Of a DNA stretch of 64,000 bases, positions 1 to 64,000 are shown piece by piece. A model generated the notes under the pieces. It did not search any database, had not been told where the DNA came from, and saw only the letters and a list, made by a program, of their open reading frames with translations. Positions within the stretch are counted from its first letter, which is position 1. Every line of letters begins with the position of its first letter. A program made the translations under genes and the position numbers. This DNA comes from Nocardia concava NBRC 100430 (GTDB lineage Bacteria; Actinomycetota; Actinomycetes; Mycobacteriales; Mycobacteriaceae), in the NCBI RefSeq assembly GCF_000308815.1, contig NZ_BAFX01000042.1, forward strand, positions 1 through 64,000. The letters run 5' to 3'.

Positions 1-83
1 TGCCGTGTGTTGAGACGGATCTCCGAACTCTCTTGCGGGAGTAAGGCTTTCCGGCTCCGCGCGCGGTGCATAGTTTCATAGAG
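1..83 (+). other. rRNA operon spacer upstream of 5S
   Basis: Sequence before the 5S gene. It is most likely the 23S-5S spacer of an rRNA operon whose 16S and 23S genes lie outside the window to the left. No reading frame or tRNA was seen in it. Inference from position only. Confidence 0.5.
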
Positions 84-201
84 TTACGGCGGCTATAGCG
101 GTGGGGAAACGCCCGGTCCCATTCCGAACCCGGAAGCTAAGGCCACCTGCGCCGATGGTACTGCACTCGACAGGGTGTGGGAGAGTAGGACACCGCCGGA
201 A
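84..201 (+). rRNA. rrf: 5S ribosomal RNA
   Basis: About 118 nt with the actinobacterial 5S pattern: a 5' end TTACGGCGG that pairs with CACCGCCGGA at the 3' end, the conserved GGGAAACGCCCGGTCCCAT block, CCGAACCCGGAAGCTAAG, and the late GAGAGTAGGACACCGCC block. A 12-bp terminator follows within 15 nt, as expected for the last gene of an rRNA operon. The ends are set by the closing helix and may be off by a few bases. Confidence 0.95.
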
Positions 202-212
202 CATCATTCGCG

Positions 213-240
213 AAGGCCCCGACCATTTGGTCGGGGCCTT
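213..240 (+). terminator. rRNA operon terminator
   Basis: AAGGCCCCGACC pairs perfectly with GGTCGGGGCCTT (12 bp) around a four-base ATTT loop, followed by CTGCGTTTAC. It lies just after the 5S gene and is a strong intrinsic-type hairpin closing the rRNA operon. Confidence 0.85.
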
Positions 241-346
241 CTGCGTTTACGGGTACGTTGGTGGTGTATCCCCGGTACATACCCGTAGATATGAGTTCAC
301 AGAAAGCTCCCAGCGGAGAGTCAGTCTCGCTGCGGATGGACAGGCA

Positions 347-1081
347 ATGATCGAGGGCATGGTCGTAGAAGCAGTACCGGCAACGCCGGTGGTCTCCCGT
401 CGACGGTTTCGGCCGGCGGCATTCTGGCTGCCCGCGACCTATGGCTATGTCGGACTGTTGATCGCCGTCGCCATCGCGCTCACCCTCGTCGGCGGGTCGA
501 CCGCGACACGAATCGTGCTGCACGCCAGCACGAATCTGCACAATCTGGCCGACGGCCGCTTCGGCACCCTGTTCTCCAGCGCCTTCGTGGTGAGCGAGGG
601 TGCGGCCACGGTGTTCATCATCGTCCCGCTGCTGGCCTGTCTGCTGGCGTTGGCGGAGCGGCGGTTCGGCACCGTGAAGCTCATGCACACCTTCCTGCTG
701 GGGCATATCGGTACGACCGTGCTGGTCGCCGTCGGCCTGTGGGTCGCGGTGGAGTCGCAGTTGGTGCCGAACAGCATCACCATGGTCGAGGACGTCGGCG
801 TCAGTTATGGCGCGATGACCGTGGTCGGCGCGCTGATCGCGGTGCTGCCCGCGCATCGCCGATTCGTCTGGGCGGCAAGCTGGCTCACCCTGGCGCTGGG
901 CGGCGTCCTGGTCTGGCACACCTTCACGAATGTCGGGCACTTCCTGGCGCTGTGCCTGGGCCTGGGTATCGGCCGGCTCATGATTCGCCGTCAGGTGGCC
1001 CCGCTGCACCCGTTCAACTGGCTGGAATACCTGTTGCTGGCAGTCGGTTCCGTTTTCGCCTGCCTGATGCTGCTGGCCTGA
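347..1081 (+). CDS. rhomboid-like integral membrane protein
   Basis: 244-residue membrane protein with about six hydrophobic segments. The first begins near residue 33 and the last ends at the C-terminus. It resembles the actinobacterial rhomboid-like family: it has a D-V-G-V-S-Y-G stretch at the start of a middle helix and a histidine in a later helix (N-V-G-H-F). These could be the Ser/His pair of a rhomboid protease, but catalytic competence cannot be judged by eye. The reading frame is open back to 101, across the 5S gene, which is an artefact. I chose ATG 347 (alternative ATG 359); the ribosome-binding site (GGACAGG) is weak. It starts about 100 nt after the rRNA terminator, so it probably has its own promoter. 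Confidence 0.75.
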   Translation: MIEGMVVEAVPATPVVSRRRFRPAAFWLPATYGYVGLLIAVAIALTLVGGSTATRIVLHASTNLHNLADGRFGTLFSSAFVVSEGAATVFIIVPLLACLLALAERRFGTVKLMHTFLLGHIGTTVLVAVGLWVAVESQLVPNSITMVEDVGVSYGAMTVVGALIAVLPAHRRFVWAASWLTLALGGVLVWHTFTNVGHFLALCLGLGIGRLMIRRQVAPLHPFNWLEYLLLAVGSVFACLMLLA

Positions 1082-1104
1082 ATCGCGGTCACTAGACTCG
1101 ACCG

Positions 1105-1782
1105 GTGCGCCTTGTGATTGCTCGATGCCAGGTCGATTACGTTGGCCGTCTGACCGCCCATCTGCCCATGGCCCGTCGTCTGCTGATGATGAAGGCCGAC
1201 GGTTCGGTGCTGGTCCACTCGGACGGCGGCTCCTACAAGCCGCTGAACTGGATGAGCCCGCCGTGCTGGCTGGAGGAGCGCGAAACCGACTCGGAGGCAA
1301 GTCAACTCTGGGTGGTGACCAACAAGGCCGGTGAGGAGCTCCGCATCACGGTCGAGGACATCGAGCTCGATTCCAAGCACGAGCTGGGCGTGGACCCGGG
1401 TCTGGTGAAGGACGGCGTCGAGGCCCACCTGCAGGAGTTGCTGGCCGAGCACATCGAGACCCTCGGCCCGGGGTACACCCTGATCCGCCGCGAGTACATG
1501 ACCGCCATCGGCCCGGTCGACATCTTGTGCCGCGATGCGGACGGCGCGACGGTCGCCGTGGAGATCAAGCGCCGCGGTGAGATCGACGGCGTCGAACAGC
1601 TCACCCGGTACCTCGAGCTGCTCAACCGCGACCCCCTGCTGGCCCCGGTGGCGGGCGTCTTCGCGGCCCAGCAGATCAAGCCTCAGGCCAAGACCCTGGC
1701 CACCGATCGCGGCATCCGTTGCCTGACGCTGGATTACAACGCCCTCCGTGGCACCGAGTCCGACGAATTCCGCCTGTTCTAA
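1105..1782 (+). CDS. nucS: mismatch-specific endonuclease NucS (EndoMS)
   Basis: 225 residues, GTG start. NucS is the non-canonical mismatch repair nuclease of actinobacteria and archaea, which lack MutS/MutL; it cuts both strands at G-T, G-G and T-T mismatches. The N-terminal dimerisation and DNA-binding domain opens M-R-L-V-I-A-R-C. The C-terminal RecB-type nuclease carries P-V-D-I-L-C around residue 138 and the E-I-K core near 153-155. The C-terminus E-F-R-L-F looks like a sliding-clamp (DnaN) binding tail, as in the family. Position next to the epimerase and fadA4 region matches Rv1321. Length and motifs look complete. Confidence 0.95.
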
Positions 1783-1792
1783 CCTCGATACC

Positions 1793-2098
1793 ATGCCCCG
1801 CCGGAAGCCCAGACCCAAGGACGCGGCGCGGTCCAACACGGACCCGCGCCCGCTCGGCGACGTCTTCGGCCGCACCGAGCCCGGCCCCGGCACCGACGAG
1901 ACCTTCATCGTCCGCACGGTCCCCGGCACCCGCGCCACCAAGCCCTACCGCTGCCCCGGCTGCGATCACGTGATCCCGCCCGGCACACCGCATATCGTCG
2001 CCTGGGCCGCCCACGACGGCGAGGACGACCGCCGCCACTGGCACACCGGCTGCTGGAAGGGCCGCAACACCCGCACCATCACCCGCCGCTGGTCCTGA
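1793..2098 (+). CDS. small zinc-finger-like actinobacterial protein
   Basis: 101 residues starting at ATG 1793, 10 nt after nucS and probably co-transcribed with it. The basic N-terminus (P-R-R-K-P-R-P-K) is followed by C54-P-G-C57, then His67, H82-W-H84 and Cys87, a spacing that could bind one zinc ion in a treble-clef-like finger. Proteins of this type are often labelled 'ATP/GTP-binding protein' in actinobacteria without direct evidence. I do not assign a function. Its link with nucS in this lineage could mean a DNA-related role, which is inference. Confidence 0.75.
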   Translation: MPRRKPRPKDAARSNTDPRPLGDVFGRTEPGPGTDETFIVRTVPGTRATKPYRCPGCDHVIPPGTPHIVAWAAHDGEDDRRHWHTGCWKGRNTRTITRRWS

Positions 2099-2185
2099 GC
2101 CCCGGAAACTCGGGGGCTTCGGCTCGGCGGAGGGATCGCTACGCTCCGTGGAACTTAAATGTTTGTGTTCCACAAGGGGTTTCAT

Positions 2186-2644
2186 ATGCAGTACACGCGA
2201 ATCGGCCTTGCGCTGGGTGCTTTCACGGCGGTCATGGTCGGCGTGACCGGCACTCCCACCGCATTCGCGGACGTCACGTCGGTCGTCGTTCGCACCAGCA
2301 GCGGGGGCACGGGTATCAACGACTGGGTCGCGCAGGCGCAGGTCCTGCCCTGCGACGGGGTGACGACGGTGTCCGTGGCGTTCACCGACAATGGCAAACC
2401 GATGCCCGGCAGCCCCGTCGCACAGACGCCCCATGATTGCGGCGCCTATTCCGGCTGGGTCGGAATCCCGTTCAGACCAACGACTCTCGGCGCGCACCAT
2501 ATCGTCGCGCAACAGTTGAACGCCGATGGATCGGTGGCGAGCTCGGGGTCGCAGGATGTGGACGTCACCTCGCTGCCCTGCCAGCAGGTCGTCAGCAGCG
2601 GAAGCAGCGGCTCCAAATGTCAGTCGTCCACTGGCTCTTGGTAG
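2186..2644 (+). CDS. small secreted protein, unknown function
   Basis: 152 residues from ATG 2186, chosen because AAGGGG lies 6 nt upstream and the protein then begins with a good signal peptide (M-Q-Y-T-R-I-G-L, hydrophobic core, cleavage likely after A-F-A near residue 28). The mature part is beta-rich and Ser/Gly/Thr-rich. It has four cysteines (C-D-G, D-C-G, L-P-C-Q, K-C-Q) that could form two disulphides. I do not recognise a named domain. The 3' end is followed by a hairpin terminator shared with the convergent gene at 2735. Confidence 0.75.
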   Translation: MQYTRIGLALGAFTAVMVGVTGTPTAFADVTSVVVRTSSGGTGINDWVAQAQVLPCDGVTTVSVAFTDNGKPMPGSPVAQTPHDCGAYSGWVGIPFRPTTLGAHHIVAQQLNADGSVASSGSQDVDVTSLPCQQVVSSGSSGSKCQSSTGSW

Positions 2645-2668
2645 TCGAGTCGCCGGTTAGGAAATAAG

Positions 2669-2702
2669 GAAGGCCGCTTCCCGAGGGGGAGAAGCGGCCT
2701 TC
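2669..2702. terminator. bidirectional terminator
   Basis: AAGGCCGCTTC (2670-2680) pairs with GAAGCGGCCTT (2691-2701), 11 bp perfect, plus a flanking G-C pair; the loop is 10 nt. It lies between two convergent genes and would serve both. Confidence 0.75.
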
Positions 2703-2734
2703 GAACGGCTTCGGGTTGTCGCCCGTGGAGTGAA

Positions 2735-3706
2735 TTAGCTGGAGACTTCGGCGTTCTCGCGCTCGTCGACGAGATCGTCGTCGTCACGGGCGTCGGAGAT
2801 GGCCTTGCGGCCGCCCTTGTTGAGGGAGCGCTGTTCCGGTGCGCCGTCGAGCAGTTCGCTCTCGCGGTTGACGGCGGCGAGCATGGCGGGGACGGAGTCG
2901 AGCTGGCCGCGGATGCCGAGCAGCTGGGCCAGGACGCGGCCGCGCAGGACGCGCATTTCCTCGGCGAGTTCCTTGGCGTGCGCGATCTTTCGATCGGCGG
3001 TGTTGGTCGCCGAGGTGATGAGGCGGTTGGCCTCGTCGGTGGCGTCCTTGATGCGCTGGGCGGCCTCGGCCCGCGAGGTGGCCTCCAGCTCTTCCATGGC
3101 GCGGGTCAGCTTGGTGCGGCGCTCGGCCATGGTGACCTCGAAGTCCTGCTGCGTGGCCTTGCGCTTGGCCTCGGACTCCTTGGTGAGGCGGTCGGCCTCG
3201 GCATTGGCGGCTTCGACGATCTTGGCGGACTCGGAGCGCGCGTTGGCGAGGGTCTGCTCGAATTCGATCTCGAGCGCTTCGCGCTTCTCCTTGGTCTCGG
3301 AGAGGAGCGATTCGTACTTCCCACGCATTTCGGTCGCCTGCTGTTCGGCGATCGAAATCATTTCCGCGGCTTCGGCTTGCGCCTGGGCACGAACCTCGGA
3401 GGCCTCGTCGGAGGCCAGGCGCAGCATGCGCGAGATGCGATCGGACATACCTTCGGCGGTGGTCGGCGGCACGGAGAGCCGGTCGACCTCCTTACGGAGC
3501 TCGTCGATCTCGTCCCGGGCATCCTCGAGCTGGGCTGCGAGATTGCGGGCCTGGGCCGCGGCGGCATCGCGATCGGTCGCGGTGACCCTTAGCTCGGCAT
3601 CGAAACGGTCGAAGTAGTTACGCACCTCGTCACGGTCATAGCCCTTCCGCACAACGGTAAAGGGCAGTGCAACGAAGCGATTACGATCGGGCTCAGTGGA
3701 CGACAT
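2735..3706 (-). CDS. DivIVA-domain coiled-coil protein
   Basis: 323 residues. The N-terminus has the DivIVA-like motif (F-V-A-L-P-F-T-V-V-R-K-G-Y-D, then D-E-V-R-N-Y-F-D-R-F). It is followed by about 200 residues of nearly unbroken Ala/Glu/Arg-rich coiled coil, then a hydrophobic patch (V-L-A-Q-L-L-G-I-R-G-Q-L) and a short acidic tail (D-D-D-D-L-V-D-E-R-E). Proteins of this build in actinobacteria (the Wag31/Scy/FilP group) organise polar growth or the cytoskeleton. It is not Wag31 itself, whose usual cell-division neighbours are absent. ATG 3706 was preferred over an in-frame TTG at 3715. Role in polar growth is inferred. Confidence 0.8.
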   Translation of the reverse strand: MSSTEPDRNRFVALPFTVVRKGYDRDEVRNYFDRFDAELRVTATDRDAAAAQARNLAAQLEDARDEIDELRKEVDRLSVPPTTAEGMSDRISRMLRLASDEASEVRAQAQAEAAEMISIAEQQATEMRGKYESLLSETKEKREALEIEFEQTLANARSESAKIVEAANAEADRLTKESEAKRKATQQDFEVTMAERRTKLTRAMEELEATSRAEAAQRIKDATDEANRLITSATNTADRKIAHAKELAEEMRVLRGRVLAQLLGIRGQLDSVPAMLAAVNRESELLDGAPEQRSLNKGGRKAISDARDDDDLVDERENAEVSS

Positions 3707-3792
3707 GCCCCACAAACTACAGCCTGACGACCACTGATGGTGACCCGACCGCGAATGTTGTTACAGCCTCTTTAGGGCGCCGGATGTCGGTA

Positions 3793-4287
3793 CTAGTGGG
3801 TAGTTTTCGAGGCCGGTTCGACGAGTTCGACCAGCACACCGCCAGCATCCTTGGGGTGGATGAAATTGATGCGGGAACCAGCAGTTCCACCTCGCGGCTC
3901 TGCGTACAGCAAACGCAAGCCCCGTTCACGCAGTTGCGCGGAAACCGCCTCGACATCGGTGACCCGATATGCGAGCTGCTGCAGGCCAGGCCCGTTTCGA
4001 TCGATGAACTTTGCGATGGTCGACTCCTCGTTCAGCGGAGCCAGCAACTGCAGAGCTACCGAGCCCGTCGGCGTGCCGGGCACCGACAGCATGGCCTCGT
4101 GGACGCCCTGCGCCTCATTGATCTCGCGATGCGTCTCGACCATGCCGAGATTGTCCCGGTACCAGGCGACCGCCGAATCGAGATCGGGCACAGCGATTCC
4201 CACATGATCGACGGCGACGACGTATTCCGAAGGGATGAATTCGGTCTTCTCCGACGGCGCCGCCGTCGTGTTCTCGGTGTTGCTCAC
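3793..4287 (-). CDS. mce: methylmalonyl-CoA epimerase
   Basis: 164 residues from GTG 4287. An open frame runs further upstream to 4380, but that part is unlike the family. Interconverts (2S)- and (2R)-methylmalonyl-CoA in propionyl-CoA breakdown. Single VOC/glyoxalase-fold module: V-D-H-V-G-I-A-V-P-D-L-D at the start gives the first metal histidine, then A-L-Q-L-L-A-P, a G-L-Q-Q-L-A-Y segment, and I-N-F-I-H-P-K...V-L-V-E-L-V-E at the end. It is divergent from the fadA4 thiolase, as Rv1322A is next to Rv1323. The symbol mce means the epimerase here and is unrelated to the mammalian-cell-entry genes at 50 kb. Confidence 0.9.
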   Translation of the reverse strand: MSNTENTTAAPSEKTEFIPSEYVVAVDHVGIAVPDLDSAVAWYRDNLGMVETHREINEAQGVHEAMLSVPGTPTGSVALQLLAPLNEESTIAKFIDRNGPGLQQLAYRVTDVEAVSAQLRERGLRLLYAEPRGGTAGSRINFIHPKDAGGVLVELVEPASKTTH

Positions 4288-4403
4288 ACCACGAACGGTA
4301 GCGCGCACCCACATACCCTGCCCGAAGTGCCGGGAGTTACCGTGGAGTACCACTCCGATGGTTGGCGGAGCGGTCACCATACGACGTAAGCGAGGCCCTC
4401 ATC

Positions 4404-5588
4404 GTGTCCACCACCTCCGTCATCGTCTCCGGCGCGCGCACGCCGGTCGGCCGGCTGCTCGGATCGCTGAAGGGGTTCAGCGGCTCCGACCTGGGCGGTA
4501 TCGCCATCAAGGCGGCGCTGGAGAAGGGTGGCGTCGCGCCCGAGCAGGTCGATTACGTGATCATGGGCCAGGTGCTCACCGCGGGCGCGGGCCAGATCCC
4601 GGCCCGGCAGGCCGCGGTCGCCGCCGGCATTCCGATGGACGTCCCGGCGCTCACCGTCAACAAGGTGTGTTTGTCCGGTATCAATGCAATCGCGTTGGCG
4701 GATCAGCTGATTCGCGCCGGTGAGTACGAGATCGTGGTCGCCGGCGGCCAGGAGTCCATGACCAACGCCCCGCACCTGCTGGAGAAGAGCCGCGAGGGCT
4801 TCAAGTACGGCGACGTCAACCTGCGCGACAGCATGGCCTACGACGGCCTCTACGACATCTTCACCGACCAGGCGATGGGCGCGCTCACCGAGCAGCGCAA
4901 CGACGCCGACAAGATCAGCCGCGAGGAGCAGGACGCCTTCGCCGCCGCCTCGCACCAGAAGGCCGCCGCCGCGTGGAAGAACGGCGTCTTCGAGAACGAG
5001 GTAACCCCCGTTGCCATCCCGCAGCGCAAGGGCGACCCGATCCAGTTCGCCGAGGACGAGGGCATCCGCGCCGACACCACCGTCGAGTCGCTGGGCAAGC
5101 TGCGCCCCGCCTTCCGCAAGGACGGCACCATCACCGCCGGTTCGGCCTCGCAGATCTCCGACGGCGCGGCCGCGGTGGTCGTCATGTCCAAGGCCAAGGC
5201 CGAGGAACTGGGCCTGAGCTGGATCGCCGAGATCGGCGCGGCCGGCGTGGTCGCTGGTCCGGACTCCAGCCTGCAGGAGCAGCCCGCCAACGCCATCGCG
5301 AAAGCCTGTGCCAAGGAAGGCATTTCGCCCGCCGACCTGGACCTGGTCGAGATCAACGAGGCCTTCGCGGCCGTGGGCATCGCCTCCACCCGCAAGCTGG
5401 GCATCGACGCGGACAAGGTGAACGTCAACGGCGGCGCCATCTCCATCGGCCACCCGCTGGGCATGTCCGGCGCCCGCATCGTCCTGCACCTGGCGCTCGA
5501 GCTCCAGCGTCGCGGCGGCGGCATCGGCGCGGCCGCCCTGTGCGGCGGTGGCGGCCAGGGCGACGCCCTCATCATCCGCGTGAAGTAA
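4404..5588 (+). CDS. fadA4: acetyl-CoA C-acetyltransferase (thiolase)
   Basis: 394 residues from GTG 4404 ([14 protein letters not shown]), with AGCGAGG about 10 nt upstream. Full-length thiolase: nucleophile Cys89 in N-K-V-C-L-S-G, the N-E-A-F-A histidine/glutamate region, the G-H-P-L-G-M-S-G motif, and the second catalytic cysteine in A-L-C-G-G-G-G-Q-G near the C-terminus. Condenses or cleaves acetoacetyl-CoA. Orthologue of Rv1323 by position and sequence. Ends in a strong terminator, so it is probably a single-gene unit. Confidence 0.93.
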
Positions 5589-5606
5589 GCAGATACAGCC
5601 ATTACC

Positions 5607-5641
5607 GAACGGCCCCGGCTCCAAACGAGCCGGGGCCGTTC
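5607..5641 (+). terminator. terminator after thiolase gene
   Basis: GAACGGCCCCGGCT pairs perfectly (14 bp) with AGCCGGGGCCGTTC around a seven-base loop. It follows the fadA4 stop codon by about 20 nt. Confidence 0.85.
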
Positions 5642-5704
5642 GTATCACTGCGTGTGACCAGCTCCACGACAGGCTGTCGTAGCTCGTCCGGCAGAATAGG
5701 CACC

Positions 5705-6076
5705 ATGGGTGATCTGTTCGACCTGTCTACGGTCGCTAAGCGCGTGCGGTTCTTCGGCCTTCTGGAAGTTCCCTCCTGGGTGCTCCTCTTCATCGGCTCG
5801 GCGTTGAAGCGCGCGGATGCGCTGGGCATCGCCGATCAGCCGATCAAGTGGCCGGTGATGGTGTTCGGCATGCTGCACGGCATCGTGTTCCTGGCCTACG
5901 CCATCAACTGCCTGCTGGCCTCGCGTGAATTCGAATGGCCCGGCAAGACCACGGGTCTCGCGCTGCTGTCCTCGGTGGTGCCGTTCACCTCCGTGTGGTT
6001 CGAGCGCTGGGCCATCAACTCCGGTCAGCTCGGTGAGCTGAGCCAAGCCGCGACACCCGCCGCCGCGCGTTCGTGA
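5705..6076 (+). CDS. DUF3817 membrane protein
   Basis: 123 residues. Contains F-F-G-L-L-E-V-P-S-W-V-L-L-F-I-G, V-F-G-M-L-H-G-I-V-F-L-A-Y and two further hydrophobic stretches, about three membrane helices in all. The E, H and Y residues in the helices are typical of DUF3817. No biochemical role is established. A second DUF3817 gene lies at 34230. It is followed 13 nt later by the thioredoxin-like gene, so the two may form one transcript. Confidence 0.8.
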   Translation: MGDLFDLSTVAKRVRFFGLLEVPSWVLLFIGSALKRADALGIADQPIKWPVMVFGMLHGIVFLAYAINCLLASREFEWPGKTTGLALLSSVVPFTSVWFERWAINSGQLGELSQAATPAAARS

Positions 6077-6089
6077 CAAACTGGATGTC

Positions 6090-6998
6090 GTGACTCGACC
6101 AGCACGCCGTCCTTCCGCCGCCGCAGCCGCCGCCATGTCGGGCGCGGTTGACCTGTCCGCCCTCAAGCAGCCGGCCGCTCCGGCCGGGGATGTTCCCGGC
6201 GACCACGCCGTCACCGAGGCCAATTTCGAGGATCGAGTGCTGCGGCGCTCCACCCAGGTGCCGGTGGTGGTGGCGCTGTACTCGCAGCGCAGCCCGGGCA
6301 GCATCGAATTGGTGAAGCTGCTGGAGAAGCTGGTCGGCCAGGGCGGCGGTGACTGGGATCTGGCCACCGTCGAGGCCGAGGCCAATATGCGAATCGCGCA
6401 GGCCTTCGGCGTGCAGGGCATCCCGACCGTGGTCGCGGTGGCCGCGGGCCAGCCGCTGGCCGACTTCACCGGCAACCAGCCCGAGGAGCAGGTGACCGGC
6501 TGGATCGCCGCCGTGGTGGACGCCGTGCGCGGCAAGCTCCCCGGCGTCGGCGCGGGTGGTGCGGAGGATGCCGAGCCCGAGGTCCCCGAGGATCCGCGCT
6601 TCGTGGCCGCCGAGGAGGCGCTGGAGAACGGCGATTTCGACGCCGCCATCGCCGCCTACCAGGCCATCCTGACCGCCGAGCCGAACAACGCGGAGGCCAA
6701 GGCCGCCCTGCGGCAGGTCCAATTCCTTTCCCGCGTACAGGATCTCGATCCGGGCGCCATCGCCAAGTCCGAGGCGGACCCGTCCGATCTGGACGCCGCC
6801 CTGGCCGCCGCGGATCTCGAAATGTTCAACCAGCAGCCCGAGGCCGCCTTCGATCGCCTCATCGCCCAGGTCAAGCGCACCGCCGGCGACGACCGCACCC
6901 GGGCTCGCACCAAGCTCCTCGAACTCTTCGAGCTCTTCGATCCGGCCGAGCCCATCGTGGTCGCCGCCCGCCGCAAGCTGGCCGCCGCGCTGTACTAG
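6090..6998 (+). CDS. thioredoxin-fold/TPR protein without CxxC (CnoX/YbbN-like)
   Basis: 302 residues from GTG 6090; Rv1324 counterpart by position. Residues about 40-150 form a thioredoxin fold (V-T-E-A-N-F-E-D-R-V, P-V-V-V-A-L-Y, G-V-Q-G-I-P-T-V-V-A-V with the cis-Pro). The redox centre reads S68-P-G-S71 instead of C-x-x-C, so it cannot act as a disulphide oxidoreductase. Residues about 165-302 are TPR-like (A-E-E-A-L-E-N-G-D-F-D-A-A-I-A-A-Y). The same two-part build is seen in YbbN/CnoX co-chaperones that hold unfolded clients for GroEL or DnaK. Chaperone function is inferred from that likeness. Confidence 0.85.
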   Translation: MTRPARRPSAAAAAAMSGAVDLSALKQPAAPAGDVPGDHAVTEANFEDRVLRRSTQVPVVVALYSQRSPGSIELVKLLEKLVGQGGGDWDLATVEAEANMRIAQAFGVQGIPTVVAVAAGQPLADFTGNQPEEQVTGWIAAVVDAVRGKLPGVGAGGAEDAEPEVPEDPRFVAAEEALENGDFDAAIAAYQAILTAEPNNAEAKAALRQVQFLSRVQDLDPGAIAKSEADPSDLDAALAAADLEMFNQQPEAAFDRLIAQVKRTAGDDRTRARTKLLELFELFDPAEPIVVAARRKLAAALY

Positions 6999-7008
6999 GA
7001 GTTCTTGT

Positions 7009-7377
7009 TCAGACCCGCGCCAGCTTGGCGGGGTCGAATTCGACGTATTCGATCTGGGCGCCGCCGGGGTGGCGGACGGTCAGATTGCGGCCCGTGGGGA
7101 CATCGTTGGGACCGTCGACGATGTCCCCGCCCGCCGCGGCGATCAGCTCCAGCACCGTGTCGAGGTTGTCGATGACCGTGGTGGCGTGCGTATCCCGGTA
7201 GGGCGCAAGGGCTTCCGGGGTTCCGGCGATGAGTAGATAGCCGCCGATGCCTGCCAGTTCCAGGTCGCGGTATTCGAACCGCAGCCGCGGCTGTTCGCCG
7301 GTCAGGGCGGTGAAGGTGGGCAGTGCGGTGTCCAGGTCGTCGACGTAGACGCGCGCCAGGGTGCTCTGAATGGCCAC
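7009..7377 (-). CDS. VOC/glyoxalase-family protein
   Basis: 122 residues, one VOC module: L-A-R-V-Y-V-D-D-L-D-T-A-L at the start, then the E-L-A-G-I-G-G-Y-L-L-I-A-G strand, and a last strand G-A-Q-I-E-Y-V-E-F-D-P. Metal-binding residues are not clearly complete. Divergent from the ArsR gene at 7461 with an 83-nt shared promoter region, which suggests the regulator controls it. Substrate unknown. Confidence 0.8.
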   Translation of the reverse strand: MAIQSTLARVYVDDLDTALPTFTALTGEQPRLRFEYRDLELAGIGGYLLIAGTPEALAPYRDTHATTVIDNLDTVLELIAAAGGDIVDGPNDVPTGRNLTVRHPGGAQIEYVEFDPAKLARV

Positions 7378-7460
7378 GGGCTCCTCATTTCGATAATCCC
7401 GAATTGACGAATCGACAGTATGCTCGGTGGGCCGAGTCCGTCAATCGAGGGAGAACTGCC

Positions 7461-7724
7461 ATGGATCTCGTCGCGGTGCTGCACGCCCTGGGGGATCCGG
7501 TGCGGCTGGAGTTGGTGCGCGCGATGGCTTCCGGGGATGAAGTGTCTTGCAGCCCAGCGCATCTGACGGTGCCGCGCTCGACCCTCTCCAATCACTGGCG
7601 CATTCTGCGCGAGGCCGGGCTGACGGATACCCGTGCCGAGGGCAAGGCGCGGTTCATGACGCTGCGTCGTGCGGAGCTGGATCGATGTTTTCCGGGATTG
7701 CTTGCCGCGGTTCTACCGGATTAG
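7461..7724 (+). CDS. ArsR-family transcriptional regulator
   Basis: 87 residues from ATG 7461 with a good ribosome-binding site (GAGGGAG). Compact winged helix-turn-helix: L-H-A-L-G-D-P-V-R-L-E-L-V opens helix 1-2, and S-T-L-S-N-H-W-R-I-L-R-E-A-G-L is the recognition helix, followed by a wing. Cysteine C-S in the region before the recognition helix is single, so a metal site of ArsR/SmtB type is not evident. Likely controls the divergent VOC gene and perhaps the gene downstream at 7738, only 13 nt after its stop. Confidence 0.85.
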   Translation: MDLVAVLHALGDPVRLELVRAMASGDEVSCSPAHLTVPRSTLSNHWRILREAGLTDTRAEGKARFMTLRRAELDRCFPGLLAAVLPD

Positions 7725-7732
7725 TACGCTGA

Positions 7733-7747
7733 TGCTTATGATAAGCA
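7733..7747. promoter_or_regulatory. palindrome across a start codon
   Basis: TGCTTA-TGA-TAAGCA, six perfect pairs around three bases. It overlaps the ATG at 7738. It could be an operator or a hairpin that hides the start codon. No protein partner can be named. Confidence 0.4.
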
Positions 7748-8358
7748 CATACGACCAATTGTTGAAGTCCGGGACCGAACTGATCGCGCTGGATGGGCGG
7801 GCGGTGCGCGCGAGCATCGAGGTGGTGGAGAGGATGGCCGCGTCCGATCTGGACGCGCCGACGCCGTGCGCGGGCTGGAATCTGCGAGATCTGCTGGAGC
7901 ACATGATTGTTCAGCACTACGGATTCGCCGCCGCCTCGCGTGGGGAAGGCGATATCGCGCTGTGGAAGCCGCAGCCGCTGGGTGCCGATCCGGTGGGGGA
8001 GTATCGGGAAGCGGCCGAGCATGTGCTGGCGGCGTTCGCGGAGCCCGGAGTGTTGGAGCGGCAGTTCCCGCTGCCCGAGATCCGCGGCGGCGTAGTGGTT
8101 CCCGCGCCGCTGGCGATCAGCTTTCACTTCATCGACTACATCGTGCACGCCTGGGATGTGGCGCGGGCGCTGGGAGTGGCCGTCGAATTCGACGAGGACC
8201 TGCTGAGTGCCGGGCTGCCGGTGGCCGAGGCGGTGCCGGGCGGTGCGGCTCGGGAGGAGCCGGGAGCGGCCTTCGCTCCCGCGCTGGACGCGGCGGGCGC
8301 GTCGGGTCTGGATCGGATTCTCGCGGTGCTGGGCCGGTCGCCCGGCTGGCCGGAGTGA
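7738..8358 (+). CDS. mycothiol-type DinB / TIGR03086 family metal-binding protein
   Basis: 206 residues (alternative ATG 7732). Four-helix-bundle fold of the maleylpyruvate isomerase/DinB superfamily: T-P-C-A-G-W-N-L-R-D-L-L-E-H-M holds the first metal histidine and the family signature, and F-H-F-I-D-Y-I-V-H-A-W-D-V-A-R-A holds the later histidines. Family members bind a divalent metal and many use mycothiol as thiol cofactor, a thiol found only in actinobacteria. The substrate is unknown. Probably co-transcribed with the ArsR gene just upstream. Ends at a strong bidirectional terminator. Confidence 0.82.
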   Translation: MISTYDQLLKSGTELIALDGRAVRASIEVVERMAASDLDAPTPCAGWNLRDLLEHMIVQHYGFAAASRGEGDIALWKPQPLGADPVGEYREAAEHVLAAFAEPGVLERQFPLPEIRGGVVVPAPLAISFHFIDYIVHAWDVARALGVAVEFDEDLLSAGLPVAEAVPGGAAREEPGAAFAPALDAAGASGLDRILAVLGRSPGWPE

Positions 8359-8380
8359 TCGGCGGGACCGTGAGCCCCGC

Positions 8381-8412
8381 GGTTCCCCACTTTCCCCGCG
8401 AAGTGGGGAACC
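8381..8412. terminator. bidirectional terminator
   Basis: GGTTCCCCACTT pairs perfectly with AAGTGGGGAACC (12 bp) around an eight-base loop, between two convergent genes. Confidence 0.85.
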
Positions 8413-8418
8413 TGTGTA

Positions 8419-8634
8419 TTACTTGGTGGTTCCGGCCTTCGCGCTGCCCGTGGACAGCAGATCCGTGAGGCTCTTCACGAGCGTGGAGGACCCGGAGCTG
8501 GTCGGATCCGGCTCGCCGACGGCGATGATCGGCTTGGCCTCGACGGTGTCGTCAGCGGCGGCGATGCCGGCGCCCGCGGTCAGGATTCCGGCCGCGGCCG
8601 CACCGATCAGAGCGAAGGTTCCGAGCTTCTTCAT
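8419..8634 (-). CDS. small secreted protein
   Basis: 71 residues. The signal peptide is clear: M-K-K-L-G, then an Ala/Gly-rich core and A-A-A-D cleavage near residue 27. That leaves a mature peptide of about 44 residues rich in Ser, Thr and Leu, with no cysteines. An AAGGAATG ribosome-binding site lies upstream. No family recognised. It sits downstream of, and apart from, the glg operon, which reads the same way from 10919. Confidence 0.7.
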   Translation of the reverse strand: MKKLGTFALIGAAAAGILTAGAGIAAADDTVEAKPIIAVGEPDPTSSGSSTLVKSLTDLLSTGSAKAGTTK

Positions 8635-8726
8635 ACAGATTCATTCCTTCGGGGTATAAGGCAATTCGGTTGCGACGCCGCTGAATTCAGTCCTACCCGC
8701 TTCCATTCGGAATGGGTTGACCTTGA

Positions 8727-10919
<2,193 letters not shown>

Positions 10920-10932
10920 CGGAAGGCTGTCT

Positions 10933-12936
10933 TCATCGGAATGACCGGCGATGGGCGAGTTCGGTGCGCGCCGCGGCCGGGACCGCGGGCAGGGCGAGGA
11001 TGTGCGCGACCGCGCGCGCCGGGTCCAGGCGCACGAAATTGCTCTGCCCCCAGTGGTATTCCTCGCCGCTGATCTCGTCGTACACGACCGGCCGGTCGTG
11101 CCACTCGCGCCCGATGGCCGGCAGATCCAGCGACACCATGCCGTGCTCGGCCCCGAACGGATTGAGGTTCACCACCACCAGCACGGCATCACCGGTGGTG
11201 GGATCGAACTTCGAGAAGGCCAGCAGCGCATCGCTGTCGGTGTGGTGGAAGTGGATGCAGCGCACCTGCTGCAGCGCCGGATGCGCGCGCCGGATCTCGT
11301 TGAGCCGGGTCAGCCACGGCTCCAGCGATTCCCCGCGCGCCGCGGCCTCGGCGAAGCGGCGCGGGCGCAGCTGGTACTTCTCCGAATCCAGGTACTCCTC
11401 GCTGCCGGGCCGATCCGCCTGGTGCTCATAGAGTTCGAAGCCGGAGTACACGCCCCAGCTGGGTCCGAGCGTGGCCGCCAGCACCGCGCGGATGGCGAAC
11501 ATGCCCGGCCCGCCGTGCTGCAGGCTCTCGTGCAGGATGTCGGGGGTGTTCACGAACAGATTGGCCCGCGCCTCATCGGCCTTGGCCGCCAATTCCCTGC
11601 CGAATTCCTCGATTTCGTGTTTGTGCGTGCGCCACGTGAAATACGTATAGGACTGGCTGAATCCACGCCGCGCCAATCCGTACATGCGGGCCGGGCGGGT
11701 GAATGCCTCGGAGAGGAAAATGATCTCCGGATGCTTCCGGTGAATTTCGGCGATGAGCCATTCCCAGAAATCCGCCGGTTTGGTGTGCGGATTGTCGACC
11801 CGGAATATGGTGACGCCCAATCCGATCCAATGCCGCACCACCCGCAGCACCTCGGCATAGAGCCCGTCGGGATCATTGTCGAAATTCAGCGGATAGATGT
11901 CCTGATACTTCTTCGGCGGATTCTCCGCGTACGCGATGGTGCCGTCGGGCAGCGTGGTGAACCATTCCGGATGCGCCGCCACCCACGGATGGTCGGGCGC
12001 GCACTGCAGCGCCAGATCCAGCGCCACCTCCATGCCCAGTTCCCGTGCCTCCGACACGAAGTCGGTGAAGTCGGCCTCGGTGCCCAGCAGCGGATGGATG
12101 GCGTCGTGCCCGCCCTCGGCCGACCCGATGGCCCACGGCGAGCCCACATCCTCGGGCCCGGCGGTCAGGGAGTTGTTGGGGCCCTTGCGATTCACCGTGC
12201 CGATGGGATGGATCGGCGGCAGATACACCACGTCGAAGCCCATGGCGGCAATCCGCTGCAGATCCTTGGCGGCGGTGGCGAAGGTGCCGTGCACCGGCTT
12301 CCCGTCGGCATCCCAGCCGCCGGTGGAGCGCGGGAAGAATTCGTACCAGGACCCGTACAGCGCCCGCTGCCGCTCCACCTGCACCACGTGCAGCGGTCCG
12401 GGAGTCACGAACTCGCGCAAGGGCGTTGCCCGCAGGATCGCGCTCACCTCGGCGCCGAACGCCGGGGCCACCCGCGCGGGCAGCTGGGCGTCGGAGCGCA
12501 GGGCCGCGGCCGCGTCGCGCAGGATCTCCCACTGCTTTTTCGGCACCGCCTGCGCTGCCCGTTCCAGCAGCCGCGCCCCGATCTCCAGATCGTTGGCCAG
12601 ATCGACGGCGCTCTGCCCGACCGCCAGCTTGGCCTCGACGCCCGAGCGCCAGGTGGCGATGGGATCGCTCCAGCCCTCGATGCGGAAGGTCCAGCGTCCG
12701 GGCTTGCCAGGGGTGAACACCGCGTTGAAGACGTCCGGCTCGTACTCGGGTGTCATGCGAATGCGCTGTGTGCGAGACGAACCCGGCCCGCGCACCGCGA
12801 GCGTGGCGGACACCGCCTCGTGGCCCTCCCGCCAGACCACGGCCCGCACCGGCACGACCTCACCGACCACGGCCTTCGCGGCCCGGCCGCCGGGAATCGC
12901 GGGGGCGGTGTCATCGATGGCGATGCGGCCGGTCAC
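10933..12936 (-). CDS. glgE: maltosyltransferase GlgE
   Basis: 667 residues, GTG start. Transfers maltosyl units from alpha-maltose-1-phosphate to linear alpha-1,4-glucan. Signature features include [11 protein letters not shown] near residue 205, catalytic nucleophile Asp about 380 in [10 protein letters not shown], acid/base Glu about 409 in F-L-S-E-A-F-T-R-P, and the third carboxylate in V-N-T-P-D-I-L-H-E near 467. Full length. First gene of the glgE-glgB operon. The other GlgE-pathway genes (treS-pep2, glgM/glgA) are not in the window. In M. tuberculosis GlgE loss is lethal through maltose-1-phosphate build-up; whether this holds here is unknown. Confidence 0.96.
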
Positions 12937-12980
12937 GCCCTCGAACTTACCGGAGTGCCCTCCCCGGTTACCGGAGCGGA

Positions 12981-13640
12981 CTACTGCTGGCCGGGCTTGA
13001 GGAGCACGAACAGGCCGTGCGCCTCGGCGCAGAGCCGGTCACCGTCGTGCAGGGTGGCGCGCACGAACACCTTGCGGCCCTCCTGCCGCTCCACCCAGCC
13101 GCGCAGCTGCAGTTCGGTGTTCAGCGGCGTGATGGACCGGTAGTCGACGTGCAGGAAGGCGGTGCGGGTGGCCTGCTTGGTGTAGACGGCGGCCGTCATG
13201 CCGAGCAGGTCGTCGAAGCCGAGCGCGATGTGGCCGCCGTGGGCCGCGTTGTTGCCGCCCAGGTGGAAGGTGCGGAAGGTGATGCGCGCCCGCACCCCGT
13301 CCTTGCCCGCGGCGTCGACCTCGAACGGCGGCAGGGTGATATTGCCGCGCGAGGGCAGGTCGTTGCGATGCCAGGACGGCGCGTCCCACTCGCTCACCAC
13401 CGCCTCGTCGAGCTTGTCGTTGAGCTCCTTGAGCGTGGCGATGACCTCGAGCCCCAGCTCGTCGGACGGATCGGCCAGCCGCACCCGGTCCATCAGGCCG
13501 CGCACCTGGTCGATGAACTCCCCGTAGTGGGCCCCGCCCTTGGTGTTGTCGCGCCCCAGTTCTCGGATCGGCCGGAACCCGCCCTCGTGATGCTCCTGGG
13601 TGGGCTGTCCGTCGACGGCCTCGATCTGCTGCTCGCTCAT
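12981..13640 (-). CDS. hotdog-fold acyl-CoA thioesterase-like protein
   Basis: 219 residues from ATG 13640. The C-terminal half (about 100-215) is a hotdog domain of PaaI type: [20 protein letters not shown] matches the H-G-G motif of the active-site loop, and a strand [12 protein letters not shown] follows. The N-terminal 90 residues are helical and charged. Substrate unknown, acyl-CoA by family. It lies 45 nt upstream of glgE in the same direction and could be transcribed with it; glgP is divergent from it. Confidence 0.8.
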
Positions 13641-13731
13641 ATAGAACACGTTATCGGTTGCTTAGCGGATGCTCACCGCGGGGCACCGGTAGTGAGCTGC
13701 GCAGACGGTCCCCCGGGTAGGGTCTACAGAG

Positions 13732-16299
13732 GTGAAGGCACTGCGTCGATTCACCGTTCGCGCCCATCTTCCGGAGCGGTTGTCCGCATTGACGGAGCTG
13801 GCGACCAATCTGCGCTGGTCTTGGCATGGGCCCACACAGGATGTGTTCGCCGAACTGGATCCCCGGCTGTGGGTGGAGGTCGGGCACGATCCGGTGCGGA
13901 TGCTGGGGGAGGTTCCGGCCGAACGGCTCGACGAGCTGGCCGTGGATGATGCTTACACACGGCGGGTCGATGCGGCCGCCGCTGACCTGGCCGACTACCT
14001 CGCCCGGCCGCGCTGGTTCCAGAAGCAGCAGCGCGGGCCGCGCGGAATCGCCTACTTCTCCATGGAGTTCGGTGTCACCGAGGTGCTGCCCAACTATTCG
14101 GGCGGGCTGGGGATTCTCGCGGGCGATCACCTCAAGGCCGCCTCGGATCTGGGCCTGCCGCTCATCGGCGTCGGATTGCTGTACCGCTCCGGCTATTTCC
14201 GGCAGTCGCTGACCGCCGACGGCTGGCAGGCCGAGCACTACCCGGCACTGGACCCGATGGGCCTGCCGCTGCGGCTGCTCACCGAGGGCGGCGCGCCGGT
14301 GCTCATCCACGTGGCCATGCCCGAGGGCCGGGTGCTGCGGGCGCGGGTGTGGATCGCGCAGGTGGGCCGGATTCCCCTGCTGCTCTTGGACTCCGATATC
14401 GCCGACAACGATCCCGAACTGCGGGCCGTCACCGACCGGCTCTACGGCGGCGACCAGGACCATCGCATCAAACAGGAGATCCTGGCCGGTATCGGCGGCG
14501 TGCGCGCGGTCCGCGCCTACACCCGCGCCAACGGCCTGCCGGACCCCGACGTCTTCCACATGAACGAGGGCCACGCCGGATTCCTCGGCATCGAGCGCAT
14601 TCGCGAATACATGGCCGCCGGAATGGATTTCGACACCGCGCTGACCGCGGTCCGCGCCGGGACGGTCTTCACCACCCACACCCCGGTCCCCGCCGGTATC
14701 GACCGCTTCGCCAGCGCCCTGGTGCGGCGCTACTTCGGCGGCGCGCACGGCGAGCGGGAATCCCTTGTGCTGCCGGGCGTCTCGGTCGATCGCATCCTGG
14801 CCATGGGCCGCGAGAACGATCCGTCGGTGTTCAACATGGCCCACCTGGGTCTGCGACTCGCCCAGCGCGCCAACGGCGTATCGAAACTGCACGGCGAGGT
14901 CAGCCGCGAGATGTTCGCCCCGCTGTGGTCCGGCTTCGACGCCGCCGAGGTGCCGATCGGCTCGGTCACCAATGGCGTGCACGCCCCCACCTGGGCCGCG
15001 CGCGAATGGATCGACAAGGCGCGTGAGCTCATCGGCGACGAACTGGTCGAGGAGGCGCGCGGCTGGGAGCGGCTGTGCGATGTGGACCTGCGCGAACTGT
15101 GGTCCACCCGGAACTCGCTGCGCGGCGTCCTGGTCGACGAGGTGCGCCGCCGGCTGCGTGAATCCTGGTTCGAGCGCGGCGCGGCGCCCGCCGAACTCGG
15201 CTGGGTCGACGAGGTTTTCGACCCGAACGTGCTGACCGTCGGCTTCGCCCGGCGCGTCCCGACCTACAAGCGCCTCACGCTCATGCTGCGCGATCCGGAA
15301 CGCCTGCGCGCCATGCTGCTCGATCCGGAGCGCCCGGTGCAGCTGGTCGTGGCGGGCAAGTCGCATCCGGCCGACGACGGCGGCAAGGCCCTCATCCAGC
15401 AGATCGTCCGCTTCGCCGACGATCCGGCCGTGCGCCACCGCATCGTGTTCCTGCCCAACTACGACATGTCCATGGCCCGCTACCTGTACTGGGGTTGCGA
15501 TGTCTGGCTGAACAATCCGCTGCGCCCGCTCGAGGCCTGCGGCACCTCCGGCATGAAGTCGGCCCTCAACGGCGGCCTCAACCTGTCCATTCGCGACGGC
15601 TGGTGGGACGAGATGTACGACGGCGAGAACGGCTGGGCCATCCCCACCGCCGACGGCGTCCGCGACGAGCACCGGCGTGACGACCTCGAGGCCTCGGCGC
15701 TGTACGAACTGCTGGAACGCGCTGTGCTGCCGCGCTTCTACGACCGCGACCACGACGGGCTGCCGGTGCGCTGGATGGAGATGGTCCGGCATACCCTGCG
15801 GACTCTCGGTCCGAAGGTGCTGGCCTCGCGCATGGTTCGCGATTACGCGGTGGACTACTACGCGCCGACGGCCGCGGCCTTCGAAGCGGTGTCCGCCAAT
15901 GACTTCAAGGGTGCGCAGGACCTGTCGGTGTACCGCCGCCGCGTCGAATCCGCCTGGCCGAGTGTGAAAGTCCTGCAGGTGGACAGCTCCGGGCTGCCCG
16001 ATATCCCGGTCATCGGCGCGGAACTGGCGTTGCGTGCCCGCATCGATCTGGGCGGGCTGACCCCGTCCGATGTGAGCGTGCAGGCCGTGCTCGGCCGGGT
16101 CTCACCGACCGACGACCTCACCGACGTCCACAGTTTCCCCATGCAGCACCACGGAACCGATTCCGGCGCGGATGTTTTCACCATCCAGACCCCGGTCCCG
16201 ATCTCCGGTGCGGTCGGCTACACGATCCGGATCCTCCCGCACCACCCGCTGCTGGCCACCGACGCCGAACTGGGCCTGATCGCCACGCCCAGCCCGTAA
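13732..16299 (+). CDS. glgP: alpha-glucan phosphorylase (GT35)
   Basis: 855 residues, GTG start. Phosphorolyses alpha-1,4-glucan to glucose-1-phosphate. The N-terminal domain is of the bacterial/archaeal MalP-like type (L-P-E-R-L-S-A-L-T-E-L-A-T-N-L-R-W-S-W). PLP-binding lysine is about residue 609 in G-T-S-G-M-K-S-A-L-N-G-G; phosphate-contact residues lie in T-Y-K-R-L-T and H-M-N-E-G-H-A. Counterpart of Rv1328, divergent from glgE-glgB through the thioesterase gene, so synthesis and breakdown genes face apart. The stop codon lies 1 nt from the stop of the convergent fusion gene at 16301. Confidence 0.95.
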   Translation: MKALRRFTVRAHLPERLSALTELATNLRWSWHGPTQDVFAELDPRLWVEVGHDPVRMLGEVPAERLDELAVDDAYTRRVDAAAADLADYLARPRWFQKQQRGPRGIAYFSMEFGVTEVLPNYSGGLGILAGDHLKAASDLGLPLIGVGLLYRSGYFRQSLTADGWQAEHYPALDPMGLPLRLLTEGGAPVLIHVAMPEGRVLRARVWIAQVGRIPLLLLDSDIADNDPELRAVTDRLYGGDQDHRIKQEILAGIGGVRAVRAYTRANGLPDPDVFHMNEGHAGFLGIERIREYMAAGMDFDTALTAVRAGTVFTTHTPVPAGIDRFASALVRRYFGGAHGERESLVLPGVSVDRILAMGRENDPSVFNMAHLGLRLAQRANGVSKLHGEVSREMFAPLWSGFDAAEVPIGSVTNGVHAPTWAAREWIDKARELIGDELVEEARGWERLCDVDLRELWSTRNSLRGVLVDEVRRRLRESWFERGAAPAELGWVDEVFDPNVLTVGFARRVPTYKRLTLMLRDPERLRAMLLDPERPVQLVVAGKSHPADDGGKALIQQIVRFADDPAVRHRIVFLPNYDMSMARYLYWGCDVWLNNPLRPLEACGTSGMKSALNGGLNLSIRDGWWDEMYDGENGWAIPTADGVRDEHRRDDLEASALYELLERAVLPRFYDRDHDGLPVRWMEMVRHTLRTLGPKVLASRMVRDYAVDYYAPTAAAFEAVSANDFKGAQDLSVYRRRVESAWPSVKVLQVDSSGLPDIPVIGAELALRARIDLGGLTPSDVSVQAVLGRVSPTDDLTDVHSFPMQHHGTDSGADVFTIQTPVPISGAVGYTIRILPHHPLLATDAELGLIATPSP

Positions 16300-16300
16300 C

Positions 16301-18373
16301 TCAGGTCGGCGCGATCAGCGTCCGCTTGAGGATCTTCCCGGTCGTATTGCGCGGCAACGAGTCCAGGAAGGTCACATCGCGCGGCACCGAGAACCGGCTC
16401 ACCCGATGCCGGATGTAGTTGCGCACCATGTCGGAATCGAGTCCGGAGCCGGGCCGCTTCACCACGAAAGCGGCCAGGCGCTGGCCGAATTCGTGATCGG
16501 GAACCCCGACCACCGCCACCTCGGACACCTGCGGCAGATGCGACAGCGCCTCCTCCACCGCACGCGGGAAGACGTTCTCGCCACCGGAGATGATCATCTC
16601 GTCGTCGCGCCCGGCCACGAACAGCTTGCCCGTGGCGTCCAGGTACCCGACATCGCCGGTATCGAGCATGCCGTCGGCCTCGTCGGGCGGCGTCGCGTCG
16701 GTGTACCCGTCGAAGAGCATGTGGTTGCCGACGAAGATGCGCCCGGTCACGCCCACCGGCACCGGCCGCCGGTCCGGGCCCAGCACACCGAGTTTCGTGC
16801 CCAGCGGCGGCCGCCCGGCGGTGGTGGGGGACATGCGCAGATCCGCCGAATCGGCGATCGAGGCCCACGACACCTCGGTGGAGCCGTACACGTTGTAGAG
16901 GATGTCGCCGAAGGCATCCAGGAACTTCAGCACCGTCGCACCCGCCAGCGGCGCACCGCAACTGGCCACGATCCGCAGACTGGACAGGTCGTAGCGGGCG
17001 CGAACATGGGTGGGCAGGTCCAGGATCCGGTTCACCATGATCGGCACCACGATCAACGCGGTGACCCGGTTCTCGGCAATGCGCCGCAGGCAGTCCTCGG
17101 CGTCGAAGCGGTCGCCCAGCAGCACCGTGGCCCGGATGGGCGTGGAGATCTGCAGCGCCCCCAGCCCCCAGGTGTGGAACAGCGGGGCCGGAATGAACAT
17201 GGTCTCGTTGGTGCCGAACGGGATTCGCGACAGCAGCGCCGCCACCGTCCCGAAACCCTTGGGGTGCGGTCGCCGCGCACCCTTGGGCGTCCCGCTGGTC
17301 CCCGAGGTGAGCACGACCAGCCGTCCCGGCCGCGGCGGCTTGCGCGGCGGCTCCTGGCGCATGGCGATGAGGTCCTCGATCGTGGTGCGCCCCGTATCGT
17401 TGTAGTTCTGCGCAGCCGGCGGCAGGTCGTCACTGGTGAAGCGCGGCAGCTCCGGCGGCAGATATCGCACCAGATGCTCGAATTCGCTGTCCACGAACAG
17501 CGCCGAGAGCTGATGCCGCCCCACGATCTCCTCGACCTGCCGCGCGGGCAGCCCGGTATTGAGCAGCACCGCGTCCGCGCCCGACTTACCGGCCGCCACC
17601 ATGCACTCGACCATGCCGGTGTGATTGCGGCACAGCAGTCCGACCGCGGTGCCCGGGCCGAACCCGAGTGTGGCGAACGCACCCGCCAGAGCGCTGGTGC
17701 GCGCGTTCAACTGCTCGAAAGTGCTCGAGTACCGGTCGTCGATCATGGCGGTGCGCTGCGGTGAGTGCGCGGCCGCCGCGGCGTAGCCGCCGGCCAGGCT
17801 GAAGCCCCACTTGGCCAGTCCGCCAATCTGTTTCAACCCGACATCCGGGCGGAAGGTGCGCACCACACCGGAGCTCACCATCTGCTTGACCACTCCGGCC
17901 TGCAGCTTCATCGGCGAGTCCTCGCCATTGACGATGAGCGAGCTGGGCGTGCCCAGGATCGAATCGGCGACCCGCTTGAGCCCGGCCTGGGTCCAGGCCA
18001 CCACCGTCGAATTCGGCAGCTGCGCCAGCACCGGATGCACCAGCCCGGCCTTGAAATAGGTGACGTAGACACGCGTGTGCTGCCCGTCGCCGCGCAGCCG
18101 CACCACGGCGAAGCTGCCGTGATCGGGGCTGTGCAGCTCGAAGCTCTCGCCGGTGCGGGTGACATGCAACTGGACGCGCACCACGTGCACCTCGATGCCG
18201 TGGCCGCCGACGCGCATATTCAGCGTGGGGTGCGCGTCCACGGTATCGAGTTGTTCGCATGCGCCGATTCCGGGAAATAGTCGGGGATAGGTCTGCGGCT
18301 CGATCAGCGCATCCCAGATAGCTTTGCGGGCGATCGCGAACTCCGCGACCGCGTCGATGACATCGGTTACCAC
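16301..18373 (-). CDS. SRPBCC-domain/acyl-CoA synthetase (AMP-forming) fusion
   Basis: 690 residues, longer than a normal acyl-CoA synthetase by about 150. Residues 1 to about 150 look like an SRPBCC/polyketide-cyclase-like lipid-binding domain (A-I-W-D-A-L-I-E-P-Q-T-Y-P-R-L-F-P-G). From about residue 165 the ANL superfamily enzyme follows: P-loop L-T-S-G-T-S-G-T-P-K-G-A near 355, Y-G-S-T-E-V-S-W, D-T-G-D-V-G-Y-L-D, and the C-terminal lysine in N-T-T-G-K-I-L-K. It should activate a fatty or related acid as acyl-AMP/CoA; the front domain may present a hydrophobic substrate. Substrate is not predictable. Start GTG or ATG near 18373; the upstream region holds a palindrome. Confidence 0.85.
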   Translation of the reverse strand: MVTDVIDAVAEFAIARKAIWDALIEPQTYPRLFPGIGACEQLDTVDAHPTLNMRVGGHGIEVHVVRVQLHVTRTGESFELHSPDHGSFAVVRLRGDGQHTRVYVTYFKAGLVHPVLAQLPNSTVVAWTQAGLKRVADSILGTPSSLIVNGEDSPMKLQAGVVKQMVSSGVVRTFRPDVGLKQIGGLAKWGFSLAGGYAAAAAHSPQRTAMIDDRYSSTFEQLNARTSALAGAFATLGFGPGTAVGLLCRNHTGMVECMVAAGKSGADAVLLNTGLPARQVEEIVGRHQLSALFVDSEFEHLVRYLPPELPRFTSDDLPPAAQNYNDTGRTTIEDLIAMRQEPPRKPPRPGRLVVLTSGTSGTPKGARRPHPKGFGTVAALLSRIPFGTNETMFIPAPLFHTWGLGALQISTPIRATVLLGDRFDAEDCLRRIAENRVTALIVVPIMVNRILDLPTHVRARYDLSSLRIVASCGAPLAGATVLKFLDAFGDILYNVYGSTEVSWASIADSADLRMSPTTAGRPPLGTKLGVLGPDRRPVPVGVTGRIFVGNHMLFDGYTDATPPDEADGMLDTGDVGYLDATGKLFVAGRDDEMIISGGENVFPRAVEEALSHLPQVSEVAVVGVPDHEFGQRLAAFVVKRPGSGLDSDMVRNYIRHRVSRFSVPRDVTFLDSLPRNTTGKILKRTLIAPT

Positions 18374-18465
18374 TGGCGTACTACTTCTGCCTGGCCGGTT
18401 CCCCTGATAACCCCCGGCTGATTACGTATTTGTAACGTCCCAGACAATAAGGGTCAAGGGCCTTA

Positions 18466-18483
18466 AATTACTGGCCGGTAATT
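18466..18483. promoter_or_regulatory. palindromic operator candidate
   Basis: AATTAC-T-GGCC-G-GTAATT: eight of nine pairs match around the GGCC centre. It lies in the 271-nt gap between the divergent acyl-CoA synthetase fusion and the purine permease, in an AT-rich patch unlike the rest of the window. The form fits a dimeric repressor of TetR or GntR type. The remainder of the gap (18374-18644) shows no open gene; a shorter repeat GGAAC...GTTCC lies at 18584-18600. Confidence 0.5.
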
Positions 18484-18644
18484 ATTTAAATAGCGGGTGA
18501 ATTGCGCTGGTAGGGCCGCGGAACCAAGCCTCTGGCGGTGCGGTAGCTCACGATTCGCCGGGTCGGTTCATGTTCGGACATACGGAACAAGTACGGTTCC
18601 CACGGCAACCTTCGTACCTTCCTCCGACTGGAGACACCACACTC

Positions 18645-20012
18645 ATGACCACCGACGTCCTCACGCGCACCAAGGGGCGCGTCGACGCGTACTTCGGCAT
18701 CAGCGAACACGGTTCCACCTTCAAGCGCGAGCTGATGGCCGGCACCGTCACCTTCCTGGCCATGTCCTACGTGCTCGCCGTGAACCCGCGCATCCTGGGC
18801 GACGGGCCCGCCGGCGATCTCCACGACAAGGGCATGCCGATCCAGGCCGTGTTCACCGCGACCGCGATCGCCGCCATCTTCGGCACGCTGGTCATGGGCC
18901 TGTGGGCCAAGTACCCGGTCGCGCTGGCGCCGGGCATGGGCCTCAACGCCTTCTTCGCCTACACCGTCGTGCTGCACATGGGAATCCCGTGGCAGGAAGC
19001 CCTTTCGGGCACCTTCCTGTCGGGCGTCATCTTCTTCGTGCTGGCCGTGACCAAGGTGCGCGAGAAGATCATCGAGGCCATCCCCATGCAGATGAAGCTG
19101 GCCGTCGGCGCCGGCATCGGCATGTTCGTGGCGTTCCTGGGCCTCAAGAGCGCGGGCATCGTCACCGCGAGCGAGGCCACCTTCGTGCACCTGGGCGACT
19201 TCCACAAGGGCACCACCCTGCTGGCGCTGTTCGGACTCGTCGTCACCGTGGTGTTCCTGGTGCTGGGCTGGCACGGCGCGGTGCTCTACGGCATCCTCGC
19301 CACCACCGTGGTCGGCATCGTCACCGGTCTGGTGAACCTGCCGAGCTCGGTCGCGGCCATGCCGCACGGGCTGGATCAGACCTTCGGGCAGGCCATCATC
19401 CACCTGCCCAACGCGTTCACCAGTCAGATGATCGTGGTCGTGCTGACCATGCTGTTCGTCGACTTCTTCGACGCCTCCGGCACTTTGATCGGCGTCGCCA
19501 ACCAGGCCGGGCTGCTCACCAAGGACGGCAAGCTGGAGCGCGCGGGCCAGGCGCTGGCCGCCGACTCGGTCGGCACCGCGGCGGGCGCGATCATCGGCAC
19601 CTCCTCGACCACCGCGTACGTCGAATCCACCGCGGGTGTCTCGGCGGGCGGCCGGACCGGCCTGACCGCGGTGTCCACGGCCTTCTGGTTCCTGGTCGCG
19701 CTGTTCTTCTTCCCGGTCTTCGCGACCTTCGCCAATGTCTCGGCGGTGACCGCACCGGCGCTCATCGTGGTCGGCGTGCTCATGGCCCGGTCGCTGGGTG
19801 AGATCGAGTGGAACAAGCTGGAATACGCGGTCCCGGCCTTCATCACCGTGATCATGATGCCGCTGACCTACTCGATCGCGAACGGCATCGCCATGGGGCT
19901 GCTGTTCTACCCGATCGTCATGGTGGCCAAGCGGCGGGCGCGGGAGATCCACCCGATCATGTGGGTGCTCATGGCGATCTTCCTGTACTACTTCTGGTTC
20001 CTGGCCGAGTAA
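18645..20012 (+). CDS. NCS2-family purine permease
   Basis: 455 residues from ATG 18645; an upstream extension of the frame to 18570 was dropped because it is not family-like. Proton-coupled nucleobase uptake of the AzgA-type (adenine/guanine/hypoxanthine) branch: F-K-R-E-L-M-A-G-T-V-T-F-L-A-M-S-Y near residue 25, about 13 membrane helices, and the family motifs G-M-G-L-N-A-F-F-A-Y and S-S-T-T-A-Y-V-E-S-T-A-G-V. Ligand choice within purines cannot be told by eye. No matching purine enzyme gene lies beside it. A hairpin follows at 20034. Confidence 0.9.
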   Translation: MTTDVLTRTKGRVDAYFGISEHGSTFKRELMAGTVTFLAMSYVLAVNPRILGDGPAGDLHDKGMPIQAVFTATAIAAIFGTLVMGLWAKYPVALAPGMGLNAFFAYTVVLHMGIPWQEALSGTFLSGVIFFVLAVTKVREKIIEAIPMQMKLAVGAGIGMFVAFLGLKSAGIVTASEATFVHLGDFHKGTTLLALFGLVVTVVFLVLGWHGAVLYGILATTVVGIVTGLVNLPSSVAAMPHGLDQTFGQAIIHLPNAFTSQMIVVVLTMLFVDFFDASGTLIGVANQAGLLTKDGKLERAGQALAADSVGTAAGAIIGTSSTTAYVESTAGVSAGGRTGLTAVSTAFWFLVALFFFPVFATFANVSAVTAPALIVVGVLMARSLGEIEWNKLEYAVPAFITVIMMPLTYSIANGIAMGLLFYPIVMVAKRRAREIHPIMWVLMAIFLYYFWFLAE

Positions 20013-20033
20013 CGCAACTCGACTCTCGGACTC

Positions 20034-20050
20034 TCAGGGGCTTCCCCTGA
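20034..20050 (+). terminator. hairpin after purine permease gene
   Basis: TCAGGGG-CTT-CCCCTGA, seven perfect pairs around three bases, 22 nt past the stop codon. The surrounding sequence (ACTCTC twice before it, ACCCCTTCAA after it) resembles the segment at 43508-43557, so the two may be copies of one terminator-like element. Confidence 0.55.
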
Positions 20051-20191
20051 AACCCCTTCAACCAACGGGCGCGCGGCGGAATAGCCTCGCGCCCGTTCTC
20101 GTTGGGGATCTGCTGTAGGCTTTCGAAGCGGACCATGGTCCGGTTGAAATCGCCCAAGAGCCGTAAGACCCGAAAGACGAGGACCCCGAAC

Positions 20192-20719
20192 ATGACCGCA
20201 ACCCTGAACACCACCGCGGCGACCGCCCGCGCCACCGCCGCGAACGGCGTGACCGGCACCGATATCGGCCTGCTGGCCGCCCGCGTCGGCTTCGGCGGCC
20301 TGCTGGCCGTGCACGGCAGCCAGAAGCTGTTCGGCTGGTTCAACGGCTACGGCCTCGACGCCACCGCGCAGGCCTTCCAGGGCATGGGCTACGACCCGGG
20401 CAAGTTCTTCGCGACCCTGGCCGGGCTGAGCGAGATCGCCGGTGGTCTGTTGCTGGCGCTCGGGTTGCTGACGCCGCTGGGCGCCGCCATCGCGCTGGGC
20501 ACCATGATCAATGCCGTGAACGTCACCCGGGGTGGCGGTTTCGCGATGTGGGAGGCGCCCGCGGTCTTCGGCATCGCCGCCGTGGCACTCGCCTTCACTG
20601 GTCCGGGCCGCCTCTCGCTGGATCACGGTCGGCCGTGGCAGCGTCAGGGTCTGGTCTGGGGCGCCGCGGCGATCGCACTGGGCGTGGTGGCCGGGCTGAT
20701 CACACTCGCCGTGAAGTAG
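20192..20719 (+). CDS. DoxX-family membrane protein
   Basis: 175 residues from ATG 20192 with a GACGAGGA ribosome-binding site. Four membrane helices: L-L-A-A-R-V-G-F-G-G-L-L-A-V-H-G-S-Q-K-L-F-G opens the DoxX domain, followed by L-S-E-I-A-G-G-L-L-L-A-L-G. In mycobacteria some DoxX proteins work with SodA and SseA in thiol/oxidative stress; no such partner is nearby. Monocistronic, closed by a strong hairpin. Confidence 0.85.
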   Translation: MTATLNTTAATARATAANGVTGTDIGLLAARVGFGGLLAVHGSQKLFGWFNGYGLDATAQAFQGMGYDPGKFFATLAGLSEIAGGLLLALGLLTPLGAAIALGTMINAVNVTRGGGFAMWEAPAVFGIAAVALAFTGPGRLSLDHGRPWQRQGLVWGAAAIALGVVAGLITLAVK

Positions 20720-20742
20720 GCGGAGGTAAAAGAATTTTCGGT

Positions 20743-20777
20743 GTCCCCGCGCCGCGTGCAGGGCTTGGCGCGGGGAC
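20743..20777 (+). terminator. terminator after doxX-like gene
   Basis: GTCCCCGCGCC pairs perfectly with GGCGCGGGGAC (11 bp), loop 13 nt, between convergent genes. The rest of the gap 20778-20882 is AT-richer than its surroundings and has no gene. Confidence 0.75.
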
Positions 20778-20882
20778 GACGGACACGTCCGATGTGGGAA
20801 TTGGGGGGTACATCGGAGTATCGAAAGCCAATTTACTTCTGATCAGAAGTAAGAACCACCCCTGTGACTGTTCTCACAGATG

Positions 20883-22934
20883 TCATTTCATTTGCGCGAC
20901 ACTATTTGTCAGTCTTTCGAGAGCTTTTGTCACAACTTGGGGATCGGACGTTTCCCAATAGGGCGGCAAAGATGCTCGGAGATAACCGCCATAGCGTGCG
21001 GTGGCGAGTCGCGAATCGAGAATTGCGATAACTCCGCGATCGTCGGTACTGCGCAGCAAACGGCCCGTTCCCTGCGCCAGCAGCAGCGCCGCGTGATTGG
21101 CCGCCACGGACAGAAAACCATTGCCACCACGCGATTCCACCGCGCGCTGGCGGGCCACCAGCAGTGGATCGTCCGGGCGCGGGAACGGAATGCGGTCCAG
21201 GATCACCAGACTCAGCGACGGGCCCGGCACATCCACGCCCTGCCACAGCGAAAGCGTCCCGAACAGTGAGGTTTCCGGGTCGTCCGCGAATTTGCGGACC
21301 AGCGCGCCGGTGGCGTCGTCGCCCTGGCACAGGATCGGGGTGTCCAGGCGTTCCCGCAGAATTTCGGTGGCGGCCTTGGCCGCCCGCATGGACGAGAACA
21401 GGCCCAGCGTGCGCCCGCCCGCCGCGAGAATCAGCCGCTCGATCTCGTCCAGATACGACTGCGGCAGCCCGTCCCGGCCGGGCGCGGGCAGATGCTTTGC
21501 CACGTAGAGGATTCCGGATTTGGCGTGGTCGAACGGGGAGCCGACGTCGACGGAATTCCAGCGCAGGGATTTCTCGTCGGACGGCGCCTCGGCGCCATTG
21601 GCCAGCGCCGGATCCACCTTCGACGCCGACTGCGGCGGCAGGCCCCAGGTCACCGCGAGATTGTCGAAGGAGCCGCCGATCTGCAGGGTGGCCGAGGTCA
21701 GAATCACTGTGGCCGTGCCGAACAGGCGACTGCGCAGCAGGCCGCCCACCGACAGCGGGGCCATGTGCAGGGTGCGGCGCGGCACCCCGCGCACATCCTC
21801 GGAAGCCAGCCAGATGACATCGCGGTGCGCGGATGGATCGGCTTCCTCGAAGGTGGTGAGCACTCGCACCGCGGCGTCGTGCACCTCCTCGACGGCCGCC
21901 AGCGCCTGATTGCGAGCCGCCGCGCTCTCCGGATCGCCCTGCGCCGAGCTGCCGCCCTGCGGGGCCAGGGCGGTGCGCGCGTTCCAGGCCGCGTCGCGGA
22001 TCAGCGCGAGCACCGGGGCCGCGCCGTCCGGCATGCGGTCCCAGCGGCCGGGATTCAGATCGTCGAGCAGGCTGTGCCAGGCCTCGGCCGCGCCCTCGAG
22101 CCGGTCCACCTCCTGCTCGTCGATGAGCTTGGTGCAGCGCTTGGCGGCGGCGCTGATGGCGGAGGTGGACAGTTCGGCGGTGGCCACGCCGGTCACCCGG
22201 TCGACCAGTTCGTGCGCCTCGTCGACGACCACGACATCGTGTTCGGGCAGCACCTGGATGCCGCTGATGGCATCGATGGCCAGCAGCGCGTGATTGGTCA
22301 CCACGACATCGGCCTGGCCGGATTCAGCGCGCGCCTTCTCGGCGAAGCAGTCCTGTCCGAAGGGGCAGCGCGATTTGCCCATGCATTCGCGCGAACTCAC
22401 GCTCACCTGCCGCCACGCGCGGTCGCTGACGCCCGGGGTGAGTTCGTCGCGATCGCCGGTCTCGGTGTCGGAGACCCATTCGTTGAGCCGCTGCACCTCG
22501 CGGCCCAGCTTGGAAATGGCGAAGGCGTCGAACAGTTCCGCCTCCGGCTCCTCCGGAATCGCGCTATTGATCTTGTTCAGGCACAGATAGTTGTTCCGCC
22601 CCTTGAGAATCGCGAACTGCGGCACCCGCCCCAACGGCGTGGCCAATGCCTCGGCCAGGCGAGGCAGATCCCGATCCACCAGCTGCCGCTGCAGCGCGAT
22701 GGTCGCGGTCGACACCACCACGGTCCGCCCGGTCCGCACCGAATGCCGAAGGCTCGGCACCAGATACGCCAGCGACTTACCGGTACCCGTCCCCGCCTGC
22801 ACCGCGAGGTGCTCCCCGGTATCGATCGAGTGCGCCACCGCGGCGGCCATCGTCTGCTGCCCGGTGCGCTCCTTACCCCCCAACGCCTCGACAGCAGTGG
22901 CCAACAGCTTCGGTACGGGAGGCAGTTCGGGCAC
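20883..22934 (-). CDS. dinG: DinG-family ATP-dependent DNA helicase
   Basis: 683 residues from GTG 22934 (V-P-E-L-P-P-V-P-K-L-L-A-T-A-V-E-A-L), which matches the start of the mycobacterial protein. The open frame goes on to 23573 but that part overlaps pncA in another frame and is not family-like. Superfamily 2, XPD-like 5'-3' helicase: Walker A A-G-T-G-T-G-K-S about residue 50, a four-cysteine iron-sulphur region (E-C-M-G-K-S-R-C-P-F-G-Q-D-C), DEAH box V-V-D-E-A-H-E-L, and C-terminal Q-G-T-G-R-L-L-R. Unwinds damaged or R-loop DNA. Rv1329c counterpart. Confidence 0.93.
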   Translation of the reverse strand: MPELPPVPKLLATAVEALGGKERTGQQTMAAAVAHSIDTGEHLAVQAGTGTGKSLAYLVPSLRHSVRTGRTVVVSTATIALQRQLVDRDLPRLAEALATPLGRVPQFAILKGRNNYLCLNKINSAIPEEPEAELFDAFAISKLGREVQRLNEWVSDTETGDRDELTPGVSDRAWRQVSVSSRECMGKSRCPFGQDCFAEKARAESGQADVVVTNHALLAIDAISGIQVLPEHDVVVVDEAHELVDRVTGVATAELSTSAISAAAKRCTKLIDEQEVDRLEGAAEAWHSLLDDLNPGRWDRMPDGAAPVLALIRDAAWNARTALAPQGGSSAQGDPESAAARNQALAAVEEVHDAAVRVLTTFEEADPSAHRDVIWLASEDVRGVPRRTLHMAPLSVGGLLRSRLFGTATVILTSATLQIGGSFDNLAVTWGLPPQSASKVDPALANGAEAPSDEKSLRWNSVDVGSPFDHAKSGILYVAKHLPAPGRDGLPQSYLDEIERLILAAGGRTLGLFSSMRAAKAATEILRERLDTPILCQGDDATGALVRKFADDPETSLFGTLSLWQGVDVPGPSLSLVILDRIPFPRPDDPLLVARQRAVESRGGNGFLSVAANHAALLLAQGTGRLLRSTDDRGVIAILDSRLATARYGGYLRASLPPYWETSDPQVVTKALERLTNSVAQMK

Positions 22935-23046
22935 GGCGGCCAGATTACTGCGCCGCGCCGACAACCCCCGCGCAAACCTCGCCGCCCCGCCCGTCAGGAC
23001 CGAAATCCGCCGATCCGGGCAGGCGTGAGGTGGGCCCGTGGCCGGG

Positions 23047-23616
23047 TCAGCTTTCGAGGGTTCCGGCCAGCTCGACGCCGGAGGCGCGGAGTTTGTCCAG
23101 GGCGGTGGAGACGGTGTCGGGGGAGACGGCGGCGGTGAGGCCGAGGAGGACTCGGGTGTCGAAGCCCTCGGCGCGGGCGTCCAGGGCGGTGGCTCGGACG
23201 CAGTGGTCGGTGGCGATGCCGCAGACGTCGACGGCGTCGATGTCGTGGTCGCGCAGCCAGTCGGCGAGGGTGGTGGAGCCGTCGGAGGCGGTGCCCTCGA
23301 AGCCCGAATAGGCCGCGGTGTAGGCGCCTTTGGAGAAGATCTCCTGGATGGGGGCGGTGTGCAGGTTCGGGTGGAAGTCCGCGCCCGGGGTGCCGACCTT
23401 GCAGTGCGGGGGCCAGGTGTCGATGTAGTCGGGCGTGGCGGAGAAGTGCGCGCCCGGATCGATGTGGAAGTCGCGGGTGGCGACGACGGCGGAGTAGTCG
23501 GACACGCCCAGGTATTCGGAGATCCGCTCGGCCACCGCCGCGCCGCCCGCGACGGCCAGCGATCCGCCCTCACAGAAATCGTTCTGCACGTCGACGACGA
23601 TCAGCGCTCGGCTCAT
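23047..23616 (-). CDS. pncA: nicotinamidase
   Basis: 189 residues from ATG 23616 with GGGAGG upstream. Hydrolyses nicotinamide to nicotinate for NAD salvage and would activate pyrazinamide. Isochorismatase fold: catalytic Asp in I-V-V-D-V-Q-N-D-F-C near residue 8, metal-binding D-F-H-I-D-P-G-A-H-F, and the nucleophile cysteine in G-I-A-T-D-H-C-V-R near 139. It sits between dinG and pncB, so both salvage steps (pncA then pncB) are encoded close together on the same strand, separated by a small + strand gene. Confidence 0.93.
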   Translation of the reverse strand: MSRALIVVDVQNDFCEGGSLAVAGGAAVAERISEYLGVSDYSAVVATRDFHIDPGAHFSATPDYIDTWPPHCKVGTPGADFHPNLHTAPIQEIFSKGAYTAAYSGFEGTASDGSTTLADWLRDHDIDAVDVCGIATDHCVRATALDARAEGFDTRVLLGLTAAVSPDTVSTALDKLRASGVELAGTLES

Positions 23617-23725
23617 GGGCTGCCTCCCGGGGCCGGAGTGAACCACGACGGTTCGGCTCTCGTATTGCATTGTGCCGCTCGGCCGTCGGCCGGTCCATGC
23701 GGCCCACACCGGTTCGGGGGTATTC

Positions 23726-23935
23726 ATGCGGCGCGCCGTTGTCTACGGGCTAGTGCTGTTCGTGGCGTTCTCGATCGCGAGCGTCATCACCGCCCTGATG
23801 GACGGCCGGATACACGGCCATCCCGGGGAGATGCTCGGATTCGCGCTGAGCCATCCGGTGCTGCCCGCGATCGCGGCGGTGCTGGCCGCGATCGTCTGGT
23901 ACCGGCTGCAACGGCGGTCGGGCGCGCGGCGGTAG
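23726..23935 (+). CDS. small two-helix membrane protein
   Basis: 69 residues from ATG 23726. Two hydrophobic segments ([15 protein letters not shown] and [14 protein letters not shown]) joined by a polar loop ([10 protein letters not shown]), ending in a basic tail. No family recognised. It is divergent from pncA and ends 4 nt from the pncB stop codon. Its coding status rests on the membrane pattern and snug fit between neighbours. Confidence 0.55.
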
Positions 23936-23939
23936 CGGC

Positions 23940-25250
23940 TCAGCTCAGGAATGTCGTCGGAATCGCCGGTTCTCCCGCCGACAGTTTCAGACCCTCCCAG
24001 GGCAGACTGACCAGTCCCTTGGACACCAGTTCCCGGCTCTGCGCCAGGGTCGGCTGATCGGGGAGCACCTCGCCGTCGCGGACCAGCGGCACCTGCAGAT
24101 CGCGGATCTCGAAGCCGTCGGGCTCAGGGCGGGAAGCGGCAGCGGGATAGACGATTTCCTCGACGATGGTGCCGGTGCGCCGCGCCAGCCGGGCCGCGCG
24201 CTTGGTGCCGCCGCGAGACTCCTTGTGCGAGCTGCGCTTCGCCACCGGGATGCCCTCGACCTCGACCAGCTTGTAGACCATGCCGGCGGTCGGCGCGCCG
24301 GAACCGGTGACCAGCGAGGTGCCGACGCCGTAGACGTCCACGGGTTCCGCGCGCAGCGAAGCGATGGCGTATTCGTCCAGATCGCCGGACACCACGATGC
24401 GGGTGCGGACCGCGCCGAGGGCGTCCAGCTGGTCGCGCACCTGCCGGGCCAGCACGCCCAGATCTCCGGAATCGATGCGCACGCCGCCCAATTCGGGCCC
24501 GGCCACCTCGATGGCGGTGGCCACGCCGCGGGTGATGTCGAAGGTGTCGACCAGCAGCGTGGTGCCGATGCCCAGCGCCTGGATCTGGCTGCGGAAGGCC
24601 GCCGCCTCGTGCTGGCCGTCCGCGCCGGAGTGCAGCAGGGTGAAGGCGTGCGCGCTGGTCCCCGCGCTGGGCACGCCGAAGCTGCGGGCCGCCTCCAGAT
24701 TGGAGGTGGCGTCGAAACCGGCGAGGTAGGCGGCGCGGGCGCTGGCGGGTGCCGCCAGTTCGTGCGTACGGCGCGAACCCATTTCGATCATGCGGCGGCC
24801 GCCGGCGGCGCTCACCATGCGGGCGGCCGCGGCGGCGATGGCGCTGTCGTGGTTGTAGATCGACAGGATCAGGGTTTCCAGCAGGACGCATTCGGCGAAG
24901 GTGCCGCGCACGGTGAGGATGGGGGAGCCGGGGAAGAACAGCTCGCCCTCGCGGTAGCCGTCGATCTCGCCGCGAAAGCGGTAGTCGCGCAGCCACTCCA
25001 GGGTTCGGGCGTCCAGGAACTTCGCGGCGACCGCGAGTTCCGGCTCGCCGAAACGGAATTCGCTCAGCGCCGCGAGCAATCGCCCGGTCCCCGCGACCAC
25101 ACCGTACCTGCGGCCATTCGGCAATCTGCGGGCGAATACCTCGAAGGTGCACTGCCGCTGGGCAGAATCGTCCGCCAGCGCCGCCGCGAGCATGGTGAGC
25201 TCGTACTGATCGGTCAGCAGCGCAGTACTGGTCAGTCCGTCCGCGATCAT
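23940..25250 (-). CDS. pncB: nicotinate phosphoribosyltransferase
   Basis: 436 residues from ATG 25250 ([20 protein letters not shown]). Converts nicotinate and PRPP to nicotinate mononucleotide. Family markers: T-D-Q-Y-E-L-T-M, the M-G-S-R-R-T-H block, G-T-S-A-H-A-F near the phosphorylated-histidine region, R-I-D-S-G-D-L and Y-G-V-G-T-S-L. Rv1330c counterpart. Divergent from clpS. Confidence 0.94.
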
Positions 25251-25445
25251 CACGGGACCCACTCTAGGCACATCCGGACCTACCCGGCCGACCACGCGCC
25301 ACGCCCGGGTGTCGATCACGCTTTCCCGACGGAGTGGCGTGTCGCCTGGGCTGTTGTTTCATCGGCGTGCAGTCGTACCCTGGTTGTTATGGGTCTGTGT
25401 AATCAAGACGATGTCAGGGTCGCCACCGGTCCGGTGCGCGTGGAC

Positions 25446-25745
25446 ATGACGTTGTCGGCGGCACAGGCGACACCGGAGGCCATCGAATACACCGAGATTC
25501 TGGAAGCCGAGGACCGGCCGTGGGTCACCGTCGTGTGGGACGATCCGGTCAACCTCATGCACTACGTGACCTACATCTTCCAGAAGCTCTTCGGTTACAG
25601 CAAAGGCAAGGCAACCGAGCTCATGTTGAAGGTGCACAACGAAGGCAAGGCCGTGGTGTCCGCAGGGTCGCGCGACAAGATGGAACACGACGTTCAACGC
25701 CTGCACGCGGCGGGGCTGTGGGCCACCATGCAACGTGACGACTGA
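25446..25745 (+). CDS. clpS: ATP-dependent Clp protease adaptor ClpS
   Basis: 99 residues from ATG 25446, chosen for the family length of about 100; an in-frame ATG at 25389 would add 19 residues. Delivers N-end-rule substrates to ClpC/ClpA. Core motifs: [14 protein letters not shown] (substrate pocket), [18 protein letters not shown] and A-G-L-W-A-T-M at the end. Rv1331 counterpart. It overlaps the next gene by 11 nt, so the two are translationally coupled. Confidence 0.92.
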
Positions 25746-26337
25746 CCGCGACGACTACGGTTACCCCGTGCGGAAGTGGAGCAGAAAGAACTCCCTGGGC
25801 GGGCTGAAGCTGCGTTCGGAAATGGACGCCCACGAGGCGGACGTGCTGCGGTCGCTGGTCGGGGCGGTCACCGGACTGCTCACCGATCGGGCCCGCTCGG
25901 CGCCCGAGGACGAGCTGGCGGCCCTCACCGGGCTACAGCTCGGCAACACCACCCCGCCCGACGATCCGCGCCTGGCCCGGCTGCTGCCGGACTTCCATCG
26001 CCCCGAACCCGGTTCCCCCGACGCCGAGCGCGCGGACCTCAACAGCGCGCTGCGCAGCCTGCACGAGCCGGAGATCATCGAGACCAAGGTGGCCGCGGGC
26101 CTGGTCATCCTGGAAACGCTGCCGCCGCAGGGCGGCAAGGTCGTCATCACCCCCGAGCAGGCCGACGCCTGGCTGACCGGGCTCAATGACGTGCGGCTGG
26201 CGCTGGGCACGGCCCTGAAGATCGACGCCGACACGCCCGAACACCTACCGGACGAGGATCCGCGCGCGCCGAGCCTCGAGGTCTATCACTGGCTCACCTG
26301 GATGCAGGACTCGCTGATCCAGGCGCTCACGCCCTGA
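25735..26337 (+). CDS. DUF2017 protein (Rv1332-like)
   Basis: 200 residues from GTG 25735, overlapping the end of clpS by 11 nt; GTG 25768 is an alternative. All-helical soluble protein, acidic, without clear catalytic motif. Conserved directly after clpS across actinobacteria, so a role linked to ClpS-dependent proteolysis is possible (inference from neighbourhood). It has been listed as a transcriptional regulator in M. tuberculosis, but no DNA-binding motif is evident here. Confidence 0.85.
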
Positions 26338-26355
26338 GCGCTCCGTCGAACACTC

Positions 26356-26430
26356 CGTCATTCCGGCGTGCTTTTGGCCGGAATCCATTGACATGGGTGA
26401 GATCCCGGCCAAAAACATGCCGGGATGACG
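26356..26430. repeat. two-hairpin palindromic repeat, copy 1
   Basis: 75 bp, CGTCATTCCGGC at one end and GCCGGGATGACG at the other. The left half folds as ATTCCGGC/GCCGGAAT, the right half as ATCCCGGC/GCCGGGAT, each 8 bp with a nine-base loop. Orientation T-type left. Lies between DUF2017 and the P1 peptidase, both on +. Confidence 0.9.
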
Positions 26431-26443
26431 AAAGGGAGCTGCT

Positions 26444-27511
26444 GTGAACAGTGTTGCGGGACCACGTAATTCGATCACCGATGTCGCCGGTGTGCTCGTC
26501 GGCCATCACCACGCGCTGGATCCGGCCGCCACCCTGGGCGCCGGTGCGGCCACCGGCTGCACCGTGGTGCGGGTGCCGGGCGGGGCGGTCGCCTCGGTGG
26601 ACGTGCGCGGCGGCGGCCCGGGCACCCGCGAGACCGACCTGCTGGCCCCGGGAAACACCGTGCGGCAGGTGAACGCCATCCTGCTCACCGGCGGCAGCGC
26701 CTACGGGCTGGCCGCCGCCGATGGCGTCATGCGCTGGCTGGAGGAGCACAAGGAGGGCATCCCGATGGATCCCGCCGATCCGGCCCGCGTGGTGCCGATC
26801 GTGCCGGGCGCGGTCATCTTCGATCTTCCGGTGGGCGCGTGGGACATTCGGCCCGATGCCGACTTCGGTTTCATGGCCGCCGAGGAGGCGGGCGTGGATT
26901 TCGCGCGCGGGTCGGTGGGCGCGGGCGTCGGGGCGCGGGCGGGGTCGCTCAAGGGCGGGATCGGCACGGCCAGTGTGCGTTTCACCGACGGTCCGGCCGC
27001 CGGGATCACGGTCGGCGCGGTCATCGTCGCCAATCCCGTTGGCTCGGTGTTCGATCCGCGCACGGGGTTCCCGTGGGGCGCGGGCACCGACGGCCCCGAG
27101 CACTTCGGGCTGTCCCCGGCCACCGCCGAACAGCTGGCGGCCGCGAACGCGCTCGCGGTCAAGGGCACCGTGCTCAACACGACCATCGGCGTGGTCGCCA
27201 CGGATGCCGCGCTGGACAAGGCCGCCTGCAAGCGGCTCGCGGCCACCGCACACGACGGCCTGGCCCGCGCCATCCGCCCCGCGCATTCCCCGCTGGACGG
27301 CGACACCCTCTTCGCGCTGGCCACCGGCACCGCCGAACAGCAGCCGAATTTCCCACTGCCGCCGGCCTTCCCGCCGGATCTGCTGATTCTCGACCAGCTG
27401 TGCACGGCCGCCGCGGTCTGCGTGGAGCGGGCCATCGTGGACGCGATCCTGGCGGCGACCTCGGTGGCGGGCATTCCCGCCTACCGCGACCTGTTCGGGA
27501 GTCCGCGGTGA
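26444..27511 (+). CDS. P1 (DmpA-type) family peptidase
   Basis: 355 residues from GTG 26444 with AAAGGGAG upstream, directly after repeat copy 1. N-terminal-nucleophile self-processing hydrolase family like DmpA/BapA. Markers: I-T-D-V-A-G-V-L-V-G-H at the start, L-T-G-G-S-A-Y-G-L near residue 85, and the likely cleavage/nucleophile region around K-G-T-V-L-N-T-T-I-G-V near 245. Rv1333 counterpart. The substrate in the cell is unknown; family members act on N-terminal or beta-amino acid residues of peptides. 122 nt before mec. Confidence 0.88.
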   Translation: MNSVAGPRNSITDVAGVLVGHHHALDPAATLGAGAATGCTVVRVPGGAVASVDVRGGGPGTRETDLLAPGNTVRQVNAILLTGGSAYGLAAADGVMRWLEEHKEGIPMDPADPARVVPIVPGAVIFDLPVGAWDIRPDADFGFMAAEEAGVDFARGSVGAGVGARAGSLKGGIGTASVRFTDGPAAGITVGAVIVANPVGSVFDPRTGFPWGAGTDGPEHFGLSPATAEQLAAANALAVKGTVLNTTIGVVATDAALDKAACKRLAATAHDGLARAIRPAHSPLDGDTLFALATGTAEQQPNFPLPPAFPPDLLILDQLCTAAAVCVERAIVDAILAATSVAGIPAYRDLFGSPR

Positions 27512-27632
27512 CCGGTTCGGCGGCCCGGCAGGGGTGTGACCGCTTTCACCGGGAATAGCCGCATATTCTCACCTGTTGACGACAGCGTTTCGGCCGTTCG
27601 GCCGCGGGCGTCGTGAGCGGAAGGATGCGACC

Positions 27633-29334
<1,702 letters not shown>

Positions 29335-29352
29335 TTCCAGATTGCCCGGACT

Positions 29353-29388
29353 CCCCGCGCCCGCTGTGAAAACGCAGCGGGCGCGGGG
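29353..29388 (+). terminator. terminator after cysM
   Basis: CCCCGCGCCCGCTG pairs perfectly (14 bp) with CAGCGGGCGCGGGG around TGAAAACG, followed by ATTT. It closes the mec-cysO-cysM unit. The remaining gap to 29709 holds repeat copy 2 at 29436-29525 and otherwise nothing I can name. Confidence 0.85.
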
Positions 29389-29435
29389 ATTTGCGAGCGC
29401 CGCCGCCCTCGTCATCCCAGTCTGCCGTCGCCTCC

Positions 29436-29525
29436 CGTCATCCCGGCATGTTTTTGGCCGGGATCCACACCGGCAGTGCATGCACCGATGGCGTGGATTC
29501 CGGCCAAAAACGCGCCGGAATGACG
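29436..29525. repeat. two-hairpin palindromic repeat, copy 2
   Basis: 90 bp; longer than the other copies because the centre holds about 15 extra bases (GTGCATGCAC-like). Left half ATCCCGGC/GCCGGGAT, right half ATTCCGGC/GCCGGAAT, so it is in the opposite orientation to copy 1. A lone CGTCATCCC at 29410 just before it may be a remnant. Between cysM and the rhomboid gene, both on +. Confidence 0.9.
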
Positions 29526-29709
29526 GGGTGGCGCTCTCGCAATTTCGGGGCGTGGCGCTCATTGAATGGCGGGGTGGCTATTTGTGCCTGGACAGACGTG
29601 GGTTTCGGGCGAGGTCCACTGATCACCGCCGGTCGTCAGGGAATTCCCCGAGGCGGTGCAGCCCGGGGCGGCGGTAGGCTCGGGGCAAGGTGGCCTAGGA
29701 GGTCTTGCT

Positions 29710-30423
29710 ATGAGCGGCGGTAGTGGGCTGGGGTCGTCGTTCGATCCGGATCGGATCGCGCGGTTGCGGGGGCAGTTGGCGAAACCGGCGGCGGGGGCGG
29801 GCGGTTCGAGCGGGTCGAATGCTCTGAAGTTGCTGTGGCAGCGGGCCATTGCGTTGACGTTGGGGTTCACCGCGTTGCTGTACGGGGTGGAGGGGGTCAA
29901 TAGCGTCACCAATGGGGAGCTCGACAATGCGGGGGTGCGGCCGCGCAGCGAGGAGGGGCTGGTCGGGATCCTGTTCGCGCCACTGCTGCATGCCAATTGG
30001 GCGCATCTGTTCGGGAACACCTTGCCGGTGCTGGTGCTCGGGCTGCTCACGCTGCTGACCGGGATCGGGCGCGGGCTCATCGCGACGGCCATCATCTGGG
30101 TGATCGCGGGATTGGGGCAGTGGCTGACCGCTCCGCCGCACAGTGTTTCGGTCGGCGCCTCGGTACTCGTGTTCGGCTGGCTCACCTATGTGATCTGCTG
30201 GGGATGGTTCTCCCGGAATGTGTTGCAGATCGCCGTCGGGCTGGCGGTGCTGGTGCTCTACGGCTCGATTCTGTGGGGCGTCCTGCCCGGCAACCCGCAA
30301 ATCTCTTGGCAAGGACATCTTTTCGGGGCGATAGGTGGAGTGGTTGCCGGGTGGGTACTCTCTGGGAATGAACGTCGTCATCGTCGCGGGGCTGACGCCG
30401 GCCGTCTCGCGTCGCAGGGGTGA
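29710..30423 (+). CDS. rhomboid-family intramembrane serine protease
   Basis: 237 residues from ATG 29710 with AGGAGGT upstream. Six membrane helices after a Gly/Ser-rich cytoplasmic start. H-A-N-W-A-H-L-F-G-N-T-L-P is the rhomboid loop/helix signature, Ser in V-G-A-S-V-L-V-F-G the likely nucleophile (usual G-x-S-G reads G-A-S-V), and His in W-Q-G-H-L-F-G-A-I-G-G the partner. Rv1337 counterpart. The basic C-terminus runs into a short spacer before the phosphodiesterase gene, where murI is normally found and is absent. Confidence 0.88.
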   Translation: MSGGSGLGSSFDPDRIARLRGQLAKPAAGAGGSSGSNALKLLWQRAIALTLGFTALLYGVEGVNSVTNGELDNAGVRPRSEEGLVGILFAPLLHANWAHLFGNTLPVLVLGLLTLLTGIGRGLIATAIIWVIAGLGQWLTAPPHSVSVGASVLVFGWLTYVICWGWFSRNVLQIAVGLAVLVLYGSILWGVLPGNPQISWQGHLFGAIGGVVAGWVLSGNERRHRRGADAGRLASQG

Positions 30424-30492
30424 CGCTGGACGCGGTCGGCGATTTGGGGGATCCCTCCTTTGAGTGAGAATGCAGCGTGGCAGCATGGGGGA

Positions 30493-31257
30493 ATGCGCCT
30501 CACCGTGATCGGGTGCTCGGGCAGTGTGTCCGGCCCGGATTCCCCGGCGTCGGGTTACCTGTTGACCGGCCCGGATATGACACCGACAGTCATCGATTTC
30601 GGTCCCGGGGTGCTGGGTGCGCTGCAGCGCCACCTGGATCCGGGTGAGGTCGACATCTTCCTGACCCACCTGCACGCCGACCACTGCCTGGATTTGCCGG
30701 GCCTGCTGGTGTGGCGGCGGTATCACCCGAATCCGCCGACGGGTAAGGCCATCGTCTACGGCCCGACCGACACCTCGCTGCGCATCGGCAACGCCTCCGC
30801 GGAGATCGGCGGCGAGACCGACGACTGGTCCGATGTCATCGACATGCGCGTGTGGCAGACCGAGACGCCGATCTCCTTCGGCCCCGGCCACACCATCGAG
30901 GCGCGCCGCATGTACCACCCGCCGGAGTCCTACGGCCTGCGCATCACCACCGCCGCCGGCCGCACCCTGGTCTACACCGGCGACACCGCCCTGTGCGACG
31001 AGGTCTTCGAGTTGGCCAGCGGCGCAGACGTTCTCCTCTCCGAGGCCTCCTGGACCCACGACCCGGCCAACCGCCCGCCGGGCATCCACCTCTCCGGCCA
31101 CGAGGCGGGCCTGGTCGCCGCCCGCGCGGGCGTCAAAGAGCTGCTCCTCACCCACATCCCCCCGTGGACTTCCCGCGAAGACGTCATCGCCGAAGCCAAG
31201 GCCGTGTTCTCCGGCCCGGTGCACGCGGTCTCGCCGGGCGAGGTCTTCGACATCTAA
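30493..31257 (+). CDS. Rv1339-type metallo-beta-lactamase-fold cyclic nucleotide phosphodiesterase
   Basis: 254 residues from ATG 30493; the frame also allows TTG 30460. Metallo-beta-lactamase fold with the metal motif L-T-H-L-H-A-D-H-C-L-D near residue 57, a later G-D-T in V-Y-T-G-D-T-A, and H-I-P-P-W near the end. The opening L-T-V-I-G-C-S-G-S-V-S-G-P-D-S-P-A-S-G-Y matches Rv1339, reported to degrade cAMP. Here it follows the rhomboid gene directly with no murI between. Confidence 0.9.
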   Translation: MRLTVIGCSGSVSGPDSPASGYLLTGPDMTPTVIDFGPGVLGALQRHLDPGEVDIFLTHLHADHCLDLPGLLVWRRYHPNPPTGKAIVYGPTDTSLRIGNASAEIGGETDDWSDVIDMRVWQTETPISFGPGHTIEARRMYHPPESYGLRITTAAGRTLVYTGDTALCDEVFELASGADVLLSEASWTHDPANRPPGIHLSGHEAGLVAARAGVKELLLTHIPPWTSREDVIAEAKAVFSGPVHAVSPGEVFDI

Positions 31258-31291
31258 CCGCCGGTACCTGACCGTTGGCCCGGCACCACCC

Positions 31292-31366
31292 CGTCATTCC
31301 GGCGTGCTCTTGGCCGGAATCCACCATCTCGGTGTGGATCCCGGCCAAAAACATGCCGGGATGACG
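31292..31366. repeat. two-hairpin palindromic repeat, copy 3
   Basis: 75 bp, same orientation as copy 1: left half ATTCCGGC/GCCGGAAT, right half ATCCCGGC/GCCGGGAT. Centre CCACCATCTCGGTGTGG lets CCAC and GTGG extend the long-range arms. Lies between the phosphodiesterase and rph, both on +. Confidence 0.9.
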
Positions 31367-31441
31367 AGGGAACATTGTCGTCCCGCATAGGTTCAGCGGG
31401 CCGCGGACATCGGCGGACCGGCGGCCGTTAGGCTGCATGGC

Positions 31442-32208
<767 letters not shown>

Positions 32209-32212
<4 letters not shown>

Positions 32213-32814
32213 CCCGCGTCCTGGTCGCCAGCCGTAATGCCAAGAAGCTGAACGAACTGCGCCGCATCCTGGACGAGGCGGGTGTCGAGGGCATCGAGAT
32301 CGTCGGCCTCAACGACGTCCCGGAGTATCCCGAGGCACCCGAAACCGCCGCCACCTTCGAGGGCAATGCCCTCGCCAAGGCCCGCGACGGTTTCGCCGCC
32401 ACCGGAATCCCTTGCGTCGCAGACGATTCCGGCCTGGAGGTGGACGCCCTCAACGGCATGCCCGGCGTCCTGTCGGCGCGCTGGTCCGGTGCGCACGGCA
32501 ATGACGAGGCCAACAACACCCTGCTGCTGGCCCAGCTCGGCGATGTCCCCGACGAGCGCCGCGGCGCCCGCTTCGTCTCCGCCTGCGCCCTGGTCGCCGA
32601 CGGCGTCGAGGAGATCGTCCGCGGCGAATGGCCCGGCATCATCGGCCGGAAGCCGGTGGGCGACGGCGGTTTCGGCTACGACCCGCTGTTCTTCCCCGAC
32701 GGCGGCGACATCTCCGCGGCCCAGCTCACCCCGGCCGAGAAGGATGCCGCCTCGCACCGCGGCCGCGCCCTGCGCCAGCTGCTTCCCGCCCTGGCGGCCT
32801 TGGCCGCCAAATGA
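32209..32814 (+). CDS. rdgB: dITP/XTP pyrophosphatase
   Basis: 201 residues. Ham1/RdgB house-cleaning enzyme removing dITP, ITP and [16 protein letters not shown] is the nucleotide-binding start; [10 protein letters not shown] is the metal/catalytic block near residue 70; G-F-G-Y-D-P-L-F-F lies near 158 and S-H-R-G-R-A-L near 183. Coupled to rph by a 4-nt overlap, as Rv1340-Rv1341. Confidence 0.95.
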
Positions 32815-32831
32815 TTTCGACCCCGCGTGCC

Positions 32832-33518
32832 CTAGCGGCGCGCGGGGCGAATCAGGGTGACGCCATACGTGGCGACCCAGACCACCCACAGCAGCCAGCC
32901 GACCAATCCGATCAGGCCCAGCGGGCTGCGATGGTCGAGTTGCAGTGGCGCAAGCAGCGTCCATGTGAAAAGTATTGCGGCGGAAGTGAACCCGAGATTC
33001 GCGTGCCACTTCCGCAGTATCCCCGCGCGTAGGCCGCCGACCGACAGCCCCACCATAGCCAGGGCCAGGAAGACGCCGTTCCCGATGAACAGGGCATTGT
33101 GCAAGGTCCAGAGCCCGCCCGCGACGGCGGATCCCCGGTCCGGAATCGCGGTGAGGGTGAAGCGAATCGCGGTGACCGCCGTGAAAGTGACGGTCTGCAT
33201 GATCAATCCGGCCAGGCCGACCAGTGACCAGGCGGTGCCGTCGGCTCGCTCGTGCTCGCGCAGCAGCGCGGCGACGCTCGCCCCGAAGAGGATCACGCAC
33301 ACGAAGGCCACCGGCGCGCAGGCCCAGGCGAACTCCGCGATTCCGGCATGGTTGCTGAAGTATGTGCTGCTGTCGGCGATATTCGTGCCCGGCTCGGGCA
33401 TGCCCGAGACCAGCAGGATGCCGTTGCTGCCGAGAAGCACGAGGACGAATCCGAGCGCGGCGACCCCGCCGATGCGGCTGAAATCCCAGCCCGCGAGGTT
33501 CGAAGCTTTACTGGCCAC
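32832..33518 (-). CDS. multi-pass membrane protein, unknown function
   Basis: 228 residues, GTG start at 33518. About six hydrophobic helices: G-G-V-A-A-L-G-F-V-L-V-L-L-G-S-N, then five more, ending in a basic tail. No family recognised with certainty. Divergent from the TetR gene at 33553 with only 34 nt between, so it is the probable target of that repressor. Not part of the M. tuberculosis order here. Confidence 0.75.
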   Translation of the reverse strand: MASKASNLAGWDFSRIGGVAALGFVLVLLGSNGILLVSGMPEPGTNIADSSTYFSNHAGIAEFAWACAPVAFVCVILFGASVAALLREHERADGTAWSLVGLAGLIMQTVTFTAVTAIRFTLTAIPDRGSAVAGGLWTLHNALFIGNGVFLALAMVGLSVGGLRAGILRKWHANLGFTSAAILFTWTLLAPLQLDHRSPLGLIGLVGWLLWVVWVATYGVTLIRPARR

Positions 33519-33552
33519 ATATTCAATATAAGCTGCGTAAACCCAAAGGGGA

Positions 33553-34176
33553 ATGATGAATCAGGAGCGCCGCCGCTACGACTCGCTACGCCGGACCGCG
33601 CAGGCCCAGGAGACCGGCGCGGCCATCAGCCGTGCCGCGCGCGAGCTGTTCGTGGCGCACGGCTGGGCCGCCACCACCGTGCGCGATGTCGCCCGCGCGG
33701 CGGGCGTCTCGGTCCCGACCGTCTACGCGGCCTACGGCAACAAGACCGGCCTCACCCGCGCCCTCATCGACGCCGCCGACCTCTCTGCCGACGTGCCCGC
33801 CCTGATCGCCGAATTGGATTCCGCCGCAGGCGATCCCGCGCGCCAGCTGGCCGCCTTCGCCGCCTACGACCGCCGCCTGTTCGAGCGCGCCGGGGATGTC
33901 ATCGCCCTGGTCCGGGAGGCCGGACGCACCGAACCCGAACTCGCCGCGGCCTATACGGAGGGCCGATCCAGAGGCGACCGATCCAGGCGGGAGATCTTCG
34001 CGAGCTGGCCGGACGGCACACTCCGGCCGGGTCTGGAGGTCGCCACGGCGGTGGATGTCTGTGCGGCCCTGTGCAATATCGACGCCTACGCCACTCTCAC
34101 GTGGGAACGCGGGTGGTCACCGGATCGCGTGCAGCAATGGTGGACCGAGGCCCTTGCCCGCGAACTGCTGGCATGA
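33553..34176 (+). CDS. TetR/AcrR-family regulator
   Basis: 207 residues from ATG 33553 (ATG 33556 also possible), with AAAGGGG upstream. N-terminal helix-turn-helix: A-I-S-R-A-A-R-E-L-F-V-A-H-G-W, V-R-D-V-A-R-A-A-G-V-S-V-P-T-V-Y near residues 25-65, then a ligand-binding helical domain. Likely represses the divergent membrane protein and itself. Ligand unknown. Followed by a hairpin terminator. Confidence 0.88.
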   Translation: MMNQERRRYDSLRRTAQAQETGAAISRAARELFVAHGWAATTVRDVARAAGVSVPTVYAAYGNKTGLTRALIDAADLSADVPALIAELDSAAGDPARQLAAFAAYDRRLFERAGDVIALVREAGRTEPELAAAYTEGRSRGDRSRREIFASWPDGTLRPGLEVATAVDVCAALCNIDAYATLTWERGWSPDRVQQWWTEALARELLA

Positions 34177-34178
34177 GA

Positions 34179-34209
34179 AAGGGGTTCGAGGTGAAACCCC
34201 GAACCCCTT
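34179..34209. terminator. bidirectional terminator
   Basis: AAGGGGTTCG pairs perfectly with CGAACCCCTT (10 bp), loop 11 nt, immediately after the TetR stop codon and before the convergent DUF3817 gene. Confidence 0.75.
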
Positions 34210-34229
34210 GTGCTCGATGCTGATTCGAC

Positions 34230-34640
34230 TCAGAGGCCGAAGGCGGCCTTCACTTCGCGAGTGCGGTTGTGCTCGAAGACGAACGACAGGAACGGGATGG
34301 TGCCCGCCAGGCAGGTCAGGGCCGTGGTGGCGGGCTTCCAGCGCGCCTTGATGCCCAGGTCGATGGTGAAGACCAGGTAGATCATGTAGAAGATGCCGTG
34401 TACCTGGCCGATGTAGAACAGCCAGTGCGGGGCGGTGCTGGAATCGTCCAGCAGCAGGTACTTGTAGATCATCTCGCCGCACAGCACCAGCAGCCAGACG
34501 CCGGTGATGTAGGCGAGCGCGCGGTAGCGGATCAGCGCGCCGCGGATCTTCTCGGGCGCGGCGGCACCGAGCGGGCGGGGAGCCAGCGTGGTGGTCTCAT
34601 CGGCGACCGGTGTTTTCGCGGTGTTGTCGCTGGTGCTCAA
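34230..34640 (-). CDS. DUF3817 membrane protein (Rv1342c-like)
   Basis: 136 residues. Polar N-terminus of about 35 residues, then I-R-Y-R-A-L-A-Y-I-T-G-V-W-L-L-V-L, W-L-F-Y-I-G-Q-V-H-G-I-F-Y-M-I-Y and a third helix. Second DUF3817 gene of the window (the other is at 5705). Start overlaps the lprD-like stop by 4 nt, so both form one unit in the Rv1343c-Rv1342c order. Confidence 0.85.
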   Translation of the reverse strand: MSTSDNTAKTPVADETTTLAPRPLGAAAPEKIRGALIRYRALAYITGVWLLVLCGEMIYKYLLLDDSSTAPHWLFYIGQVHGIFYMIYLVFTIDLGIKARWKPATTALTCLAGTIPFLSFVFEHNRTREVKAAFGL

Positions 34641-35092
34641 CCGGCGCTCCTCTCGGGGTGGTGCAGCCCGGCCGCACGGACCTTCTCATCCATATCGCGG
34701 GCGTGCAGATCGGCCAGGTACCTGTTGTATTCGGCGAGCTCGGGATCATCGTCCTTGGCCGCCGTCGGGCGCTCCGGCAGGATGCCCGCCGGAATCTCGC
34801 GCGGCGCCGCCGATTTCGGCCGGCGCGGCCGAGGATCGGGGGCGTCGACCGGAATGGACTCGACTTCGGGTGCGTCTTCGCGCTTGGCTTCCTTCTCCAA
34901 GCGCACGAACCGGATGTAAGCCCACACCACGAATCCCGCGAACAACGGCCACTGCAAGGCGTAGCCGAGATTCTGATACGTGCCGCCACCGGATTCGAAT
35001 CGAGTCCACTGCCAATAGCCCAGTCCCAGGCACGCCAGGAAAGCCACGACCACGAACACGATCAGGGCCGGACGGCGATGGGGAGCGGACAC
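34637..35092 (-). CDS. LprD-like membrane protein (Rv1343c counterpart)
   Basis: 151 residues. First helix A-L-I-V-F-V-V-V-A-F-L-A-C-L-G-L-G-Y-W-Q-W-T-R-F near residues 9-32, second helix Y-A-L-Q-W-P-L-F-A-G-F-V-V-W-A-Y, then a Pro/Arg/Asp-rich cytoplasmic tail. Cys in L-A-C-L-G-L has been read as a lipobox in LprD, but it sits in a membrane span and the lipoprotein reading is doubtful. Coupled to the DUF3817 gene. A 16-bp inverted repeat lies just upstream. Confidence 0.8.
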   Translation of the reverse strand: MSAPHRRPALIVFVVVAFLACLGLGYWQWTRFESGGGTYQNLGYALQWPLFAGFVVWAYIRFVRLEKEAKREDAPEVESIPVDAPDPRPRRPKSAAPREIPAGILPERPTAAKDDDPELAEYNRYLADLHARDMDEKVRAAGLHHPERSAG

Positions 35093-35104
35093 GACCTCTA
35101 CGGT

Positions 35105-35137
35105 ACCTGCCTACTACGGGTCCCGTAGTAGGCAGGT
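35105..35137. promoter_or_regulatory. 16-bp perfect inverted repeat
   Basis: ACCTGCCTACTACGGG and CCCGTAGTAGGCAGGT around a single T. It lies in the 52-nt gap between the end of the SDR gene and the start of the lprD-like gene, both on the minus strand. It may be an intrinsic terminator for the SDR gene, though no T-run follows, or an operator for the lprD-DUF3817 unit. GC content and length are higher than a usual TetR operator. Confidence 0.6.
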
Positions 35138-35144
35138 GTGCTGG

Positions 35145-36020
35145 TTAGAACTTGTATGTGACCCCGGTCAAACGCTCCGACTCTTCCCACAGGCGGCGCT
35201 GCAGATCGCGGTCCTGCGAAATCTTGCTCGACGGCGATGCCTCGACCGGTCCCTGGCTGCCGAACCAGCGGGTCGGACCCCAGTAGACGTTCGGGTCGGC
35301 GTCGGTCTTGGTGGCCGCGAACAACGAGGAGTAGGCCGCGTGGAACGGCGACTGGCCCACGATCCGGATGAAGGGCTTGGAGACCTTGTCCAGGAGGGTT
35401 TCGGTCTGGGTGAACAGGTCGGTCGCCGAGACGCCCGGGTGCACGGCGTAGGAGCGCTTGGTCGATCCCGCCGCCTCGAGCCGGTGCTGGAGTTCGCGGG
35501 CGAACATCAGATTCGACAGCTTGGCCTGCGCGTAGGCGAGATTGCGCTGGTAGCGGCGGTTCTCGTAGTTGAGGTCGTCGATCCACAGCTTGGGGGTCTG
35601 CTTGTGGGCGATGGAGGCCAGCGTGACCACCCGGTCGCGCACCCGGTCCAGCAGCAGCCCGGTCAGCGCGTAGTGGCCGAGATGGTTGACGCCCCACTGG
35701 GTTTCGAACCCGTCCTTGGTGCGTGAGAACGGAATGTTCATCAGGCCCGCGTTATTGATGAGCACGTCGAATTCGCCCTGGCTGTCGGCGAACTCGCGCA
35801 CCGAGGCGAGGTCGGCCAGGTCCAGCGTCGCGACCCGCACATCGCCCTCGATGCGGTCGGCCACCTGCTGCGCCTTGGCGGCATTGCGGCAGGCCATGAT
35901 GACGGTCGCGCCCTTGCCCGCGAGCACCTTGGTGGTCTGCTCGCCGAGCCCGCCATTGGCGCCGGTGATCACGAAGGTGCGTCCGGACTGGTCCGAAATT
36001 TCGCTGGGCTTCCATGCCAT
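35145..36020 (-). CDS. short-chain dehydrogenase/reductase (retinol-dehydrogenase-like)
   Basis: 291 residues. Rossmann fold with T-G-A-N-G-G-L-G near residue 20, L-D-L-A-D-L-A-S, N-N-A-G-L-M, catalytic Ser in L-A-S-I-A-H and Tyr/Lys in Y-A-Q-A-K-L-S-N. R-N in the C-R-N-A-A-K-A segment after beta-2 suggests NADP preference. The build fits the SDR group annotated as oxidoreductase or retinol dehydrogenase-like in actinobacteria; natural substrate unknown. Divergent from a TetR gene, with a palindrome between that fits its operator. Confidence 0.88.
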   Translation of the reverse strand: MAWKPSEISDQSGRTFVITGANGGLGEQTTKVLAGKGATVIMACRNAAKAQQVADRIEGDVRVATLDLADLASVREFADSQGEFDVLINNAGLMNIPFSRTKDGFETQWGVNHLGHYALTGLLLDRVRDRVVTLASIAHKQTPKLWIDDLNYENRRYQRNLAYAQAKLSNLMFARELQHRLEAAGSTKRSYAVHPGVSATDLFTQTETLLDKVSKPFIRIVGQSPFHAAYSSLFAATKTDADPNVYWGPTRWFGSQGPVEASPSSKISQDRDLQRRLWEESERLTGVTYKF

Positions 36021-36057
36021 GGCTGTGTGACCTCACAATTCGAGTCGTTTGTTCGAC

Positions 36058-36073
36058 CTTACTTCAGAGTAAG
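36058..36073. promoter_or_regulatory. TetR operator candidate
   Basis: CTTACT-TCAG-AGTAAG, six perfect pairs, 38 nt before the SDR start codon and 85 nt before the TetR start. Size and placement fit a TetR dimer site controlling the SDR gene. Confidence 0.55.
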
Positions 36074-36121
36074 TTCCGGCGATAGACCGGAGTGGTGAAG
36101 CCGGGAGCCGCGGGCAGAAAC

Positions 36122-36151
36122 TTGTGACAGTCATAAAAAGATGCTGATAAT
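36122..36151 (+). promoter_or_regulatory. promoter of the TetR gene
   Basis: TTGTGA and GATAAT separated by 18 nt. The -10 hexamer ends 6 nt before ATG 36158, which leaves no room for a ribosome-binding site; the mRNA would be leaderless, a common actinobacterial form. Confidence 0.5.
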
Positions 36152-36157
36152 GAGTTT

Positions 36158-36814
36158 ATGACATCCTCGCCGACCGGCGCGCCACTGGGCCTGCGCGAGC
36201 GCAAGAAGCTGCAGACCAGGCAGAACATCTCGAACACCGCGACCAGGCTGTTCATGGAGCGCGGGTACGACACGGTCACCATCGCCGAGATCGCGGAGGC
36301 CGCGGAGGTCGCCAAGATGACGGTGACGAACTACTTCCCGCGCAAGGAAGACCTGGTGCTGGATATTCACGACGCCTTCGTCGCGGGCCCGGCAGACACC
36401 GTGCGCGGGCGGCGGTCCGGCGAGTCGGCGCTGGCGGCGCTGCGGCGGGTGTATCTGGCCGCGGTGGCCGGGAAGGATGCGGTGCTGGCGGGATTCTCGG
36501 GGCCGGATTTCGCGGCCCTGCTCACCGGAAGTCCCGCCTTGGTCGCGCGGCTGCGTGAGTTCCACGAGGATCGTGAGCGCCTGCTGGCCGAGGTCCTGGC
36601 CGAGGAAACCGGCGCTCCCGCAGGAGATTTCACGGCGCGGGTGGCGGCCGCGCTGCTGGGTGGTGTGCATAGAGTGCTGTTCGAGGAGGTGTTGCGCCGC
36701 ACGGTCGAGGGGGAGTCGAACGAGACCATCGCGGCCGCCCTGACCGAGCGGGCCGCCACCGCCTTCGACACCTTGGAGCCCGCGCTCGGCGACTACGCCA
36801 TCCGATCGAACTGA
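36158..36814 (+). CDS. TetR/AcrR-family regulator
   Basis: 218 residues. Helix-turn-helix: Q-N-I-S-N-T-A-T-R-L-F-M-E-R-G-Y near residue 22, I-A-E-I-A-E-A-A-E-V-A-K-M-T-V-T-N-Y-F-P near 45-65, then a helical ligand domain with a MftR-like look. Divergent from the SDR gene, its likely target. 76 nt upstream of the DHA2 exporter in the same direction, so it may also control that gene. Confidence 0.88.
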   Translation: MTSSPTGAPLGLRERKKLQTRQNISNTATRLFMERGYDTVTIAEIAEAAEVAKMTVTNYFPRKEDLVLDIHDAFVAGPADTVRGRRSGESALAALRRVYLAAVAGKDAVLAGFSGPDFAALLTGSPALVARLREFHEDRERLLAEVLAEETGAPAGDFTARVAAALLGGVHRVLFEEVLRRTVEGESNETIAAALTERAATAFDTLEPALGDYAIRSN

Positions 36815-36890
36815 TCGGTCGCCCTGCCGTATTGCCCGGTTTGCCGTGTCGTTGCCGGATCATCGCTGGTGAGCGCCACATACTGGGCCG

Positions 36891-38930
36891 ATGACCGGTG
36901 CCAGCGTCACCGCCGAGCAGCCCACCGCGCCACAGCCCTTGAGCAAGGCGCGCAGAAACGTCATCTTCGGAACCGTCGCCCTCGGCATGCTCATGGCCGC
37001 GCTCGACTCCACCATCGTCTCCACGGCCCTGCCGACCATCGTCGCGGACCTGGGCGGGGCCGGGCACATGGCGTGGGTGGTCACCTCGTATCTGGTGGCC
37101 GAGGCCATCGCGACCGCGCTGTCCGGCAAGTTCGGCGACCTGTTCGGCCGCAAGCTGGTGTTCCAGCTCAGCGGCGCCATCTTCATCATCGGCTCGATGA
37201 TCGCCGGGCTCTCCCAGGGCATGACGCTGCTGATCGTCGCGCGGGCCATCCAGGGTCTAGGCGCGGGCGGGCTCATGGTCACCTCCATGGCGCTGATCGC
37301 CGATGTCATCCCGCTGCGCGAGCGCGGCAAGTACCAGGGCGCGCTGGGCGCGGTCTTCGGCATCACCACGGTCATCGGGCCGACGCTGGGCGGCCTGTTC
37401 ACCGACCATCTGAGCTGGCGCTGGTGCTTCTACGTGAACGTTCCCGTCGCCATCGTCATGATCGCGCTGGCGGCCCGCACGATTCCGATGACCAAGGCGG
37501 TCGTCAAGCCGATCGTGGACTACCTCGGCATCGCCCTGGTCGCCGTCGGTGTCACCTGCCTGATCCTCGGATTGGAATGGGGCGGACAGGAATACGCGTG
37601 GGGCTCGTCCATGATCCTCGGGCTGTTCGGGGCCGCGGCGGTGCTGCTGGCCACCTTCGTGTTCGCGGAGTTCCGGGCCAAGGAGCCGATGCTGCCCATG
37701 CATCTGTTCCGCAGCAATGTCTTCACGGTGTGCTCGATCCTGAGCTTCATCGTCGGCTTCGCACTGCTGGGCGCGATGACCTACCTGCCCGCGTATCTGC
37801 AATACGTGGAAGGCGTTTCGGCGACCGCGTCGGGTGTGCGCACGCTGCCGCTGGTGGTCGGATTGTTCTTCACCTCCATCCTGTCCGGCAATATCGTCGG
37901 AAAGACGGGGCACTACAAGATCTTCCCGATTCTCGGCTGCGCGATCATGGCGGTGGGCCTGTACCTCATGTCGACCATGGGGCCGGGCACCGGCTTCTGG
38001 CTCATGTCGCTGTACATGCTGATCCTCGGCCTGGGCGTCGGTCTGGCCATGCAGGTGCTGACCATCGCCGTGCAGAACAGCGTCCCCTATTCGGATCTGG
38101 GCACCGCGACCTCCGGGGTCACCTTCTTCCGCACCATCGGCAGCGCCTTCGGCACCACCGTGTTCGGCACCCTCTACTCGAATCAGCTGCGGCCGCATCT
38201 GGCCTCGGCGCTGATGGAGACGCGGGTGCCGCCGGAGTCGGCGCAGAATCCGGCGCTGCTGCGGGAGCTGCCGAAGGAACAGTCCATGCCGATCGTGCAG
38301 GCGTACGCGGACTCCATCGATTTCGTCTTCCGCTGGGTGGTGCCGGTGGCGCTGCTCGGCTTCGTGGTGGCGTTCTTCCTGAAGCAGGTGAAGCTGCGCG
38401 ACAGCGCGCGGGCCGAGGCCACCGATGTGGGGGAGCAGTTCTCCATGCCGGATTCGGCGGACCGGCTGGTGCAGTTGGAGCGGGGCATCGCGCGGGTGCT
38501 GCGCAAGCTGCGCGACAATGCCGTGCCGGATCCGGGAATCCTTGCGGCGGCGGGCAGTTCGCTGGGCCGCGATGAGGCGTGGGCGCTGGGGCAGGTGCGC
38601 ATGTACAACCGCCTGCGCGGCACCGCGACGCTGGACGATATTGCCCGAACCCATTGGATCCCTGCCGAATTGATCGGCCCGGTATACGAGAAGGCCGAAC
38701 GTGACGGCCTGCTCCGGCGCGACGGCGACGTCCTGAACCTGACCGACAAGGGCGTCGAAGAAGTCGACCGGGTGCGTGGCGCGTGGAAGCACTGGCTCGA
38801 AACTCAGCTCACCGATTGGGATTCCACCGATCCTGCCGATCGCGAACTGCTGGATCAAGCCATCGACAATATCGCCACCAAACTCCTCGACGAGGCCGAC
38901 CGGCCCGATGTCCTGCCGGTCGGCCGCTGA
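36891..38930 (+). CDS. DHA2 (EmrB/QacA) MFS exporter with fused C-terminal winged helix
   Basis: 679 residues, about 150 more than a standard 14-helix DHA2 pump. Residues about 20-505 are the transporter: [14 protein letters not shown] in helix 1, [10 protein letters not shown] loop 2-3 motif A, and the motif C region [10 protein letters not shown]. Residues about 535-670 are soluble and look like a MarR-type winged helix ([30 protein letters not shown]). Expels drugs or hydrophobic compounds by proton antiport; the tail could sense substrate or bind DNA (inference). Follows a TetR gene. Confidence 0.9.
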
Positions 38931-38943
38931 GCGGATCTCGCGA

Positions 38944-40143
38944 TCAGGCGTCGACCTTGGCCGGTCGCACCGTGGCATCCCAGTCGATTCGGAACCGCTG
39001 CTCGCCGCCGAGCATCTGCTCCGGATCCATGCGCTTGAACATCATCGGCATCATGATCTGCATGGCCTTGCGGGCGATCGGCCCGGCCGCCTTGGTCCGA
39101 TTCATCCGCGCCACCCGGGCCGCGACGCCCTCCACCCGCGGGCGGCGCAGCGCCTCGTAGGTGGCGAAAGCCCGTGCCGGATCATCGATATCGCGCAGGC
39201 AGCGCGCCAGTTCGATACCGCTCTCGATGGCCAGCGAGGCCCCCTGCCCGGAGGTATTGCTGGGCGCGTGGATGGCGTCGCCGGTGAGCACCATGCGGCC
39301 CCGGTACCAGTGCGGCACCGACGGCATGACGTGCAGCGCTCCGACCACGGACAGCTCGGCCGCGGTGGTGTTGCGGGCCAGCCGCTCGCCCGGCTCCTCC
39401 CCGGCGTACGCCTCGCGCAGCCGGCGCAGCCATTCCTCGGCCGGTATGGCCTGGGCCTCGGTCAGCGAGTAGTACTGCTCGCTGGGCAGATTCGCACCCC
39501 ACGCGACGCGGCCGTCGGGCATGGCCCAGTACAGGTAGTAGGCCCGCTTGCCGAAGGAGAAGACCATCTGCTCCGGTTCCAGGTCGATATCGCATTCGGT
39601 GTAGGCGCCGAGTCCGAGCATGCGCAGATACGTCGGCCCGGGAGCGTTCGGATCGACCAGGGTGCGCACGGTGGAACGGATTCCGTCCGCGCCGATGAGC
39701 ACGTCGGCGGTGGCGCTGCTGCCGTCGGCGAAGATCGCGGTCACGCCGCCGGCGTGCTCCTCGACCTCGACCAGCCGCTTGTCGTACTCGAAGCGGACAC
39801 CGGCGGCGACCGCATTGTCGTGCAGGATCTCGTGCAGCACGGGACGGTCGATCGCCTGCAGCGGCTCGACGTTCTCGAGCCCGGGCAGGTCGAAACGCTT
39901 GCCGTTCACCGACATCGAGGATTTGGAGATGGGGACGGCCTGCGCGCGCACCGCGTCGGCGGCCCCGACGATCTCGAGGGCGGCGACGCCGTTGGGTGCG
40001 AGCGCCAGATTGGATCCGATGCCGTAGGCGGGGCCCGGGTAGGCCTCGAAGACGGTGACATCGATGCCCGCCTTGTGCAGGGCGGTCGCGGTGACGGGAC
40101 CGGAAATGCCGCCGCCGATGACGATTGCGGAGTTGGTAGACAT
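38944..40143 (-). CDS. FAD-dependent monooxygenase (PHBH-type)
   Basis: 399 residues. FAD-binding Rossmann start A-I-V-I-G-G-G-I-S-G-P-V-T, central D-V-L-I-G-A-D-G-I-R-S-T-V (the D-G motif), and L-T-G-D-A-I-H-A-P-S-N-T-S-G-Q-G-A-S (ribityl-contact G-D motif). Group A flavoprotein hydroxylase; substrate unknown, aromatic or polyketide-like by family. Downstream of the PadR gene on the same strand with a 211-nt gap that holds two palindromes, so PadR or another repressor may control it. Confidence 0.88.
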   Translation of the reverse strand: MSTNSAIVIGGGISGPVTATALHKAGIDVTVFEAYPGPAYGIGSNLALAPNGVAALEIVGAADAVRAQAVPISKSSMSVNGKRFDLPGLENVEPLQAIDRPVLHEILHDNAVAAGVRFEYDKRLVEVEEHAGGVTAIFADGSSATADVLIGADGIRSTVRTLVDPNAPGPTYLRMLGLGAYTECDIDLEPEQMVFSFGKRAYYLYWAMPDGRVAWGANLPSEQYYSLTEAQAIPAEEWLRRLREAYAGEEPGERLARNTTAAELSVVGALHVMPSVPHWYRGRMVLTGDAIHAPSNTSGQGASLAIESGIELARCLRDIDDPARAFATYEALRRPRVEGVAARVARMNRTKAAGPIARKAMQIMMPMMFKRMDPEQMLGGEQRFRIDWDATVRPAKVDA

Positions 40144-40160
40144 GGTTCTCTCCAGAAGGT

Positions 40161-40189
40161 GTTCGTAGGTTTTTCGAAAAACCCCGAAC
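40161..40189. promoter_or_regulatory. palindrome upstream of monooxygenase gene
   Basis: GGTTTTTCGAAAAACC at 40168-40183 is a perfect 16-bp palindrome; flanking GTTCG and CGAAC extend it by five pairs past a small internal loop. It lies 18 nt before the start codon, where an operator would block transcription. Confidence 0.55.
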
Positions 40190-40322
40190 CGGCGCGCGTA
40201 TGGAGAACCCAGTTATCCTGTAGTTGCCAAACTCGGTGCCGGGTTCGCCTGCACGGACGCGGTTCGAGACGGTGTGTTCCCGGGCTTCGGCGGCGGTGTT
40301 GCAGCACCCCCGTCGGGGCCCG

Positions 40323-40337
40323 GTCCATTGCATGGAC
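40323..40337. promoter_or_regulatory. short inverted repeat after padR-type gene
   Basis: GTCCAT-TGC-ATGGAC, six perfect pairs around three bases, between the PadR stop and the monooxygenase gene. Could be part of a second operator. The rest of the gap shows nothing else. Confidence 0.35.
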
Positions 40338-40354
40338 GGTGTTCGAGCGTGTGA

Positions 40355-41017
40355 TCAGCCCTGGTCGGTGTCCGGCGCGGGCGCTCCCCCTTCCGCCAAT
40401 TCGACGAGCTCGGCGGGCATGACGCCGTCGCGATGCCAGGCGCGCCAGACCTCCGTATCGGGGAAGCTGCCGTCGGCCAGCGAATCGCGCAGGGCGCGAG
40501 CCCAATCGGCCTCCGCGCTCAGCATGGTCAGCTCATAGTCGTCTTCGACCAGGAAAAGGCGCGGCACTGTGCCTTCCAGAGCGGCCAATTGGGCGCGGGA
40601 TTCGGTAATGGTCTTGTCCAGCTTGGTGATTCGCTGGGTGAGCAGGTCGATGACCTCGTCGGGCGGCAGCACCGACAGGACGGACAGCCCGGCCAGGAAC
40701 CGGCCCTTCTCGGCCTCCGGCTCGGAGACGAGTTCCCTTGTCCAGTCGGTGAGTTCGGCACGCCCGGCCTCGGTGATCCGGTAGATGGTCCGCTCCGGCC
40801 GCGCCCCGTCGCGCTCGCTGCCGGTGACCTCCAGGAAGCCGTGCTTGGTGAGGTTGTCCACGACGGTGTAGAGCGATCCCCACTTGATGCTCATATCGGA
40901 TTCCTTGCCCCATGCCCGCAACCTGGCAGCGATCTCGTACCGGTGCATGGGCTGGACGGCCAGGGCGGAGAGCACCGCCAACCCCATCAGATTGGCGACC
41001 TTGCGCTTGCGGGCCAT
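40355..41017 (-). CDS. PadR-family regulator
   Basis: 220 residues. N-terminal winged helix (residues about 10-95): L-A-V-L-S-A-L-A-V-Q-P-M-H-R-Y-E-I-A, then I-K-W-G-S-L-Y-T-V-V-D-N-L and a wing. The C-terminal half is the Vir-act-alpha helical dimerisation domain. PadR proteins usually repress a nearby enzyme or efflux gene in response to a small aromatic ligand. FAD monooxygenases lie on both sides (38944 and 41140), the likely targets. Confidence 0.88.
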   Translation of the reverse strand: MARKRKVANLMGLAVLSALAVQPMHRYEIAARLRAWGKESDMSIKWGSLYTVVDNLTKHGFLEVTGSERDGARPERTIYRITEAGRAELTDWTRELVSEPEAEKGRFLAGLSVLSVLPPDEVIDLLTQRITKLDKTITESRAQLAALEGTVPRLFLVEDDYELTMLSAEADWARALRDSLADGSFPDTEVWRAWHRDGVMPAELVELAEGGAPAPDTDQG

Positions 41018-41029
41018 TCGGCACCTCCT

Positions 41030-41059
41030 TACTCGTCTACGAATATACGTCTACGAGTA
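41030..41059. promoter_or_regulatory. PadR operator candidate
   Basis: TACTCGT (41030-41036) and ACGAGTA (41053-41059) form a perfect inverted repeat with a 16-nt gap. Within it CGTCTACGA occurs as a direct repeat at 41034 and 41048. It sits 13 nt before the padR start and between the two divergent genes, as an autoregulatory site would. Confidence 0.6.
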
Positions 41060-41139
41060 TTCGGCCACAAGTACTCAGTCGGAATCGATATAACCCACCG
41101 TCATTGACGGTTTTCGCCACGGGCCGCACACTCGGAGGG

Positions 41140-42654
41140 GTGGCGGATGCCGGGGTGGAGGTACTGATCGTCGGGGGCGGTCCGGTCGGACTCACCGCCC
41201 GCGCGCTGCTGAACCGCTGGGGTGTGCGGACCTTGCTGGTGGAGCGTCACCGTGAGCTGTCGCCCTTCCCGAGGTCGCGGCTGGTCAATGTGCGGTCGAT
41301 GGAGATATTCCGGCAGCTGGGCCTGGCCGGGACGATCCGGAGCCGGGCCTTCGGGCCCGAGTTCGGCCGGGTGCGATTCCGGGAGACGCTGGGCGACAGC
41401 GACTTCGGCGCCGAGGCGCTGGTCGGCGTCGCCGCGCCGATACCGGAGAGCCCCGAGACCGGTGTGGTCACCTCGCAGGATCGGCTGGAACCGACGCTGC
41501 TGGCCGCCGCGGACACGCCGGTGCGGTTCGACGTCGAACTCGTGGATCTGGTCGAGGATTCCGAGGATGTGGTGGCGATGCTCGCCGGCCGCGTCGACGG
41601 TGCCCGCGAACAGGTCCGCGCCCGCTATGTGATCGCCGCCGACGGGGCCAATTCCACCGTTCGGCACCTGCTCGGGATCGGCACCACCGGTCCCGGCGCG
41701 ATCGGGAACACCACCACCGTGGTCTTCGATGCCGATCTCGGCCGGTGGTGCGCCGATCAGCCCGCCGGGGTCTACTTCACCGCACACGGGTCGTTCACGC
41801 CGCTGTACCCAGAGGGCGGCTGGGCCTGGTTCGGCCCGGCGCCGCGCGGCACCGACTTCGACTGGGCCGCCCTCGTCGCGCAGGCCTTCGGTCCGGGCAT
41901 CGATATCCCGGTGGAGGTGCTGCGGGTTCAGCATTGGGTAATGAATGCCTTTGTCGCCGAACGGTTTCGCCACGGCCGGGTGCTGCTGGCCGGTGATGCC
42001 GCACACGCGGTCCCGATCCTCGGCGGTCTCGGCATGAACGTCGGCGTCGCCGATGTGCACAACCTGTGCTGGAAGTTGGCCGGTGTGCTGCGCGGCTGGG
42101 CGATGCCGGAGCTGCTGGAAACCTATGCGACGGAACGGCTTCCGGTGGCCCATCGCACGCTGCGGCAAGCGGTGGCCAATGCCGAGCGGGTCCGCCACGC
42201 CCAGGCCGCGCGCCGGGCGCACCGGGAATCCGGCGAGACGGCGGATTCGGATGTCGAATTGCCCTGGACCGACAGGTATTTCGATCAGATCGGGCTGGTG
42301 CTGGGTGTCGCCTACGACTCCGCGGCGGTGCGGCCGGACGGCAGCCCGCCGCCGCCCGAGAGCGCTACCGCATACCTCCCCAGCGGGCGGCCCGGCACAC
42401 GCCTGCCGCATGCCTGGTTGGGGCCGGGCCGCTCCGGACTCGATGCGGTCGGCGAGTGGTTCACGATTCTCGCCCCGGACCCCGCCGACTGGGAAAAGCG
42501 GGTCACCACAACGCTTCCGGTCCACTTCGAGCACTTGCCCGACGACTACGCGGACCTGTGCGGTGTCGGCCCGAGCGGGGCACTGCTGGTCCGGCCGGAC
42601 GGCCACATCGGCGCGCGCTGGCCCGACGCGCCCGGGGGATCGGTGAATCTCTAA
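41140..42654 (+). CDS. FAD-dependent aromatic/polyketide hydroxylase
   Basis: 504 residues from GTG 41140 (GTG 41155 and TTG 41104 also possible). FAD motif E-V-L-I-V-G-G-G-P-V-G-L-T-A-R, D-G motif Y-V-I-A-A-D-G-A-N-S-T-V, and L-L-A-G-D-A-A-H-A-V-P-I-L-G-G-L-G-M-N. The C-terminal thioredoxin-like domain typical of PheA/TfdB and rifampicin monooxygenases is short but recognisable (L-L-V-R-P-D-G-H-I-G-A-R-W at the end). Could hydroxylate an aromatic drug or metabolite. Divergent from PadR. Its stop overlaps that of the convergent XRE gene by 4 nt. Confidence 0.87.
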   Translation: MADAGVEVLIVGGGPVGLTARALLNRWGVRTLLVERHRELSPFPRSRLVNVRSMEIFRQLGLAGTIRSRAFGPEFGRVRFRETLGDSDFGAEALVGVAAPIPESPETGVVTSQDRLEPTLLAAADTPVRFDVELVDLVEDSEDVVAMLAGRVDGAREQVRARYVIAADGANSTVRHLLGIGTTGPGAIGNTTTVVFDADLGRWCADQPAGVYFTAHGSFTPLYPEGGWAWFGPAPRGTDFDWAALVAQAFGPGIDIPVEVLRVQHWVMNAFVAERFRHGRVLLAGDAAHAVPILGGLGMNVGVADVHNLCWKLAGVLRGWAMPELLETYATERLPVAHRTLRQAVANAERVRHAQAARRAHRESGETADSDVELPWTDRYFDQIGLVLGVAYDSAAVRPDGSPPPPESATAYLPSGRPGTRLPHAWLGPGRSGLDAVGEWFTILAPDPADWEKRVTTTLPVHFEHLPDDYADLCGVGPSGALLVRPDGHIGARWPDAPGGSVNL

Positions 42655-43442
42655 GCGGGCGCGAATCTTCCGCGCAGGTAGTCCGCCGTGGCCTGGTCCG
42701 CGGGCAGGAACGCCTCCAGGTGCAGCTCCGAGAGCGTGATGTCGGTGGCGGTGGCGAACGAGGTGATGGTGGTGATCAGCCGCAGCTCGCCCGCCTCCGA
42801 GGTCAAGCGCAGCGGCACCGCGAAGCCGAGGTGGCCCGGACCCGGATCCACCGGCGGCAGATAGCTTTCCAGCTCGGCGATGAGCGCGTCGAGCGCGGGA
42901 TCCGGGCTGCGCCCGGCCCGATTACGCAGGCTGTCGGTGACATGGCGGCCCCACTCCGGCAGGTTCAGCACCCGCCGTGCCAGCCCGTCCGGATGCAGGG
43001 CCAGCCGCAGCACATTGAGCGGCGCCTCCAGCAGTTCCGGCGCGCACCCCTCGGTCAGCAGCGCGAAGCCGGGATTGGCGGCCACCAGCACCCCGAACGG
43101 CCGGGTCACCACCGCCGGGTAGGGGAGATGCCCCTGCAGGATGGTGTCCAGCGCGAACCGCACCGCACCCAATTCCGGTGCGTCCAGCGAGGATTCGGGA
43201 AAGATCGGCGCGTACCCGGCCGCCAGCAGCAGGCCGTTGCGCTCGCGCAGTGACAGCCCCAGCACCTCGGCCAAGCGCACCACCATGGTCCGCCCCGGAT
43301 GCGAACGCCCCTGCTCCAGGAAGCTCAGATACCGCTGGCTGGTCTCGGCGGCAATGGCCAGATCGAGCTGGCTCAACCGCCGCCGCGTACGCCACTCGCG
43401 CAGTTGCTGGGCGAACGGGTTGGTCGTCGTCGCCACCGCCAT
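42651..43442 (-). CDS. XRE-family regulator with MmyB-like ligand domain
   Basis: 263 residues from ATG 43442 (ATG 43451 would be too close to its ribosome-binding site GGAGG). N-terminal helix-turn-helix R-R-L-S-Q-L-D-L-A-I-A-A-E-T-S-Q-R-Y-L-S-F-L-E-Q-G near residues 25-48. The rest matches the MmyB-like domain seen in actinobacterial regulators that bind fatty-acid-like ligands (P-Y-P-A-V-V-T, V-L-V-A-A-N-P-G-F). Divergent from the MDR alcohol dehydrogenase-like gene at 43645, its likely target. Confidence 0.85.
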   Translation of the reverse strand: MAVATTTNPFAQQLREWRTRRRLSQLDLAIAAETSQRYLSFLEQGRSHPGRTMVVRLAEVLGLSLRERNGLLLAAGYAPIFPESSLDAPELGAVRFALDTILQGHLPYPAVVTRPFGVLVAANPGFALLTEGCAPELLEAPLNVLRLALHPDGLARRVLNLPEWGRHVTDSLRNRAGRSPDPALDALIAELESYLPPVDPGPGHLGFAVPLRLTSEAGELRLITTITSFATATDITLSELHLEAFLPADQATADYLRGRFAPA

Positions 43443-43507
43443 GATCGTCATGCCTCCACTCTGTGCCCGCGAGGGCCGCGCCGCGATTCCCCGGAGGGTA
43501 TGAGAGA

Positions 43508-43557
43508 TTCCAACTCTCGTAACTCTCAGGGGGCTACGCCCCCCGAACCCCCCTCAA
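43508..43557. repeat. GGGG hairpin element, second copy
   Basis: AACTCTCAGGGGG-CTACG-CCCCC then GAACCCCCCTCAA. It resembles the segment at 20021-20063 (ACTCTC twice, AGGGG/CCCCT stem, ACCCCTTCAA). Lies between divergent genes, so it is not a simple terminator here. Confidence 0.45.
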
Positions 43558-43644
43558 TGATTCCCTACAGGGAATCGCGGGTGCGCATCGTCTCGAGCAG
43601 ACTCGGTTCTCGACAACGAGATTCGAACAGTTTCGGAGAGAACC

Positions 43645-44667
43645 ATGAACGGCATTGCCTACCACCTGGAACCGCGGCGCGGACTCGACGGCCTGACCAC
43701 CCGTGAGCAGCGGATGCCGGAACCCGGACCGCACCAGGTCGTGGTGAAGGTGCGGGCGACCGCGCTCAACCGCCGCGACATCATGCTGATGGACGGCAAC
43801 TACGTGCTGCCCGCCACGCCCGGCGTCGTGCCGCTGGTCGACGGCGTCGGCGAGGTCATCGCGATGGGCGACGGTGTGACCCGCGCGGCCCTCGGCGACC
43901 GCGTGGCCGGGACCTACTTCCTGGCCTGGAACGACGGCCCGCAGCTGCAGGCGCAATCCGCGCAGCAGTACGGCGCGAACCACGACGGCTGGCTCGCCAC
44001 GTACGTGCTGCTGGAGGAGGACTCGGTGGTGCACGTGCCCGCGTTCCTCACCGATGCGGAGGCCGCGTCGCTGACCTGCGCGAGCCTGGTGGCCTGGGCC
44101 GCGCTCACCAAGCCGGTGCCCGCCGGACCGGGGGAGACCGTGCTGACCACCGGCACCGGGACGGTGGCGCTGGCCGCGGTGCAGCACGCCAAAATGCTGG
44201 GCGCCCGGGTCCTTTCGATCACCTCCTCGGCCGCGAAGGCCGAGCGGCTGCGCAAGCTGGGCGCCGACGAGGTGATCGACCGCACCGAGGTGCCGGACTG
44301 GGAGCGCGCGGTGCTCGACCTCACCGGCGGCGAGGGCGTCCAGCATGTGGTGGAGGCGGTCGGCATGCCGACCCTGCCGAAATCCGTTGCCGCGTCGGCC
44401 TACAACGCCCAGGTGACCTTGATCGGGGCCTTCGCTCCGGCGCCGGGGCAGCCCCAGCCGCCGAGCCTGTTCGGCGGCAAGTTCGTGTCGATCCGCCGTA
44501 TCGCGGTCGGGAGCCGGGCCGATTTCGAGGCCATGAACTCCATGCTGGACGAGCACCGGATGCGGCCCGTGATCGATCGCGTATACCCGTTCGAGCAGGC
44601 GGTCGAGGCGTACCGGTACTTCATGCAGGGCGACCCGTTCGGCAAGGTTGTGATCACCCTGCCGTGA
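43645..44667 (+). CDS. MDR-family zinc-type alcohol dehydrogenase-like oxidoreductase
   Basis: 340 residues. GroES-like N-domain (V-V-V-K-V-R-A-T-A-L-N-R-R-D, G-V-V-P-L-V-D-G-V-G-E-V), then a Rossmann domain with T-G-T-G-T-V-A-L-A-A-V-Q-H-A. The structural-zinc cysteines of classical ADH are absent and no catalytic Cys is present at the usual position, so it may be a zinc-free quinone-reductase-like member. NAD(P) dependent. Beside the XRE regulator, probably under its control. Confidence 0.86.
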   Translation: MNGIAYHLEPRRGLDGLTTREQRMPEPGPHQVVVKVRATALNRRDIMLMDGNYVLPATPGVVPLVDGVGEVIAMGDGVTRAALGDRVAGTYFLAWNDGPQLQAQSAQQYGANHDGWLATYVLLEEDSVVHVPAFLTDAEAASLTCASLVAWAALTKPVPAGPGETVLTTGTGTVALAAVQHAKMLGARVLSITSSAAKAERLRKLGADEVIDRTEVPDWERAVLDLTGGEGVQHVVEAVGMPTLPKSVAASAYNAQVTLIGAFAPAPGQPQPPSLFGGKFVSIRRIAVGSRADFEAMNSMLDEHRMRPVIDRVYPFEQAVEAYRYFMQGDPFGKVVITLP

Positions 44668-44839
44668 TCGCGTCAACGCGACTCGGCAACTTATTGGCAA
44701 TCGATTCGAATAGATATCCACCTGGAACTATTTCCTTACCGTGTAGCCGGTTCGACCGCCTGGCAACCCTGTGTACGGTCGGTGAAGGAGAGTCTTTTCG
44801 GATCGGCGGGCGAGTACTTCGACTCGAAGGAGTTCCCGG

Positions 44840-45337
44840 GTGGCGGTGGGTGCGGTTCGTGAGAAACCCGAAGTGGCGCGGGAACAGCCCGCCACCCCGT
44901 CCGCCGACGGCACCCCCGGCCTGGCCGCGCCGGGGGAGATGTCGCCCAAGGTGCTCGTCGGACTCGTCGTTCTCTCGGCGGGCGTGGTGTTCGCCCTGAT
45001 CGGCGGCACCCTGCGCGCCGGATTGGTCAACCCGGGCGGTGGGGACGAGCCCGGCAAACCGTCCTCGAGCACCACCCAGCCCGTCAATGCCAAGCCCCCG
45101 GCGCCCACCCCCGCGCCGCCGCCCGCACCGGCCGCCCCGGTGCAGATGCCCGCCCCCGCACCGGAGACCCAGCAGTACGTTGCGCCCGCGCCCGCGCCCG
45201 CGCCCGACCCGACCACCGAATCCGCCGCGGCCCCGCCCCCGCCGCCCGCGCCCGCCCCGCCGGCGCTGCCCGACATCCTGGCCCCGATCCTGCCGTTCCT
45301 GCTGCCCCCACCCCCGCCTCCGCCGCCCGCCCCCTGA
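44840..45337 (+). CDS. proline-rich single-pass membrane protein
   Basis: 165 residues, GTG start. Cytoplasmic start of about 35 residues, one membrane helix (V-L-V-G-L-V-V-L-S-A-G-V-V-F-A-L-I-G-G), and about 100 residues outside made almost only of Pro and Ala, ending in P-P-P-P-P-A-P. Not recognised. The build suits a wall-spanning stalk. The 33-nt gap to the next gene, of the same build, suggests an operon. The gap upstream (44668-44839) shows nothing definite. Confidence 0.65.
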   Translation: MAVGAVREKPEVAREQPATPSADGTPGLAAPGEMSPKVLVGLVVLSAGVVFALIGGTLRAGLVNPGGGDEPGKPSSSTTQPVNAKPPAPTPAPPPAPAAPVQMPAPAPETQQYVAPAPAPAPDPTTESAAAPPPPPAPAPPALPDILAPILPFLLPPPPPPPPAP

Positions 45338-45369
45338 CGCCGCGGCCCGGAATCCGAAGGAGGACCGCC

Positions 45370-45786
45370 ATGCTCGGCACCGTCGACGAGATCCGGCGCG
45401 ACGCGGACGATATCGATCCCCGCCGCCTGGGCCTGGTGGTCCTGGTCGCGGCCCTGATGGCCGCCGGGGTGGGAGCGGGCATGTGGCTCACCGGCTCCGG
45501 CGATCGCCCGATCGCCGACACCTCGATCGTCAATGTGGTCCGCCCGCGCCACGACAGCCCGGCGCCCGCGCGGCGGCCACCCGAGATCGCACCGGCCGTG
45601 CAGGTGCCCGCCACGCCGAATCCGGCCCCGGCCGAAGCGAATCCGGCCCCACCGCCGCCGGTCGCGCCCGTGGCGCCGCATCCGGTGGAGATCCCGGTCG
45701 TGATCGGCCCGGACACTTCGGGTCCCGTCGACGCGTCGCCGGATGTGCCCGCGCCGCCCGATGATTCGGCTCCGGTCCCGAACTAG
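45370..45786 (+). CDS. proline-rich single-pass membrane protein
   Basis: 138 residues. Short charged start (D-E-I-R-R-D-A-D-D-I-D-P-R-R), membrane helix (L-V-V-L-V-A-A-L-M-A-A-G-V-G-A-G-M-W-L), then a Pro/Ala/Val-rich tail. Same plan as its neighbour upstream but not clearly similar in sequence. Function unknown. Its stop codon overlaps that of the convergent VIT gene by 4 nt. Confidence 0.6.
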   Translation: MLGTVDEIRRDADDIDPRRLGLVVLVAALMAAGVGAGMWLTGSGDRPIADTSIVNVVRPRHDSPAPARRPPEIAPAVQVPATPNPAPAEANPAPPPPVAPVAPHPVEIPVVIGPDTSGPVDASPDVPAPPDDSAPVPN

Positions 45787-46520
45787 ATTCCGGAAATGCC
45801 CGCGAGCTGACCGATTCCGTAGGTGACGGCCATGGCCAGCGCGCCGCCGATGACGACCCGCAGCACCGCGCGGCGCGGATTGCTGCCGCCCAGACGCGCA
45901 CTCACCGAACCGGTGATGGCCAGCGCCACCAGCACGGCGGCGAAACAGACGGGGATGCGCCACTGCACCGGCGGCAGCAGGATGGCCAGGATCGGCAGGA
46001 TCGCGCCCAGGGTGAACGACACGGCCGAGGACAGCGCCGCATGCCACGGATTGGTGAGATCGTGTGGGTCCAAACCCAATTCGGCCTCGGCGTGGGCGGC
46101 GAAGGCGTCGTGCTCGGTGAGTTCCTTGGCCACCTGCCGGGCGGTCTCGGCGCTCAGGCCCTTGGCCTCGTAGATCTGGGTGAGTTCGGCCAGTTCGTAT
46201 TCCGGCTCGTCGGCCAGCTCCTGCCGCTCCTTGGACAGCAGCGCGCGCTCGGTGTCGCGCTGGGTGCTGACCGAGACGTATTCGCCGACGGCCATCGAGA
46301 TGGCGCCCGCGGCCAGGCCCGCGATGCCCGCGGTGAGGATGGCGCTGGTGTCGGTGGAGGCGGCGGCGACGCCGACCACCAGACCGGCGGTGGAGACGAT
46401 GCCGTCGTTCGCGCCGAGCACGCCCGCGCGCAGCCAGTTGAGCTTGGACGCGAGGCTGGCGTCGTGTGGCTCGTGCGGGTGCGTCGCGCCGGTCGCGTCG
46501 GGTCCGGAGGTGTCGTCCAC
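45783..46520 (-). CDS. VIT-family Fe/Mn transporter
   Basis: 245 residues. VIT1/CCC1 type: L-R-A-G-V-L-G-A-N-D-G-I-V-S-T-A-G-L near residue 31 and five membrane helices with a cytoplasmic charged loop (E-R-Q-E-L-A-D-E-P-E-Y-E) that carries the metal-binding glutamates of the plant vacuolar iron transporter. Exports or stores Fe2+/Mn2+. No ferritin gene is nearby. Overlaps the end of the convergent proline-rich gene. Confidence 0.9.
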   Translation of the reverse strand: MDDTSGPDATGATHPHEPHDASLASKLNWLRAGVLGANDGIVSTAGLVVGVAAASTDTSAILTAGIAGLAAGAISMAVGEYVSVSTQRDTERALLSKERQELADEPEYELAELTQIYEAKGLSAETARQVAKELTEHDAFAAHAEAELGLDPHDLTNPWHAALSSAVSFTLGAILPILAILLPPVQWRIPVCFAAVLVALAITGSVSARLGGSNPRRAVLRVVIGGALAMAVTYGIGQLAGISGI

Positions 46521-46617
46521 GTGGGCAGCCTAATTCACCGGCGGGCGGTCATGCGGTAACGCGATCGGGGGAGGGATCGCTCCCATTTGCGGGGTATGCG
46601 GACGGTTTGCTGGAACG

Positions 46618-47715
46618 ATGGTGATCATGGTGCGTTTCTGCAGTCGGTACTGGGCGGTCATCCTCCCGCTGGTGGCAGCCGTGGTGCTGGCCGCCTCGTG
46701 GGGCCGGGAGCTGAACCCGGTCGTGGCGGTGCTGGTCGGGGTCTGGCTGATCGGCGCGACGCTCTCGGCGGTCTATCACGCGGAGACGGTGGCGCATCGG
46801 GTCGGCGAGCCGTTCGGGTCGCTCATCCTCGCGGTGGCGGTGACCATCATCGAGGTCGGGCTGATCGTGACGCTCATGGTGTCGAGCGGGGAGAAGGCCG
46901 CCTCGCTCGCGCGCGATACCGTCTTCGCCGCCGTAATGATCACCTGCAACGGCATTTTCGGCCTGTCGCTCCTGGTGGGCGCGCTGCGCCGAAGGGTGGC
47001 CGTCTTCAATGCGGAGGGCACCGGCGCGGCGCTGGCCACGGTCGCGACGCTGGCCACGCTGAGTCTCGTGCTGCCGACCTTCACCACCAGTGAGCCCGGC
47101 CCGGTCTTCTCCGCCTCGCAGTTGATCTTCGCGGCGGTGGCCTCGCTGGTGCTCTACGGCGTCTTCGTGATGGTGCAGACGGTCCGGCATCCGGACGACT
47201 TCCTGCCCGTCGAGGGTGTCGCGATCGACGCGGATGACGAGCACGAGGACCCGCCCACCAAGCGGCAGGCTCTGCTGAGTCTGGGTTTGCTGCTGGTTGC
47301 CTTGATCGGTGTGGTCGGCCTGGCGAAGGTGGTCTCGCCCAATATCGAAGCCGGTATCGCCGCGGCCGGTCTGCCGCAGTCCGCGGTCGGCGTGGTCATC
47401 GCGCTGCTGGTGCTGCTGCCCGAGACCATCGCGGCCGTGCGCGCCGCGCGCCGCGAGCGCATGCAGATCTCGCTGAATCTCGCGCTGGGTTCGGCCATGG
47501 CCAGCATCGGCCTGACCATTCCGGCCATCGCGCTGGCCTCGATCTGGATCGAGGGCCCGCTCATGCTCGGCCTGGGCGCGACCCAGATGGTGCTGCTGGC
47601 GCTGACGGTGGTGGTCGGCGCGTTGACCGTGGTGCCGGGTCGCGCGACTCTGCTCCAGGGCTGTGTGCACCTGGTGTTGTTCTCCGCCTTCGTTTTTCTG
47701 GCGGTCAGCCCGTAA
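46618..47715 (+). CDS. ChaA-type calcium(sodium)/proton antiporter
   Basis: 365 residues (ATG 46618; ATG 46627 also possible). About eleven helices in two inverted CaCA repeats: A-V-A-V-T-I-I-E-V-G-L-I-V and A-L-L-V-L-L-P-E-T-I-A-A-V-R-A each carry the conserved Glu, joined by a D-A-D-D-E-H-E-D acidic loop. Ion specificity (Ca2+, K+ or Na+) is not decided by sequence. Its stop abuts the stop of the convergent gene with no gap. Confidence 0.88.
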   Translation: MVIMVRFCSRYWAVILPLVAAVVLAASWGRELNPVVAVLVGVWLIGATLSAVYHAETVAHRVGEPFGSLILAVAVTIIEVGLIVTLMVSSGEKAASLARDTVFAAVMITCNGIFGLSLLVGALRRRVAVFNAEGTGAALATVATLATLSLVLPTFTTSEPGPVFSASQLIFAAVASLVLYGVFVMVQTVRHPDDFLPVEGVAIDADDEHEDPPTKRQALLSLGLLLVALIGVVGLAKVVSPNIEAGIAAAGLPQSAVGVVIALLVLLPETIAAVRAARRERMQISLNLALGSAMASIGLTIPAIALASIWIEGPLMLGLGATQMVLLALTVVVGALTVVPGRATLLQGCVHLVLFSAFVFLAVSP

Positions 47716-47946
47716 TCAGGAGTTCCAGCCGTAGACCTGGCCGTCACGCATTTCGACCGACGTCGCGGGTTTGGTCGCGTGATGCCGGGATAGCAGGGCC
47801 ATGACCTGAACCCGCCCGCGCGTGGTGACGCCGTCCTCGGTCCAATGCACATAGGGGTGCACGAGTTTCGCGAATTCCGCCCAGTCGCCGGCCTCGATCG
47901 AGTGCAGGACCGCCGACACTGTGTTGTCCACAGCGACAGTGAACAC
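47716..47946 (-). CDS. small NTF2/SnoaL-like protein
   Basis: 76 residues, shorter than the usual 110-140 of this fold, so it may be a truncated domain. V-L-H-S-I-E-A-G-D-W-A-E-F-A-K-L-V-H-P-Y-V-H-W-T-E-D-G is the typical helix-strand opening with a T-T-R-G-R-V-Q-V strand. No catalytic assignment. Placed head to tail against the antiporter gene. Confidence 0.6.
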   Translation of the reverse strand: MFTVAVDNTVSAVLHSIEAGDWAEFAKLVHPYVHWTEDGVTTRGRVQVMALLSRHHATKPATSVEMRDGQVYGWNS

Positions 47947-48329
47947 GCCGCGTCCGGGTTACGTGTGGGTTCGATGGGAATCAGGGGTTGCTGCTAGATC
48001 ACTCAATTCTGGTTTAGGTATGGCTCTCGGTCTCGAAAAGGTCTCAGAGAGGGTTCGCGCGATAGGTGCTGGAGATCACAAGCATGACCGATCTGCTCTG
48101 ATAACACGTTCTAGAACCGCAGGTCGCATGCATGTCCGCCCCGTTGACCGGGCGTGACAGATTGCGTACTCGTCGGTAGCTTGATGGTCTCGATCACATC
48201 ACAAAGCGATTTGTTGTAACTCGCCGTAACCATTAGCTTTGATGGCAGGCAGTGTTGCCGATCACGGAGAAGAATTTTGAAGCTCGCCACCCCACGCCGG
48301 TTCCGGCGTCCTGATGAAGTAGTCCCGCG
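47947..48329 (+). promoter_or_regulatory. mce operon leader region
   Basis: 383 nt with no supported gene before the first mce gene. AT-richer than its surroundings from about 48170. It holds ACAAA-GCGA-TTTGT at 48201-48214, a five-pair inverted repeat that could bind a regulator, and the only plausible place for the operon promoter. No mce-type regulator gene lies beside the operon. Confidence 0.5.
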
Positions 48330-49166
48330 ATGACCCGGGCCGTCAAGAGTCGGTCCGCCGCGCGCATCGTCCGCGACAACTTCTCCGGCACCACGGTGGC
48401 GTCGCTGCGCACCTTCGGGCGTGCGGTCGGCATTGCCGAGGAGGCGGTGGTCGGCACCTTCACCGATATCGTGCGCCGCGAATTCCAATGGAAAGAGGCC
48501 ATTCTCCAGGCTTGGCGGCTGATTACCGTCACCGCGATTCCGGCCGTGCTCATCGCGATTCCGTTCGGCGTCATCGTTTCCGTGCAGGTCGGCAACCTGA
48601 TTCACACGCTCGGCGCGGATTCGCTGCTGGGCGCGACCGGCGGCCTGGGCGTCATCAAGCAGGGCGCGCCGCTGGCGACCGGCTTCCTGCTGGGCGGCGC
48701 GGGGGCCGCGGCGCTGGCGGCGGATCTGGGCGCGCGCACCATCCGCGAGGAGATCGACGCGCTGAACACCATGGGCATCAGCCCGATTCACCGCCTGGTG
48801 ATCCCGCGCCTGGTCGCCATGGTCTTCGTCGCGCCGCTGCTGAACGTGCTCATCATCTTCGTGGGCGTGCTCGCGGGCTACGGCGTCGCCATCGGCGGGC
48901 AGGGCGTGACGCCCGGCTCGTACTGGTCCACCTTCGGCTCCTTCACCACCACCGCCGACGTGTGGGTGTCGCTGTTGAAGGCCGTGATCTTCGGCTTCCT
49001 CGTGGTGATCATCGCCTGCCAGCGCGGGCTCGAGGCCAAGGGCGGCCCGCGCGGTGTCGCCGACGCGGTGAACGCGGCGGTGGTGCTGTCGGTGGTGTCC
49101 ATCGTGACCGTGAACCTGGTCGCCACCCAGATCACCGACATGTTCCTGCCGACGAGGCTGGCCTGA
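48330..49166 (+). CDS. yrbEA: Mce permease YrbEA (MlaE family)
   Basis: 278 residues. ABC-type permease that couples Mce lipid import to the MceG ATPase, which is encoded elsewhere. Markers: F-S-G-T-T-V-A-S-L-R-T-F-G near residue 18, E-A-I-L-Q-A-W-R-L-I-T-V-T-A-I-P, and A-L-A-A-D-L-G-A-R-T-I-R-E-E-I-D-A-L (the EExDAL coupling helix). Five to six membrane helices. First gene of the operon; its stop and the yrbEB start share the A of TGATG. Confidence 0.94.
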   Translation: MTRAVKSRSAARIVRDNFSGTTVASLRTFGRAVGIAEEAVVGTFTDIVRREFQWKEAILQAWRLITVTAIPAVLIAIPFGVIVSVQVGNLIHTLGADSLLGATGGLGVIKQGAPLATGFLLGGAGAAALAADLGARTIREEIDALNTMGISPIHRLVIPRLVAMVFVAPLLNVLIIFVGVLAGYGVAIGGQGVTPGSYWSTFGSFTTTADVWVSLLKAVIFGFLVVIIACQRGLEAKGGPRGVADAVNAAVVLSVVSIVTVNLVATQITDMFLPTRLA

Positions 49167-50029
49167 TGTCGGCTACCTACGTGCCCAAGGGGCTGGGCTG
49201 GGCCGCGCGCGCCTACCGCCGCCGGGGACTGATCCTGCGCCGGGTGGAGAACCTGGGCTTCGTGCTCGCCTTCGTCTGGCAGGTGCTCTCGTCGATCCCG
49301 TTGACGCTCAAGCGCTATCGCAGCGAGACCATGCGCGCCATCTCCGATATGACCTGGGGCCGCGGCTCGGTCATCGTGGGCGGCGGGACCGTGCCGATGA
49401 TGATCGTGCTCGGCCTGGTCATGGGCGCGTCGGTCGCGGTGGAGTCGTTCACGACACTGGACATGCTGGGCATGGGCCCGGTGTCGGGTCTGGTGTCGGC
49501 CTACGCCACCACCCGTGAGCTGGCCCCCATCGCCGCCGCCATCGGCTTCGCGGCTCAGGCGGGCTGCCGCATGACCGCCGAGATCGGGTCCATGCGCATC
49601 TCCGAGGAGATCGACGCCATCGAATCCCTCGGCCTGCGTTCGGTTCCCTTCGTGGTGACCACCCGCGTGCTGGCGGGCGCGGTCGCCATCATTCCGACCT
49701 TCCTGATCGCGCTGATCCTGTCGTATGCGGCCTGCCGCGGGCTGATCACGCTGGTGCACGGGGCCTCGGCGGGCGTGTACGACCACTATTTCTTCCAGTT
49801 CGTGTCCGGATTCGACGTGATCGCGGCCGTGGTGAAGGTGGCCATCTTCGCGGTGGTCGTCATCCTGATCCACTGCTACTACGGCTTTTTCGCCACCGGC
49901 GGTCCCGAGGGCGTGGGTATCGCCTCGGGCAAGGCCGTGCGCGCGTCGTCGGTGGCGATCATCGCCATGGACATGGTGCTGTCGCTGTCCCTCTGGGGCT
50001 TCAACTCGGCGATTACGTTCACGGGGTAG
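49166..50029 (+). CDS. yrbEB: Mce permease YrbEB (MlaE family)
   Basis: 287 residues from ATG 49166, overlapping yrbEA by 1 nt. Second permease half: R-M-T-A-E-I-G-S-M-R-I-S-E-E-I-D-A-I-E-S is the coupling helix and G-F-A-A-Q-A-G-C the family block near residue 127. Pairs with YrbEA in the inner membrane to form the Mce transporter core. 3 nt before mceA. Confidence 0.94.
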   Translation: MSATYVPKGLGWAARAYRRRGLILRRVENLGFVLAFVWQVLSSIPLTLKRYRSETMRAISDMTWGRGSVIVGGGTVPMMIVLGLVMGASVAVESFTTLDMLGMGPVSGLVSAYATTRELAPIAAAIGFAAQAGCRMTAEIGSMRISEEIDAIESLGLRSVPFVVTTRVLAGAVAIIPTFLIALILSYAACRGLITLVHGASAGVYDHYFFQFVSGFDVIAAVVKVAIFAVVVILIHCYYGFFATGGPEGVGIASGKAVRASSVAIIAMDMVLSLSLWGFNSAITFTG

Positions 50030-50032
50030 GGG

Positions 50033-51061
50033 ATGCCGAATTACGGAATGCCGGGTGTGGCCGTGGATCGCAAGCGCGCGATGACGGTCGGCGCGGTCGC
50101 GCTGGCACTGGTGATCGCGGTCGCCGCGGGCTGGTCGCTGTACCGGTCGCAGCAGGCCGAACCGGGGCTGCCGATCTCACTGCGCACCGAGCAGATCGGT
50201 GACGGCGTGCTGGTCGGCACCGAGGTGCGGGCCAATGGCGTGGTGGTCGGCAAGGTCACCGATATCGCGCCGGACCAGCATGGGACGCAGCAGATCTCGC
50301 TGCGGCTGGACGACACCAAGCTGTTCGGGATCGACGACAGCCTGCAGATCGATTACGCGCCCGCCAACCTCTTCGGCATCAGCGAGATCGAACTGCGCCG
50401 GGGCGCGGGCGGTTCGCCGCTGCGCTCGGGCACGGTGCTGGACTTCACCGGCCGCCGCGCGTCCGAGGTCTACGACGCCACCATGGGCTCGATCCTGCGC
50501 AGCGCCTCGCAGGTGGGCGGTTCGGTGCTGACTCCGCAGATGGCCTCGGTCATCGCGCAGGCCGCGGCCGACACCCAGGCGTTCACGCCGCTGGCGCAGG
50601 CGCTCATCACCGCGCAGCGCACCATCACCAACAACCAGAAGATGCCGATGTCGGAGCTGTTCGGCAATCTCGGCCCGGCCTTCGACGGCGGCGGCAAGTT
50701 CGCGGGCGCGACCGTGCAGGTGGTGGATCTGATCCGCAGCATGCAGCGCCTGCAGAACGATCGCGCCGCCTACGACAAGGGCGTGGCGACCGTCACCGGG
50801 CAACTGCTGCCGATTCTGGCGAACACCTTCGCCCAGGCCGGGACTCAGCTCTCCGGCACCACCGACATGCTGGTGCCGGTGCTGACCGCGCTGGCGCAGA
50901 TGGTGCCGCAGCCGCAGCAGTCCGCGGTCGAGTTGAGGCAGCTGCTCGAGCGGTTGCGCGCGGCCATGCCCGACAACGGGCAGGGACCGGTGCTGAATGT
51001 GGAGGTCGAGCTGAAGGGCGTGCCCGCCATCGCCGTTCCTCTGTTGGGAGGGGCGCGATGA
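50033..51061 (+). CDS. mceA: Mce protein MceA
   Basis: 342 residues. One N-terminal membrane helix, then an MCE/MlaD domain (residues about 45-125: L-R-T-E-Q-I-G-D-G-V-L-V-G-T-E-V-R-A-N-G, V-G-K-V-T-D-I), then long helical part and a tail. Six such chains form the needle-like tube that carries lipid across the periplasm. First position fixes it as MceA. Overlaps mceB by 4 nt (ATGA). Confidence 0.92.
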   Translation: MPNYGMPGVAVDRKRAMTVGAVALALVIAVAAGWSLYRSQQAEPGLPISLRTEQIGDGVLVGTEVRANGVVVGKVTDIAPDQHGTQQISLRLDDTKLFGIDDSLQIDYAPANLFGISEIELRRGAGGSPLRSGTVLDFTGRRASEVYDATMGSILRSASQVGGSVLTPQMASVIAQAAADTQAFTPLAQALITAQRTITNNQKMPMSELFGNLGPAFDGGGKFAGATVQVVDLIRSMQRLQNDRAAYDKGVATVTGQLLPILANTFAQAGTQLSGTTDMLVPVLTALAQMVPQPQQSAVELRQLLERLRAAMPDNGQGPVLNVEVELKGVPAIAVPLLGGAR

Positions 51062-52053
51062 GTGTGAAAGCGGCCGCGTGGCGGCTGGCCTTGTTCGCGG
51101 GCGTGATCGCGGTGGTGCTCATGCTCATCATGACCGCGATCCAGCGGCCGGTGTCGGGTAGGACCGAGACCCACGACGCGATCTTCACCGACGCCAACGG
51201 CCTCAAGGTCGGCGATGACGTGCGCATGTACGGGGTGCAGGTCGGCAAGATCAAGAACATCAGCCTCGAGGGTGCGAAGGCGCGAGTTCAGTTGTCGGTC
51301 AAGACCGATGCGCCGATCTACGACAACTCCAAGCTGGCCATCCGCTACCAGAACCTCACCGGGCAGCGGTACATCGATCTGCAGCAGCAGCCGCAGCCGG
51401 GCAATCGGATCGCGGCGGGCGCGCGCATCGGCGACGACCACACGGTGCCGTCGTTCGATGTGACGCAGCTGTTCAACGGCCTGAAGCCGGTGTTGCAGAC
51501 CATTTCTCCCGAGGCCATCAACCAATTCAGCGCCAGCATGGTGGCGTTGATCGAAGGTGACGGCAGCGGTGTCGGACCGGCCCTGGACGCGATCGGGAAA
51601 CTGGCGTCGTACGTGGACAATCGGCAGCAGGTGATCTGGACGCTGATCCGGAACATGTCGGATCTGTCCGACCGGCTGGGCGGGCGGGTGCACTACCTGG
51701 TGCCGCTGCTGAAGCAGCTGTCCGACATCTTCGAGGCGTTGCAGCAGAACATCGGCGGCCTGGCGCAGTTCGCCATGACCGCGCCGTCGGTGCTGCGGCC
51801 CATCGACAATCTGCTGACGTCACTGGGCATCACCAGCGGCTCCGATGTGGACGCGCTGATCCGCAAGGTCTTCCCCGACGCCAAGGAGGCGGTGGAGACC
51901 TTCGGCCGCCTGCCCGCGGTGCTGGGTGCGGCCGACGTGTCCGCCGGCGGCCCGGGCGGTTGGAAGCCGGTGTGCAGCAAGGGCACCGCGGATGTTCCCG
52001 CGGTGGTCAAGGTGCTCATCTCGGGACAGCAGGTGGCGATATGCAACGGATGA
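51058..52053 (+). CDS. mceB: Mce protein MceB
   Basis: 331 residues. Membrane helix at residues about 8-30, MCE domain (D-A-I-F-T-D-A-N-G-L-K-V-G-D-D-V-R-M-Y-G-V-Q-V-G), then helices and a C-terminal Cys-containing tail (C-S-K-G, I-C-N-G). Coupled to mceA by ATGA. Subunit of the lipid-import tube. Confidence 0.92.
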   Translation: MSVKAAAWRLALFAGVIAVVLMLIMTAIQRPVSGRTETHDAIFTDANGLKVGDDVRMYGVQVGKIKNISLEGAKARVQLSVKTDAPIYDNSKLAIRYQNLTGQRYIDLQQQPQPGNRIAAGARIGDDHTVPSFDVTQLFNGLKPVLQTISPEAINQFSASMVALIEGDGSGVGPALDAIGKLASYVDNRQQVIWTLIRNMSDLSDRLGGRVHYLVPLLKQLSDIFEALQQNIGGLAQFAMTAPSVLRPIDNLLTSLGITSGSDVDALIRKVFPDAKEAVETFGRLPAVLGAADVSAGGPGGWKPVCSKGTADVPAVVKVLISGQQVAICNG

Positions 52054-53060
52054 GACTGCCGAACCTGCTGCGGCGGGACGATCGCGTCGTCGACGACGCG
52101 ACCAAGCAGAAGCGCAATCTGCGCAAGGGCATCATCGGCGCGATCGTGGTGGCGCTGGGCCTGGCGGCCGCGGGTGCGCTGTACGTGGTGCCGTTCGGCA
52201 AGCACACCTACACCGCGGAACTGTCCGAGGCGCAGTCGGTGAAGGCGGGCGACGATGTGCGTATCGCCGGGATCTCCGTCGGTGAGGTCAAGTCCCTGGA
52301 ACTGAAGCCGGACAAGGTCGTCATGCGCTTCACCGTGAAATCCGATGTGTTCCTGGGCGATCAGACCTCACTCGACATTCGCATGCTGACCATCGTCGGC
52401 GGCCACTACGTCGCGGTGTTCCCCGCCGGGAGCAAGCCGCTGGGCTCCGCGCCCATCCCGGCCGACCGGGTGCGCCTGCCCTACAGCCTGGTCGAGACCT
52501 TCCAGGACGCGGCCACCCCGCTGGCCAAGATCGACGGCTCCACGCTCAACAAGAACCTTGCGGCGCTGGGCAATTCGATCGACGGCGCGCCCGACAGCCT
52601 GCGCACCACGCTGGCCACGGTCCAGACCTACGTGGACGCGCTGGACAAGCAGCGCAGCCAGGTGTCGAACGCGGTCGCGGTGGCGGACGAGTACGTGCGC
52701 ATGTACGACGGCGCGAAATCCGATCTCGGGCGGCTCATGGACAACGCCAATCTGCTGGTGACCGTGCTCGACGACAAGCACACCGAGATGGCCGAGGCCA
52801 TCCGGCTGCTCAGCGACGTGCTCGGCCGGCTCGGCGGCGTGGAACCCACGTTCTCGGATCTGAAGCCCAAGCTGACCGATGCCATCACCCAGCTCGAGCA
52901 GCTCGGCCAGAAGTTCGCCCCGACCCTGACCGCCGCGCAGGACCTGCAGAAGAAGCTGTCGGACCTGGTGATTCCCGACGGCGGCGTGAAGGTCGACCAG
53001 TCGGGCCAGACCGTGACCCTGCCGCAGGTGTGCATTCCGGTGCCGGGGAAGGACTGCTGA
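52041..53060 (+). CDS. mceC: Mce protein MceC
   Basis: 339 residues from ATG 52041, which has AGGTGG 4 nt upstream; ATG 52050 in the ATGA overlap is equally possible. Membrane helix at about residue 30-52, MCE domain with L-S-E-A-Q-S-V-K-A-G-D-D-V-R-I-A-G-I-S-V-G-E-V in segments, then helices and a cysteine tail (V-C-I-P-V-P-G-K-D-C). Confidence 0.92.
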   Translation: MQRMRLPNLLRRDDRVVDDATKQKRNLRKGIIGAIVVALGLAAAGALYVVPFGKHTYTAELSEAQSVKAGDDVRIAGISVGEVKSLELKPDKVVMRFTVKSDVFLGDQTSLDIRMLTIVGGHYVAVFPAGSKPLGSAPIPADRVRLPYSLVETFQDAATPLAKIDGSTLNKNLAALGNSIDGAPDSLRTTLATVQTYVDALDKQRSQVSNAVAVADEYVRMYDGAKSDLGRLMDNANLLVTVLDDKHTEMAEAIRLLSDVLGRLGGVEPTFSDLKPKLTDAITQLEQLGQKFAPTLTAAQDLQKKLSDLVIPDGGVKVDQSGQTVTLPQVCIPVPGKDC

Positions 53061-54142
53061 TGTTCAAGCGGATGCTCGGATCGCAGGCGTTCATGTCGGT
53101 CGCCGGTGCGGTGCTGGTCGTGGTGCTCGCGGTGGTCGGCTATTTCATCTGGTTCGACCCGATGAAGAAGACCGTCTCCTACTGCGCCGTCATGCCCGAC
53201 GCGGTCGGCCTCTACGCCGGCAACAAGGTGACCATGCGCGGAATCCCGGTCGGCACCGTCGATTCCATCGATACCGACGGCACCAAGGTGAAGGTCAAGT
53301 TCACCGTGGACGCCCAGTACCCGGTGTACGCGGACGCCGCGGCCACCACGGTCTCGGATTCCATTGTGGCCGACCGCAATCTGGCGGTGCTCAATACCGG
53401 CAAGGACCTGAAGCACTGGGATGCGTCGCAGTGCATCACCAGAACCCTGACGCCCAAGAGCATTACCGAGACGCTGACCGCGCTCGCCGACCTCTCGTCG
53501 CAGCTGCAGCAGACGCAGGCCCCGGATGCGCTGGCGCACGGCCTGTCCGGGCTCGACACCGCCACCCAGGGCGCGGGACCGCAGATCAACGAGATCGTGA
53601 AGAAGCTGGGTTCGGCGCTGTCGCAACCGGATGCCGACATCGGCCACCTGGCGGGCATCTTCGACGCCTTCGCCTCGGTCGGTCAGAAGGTCGAGGAGCA
53701 CTGGGGCGATCTGCGTTCCATGCTGCTGCGGCTGGGCCCGGCCCTGAACAATGCCACCACCGAATTGATCGGTCCCGGTGCGCAACTCATCGACCGCCTC
53801 GGTGACGTGCTGCCCATGCTCAACGATCTGGTCACCATCGCGGGCGACCCGATCATGACGGCCCTGAACGACACCCTGCCGCTGGTGCGCCTGCTGCGCG
53901 CCAATGTCGGCTCGCTGTCGGAGGTCGTGCTCAAGCTGCCGGTGCTGACCAATGCCGCCCAGCACATGATGGGCGACGGCGTCACCTACGGCTCGCCGCG
54001 CGCGGCGCTCCCGGCCCCGCAGGCCGAACAGGTCTGCGCCGCCGTCAACGCGGCCTCCCCGGGCGCGTGCGCCGATGCCGCCAACGGCCTGGTGAACGTC
54101 CCGCTGGTGCCCCTGGTGCTCGGAATGGCAGGTGCGCGATGA
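53060..54142 (+). CDS. mceD: Mce protein MceD
   Basis: 360 residues. Membrane helix about residue 12-32, MCE domain beginning S-Y-C-A-V-M-P-D-A-V-G-L-Y-A-G-N-K-V and G-I-P-V-G-T-V, then long helices. C-terminus G-M-A-G-A-R; its stop TGA overlaps the ATG of mceE at 54139. Shares the A of TGATG with mceC. Confidence 0.92.
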   Translation: MFKRMLGSQAFMSVAGAVLVVVLAVVGYFIWFDPMKKTVSYCAVMPDAVGLYAGNKVTMRGIPVGTVDSIDTDGTKVKVKFTVDAQYPVYADAAATTVSDSIVADRNLAVLNTGKDLKHWDASQCITRTLTPKSITETLTALADLSSQLQQTQAPDALAHGLSGLDTATQGAGPQINEIVKKLGSALSQPDADIGHLAGIFDAFASVGQKVEEHWGDLRSMLLRLGPALNNATTELIGPGAQLIDRLGDVLPMLNDLVTIAGDPIMTALNDTLPLVRLLRANVGSLSEVVLKLPVLTNAAQHMMGDGVTYGSPRAALPAPQAEQVCAAVNAASPGACADAANGLVNVPLVPLVLGMAGAR

Positions 54143-55341
54143 GAATCGGACGCTGGGACATCAGCATCGACACCGGATCCTCCCGTCCCCGTGGTGGGCG
54201 ACCCCGTCATCCCGGCATGCTTTTGGCCGGGATCCACCCCGCCGCTGTGGATTCCGGCCAAAAGCGCGCCGGAATGACGAAGGGGGCGTCTCGCCGCGTG
54301 AAGCGAGCGGGTGCTGCCGTGCTGGCCGCCGGGCTGCTCGTCGGCGTGGGCGGCTGTGCCTTCGATCCGTCGTCGGTGCCGGTGCCCGGGACCACGATCT
54401 CGGGGCCGACTTACCGGATCCACATCGAGTTCGGGAATGTGCTGAATCTCCCCGCCAAGGCGAAGGTCATCGCCAATGGCGCGCAGGTGGGTTCGGTGAG
54501 CGGTGTGCGCGTGGTGGATTCGGCGCATTCGAGCGGACGCGGCGGGTATGTCGTGGTGGACGCCGATATTTCGTCGAAGGTGCAGCTGCCGACCGCGACT
54601 GTGGCCGAGCTGCGGCAGAATACGGTGCTCGGTGATATTCACCTGGCGCTGACCACGCCGCCGGGCGGGTTCGGTTCGCTGTTGCAGGACGGCGGCACCA
54701 TCACCCAGGAGCACACCAAGCCGCCGGTGCAGCTCGAGGACACCATGGCCGCGCTGGCCGCCTTCACCCAGGGCGGGGCGATCAATCAGCTGCAGGACAT
54801 CATCAACCGGTTCAATGCCGTGCTGCCGCAGGATCCCGACGAGACCAAGCGGATCGCGCAGAACGCAGCCGGGAACGCGGTCGATCTGGCGGCCAATCTC
54901 GACAAGGTCGACAGCCTGCTCAACGGCCTCGGCGTGAACGCCCAGGTGCTGCACGATCGCGCGGACTTCCTGGACCATCAGCTCAGCCAGGAGTCGGTGG
55001 ACGCCATGACCGGCGTCACCAATTCCATCAAGGGCGTCACCCAGATCTTCGCGGTGCTCGGGCAGCTCGGACAGTCGCTGGTGTGGCTGGCCCCGCTGGC
55101 CGGTGCGCTGGATCCGGTGACGCAAGCCTTTGCGCCGCTCGCCCTTTCGGGAAAGCCCCTGGATCTGTCGCAGCCGTCGAACCTGTCGGCGCTGGTATCG
55201 CTGGTGCGGGACAAGCTGATTCCGTTCGTGGAGAACGGGCCGAAGGTGAACATCACCGGGATCAAGGCGGATTCGGTTTCCCGCGACGACCAGGTCACCA
55301 ACATTCTGGCCGGACTGCGCATGATCGGCGCTGTGCGATGA
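54139..55341 (+). CDS. mceE: Mce lipoprotein MceE with an in-frame palindromic repeat near its start
   Basis: 400 residues from ATG 54139, the start that gives the ATGA overlap seen elsewhere in the operon. The lipobox V-G-G-C73 follows A-A-V-L-A-A-G-L-L, so the lipidated cysteine comes after an unusually long 72-residue leader. Codons 23-47 are exactly repeat copy 4 (25 codons, no stop). A second start, GTG 54298 (codon 54), would give a normal 20-residue lipoprotein signal and has AAGGGGG 11 nt upstream, next to the repeat edge. Residues 80-400: MCE domain (L-N-L-P-A-K-A-K-V-I-A-N-G-A-Q-V-G) and helices. Which start is used is open. Confidence 0.88.
   Translation: MRIGRWDISIDTGSSRPRGGRPRHPGMLLAGIHPAAVDSGQKRAGMTKGASRRVKRAGAAVLAAGLLVGVGGCAFDPSSVPVPGTTISGPTYRIHIEFGNVLNLPAKAKVIANGAQVGSVSGVRVVDSAHSSGRGGYVVVDADISSKVQLPTATVAELRQNTVLGDIHLALTTPPGGFGSLLQDGGTITQEHTKPPVQLEDTMAALAAFTQGGAINQLQDIINRFNAVLPQDPDETKRIAQNAAGNAVDLAANLDKVDSLLNGLGVNAQVLHDRADFLDHQLSQESVDAMTGVTNSIKGVTQIFAVLGQLGQSLVWLAPLAGALDPVTQAFAPLALSGKPLDLSQPSNLSALVSLVRDKLIPFVENGPKVNITGIKADSVSRDDQVTNILAGLRMIGAVR
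54205..54279. repeat. two-hairpin palindromic repeat, copy 4 (inside mceE)
   Basis: 75 bp. Left half ATCCCGGC/GCCGGGAT, right half ATTCCGGC/GCCGGAAT. It begins exactly at a codon boundary of the mceE frame and reads R-H-P-G-M-L-L-A-G-I, then H-P-A-A-V-D-S-G-Q-K-R-A-G-M-T. Only copy that lies within a gene. Confidence 0.9.
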
Positions 55342-55360
55342 AAGAGATTGGGGCCGTTCG

Positions 55361-56317
55361 ATGAAGTGGGGTTCGCTGGCGTCGCTGGGCGGCATCGCGG
55401 TCGTCACCGTGGTGGGCGCGAGCTATCTGACCTTCGGTGTGGTGCGGGCCGATCCGTTCGCGCACTACACCGACGCGTCCATGGTGATGCCGAATTCCGG
55501 TGGCCTGAGCGTGGGTTCGCCGATTCTGCTGACCGGCATGAAGGTCGGCAAGGTCACCTCGGTGGACTCGACCGCGCGCGGCGTCGAGGTGGGTTTCCGC
55601 ATCGACGGTGATCGCAAGCTGCCCACCAACAGCGATATCACCATCGAGCAGCTCTCCGCGCTGGGTGAGCCGTACGTGGAATTCCGGGCCAAGGCCCCGG
55701 GCGGGCCGTACCTGAAGGACGGGCAGCGCCTGGACACCGCGGCGGTCAAGTCGCCGCTGTCGATTCCCGAGGTGTCGCGGCTGGTCAACAAGGTCATGAA
55801 CCAGCTGGACCCGAAGGTGGCGGCCTCGCTGGCCAGCACCCTGGGAACGGCGTTCCACGACACGGATTCGTCCATGCCGAACCTGACCCGCGCGGGTGAT
55901 CTGCTGGCCCAGGCCATCATGAGCCGCGAACCCAAGATCGCCCAGCTACTCAACAGCTTCCAGGCTGCGGCCTCGAATATCGCGGGCATGGGCGAGGCGA
56001 CCGCGGCAGCCGCACCGGCATTCGTGCAGTTCGAGCAGTCGCTCGAGGAGCTCATCAATGCCGTCGGTAGACTGGTGGACCGTGCCCCAGGCCCCCAGGC
56101 CTATGTGGAGGGCAACGGGCTGGCACCGTTCCTGGTCAAGCTGAGCGACTGGCTCCAGCAGGCCGGACCCGAATTGAAGACCCTCGCCCCGCAGCTGCAG
56201 CCGCTTGCCGATGCCGCACGCACGGCCGGGCCGCAAGTCAATATCAGCAGCTTGATCTCGCAGGCGCTCGCGTCCACCGGTGACGGTGCCGTGCGTGTGC
56301 AGGTCAACGTGAAGTAG
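55361..56317 (+). CDS. mceF: Mce protein MceF
   Basis: 318 residues, shorter than many MceF. Membrane helix at residues about 5-27, MCE domain (M-V-M-P-N-S-G-G-L-S-V-G-S-P-I-L-L-T-G-M-K in segments, V-G-K-V-T-S-V), then helices and a C-terminal N-V-K. Last of the six tube subunits; 19 nt after mceE. Confidence 0.92.
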   Translation: MKWGSLASLGGIAVVTVVGASYLTFGVVRADPFAHYTDASMVMPNSGGLSVGSPILLTGMKVGKVTSVDSTARGVEVGFRIDGDRKLPTNSDITIEQLSALGEPYVEFRAKAPGGPYLKDGQRLDTAAVKSPLSIPEVSRLVNKVMNQLDPKVAASLASTLGTAFHDTDSSMPNLTRAGDLLAQAIMSREPKIAQLLNSFQAAASNIAGMGEATAAAAPAFVQFEQSLEELINAVGRLVDRAPGPQAYVEGNGLAPFLVKLSDWLQQAGPELKTLAPQLQPLADAARTAGPQVNISSLISQALASTGDGAVRVQVNVK

Positions 56318-56342
56318 CAGTACCCAGCTAGGAGGAGACCCC

Positions 56343-56912
56343 ATGTCTCAGGACACCGAACCCACGCTGCCGACCGCGCAGCCGCAGGTCAAGACGGTTT
56401 CGTTGAAGCTGTCGACGCTGCTGCTCACCGGCGCGGCCGTGCTGCTCGTCGGTGCGCTCGTGTGGGTCACCGTGCTGTGGCAGTCCGCGCGCGGCGATCT
56501 GAAGGACCGCGACGCGCAGGCGGCCGACGACAAGCACGCCGCGCAGGTCGCCTCCGACTACGCCCTGGGCGCGGCCAACCTCAACTACGCCGACTTCAAT
56601 GCCTGGACCTCGCGTCTGAAGGCGAACACCACCCCGGCGCTGGCGGGCAAGTTCGACGCGACCGCATCGAAGCTGCAGGAGATCCTGGTTCCGTTGAAGT
56701 GGACCTCGAGCCCCACCCTGCTCAGCTCCCAGGTCATCAACCGAGACAACGGCGTCTACAAGGTCAACGTCTATCTGAACGTCAACTCCACCAACGCCCA
56801 GAACCCCGACGGTGTCCTGACCACCATCTACTACACGGTCAACGTCGATCCCAAGAGCGACTGGAAGGTCACCGACGTCGGCGGCATCGACCTCCCGCTG
56901 CCCAAGCAGTAA
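56343..56912 (+). CDS. Mce-associated membrane protein
   Basis: 189 residues with GGAGGAG upstream. Polar start, membrane helix (L-L-L-T-G-A-A-V-L-L-V-G-A-L-V-W-V), coiled segment and a C-terminal NTF2-like beta domain (Y-K-V-N-V-Y-L-N-V-N-S and T-I-Y-Y-T-V-N-V-D). Same plan as the Mam/Mas proteins that follow mce operons and stabilise the importer. Only one is present here, where many operons have two or more. Closed by a terminator. Confidence 0.88.
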   Translation: MSQDTEPTLPTAQPQVKTVSLKLSTLLLTGAAVLLVGALVWVTVLWQSARGDLKDRDAQAADDKHAAQVASDYALGAANLNYADFNAWTSRLKANTTPALAGKFDATASKLQEILVPLKWTSSPTLLSSQVINRDNGVYKVNVYLNVNSTNAQNPDGVLTTIYYTVNVDPKSDWKVTDVGGIDLPLPKQ

Positions 56913-56932
56913 CCCTGCGGCCACGAGATCCC

Positions 56933-56968
56933 GGCCCCGCCAGAGCATTTCGCTCGGGCGGGGCCTTT
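56933..56968 (+). terminator. mce operon terminator
   Basis: GGCCCCGCC pairs perfectly with GGCGGGGCC (9 bp); within its loop GAGC and GCTC make a small inner stem. Followed by TTTCG, 21 nt past the stop of the Mce-associated gene. Confidence 0.75.
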
Positions 56969-57076
56969 CGCATGTCCGGGCTGCGCCCTTCGCGCCTCGC
57001 GTGGCCGGCGGAGGGTGCAGACTGAAGGGCGGATTTCAGGCATATCACCCACCGGGAAACGACGGAGGAGTCGGGC

Positions 57077-57946
57077 ATGGAACTGGGTCTGCACTACTGG
57101 AACTATTCGACACCCGCCGAACCCGGGCGGATCGCGTCCACCCTGGCGGCCACCGCCCGCATTGCCGAACAGGCGGGGTTCACGCAGTTCACGGTCATGG
57201 ACCACTACTTCCAGATGGAGCACAGCGGCACGGCCGACGAACCCATGCTGGAGGGGTACACGACCCTCGGCTATGTGGCCGCGCTGACCGAGCGGATGCG
57301 GCTGGGGCTGCTGGTGACCGGCGTGATGTACCGGCATCCGGGCCTGCTCGCCAAGATCGTCACCACGCTGGACGTGCTCTCCGGCGGCCGGGCCGAACTC
57401 GGCATCGGCGCGTCCTGGTACGAGCGCGAGCAGCGCGGGCTCGGGGTGCCGGTGGTCCCGATGGGCGAGCGGTTCGAGCGCCTCGAGGAGACGCTGCAGA
57501 TCTGCCTGCAGATGTGGGGTCCCGACAACGGGCCGTACAAGGGCGAGCACTACCAGCTGGCCGAGACCCTCTGTGTGCCAGCGCCTTTGACCCGCCCGCA
57601 CCCGCCCATCCTGATCGGCGGCGGTGGCGAGAAGAAGACGCTGCTGCTGGTGGCCCGCTACGCCGACGCCTGCAACCTCTTCGCGAGCTCGGTCGAGGAT
57701 GTGGCCCGCAAGCTCGAGGTGCTGCGCGCGCATTGCGAGGCAGAGCAGCGTGACTACGACGCCATCCGCAAGACCGCGCTGTACGTATCCCGTTCCGGGC
57801 TCGCCGACCCGGACGAGGTGGTGCGGACCGCCGAAGAGCTGGCCGCCCTGGGCATCACCCAACTGGATTTCATGCCCGACGGCGATCCGGTCGCCTACAC
57901 AACCGATTTCGCCGAACGCCTGCTCCCGCGCTTGACCTCGATCTGA
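57077..57946 (+). CDS. LLM-class F420-dependent oxidoreductase
   Basis: 289 residues with ACGGAGGAG-type ribosome-binding site. Luciferase-like TIM barrel: L-G-L-H-Y-W-N-Y at the start, F-T-V-M-D-H-Y-F-Q-M near residue 38, L-D-V-L-S-G-G-R-A-E-L-G-I-G-A and P-I-L-I-G-G-G-G near 180. Members of this length in actinobacteria mostly use coenzyme F420. Substrate unknown. Followed directly by repeat copy 5. Confidence 0.88.
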   Translation: MELGLHYWNYSTPAEPGRIASTLAATARIAEQAGFTQFTVMDHYFQMEHSGTADEPMLEGYTTLGYVAALTERMRLGLLVTGVMYRHPGLLAKIVTTLDVLSGGRAELGIGASWYEREQRGLGVPVVPMGERFERLEETLQICLQMWGPDNGPYKGEHYQLAETLCVPAPLTRPHPPILIGGGGEKKTLLLVARYADACNLFASSVEDVARKLEVLRAHCEAEQRDYDAIRKTALYVSRSGLADPDEVVRTAEELAALGITQLDFMPDGDPVAYTTDFAERLLPRLTSI

Positions 57947-57956
57947 CGCTCCTACC

Positions 57957-58030
57957 CGTCATCCCGGCGTGCTTTTGGCCGGGATCTCACTGCCGCCGTG
58001 GATTCCGGCCAAAAACATGCCGGAATGACG
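57957..58030. repeat. two-hairpin palindromic repeat, copy 5
   Basis: 74 bp. Left half ATCCCGGC/GCCGGGAT, right half ATTCCGGC/GCCGGAAT, orientation as copies 2 and 4. Begins 10 nt after the LLM oxidoreductase stop; the next gene is on the same strand. Confidence 0.9.
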
Positions 58031-58087
58031 TGGGGATTCCGGGAGTTCGGTATCATCGCGCGCGCTTGCTCACCACCTGGAGGAACC

Positions 58088-58891
58088 GTGCCCGCGAACC
58101 CCACCGCCGCCGAACTGCTGGCGACCGTCGAAGCCTCCCCGCGGGCGGTCGGCGCGCACGACAAGGCCGCCTGGGTGGGCCTTTTCGCCGAGAACGGCAG
58201 TGTGGAGGATCCGGTCGGCTCGCGCCCGCACGTCGGGCGCGCGGCCATCGAGCGCTTCTATGAGACCTTCATCGCGCCCAACGGCATCGTCTTCGACGTC
58301 ACCAATGACGTGGTGTGCGGCATGACGGTGTTCCGCGATCTGAGCATCGCCACCACCATGTCCACCGGCGTGACGTTGCACGTGCCGATGCACCTGCGTT
58401 ACGACCTGGAGGACGTGGACGGCACCCTGAAAATCCGTGCGCTGCGCGCGCATTGGGAGCTGGCGGGCATGATCGGCCAGCTCCTGGGTTCCGGCACGCA
58501 GGGCCTGCTGGCCGGGGCCAAGCTCGGCCCGCAGCTGCTCGGCAATCAAGGCGTCGGCGGCGCAATCGGTTTCATGTCCGGCCTGCGCGGCGTCGGCAAG
58601 CCGGGCAAGGCCGCGGCGGGCCGGTTGCTGGACGCGCTCGGTCGCGGTGATTCCGCCGCCGCCCGCGCGGCGCTGGTGCCGGTGCCGCGCCTGGAGTGGG
58701 GCACCGACGGCGCGATGTCGCTGGAGGACTTCGCCACTCGGGTGAAGGGTCTGCGCTGGAGCAAGGCGCTCGCGGCCGGGCGCACGGTCACCGCGACGGT
58801 GGACACCCGGCAGGGCAGCGGTATCGCCGAACTCGACTTCACCGCCGGCCTGCGCATCGAGTCCGCGCGAATCTTCGTACAGGCCAGCTAA
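58088..58891 (+). CDS. NTF2-like (SnoaL/ketosteroid-isomerase-like) protein with C-terminal extension
   Basis: 267 residues from GTG 58088 with TGGAGG upstream. Residues about 10-135 are an NTF2-like domain (A-H-D-K-A-A-W-V-G-L-F-A-E-N-G-S-V-E-D-P-V in parts, L-R-Y-D-L-E-D). A Gly-rich linker (about 140-180) leads to a second, smaller alpha/beta part. Catalytic residues are not evident. Its stop overlaps that of the convergent gene by 4 nt. Confidence 0.8.
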   Translation: MPANPTAAELLATVEASPRAVGAHDKAAWVGLFAENGSVEDPVGSRPHVGRAAIERFYETFIAPNGIVFDVTNDVVCGMTVFRDLSIATTMSTGVTLHVPMHLRYDLEDVDGTLKIRALRAHWELAGMIGQLLGSGTQGLLAGAKLGPQLLGNQGVGGAIGFMSGLRGVGKPGKAAAGRLLDALGRGDSAAARAALVPVPRLEWGTDGAMSLEDFATRVKGLRWSKALAAGRTVTATVDTRQGSGIAELDFTAGLRIESARIFVQAS

Positions 58892-59112
58892 TCCCGGATA
58901 CCGGCGATCTCGGCCAGGGGATTCTTACCGCTGAACGTGGTGCCCCCGGCCGCGCCGACCACCTTCCCGTGCACGCTGATCAGCCACTGGCCGCACACAC
59001 AGCGCAGATACTGCACGCCGGGGTGTGCGGCGACAGTGGGGGAGGGCCAAGCGCAGGAGGGGCATTCGGCGATCATCAGCACATCCTGGTGGTGCGAGCG
59101 CCGAATGACCAT
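58888..59112 (-). CDS. small zinc-ribbon-like protein
   Basis: 74 residues from ATG 59112 (ATG 59076 would give 62). A-E-C-P-S-C-A-W-P and Y-L-R-C-V-C-G-Q-W make two C-x-x-C/C-x-C pairs, a small zinc ribbon; the remainder is a short Gly-rich tail. Function unknown. The convergent 4-nt overlap with the gene at 58088 is the main support for the end point. Confidence 0.65.
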   Translation of the reverse strand: MVIRRSHHQDVLMIAECPSCAWPSPTVAAHPGVQYLRCVCGQWLISVHGKVVGAAGGTTFSGKNPLAEIAGIRD

Positions 59113-59218
59113 GATCGACACGCTGCAACCCACAAAACGATTGCGTGTCACGCGAGACTCGCCGTGCTTGATTTGCCAATTGGCCCAGCGGAACTCGTCG
59201 GCGGCTGACCCGTCTCCC

Positions 59219-59292
59219 CGTCATTCCGGCATGTTTTGGCCGGAATCTACCGCGGCAGTGTGGATCCCGGCCAAAAACATGCCGGGATGACG
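59219..59292. repeat. two-hairpin palindromic repeat, copy 6
   Basis: 74 bp. Left half ATTCCGGC/GCCGGAAT with an eight-base loop, right half ATCCCGGC/GCCGGGAT, orientation as copies 1 and 3. Between two minus-strand genes, 7 nt past the AraC gene stop. Confidence 0.9.
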
Positions 59293-59299
59293 AGCGGGC

Positions 59300-60310
59300 T
59301 CAGCTTGCCTTACCTCGCCGGACAGCGGTAGGCGTAGCGCCCCACCAGCGTTGGCAGCAGCGTGTGAACACCGACTGCTCGGCCAGGCCCAGCAGCGAGG
59401 CCACCTGGCTCATGGGCATATCGGTGGTGGTCAGGTAGCGGCGGGCCTCCGCGCGGCGCACCTCGTCGAGAATGGCGGCGAAGGTCGTGCCCTCGGCGGC
59501 CAGCCGGCGCTGCAGGGTGCGTGGATGAATGGTGAGCAGCCGTGCCACGGCATCGATTTCGGGTGCGGTGGTGCCGAGCAGCTTCTGCAGCGTCGTGCGC
59601 ACGCGCGGGGCGATGGCAGTGGCCACGCCGCCGGACTGCTCGGCCAGGAAGGCCATGGCCAGCCGATGCAGGTTCTCGTCGCCGCCCGAGAGCGGCCGGT
59701 TGGCCAGGCTGCTCGGCCCCCTGAGCACCGCCTCCGGACGCTCGATTCGCACTGGCGCGCCGAAGAATTCCTCGTACGCCCGGATCGGCGCCGCGGGCCG
59801 GTAGGGCAGTTCCACCGAGCGCAGGCCGTAGCGGTCCTCGGTGAGGCGCTGAATGGTCCTGTGCACGAAGGCCAATCCGAGATCGGTGCCCTGCACCGGC
59901 GTGGGCAGGCCGGGCGCGGTGACGCCGTAGCGCAGCGCGATCACGCCGCGATCGCCGTACGGGTCGGGTCCCATCGTCAGACTCAGCGAGCGGGCGTGCA
60001 CGAACAGGTAGCGCGAGGTGCACTCCAGCACCTCGGCCAGGGTGGGGGAGTTGCGGATGGCCAGGGCCAGCGGGCCGAGCATGTCGAGGTCCTGCCGCGA
60101 GGCCATGCGCAGGCCCAGATCCGGGCAGTCGAGCCGATGGGCGGCCAGCTCGAGGACCGCGGCGACCGCCTGGTCGGGGACCAGCAGATCGTCGGTGTCG
60201 AGGGCGGCGACGGGCAGGCCGCAGGCCGTGACCAGCTCCTCGGCATCGCCGCCGAGTTCGGCCACGGTCGCGCGGAATCCGCGCAGGCCCGCGGATCTGA
60301 TCACCGACAT
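59300..60310 (-). CDS. AraC-family regulator
   Basis: 336 residues from ATG 60310; further upstream the frame runs into the divergent gene. N-terminal arabinose-binding-like domain of the OruR/ArgR-like type (residues about 20-200), C-terminal double helix-turn-helix (E-I-D-A-V-A-R-L-L-T-I-H-P-R-T-L-Q-R-R-L and M-S-Q-V-A-S-L-L-G-L-A-E-Q-S-V-F-T-R). Divergent from the EthA-like monooxygenase with a 70-nt gap, so it is the probable activator of that gene. Confidence 0.9.
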   Translation of the reverse strand: MSVIRSAGLRGFRATVAELGGDAEELVTACGLPVAALDTDDLLVPDQAVAAVLELAAHRLDCPDLGLRMASRQDLDMLGPLALAIRNSPTLAEVLECTSRYLFVHARSLSLTMGPDPYGDRGVIALRYGVTAPGLPTPVQGTDLGLAFVHRTIQRLTEDRYGLRSVELPYRPAAPIRAYEEFFGAPVRIERPEAVLRGPSSLANRPLSGGDENLHRLAMAFLAEQSGGVATAIAPRVRTTLQKLLGTTAPEIDAVARLLTIHPRTLQRRLAAEGTTFAAILDEVRRAEARRYLTTTDMPMSQVASLLGLAEQSVFTRCCQRWWGATPTAVRRGKAS

Positions 60311-60380
60311 GTCGTCCAGGATCAAATACTTGTCGCGCGGAGTCAAGAAACCTCCTGCCGGGCACAACAGACTGGAGGTC

Positions 60381-61874
<1,494 letters not shown>

Positions 61875-61984
61875 ACCCGCCCAAGCCACGGTGATGCCGC
61901 AGATCCGGGCCTGTGAGGTCGCAGTCGCCGGCCCCTGCCTCGGTCGGGGCGATGCCCCGAACAGCGCTGGCTAGCATGGCGGGC

Positions 61985-62686
61985 ATGATGGCGAAGCGGA
62001 CATATGGCCCGGTACACGCGATTCGGGCGGCACTGACGGCCGTCTGCGCCGCGTTGTTCGGAGTGATCTCCGGGCTCGGCTCGGTCGCCTCCGCCGGACC
62101 GCCCGCGCCTGCGGCGCCCGTCGTGAGTGACCCTGCGCCGCTGGATATCTGGACTGTGCCTACTGCACCGGCGGAGTCGGCGACGCTGATCGTCGCCTAC
62201 AGCTTCGGCAATCGCATTCCGGCGGGCGTGGATCCGGCGCGGACGGTCGGCGAACCAGGGCCGGTGAACGAGGCCCTCGCGGCTGCCGTCGTTGCCGCAC
62301 GGGGTGATCGGAACATTCCTGTCTACGCGCAGACCGAGATCGCCGAGGTGCTGACGTCGCGGTACGCGATGCGCGATGTCGTCTCGATAGATCCGGAGCG
62401 CAATCCCGACGGCACGCTCGTCTATCTCTCCACCGACGGAGTGGCCGCTCAGATCGCCGCGCTGCGGGGTGCTGCGGTCGCGACCGATGGGGCGGCCGTG
62501 GTGGCCTTCAAGGACCACCAGTGGCGGGCCACGAAAACCACTGCCAAGCACGGTTTCCGGGCCTTCGCGCCCGAAGGCGTGGCAATGCCCGACCAGTACG
62601 ACCCGCAGTCTGGCCAGACCTGGACCACCAGCCCGTTGCTCTACCTGCCCACCGACCTACTGGGACGCCTCGCCCTGCTGCGATAA
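61985..62686 (+). CDS. exported protein, unknown function
   Basis: 233 residues from ATG 61985 (61976 and 61988 also possible). Signal peptide to about residue 36 (A-L-T-A-V-C-A-A-L-F-G-V-I-S-G-L, cleavage near S-A-G). The mature part opens with a Pro/Ala stretch and then an alpha/beta domain with Y-S-F-G-N-R-I-P-A-G and V-A-F-K-D-H-Q-W-R-A. It faintly recalls YdcF/SanA (DUF218) proteins in the last motif, not enough to name it. Confidence 0.7.
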   Translation: MMAKRTYGPVHAIRAALTAVCAALFGVISGLGSVASAGPPAPAAPVVSDPAPLDIWTVPTAPAESATLIVAYSFGNRIPAGVDPARTVGEPGPVNEALAAAVVAARGDRNIPVYAQTEIAEVLTSRYAMRDVVSIDPERNPDGTLVYLSTDGVAAQIAALRGAAVATDGAAVVAFKDHQWRATKTTAKHGFRAFAPEGVAMPDQYDPQSGQTWTTSPLLYLPTDLLGRLALLR

Positions 62687-62863
62687 CGCGGCCTCGCCGT
62701 TCCGGCGCAGACGGTCGCGATCCTTCCCGGCGCGAGTGGATCTCGGTCGGACACAAAGCCGGAGGCTCCGCGAGGGGTGCAGAGTTCGCATCCTGCCTCG
62801 CCCGGAAGCCGCGTCGTGCCATGCTGTCGCGGCATTTCATGCTGGGAGTCGAGGGGAGTGTCT

Positions 62864-63403
62864 GTGGGGTCGGAGAATGGATTTCTGCTGCCCGCACCGC
62901 GGTTCGAGCCGCCGTTGGAGGCGTGTCCGGCGCGGGCGAGGGATCGGGGGCCAGAGGCGATCCCGGTTCGGTGCCGGAATCGGGTGGATCGGGGAGCGGT
63001 TTCGCGGGGTGCGGGGTCGGTGGGGTTGCGGCGGGTGGTGCGGTCTTCGCACGCTGTGAAAGTCCGGCACAGTGATGAGTACAACACTGCGGCAAGGGAA
63101 TTCGCCGGGAAAGCACTGCGTTCCGCGCTCGAGGTGCTGGACGGGCGGCGGCCGGCGGGGCAGTTGGGGGCTTTTGCCGAGCCGGCGGTGGTGGCCGCGG
63201 TGCGCACGCTGGCCGGTGCGGGGCGGCTACCCGGGCGGGAACTCGGCAGCGCGACCCTCACCAGGGTCGATGTGATCATTGCCGAGCCCGGCCGGGCCGA
63301 AGTATGCGCGGGATACGACCGTGGCACGCGGCATTTCGCGCTCGCGGCGCGCATTGTCCGCGGTCGTTCCGGGTGGCGGTTGGCCGCATTCCGGGCATGC
63401 TGA
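62864..63403 (+). CDS. Ala/Arg-rich protein, possibly DUF6459
   Basis: 179 residues from GTG 62864 with GAGGGG 7 nt upstream. Disordered basic first half (P-A-P-R-F-E-P-P, R-A-R-D-R-G-P), then a small alpha/beta domain (A-R-E-F-A-G-K-A-L-R-S-A-L-E-V-L-D-G-R-R-P in parts, ending W-R-L-A-A-F-R-A-C). The pattern of a helix with G-R-R-P followed by Y-D-R-G-T-R...A-L-A-A-R recalls the actinobacterial Rv3242-area proteins, with low certainty. The gap 62687-62863 before it shows nothing clear. Confidence 0.6.
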   Translation: MGSENGFLLPAPRFEPPLEACPARARDRGPEAIPVRCRNRVDRGAVSRGAGSVGLRRVVRSSHAVKVRHSDEYNTAAREFAGKALRSALEVLDGRRPAGQLGAFAEPAVVAAVRTLAGAGRLPGRELGSATLTRVDVIIAEPGRAEVCAGYDRGTRHFALAARIVRGRSGWRLAAFRAC

Positions 63404-63538
63404 AGACCGTCTGGTCTCTGCGGTAATAGCAGAATTGTCTGGTCGCCCCTAATTCGATTCGCGCCTGGTTTGAATCCTGCATCCCGCGGCATTAGCATTT
63501 CGGCGAATAGCGGCACCTCACACGTGGAAGGGCAGTCC

Positions 63539-63877
63539 ATGGCGAAGAAAGTCACCGTAACTCTGGTTGACGACTACGACGGCGAATCGAAGGCCGACGA
63601 AACCGTCTTTTTCTCGATCGACGGGAACGACTACGAGATCGACCTGTCGAACAAGAACGCCGGCAAGCTGCGGGAGTCGCTCGAGCAGTGGACGGAGAAG
63701 GCCCGCAAGGTCGGTCGTTCCAAGCGCAAGGTGGCGGCCGGTCGTACCCGCCCGGCCGTCGACCGTGAAGAGAGCACCGCGATCCGGGAATGGGCGCGGG
63801 CGCAGGGCCACCAGGTTTCCTCGCGCGGCCGTATCCCCGCGGAGATCGTCGACGCTTACCAGCGCGCCAAGAATTAA
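63539..63877 (+). CDS. lsr2: nucleoid-associated protein Lsr2
   Basis: 112 residues from ATG 63539 with GGAAGGG. Xenogeneic silencer that bridges AT-rich DNA, the H-NS analogue of actinobacteria. N-terminal dimerisation domain ([20 protein letters not shown]) and C-terminal AT-hook-like region with S-R-G-R-I-P-A-E-I near residue 97. The central linker is basic ([12 protein letters not shown]). Closed by a strong terminator. Confidence 0.95.
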
Positions 63878-63908
63878 CCAGCGCTAATCGCGATGGAGAA
63901 ATTCCGCG

Positions 63909-63937
63909 GGAGCCGATGGCCGGGAGCCATCGGCTCC
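63909..63937 (+). terminator. lsr2 terminator
   Basis: GGAGCCGATGGC pairs perfectly with GCCATCGGCTCC (12 bp) around CGGGA, about 30 nt past the stop codon. The last 60 bases of the window hold no feature I can support. Confidence 0.8.
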
Positions 63938-64000
63938 TGACATTTCCGGCCTTTGGCTCGAACCGGATACGGCGTTGCGGCAATGACATTCCGCGCGCCC

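Follow-up and report, generated by a model that had tools for sequence, protein, structure and literature searches.

In the 64,000-nt stretch of Nocardia concava NBRC 100430 DNA analysed here (the window), the TGA stop codon of mceD (54140–54142) overlaps the ATG of mceE at 54139. The mceE product is an MCE protein (Pfam MlaD, 6.6e-11) whose frame is closed by the stop codon at 55339–55341. Its lipobox is VGGC, and the Cys is residue 73 in the long reading. A lipoprotein site was given for 22 of 27 MceE proteins in the available text of a 2007 survey (PMC1810536). The leader of mceE contains a palindromic element. The features of the locus are as follows:

53060–54142, forward strand: mceD, the gene 5′ of mceE (Pfam MlaD, 4e-15)
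54127–54142, forward strand: coupling motif GGCAGGTGCGCGATGA, identical in 33 of 70 Nocardia junctions
54139–55341, forward strand: mceE in its likeliest translated form, 400 aa, from the ATG overlapping the mceD stop
54205–54279, forward strand: palindromic element, a CGTC-tagged REP-like heterodimer of 75 bp, in frame within the mceE leader
54205–54237, forward strand: left arm (C-type) with CGTC tag, stem AUCCCGGC/GCCGGGAU, 9-nt loop and CCAC tail
54238–54246, no strand: inter-arm spacer, varying among genomic copies, similar in N. terrae and G141, where the insertion is orthologous as judged by eye
54247–54279, reverse strand: right arm (T-type) with CGTC tag, stem AUUCCGGC/GCCGGAAU, 9-nt loop and CCAC tail
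54298–54354, forward strand: charged and hydrophobic part of the lipoprotein signal, its last residue being the one before the Cys

The commonest base of the coupling motif was found in at least 0.91 of the rows at 13 of its 16 positions and in 0.66–0.84 at the other three. AlphaFold gave a weak model of MceE (13 rows, mean pLDDT 46.4) with moderate confidence in the MCE domain; residues 1–77 stayed below 50, and the model is uninformative for the leader either way.

The sequence-only reading had described the element in the mceE leader as the fourth copy of a repeat, 75 bp long, and this was confirmed; the six copies in the window start at 26356, 29436, 31292, 54205, 57957 and 59219. It was also borne out that the element begins at a codon boundary, 66 nt after ATG 54139, that it adds 25 codons (RHPGMLLAGIHPAAVDSGQKRAGMT) without a stop 5′ of the lipoprotein signal, and that AAGGGGG lies just past its edge (54280–54286), with a GTG at 54298. 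That the element is open says little by itself, since two of the three forward frames through it are open (by eye). The RNA of 54190–54300 had a predicted fold of −80.4 kcal/mol (z −8.46), which none of 200 shuffles equalled. Because the fold far exceeds the shuffles and the reversed pattern has no match in the genome (see below), the palindrome is not a product of chance. Rfam gave no match at gathering score within 53500–55000. Another copy in the window (57957–58030) supplies an in-frame GTG at 57998, the start of a mechanical open reading frame (57998–58891), and could mislead a gene caller.

In the own genome the half-palindrome pattern matched 178 times on the forward and 182 times on the reverse strand (three mismatches at most), and the same pattern reversed, used as the control, nowhere on either strand. 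The exact two-arm pattern was found at 98 + 102 places, many elements being matched from both strands, and we infer that the genome carries roughly 180 elements. Of 148 Nocardia genomes, 34 (counting the own one) had a match with up to two mismatches. Among 121 genomes drawn across the order only the own genome had a match, and two other Nocardia in this draw had none. Stretches of the own genome yielded 71 pattern matches, two of which were discarded as chance ones to leave 69 copies; for the arm count two one-arm matches were further excluded (67).

Each arm of the window copy, when folded alone, leaves both the CGUC tag and the CCAC tail unpaired. The arm stem is 8 bp long (AUUCCGGC or AUCCCGGC) and starts with AT, as in CGTC-tagged REPs. 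Its third pair divided the 126 readable arms equally, 63 having C-G and 63 having T-A; mismatched pairs did not occur, even though the search tolerated mismatches. The loop had 9 nt in 121 arms, 10 in three and 8 in two, and a C-type arm was paired with a T-type arm in 58 of the 59 elements with both arms readable. Given these pair counts and mixed pairs, the element is a heterodimer with the tags at its outer ends, and the unit conserved in structure looks to be the arm. In the 8 bases beside the own-genome copies, visual inspection showed no target-site duplication. At five places of the own genome (G000 C100:36689, C100:53101, C83:156149, C87:6327 and C65:30173), a partial extra arm adjoins the dimer, which recalls REP trimers.

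According to the available text of their survey, CGTC-tagged REPs have the tag, a stem of 8–9 bp starting with AT and a CCA tail; their dimers mostly carry the tags outside (HH) and several families include heterodimers (Di Nocera et al. 2013, PMC3733652). The same text gives no known dedicated transposase for them and places some copies inside open reading frames. The Nocardia element shares with them the CGTC tag, the 8-bp AT-first stem, the CCA tail, the heterodimers, the outside tags and the copies within open reading frames. It differs in its loop, which has 9 nt against the usual 4–5 nt of the four CGTC families described there (other lengths occur in a few species), and in the variable sequence of its inter-arm spacer. 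Its host phylum also lies outside the five for which that text gives CGTC repeats, actinobacteria not being among them, and the words Nocardia, Actinobacteria, Streptomyces and Mycobacter- are absent from the text available (PMC3733652). As the structural features agree except for the 4–5 nt loop, we call the element CGTC-REP-like and outside the four described families. Identity with the GTAG REPs was rejected on the tag, which is CGTC. RepRanger 2025 included three Actinomycetota genomes and, in the text available, no Nocardia (PMC12306157). A literature search for palindromic repeats of Nocardia or actinobacteria, with most subscription journals outside its reach, returned nothing relevant.

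The sequence-only reading had likened the element to the Rickettsia palindromic elements (RPE), and the likeness holds for behaviour: both are palindromes inserted in protein genes without a frameshift, with several proteins of one genome affected, here MceE and the products of NRPS ORFs. The host here is an actinobacterium, and the typical length of 75 bp compares with 105–146 bp for RPE in the available text of PMC2229807. RPE-4 and RPE-6 of Rickettsia conorii are themselves placed among the CGTC REPs in the portion available of PMC3733652. In Yersinia, the repeat YPAL/RU-2 is described as part of a putative new exported protein (PMC2229807, as far as available). Both this repeat and the Nocardia element add to a predicted signal peptide, but the latter lengthens the n-region of a conserved lipoprotein, whereas YPAL/RU-2 makes part of a putative new protein.

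A match to Y1_Tnp (RAYT fold) was detected in 9 of 30 genomes: six of the 14 with many elements (the own genome, G019, G073, G129, G141 and G119) and three of the 16 without elements. The other eight element-bearing genomes (G036, G072, G126, G106, G011, G068, G105 and G086) gave no Y1_Tnp match. A Y1 enzyme is therefore unneeded for carrying many copies, and a RAYT-type transposase was rejected as a required mover; it could still have had a past or partial role. No element lies in the stretch of 1,201 bases around the single Y1_Tnp gene of the own genome.

NRPS ORFs of the own genome contain four of the 69 sampled copies, each in frame and with Pfam domains around it. The copy in L145 is situated between the Condensation and AMP-binding domains, and those in L146, L151 and L142 inside AMP-binding. 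When the four NRPSs were aligned, the L142 insert was absent from the other three, the L145 insert likewise, and the L146 and L151 inserts were at one place that is empty in the other two. In one NRPS ORF the PDB alignment was broken around the element (residues 459–513), which fits an insertion, whether or not the enzyme tolerates it. Judged from these alignments, members of the element family do insert into coding sequence without breaking the frame. The case of mceE is less singular for that reason. A crude coding score found neither flank coding for 41 of the 69 copies, one flank for 22 and both for six; it misses mceE and L145, so that the in-gene share is a lower bound, and the sample is non-random, stretches having mostly been taken where the first listed pattern places fell. 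Open frames run through further copies (e.g. C90:3477, C98:43922 and C87:34443).

Mycobacterial interspersed repetitive units (MIRUs), which are not known to be palindromes, lie at the overlap itself of translationally coupled actinobacterial operon junctions. Like them, the mceE element is found at a coupled actinobacterial junction, but it is a palindrome and lies 66 nt downstream of the start. As the sequence-only reading had proposed, we compared the mceD–mceE junctions of relatives, and the outcome supports a repeat-encoded leader and disfavours a displaced start. The set comprised 20 named Nocardia loci, 29 and 40 further loci and the window (90 in all); after removal of 19 duplicates and of L120, 70 distinct junctions were left. 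L120 (G065) was omitted as the mceD stop is absent in the searched range; its mceD appears frameshifted upstream of mceE, by a real frameshift or a sequencing error.

The distance from the overlap to the Cys was measured without requiring any frame. In 66 of the 70 junctions the lipobox Cys shared the frame of the ATG or GTG that overlaps the mceD stop, and the distance between them ranged from 18 to 153 codons. The four exceptions were N. terrae (L033), where MRIGRWDI starts in frame after a spacer, and L083, L089 and L091, where the overlap is lost and an intergenic stop is present in the mceE frame. The appearance of such a stop once the overlap is lost supports the translated-leader reading. 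In the N. nova group the same overlapping ATG opens an ordinary signal of 22 aa, and many rows outside the window clade have leaders of just 18–32 codons, compared with 27 to 153 in the clade. The fewest leader-length changes on a quick tree, in which 22 of 67 inner branches had support below 80, were 35 over 66 rows and 13 over 16 window-clade rows; the latter count leaves out N. terrae and three 24-codon rows at the clade base. If lengths were free, all changes in the clade would be in frame with a chance of about (1/3)^13, a rough value since the tree is partly resolved.

The leader bodies contained no in-frame stop in 1,045 codons, and the other two frames had 31 and 7 stops, a share of the 31 being due to the TGA at the element's end. 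Of 21 rows given, 20 contributed to this count (L036 was too short); these rows, like the pairs used for pN/pS, are related and not independent. GC contents at codon positions 1–3 were 0.719, 0.682 and 0.703 in the leader bodies and 0.728, 0.739 and 0.701 in clade rows without full elements, as against 0.661, 0.506 and 0.855 in the first 75 mature codons. In ten pairs, pN/pS (simple counts) was 0.26–1.20 for the leader and 0.00–0.22 for the mature part. These values suggest that the leader sequence is hardly constrained. An open frame combined with a free sequence is the pattern expected of an n-region that is translated and discarded. Very probably, then, the leader including the element is translated while its sequence hardly matters, which would make it a protein segment under selection for frame and hardly for sequence.

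The element occupies the same place in N. terrae and G141, with a similar spacer, and the insertion is therefore probably older than these two and the own species. Further leaders with the element are those of N. inohanensis, RYN_116 and G072, and half or altered copies occur in those of N. acidivorans and G011. The N. aurantiaca leader has a 36-bp palindrome that looks like a remnant, and the N. seriolae leader at most a few remnant-like codons. The sequence-only reading had held that orthologues without the element having the same long leader, unrelated to it, would speak against a repeat-encoded leader. This was half the case: four element-free relatives have leaders of 46–53 codons (N. niigatensis 48, G071 49, N. 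crassostreae 53 and G024 46). Since element-free relatives also have long leaders, the element is, by this comparison, an enlargement of an existing leader and not its origin.

Outside the window clade, G131 has an altered copy in the leader, G135 one arm and G036 a copy amid tandem repeats. In G036 (L072), 24-bp units lie on both sides of the copy (4.6 and 5.5 copies), and in G135 (L079) 27-bp tandem units lie beside the single arm (4.4 copies). This growth in multiples of three again supports the translated-leader reading. The leader of G068, the sister of G135, is without the element. The copies in all these leaders share one reading frame (by eye). Separate insertions are the simpler reading; one old insertion with many losses is a weaker alternative.

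In our judgement it is highly likely that the element lies in frame in a translated and cleaved MceE leader of which only an open frame is needed. This explanation starts from what was directly established, namely the sequence, the copy number, the arm structure, the frame and its openness in relatives, and the relaxed sequence. In an ancestor of this group of Nocardia, a non-autonomous CGTC-tagged REP-type repeat would have entered the MceE signal downstream of its start codon and ahead of its hydrophobic core. Ribosomes ending mceD would restart at the overlapping ATG 54139, as the conservation of the junction suggests. Read-through of the element would then give a precursor with a 72-residue leader, 25 residues of which would be element-encoded. 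The leader would form the cytoplasmic n-region and, as the lipobox implies, be lost when signal peptidase II cuts before Cys73. If an open frame suffices, then insertions, partial deletions and tandem growth would be tolerated as long as they come in threes and are stop-free. Translation of the leader, its cleavage and its neutrality for the bacterium are steps that we infer.

It is unlikely that the hairpin has instead been kept to regulate the step from mceD to mceE, through RNA stability or ribosome stalling, with the open frame as a by-product. The very stable fold (−80.4 kcal/mol) would suit such a role, and REPs have been proposed to act on mRNA (PMC3733652, available text), but the element is absent or remnant-like in N. 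seriolae, N. niigatensis, G071, G024 and N. aurantiaca. Openness as a by-product also fails to explain the in-frame length changes in element-free leaders.

The sequence-only reading had left a choice between a repeat-encoded leader and a start at GTG 54298. The former was strengthened by the junctions (66 of 70 in frame, with varied length and no stops), whereas only three of 17 clade members (the window, N. seriolae and N. acididurans) have a start codon where GTG 54298 lies. That the element displaced the start, so that translation begins at GTG 54298 or at the element-supplied ATG 54273 and the preceding stretch is untranslated spacer, we regard as quite improbable. The AAGGGGG ends 11 nt before GTG 54298 and could serve as a ribosome site, and this GTG gives the compact signal VKRAGAAVLAAGLLVGVGGC. 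N. seriolae has an ATG at the same place, and some start codon falls within codons −30 to −14 from the Cys in 12 of the 17 clade members. Slightly farther out there is an ATG in N. terrae (−31), and N. acidivorans carries GTGs (−32 and −34). The available text of PMC3733652 also considers that REPs at the 5′ ends of ORFs in P. putida, C. koseri and S. maltophilia may mostly lie outside the gene. However, codons −30 to −14 are free of ATG, GTG and TTG in five of the 17 (N. terrae, N. niigatensis, N. acidivorans, G024 and G011). Moreover, the overlapping start and the motif upstream of it are conserved, and an untranslated spacer would give no reason for a stop-free frame to persist in the clade through 13 or more changes of length. 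Additional initiation at GTG 54298, or at ATG 54273 where the element ends, may occur; it would yield the same mature protein from a shorter signal.

It is very improbable that the long leader is functional, in targeting or as a retained N-terminus, and that the element was recruited for it: MRIG.W forms the first residues in most aligned clade rows, but past it the leader shows high pN/pS and no codon-position GC bias, its length varies widely in the clade, and many rows elsewhere manage with 18–32 codons.

In-frame palindromic insertions are already known from Rickettsia and some other bacteria, and the available text of the REP survey leaves the translation of many N-terminal copies undecided (PMC3733652). 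The 70 related junctions provide a comparative test of leader translation, and its outcome favours translation. Events of this kind are thus familiar, but the phylum is one that the available text of that survey does not give for them, and the comparative evidence for translation with little constraint on sequence is good. It adds an actinobacterial family of CGTC-tagged (REP-like) repeats, some copies of which lie in NRPS ORFs. Starting from the translated and cleaved leader, we give a little less than an even chance to a broader proposal, in which the lipoprotein n-region is a safe harbour that REP-like elements enter repeatedly in separate Nocardia lineages, grow in by in-frame repeats and decay. 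The lineages concerned would be the window clade and, outside it, G131, G135 and G036. If this is true, the n-region would serve as a natural archive of DNA that is translated yet not under selection.

Two kinds of long leader were noted besides those with the element. A second, longer in-frame leader stretch of the acidivorans type occurs in L034, L035, L041, L064 and L065. This 138-nt stretch was rejected as a repeat family, having one match in four of five genomes and two in the fifth, the second of 28 nt. In L114 (G098), an element-free MceE leader reaches 116 codons.
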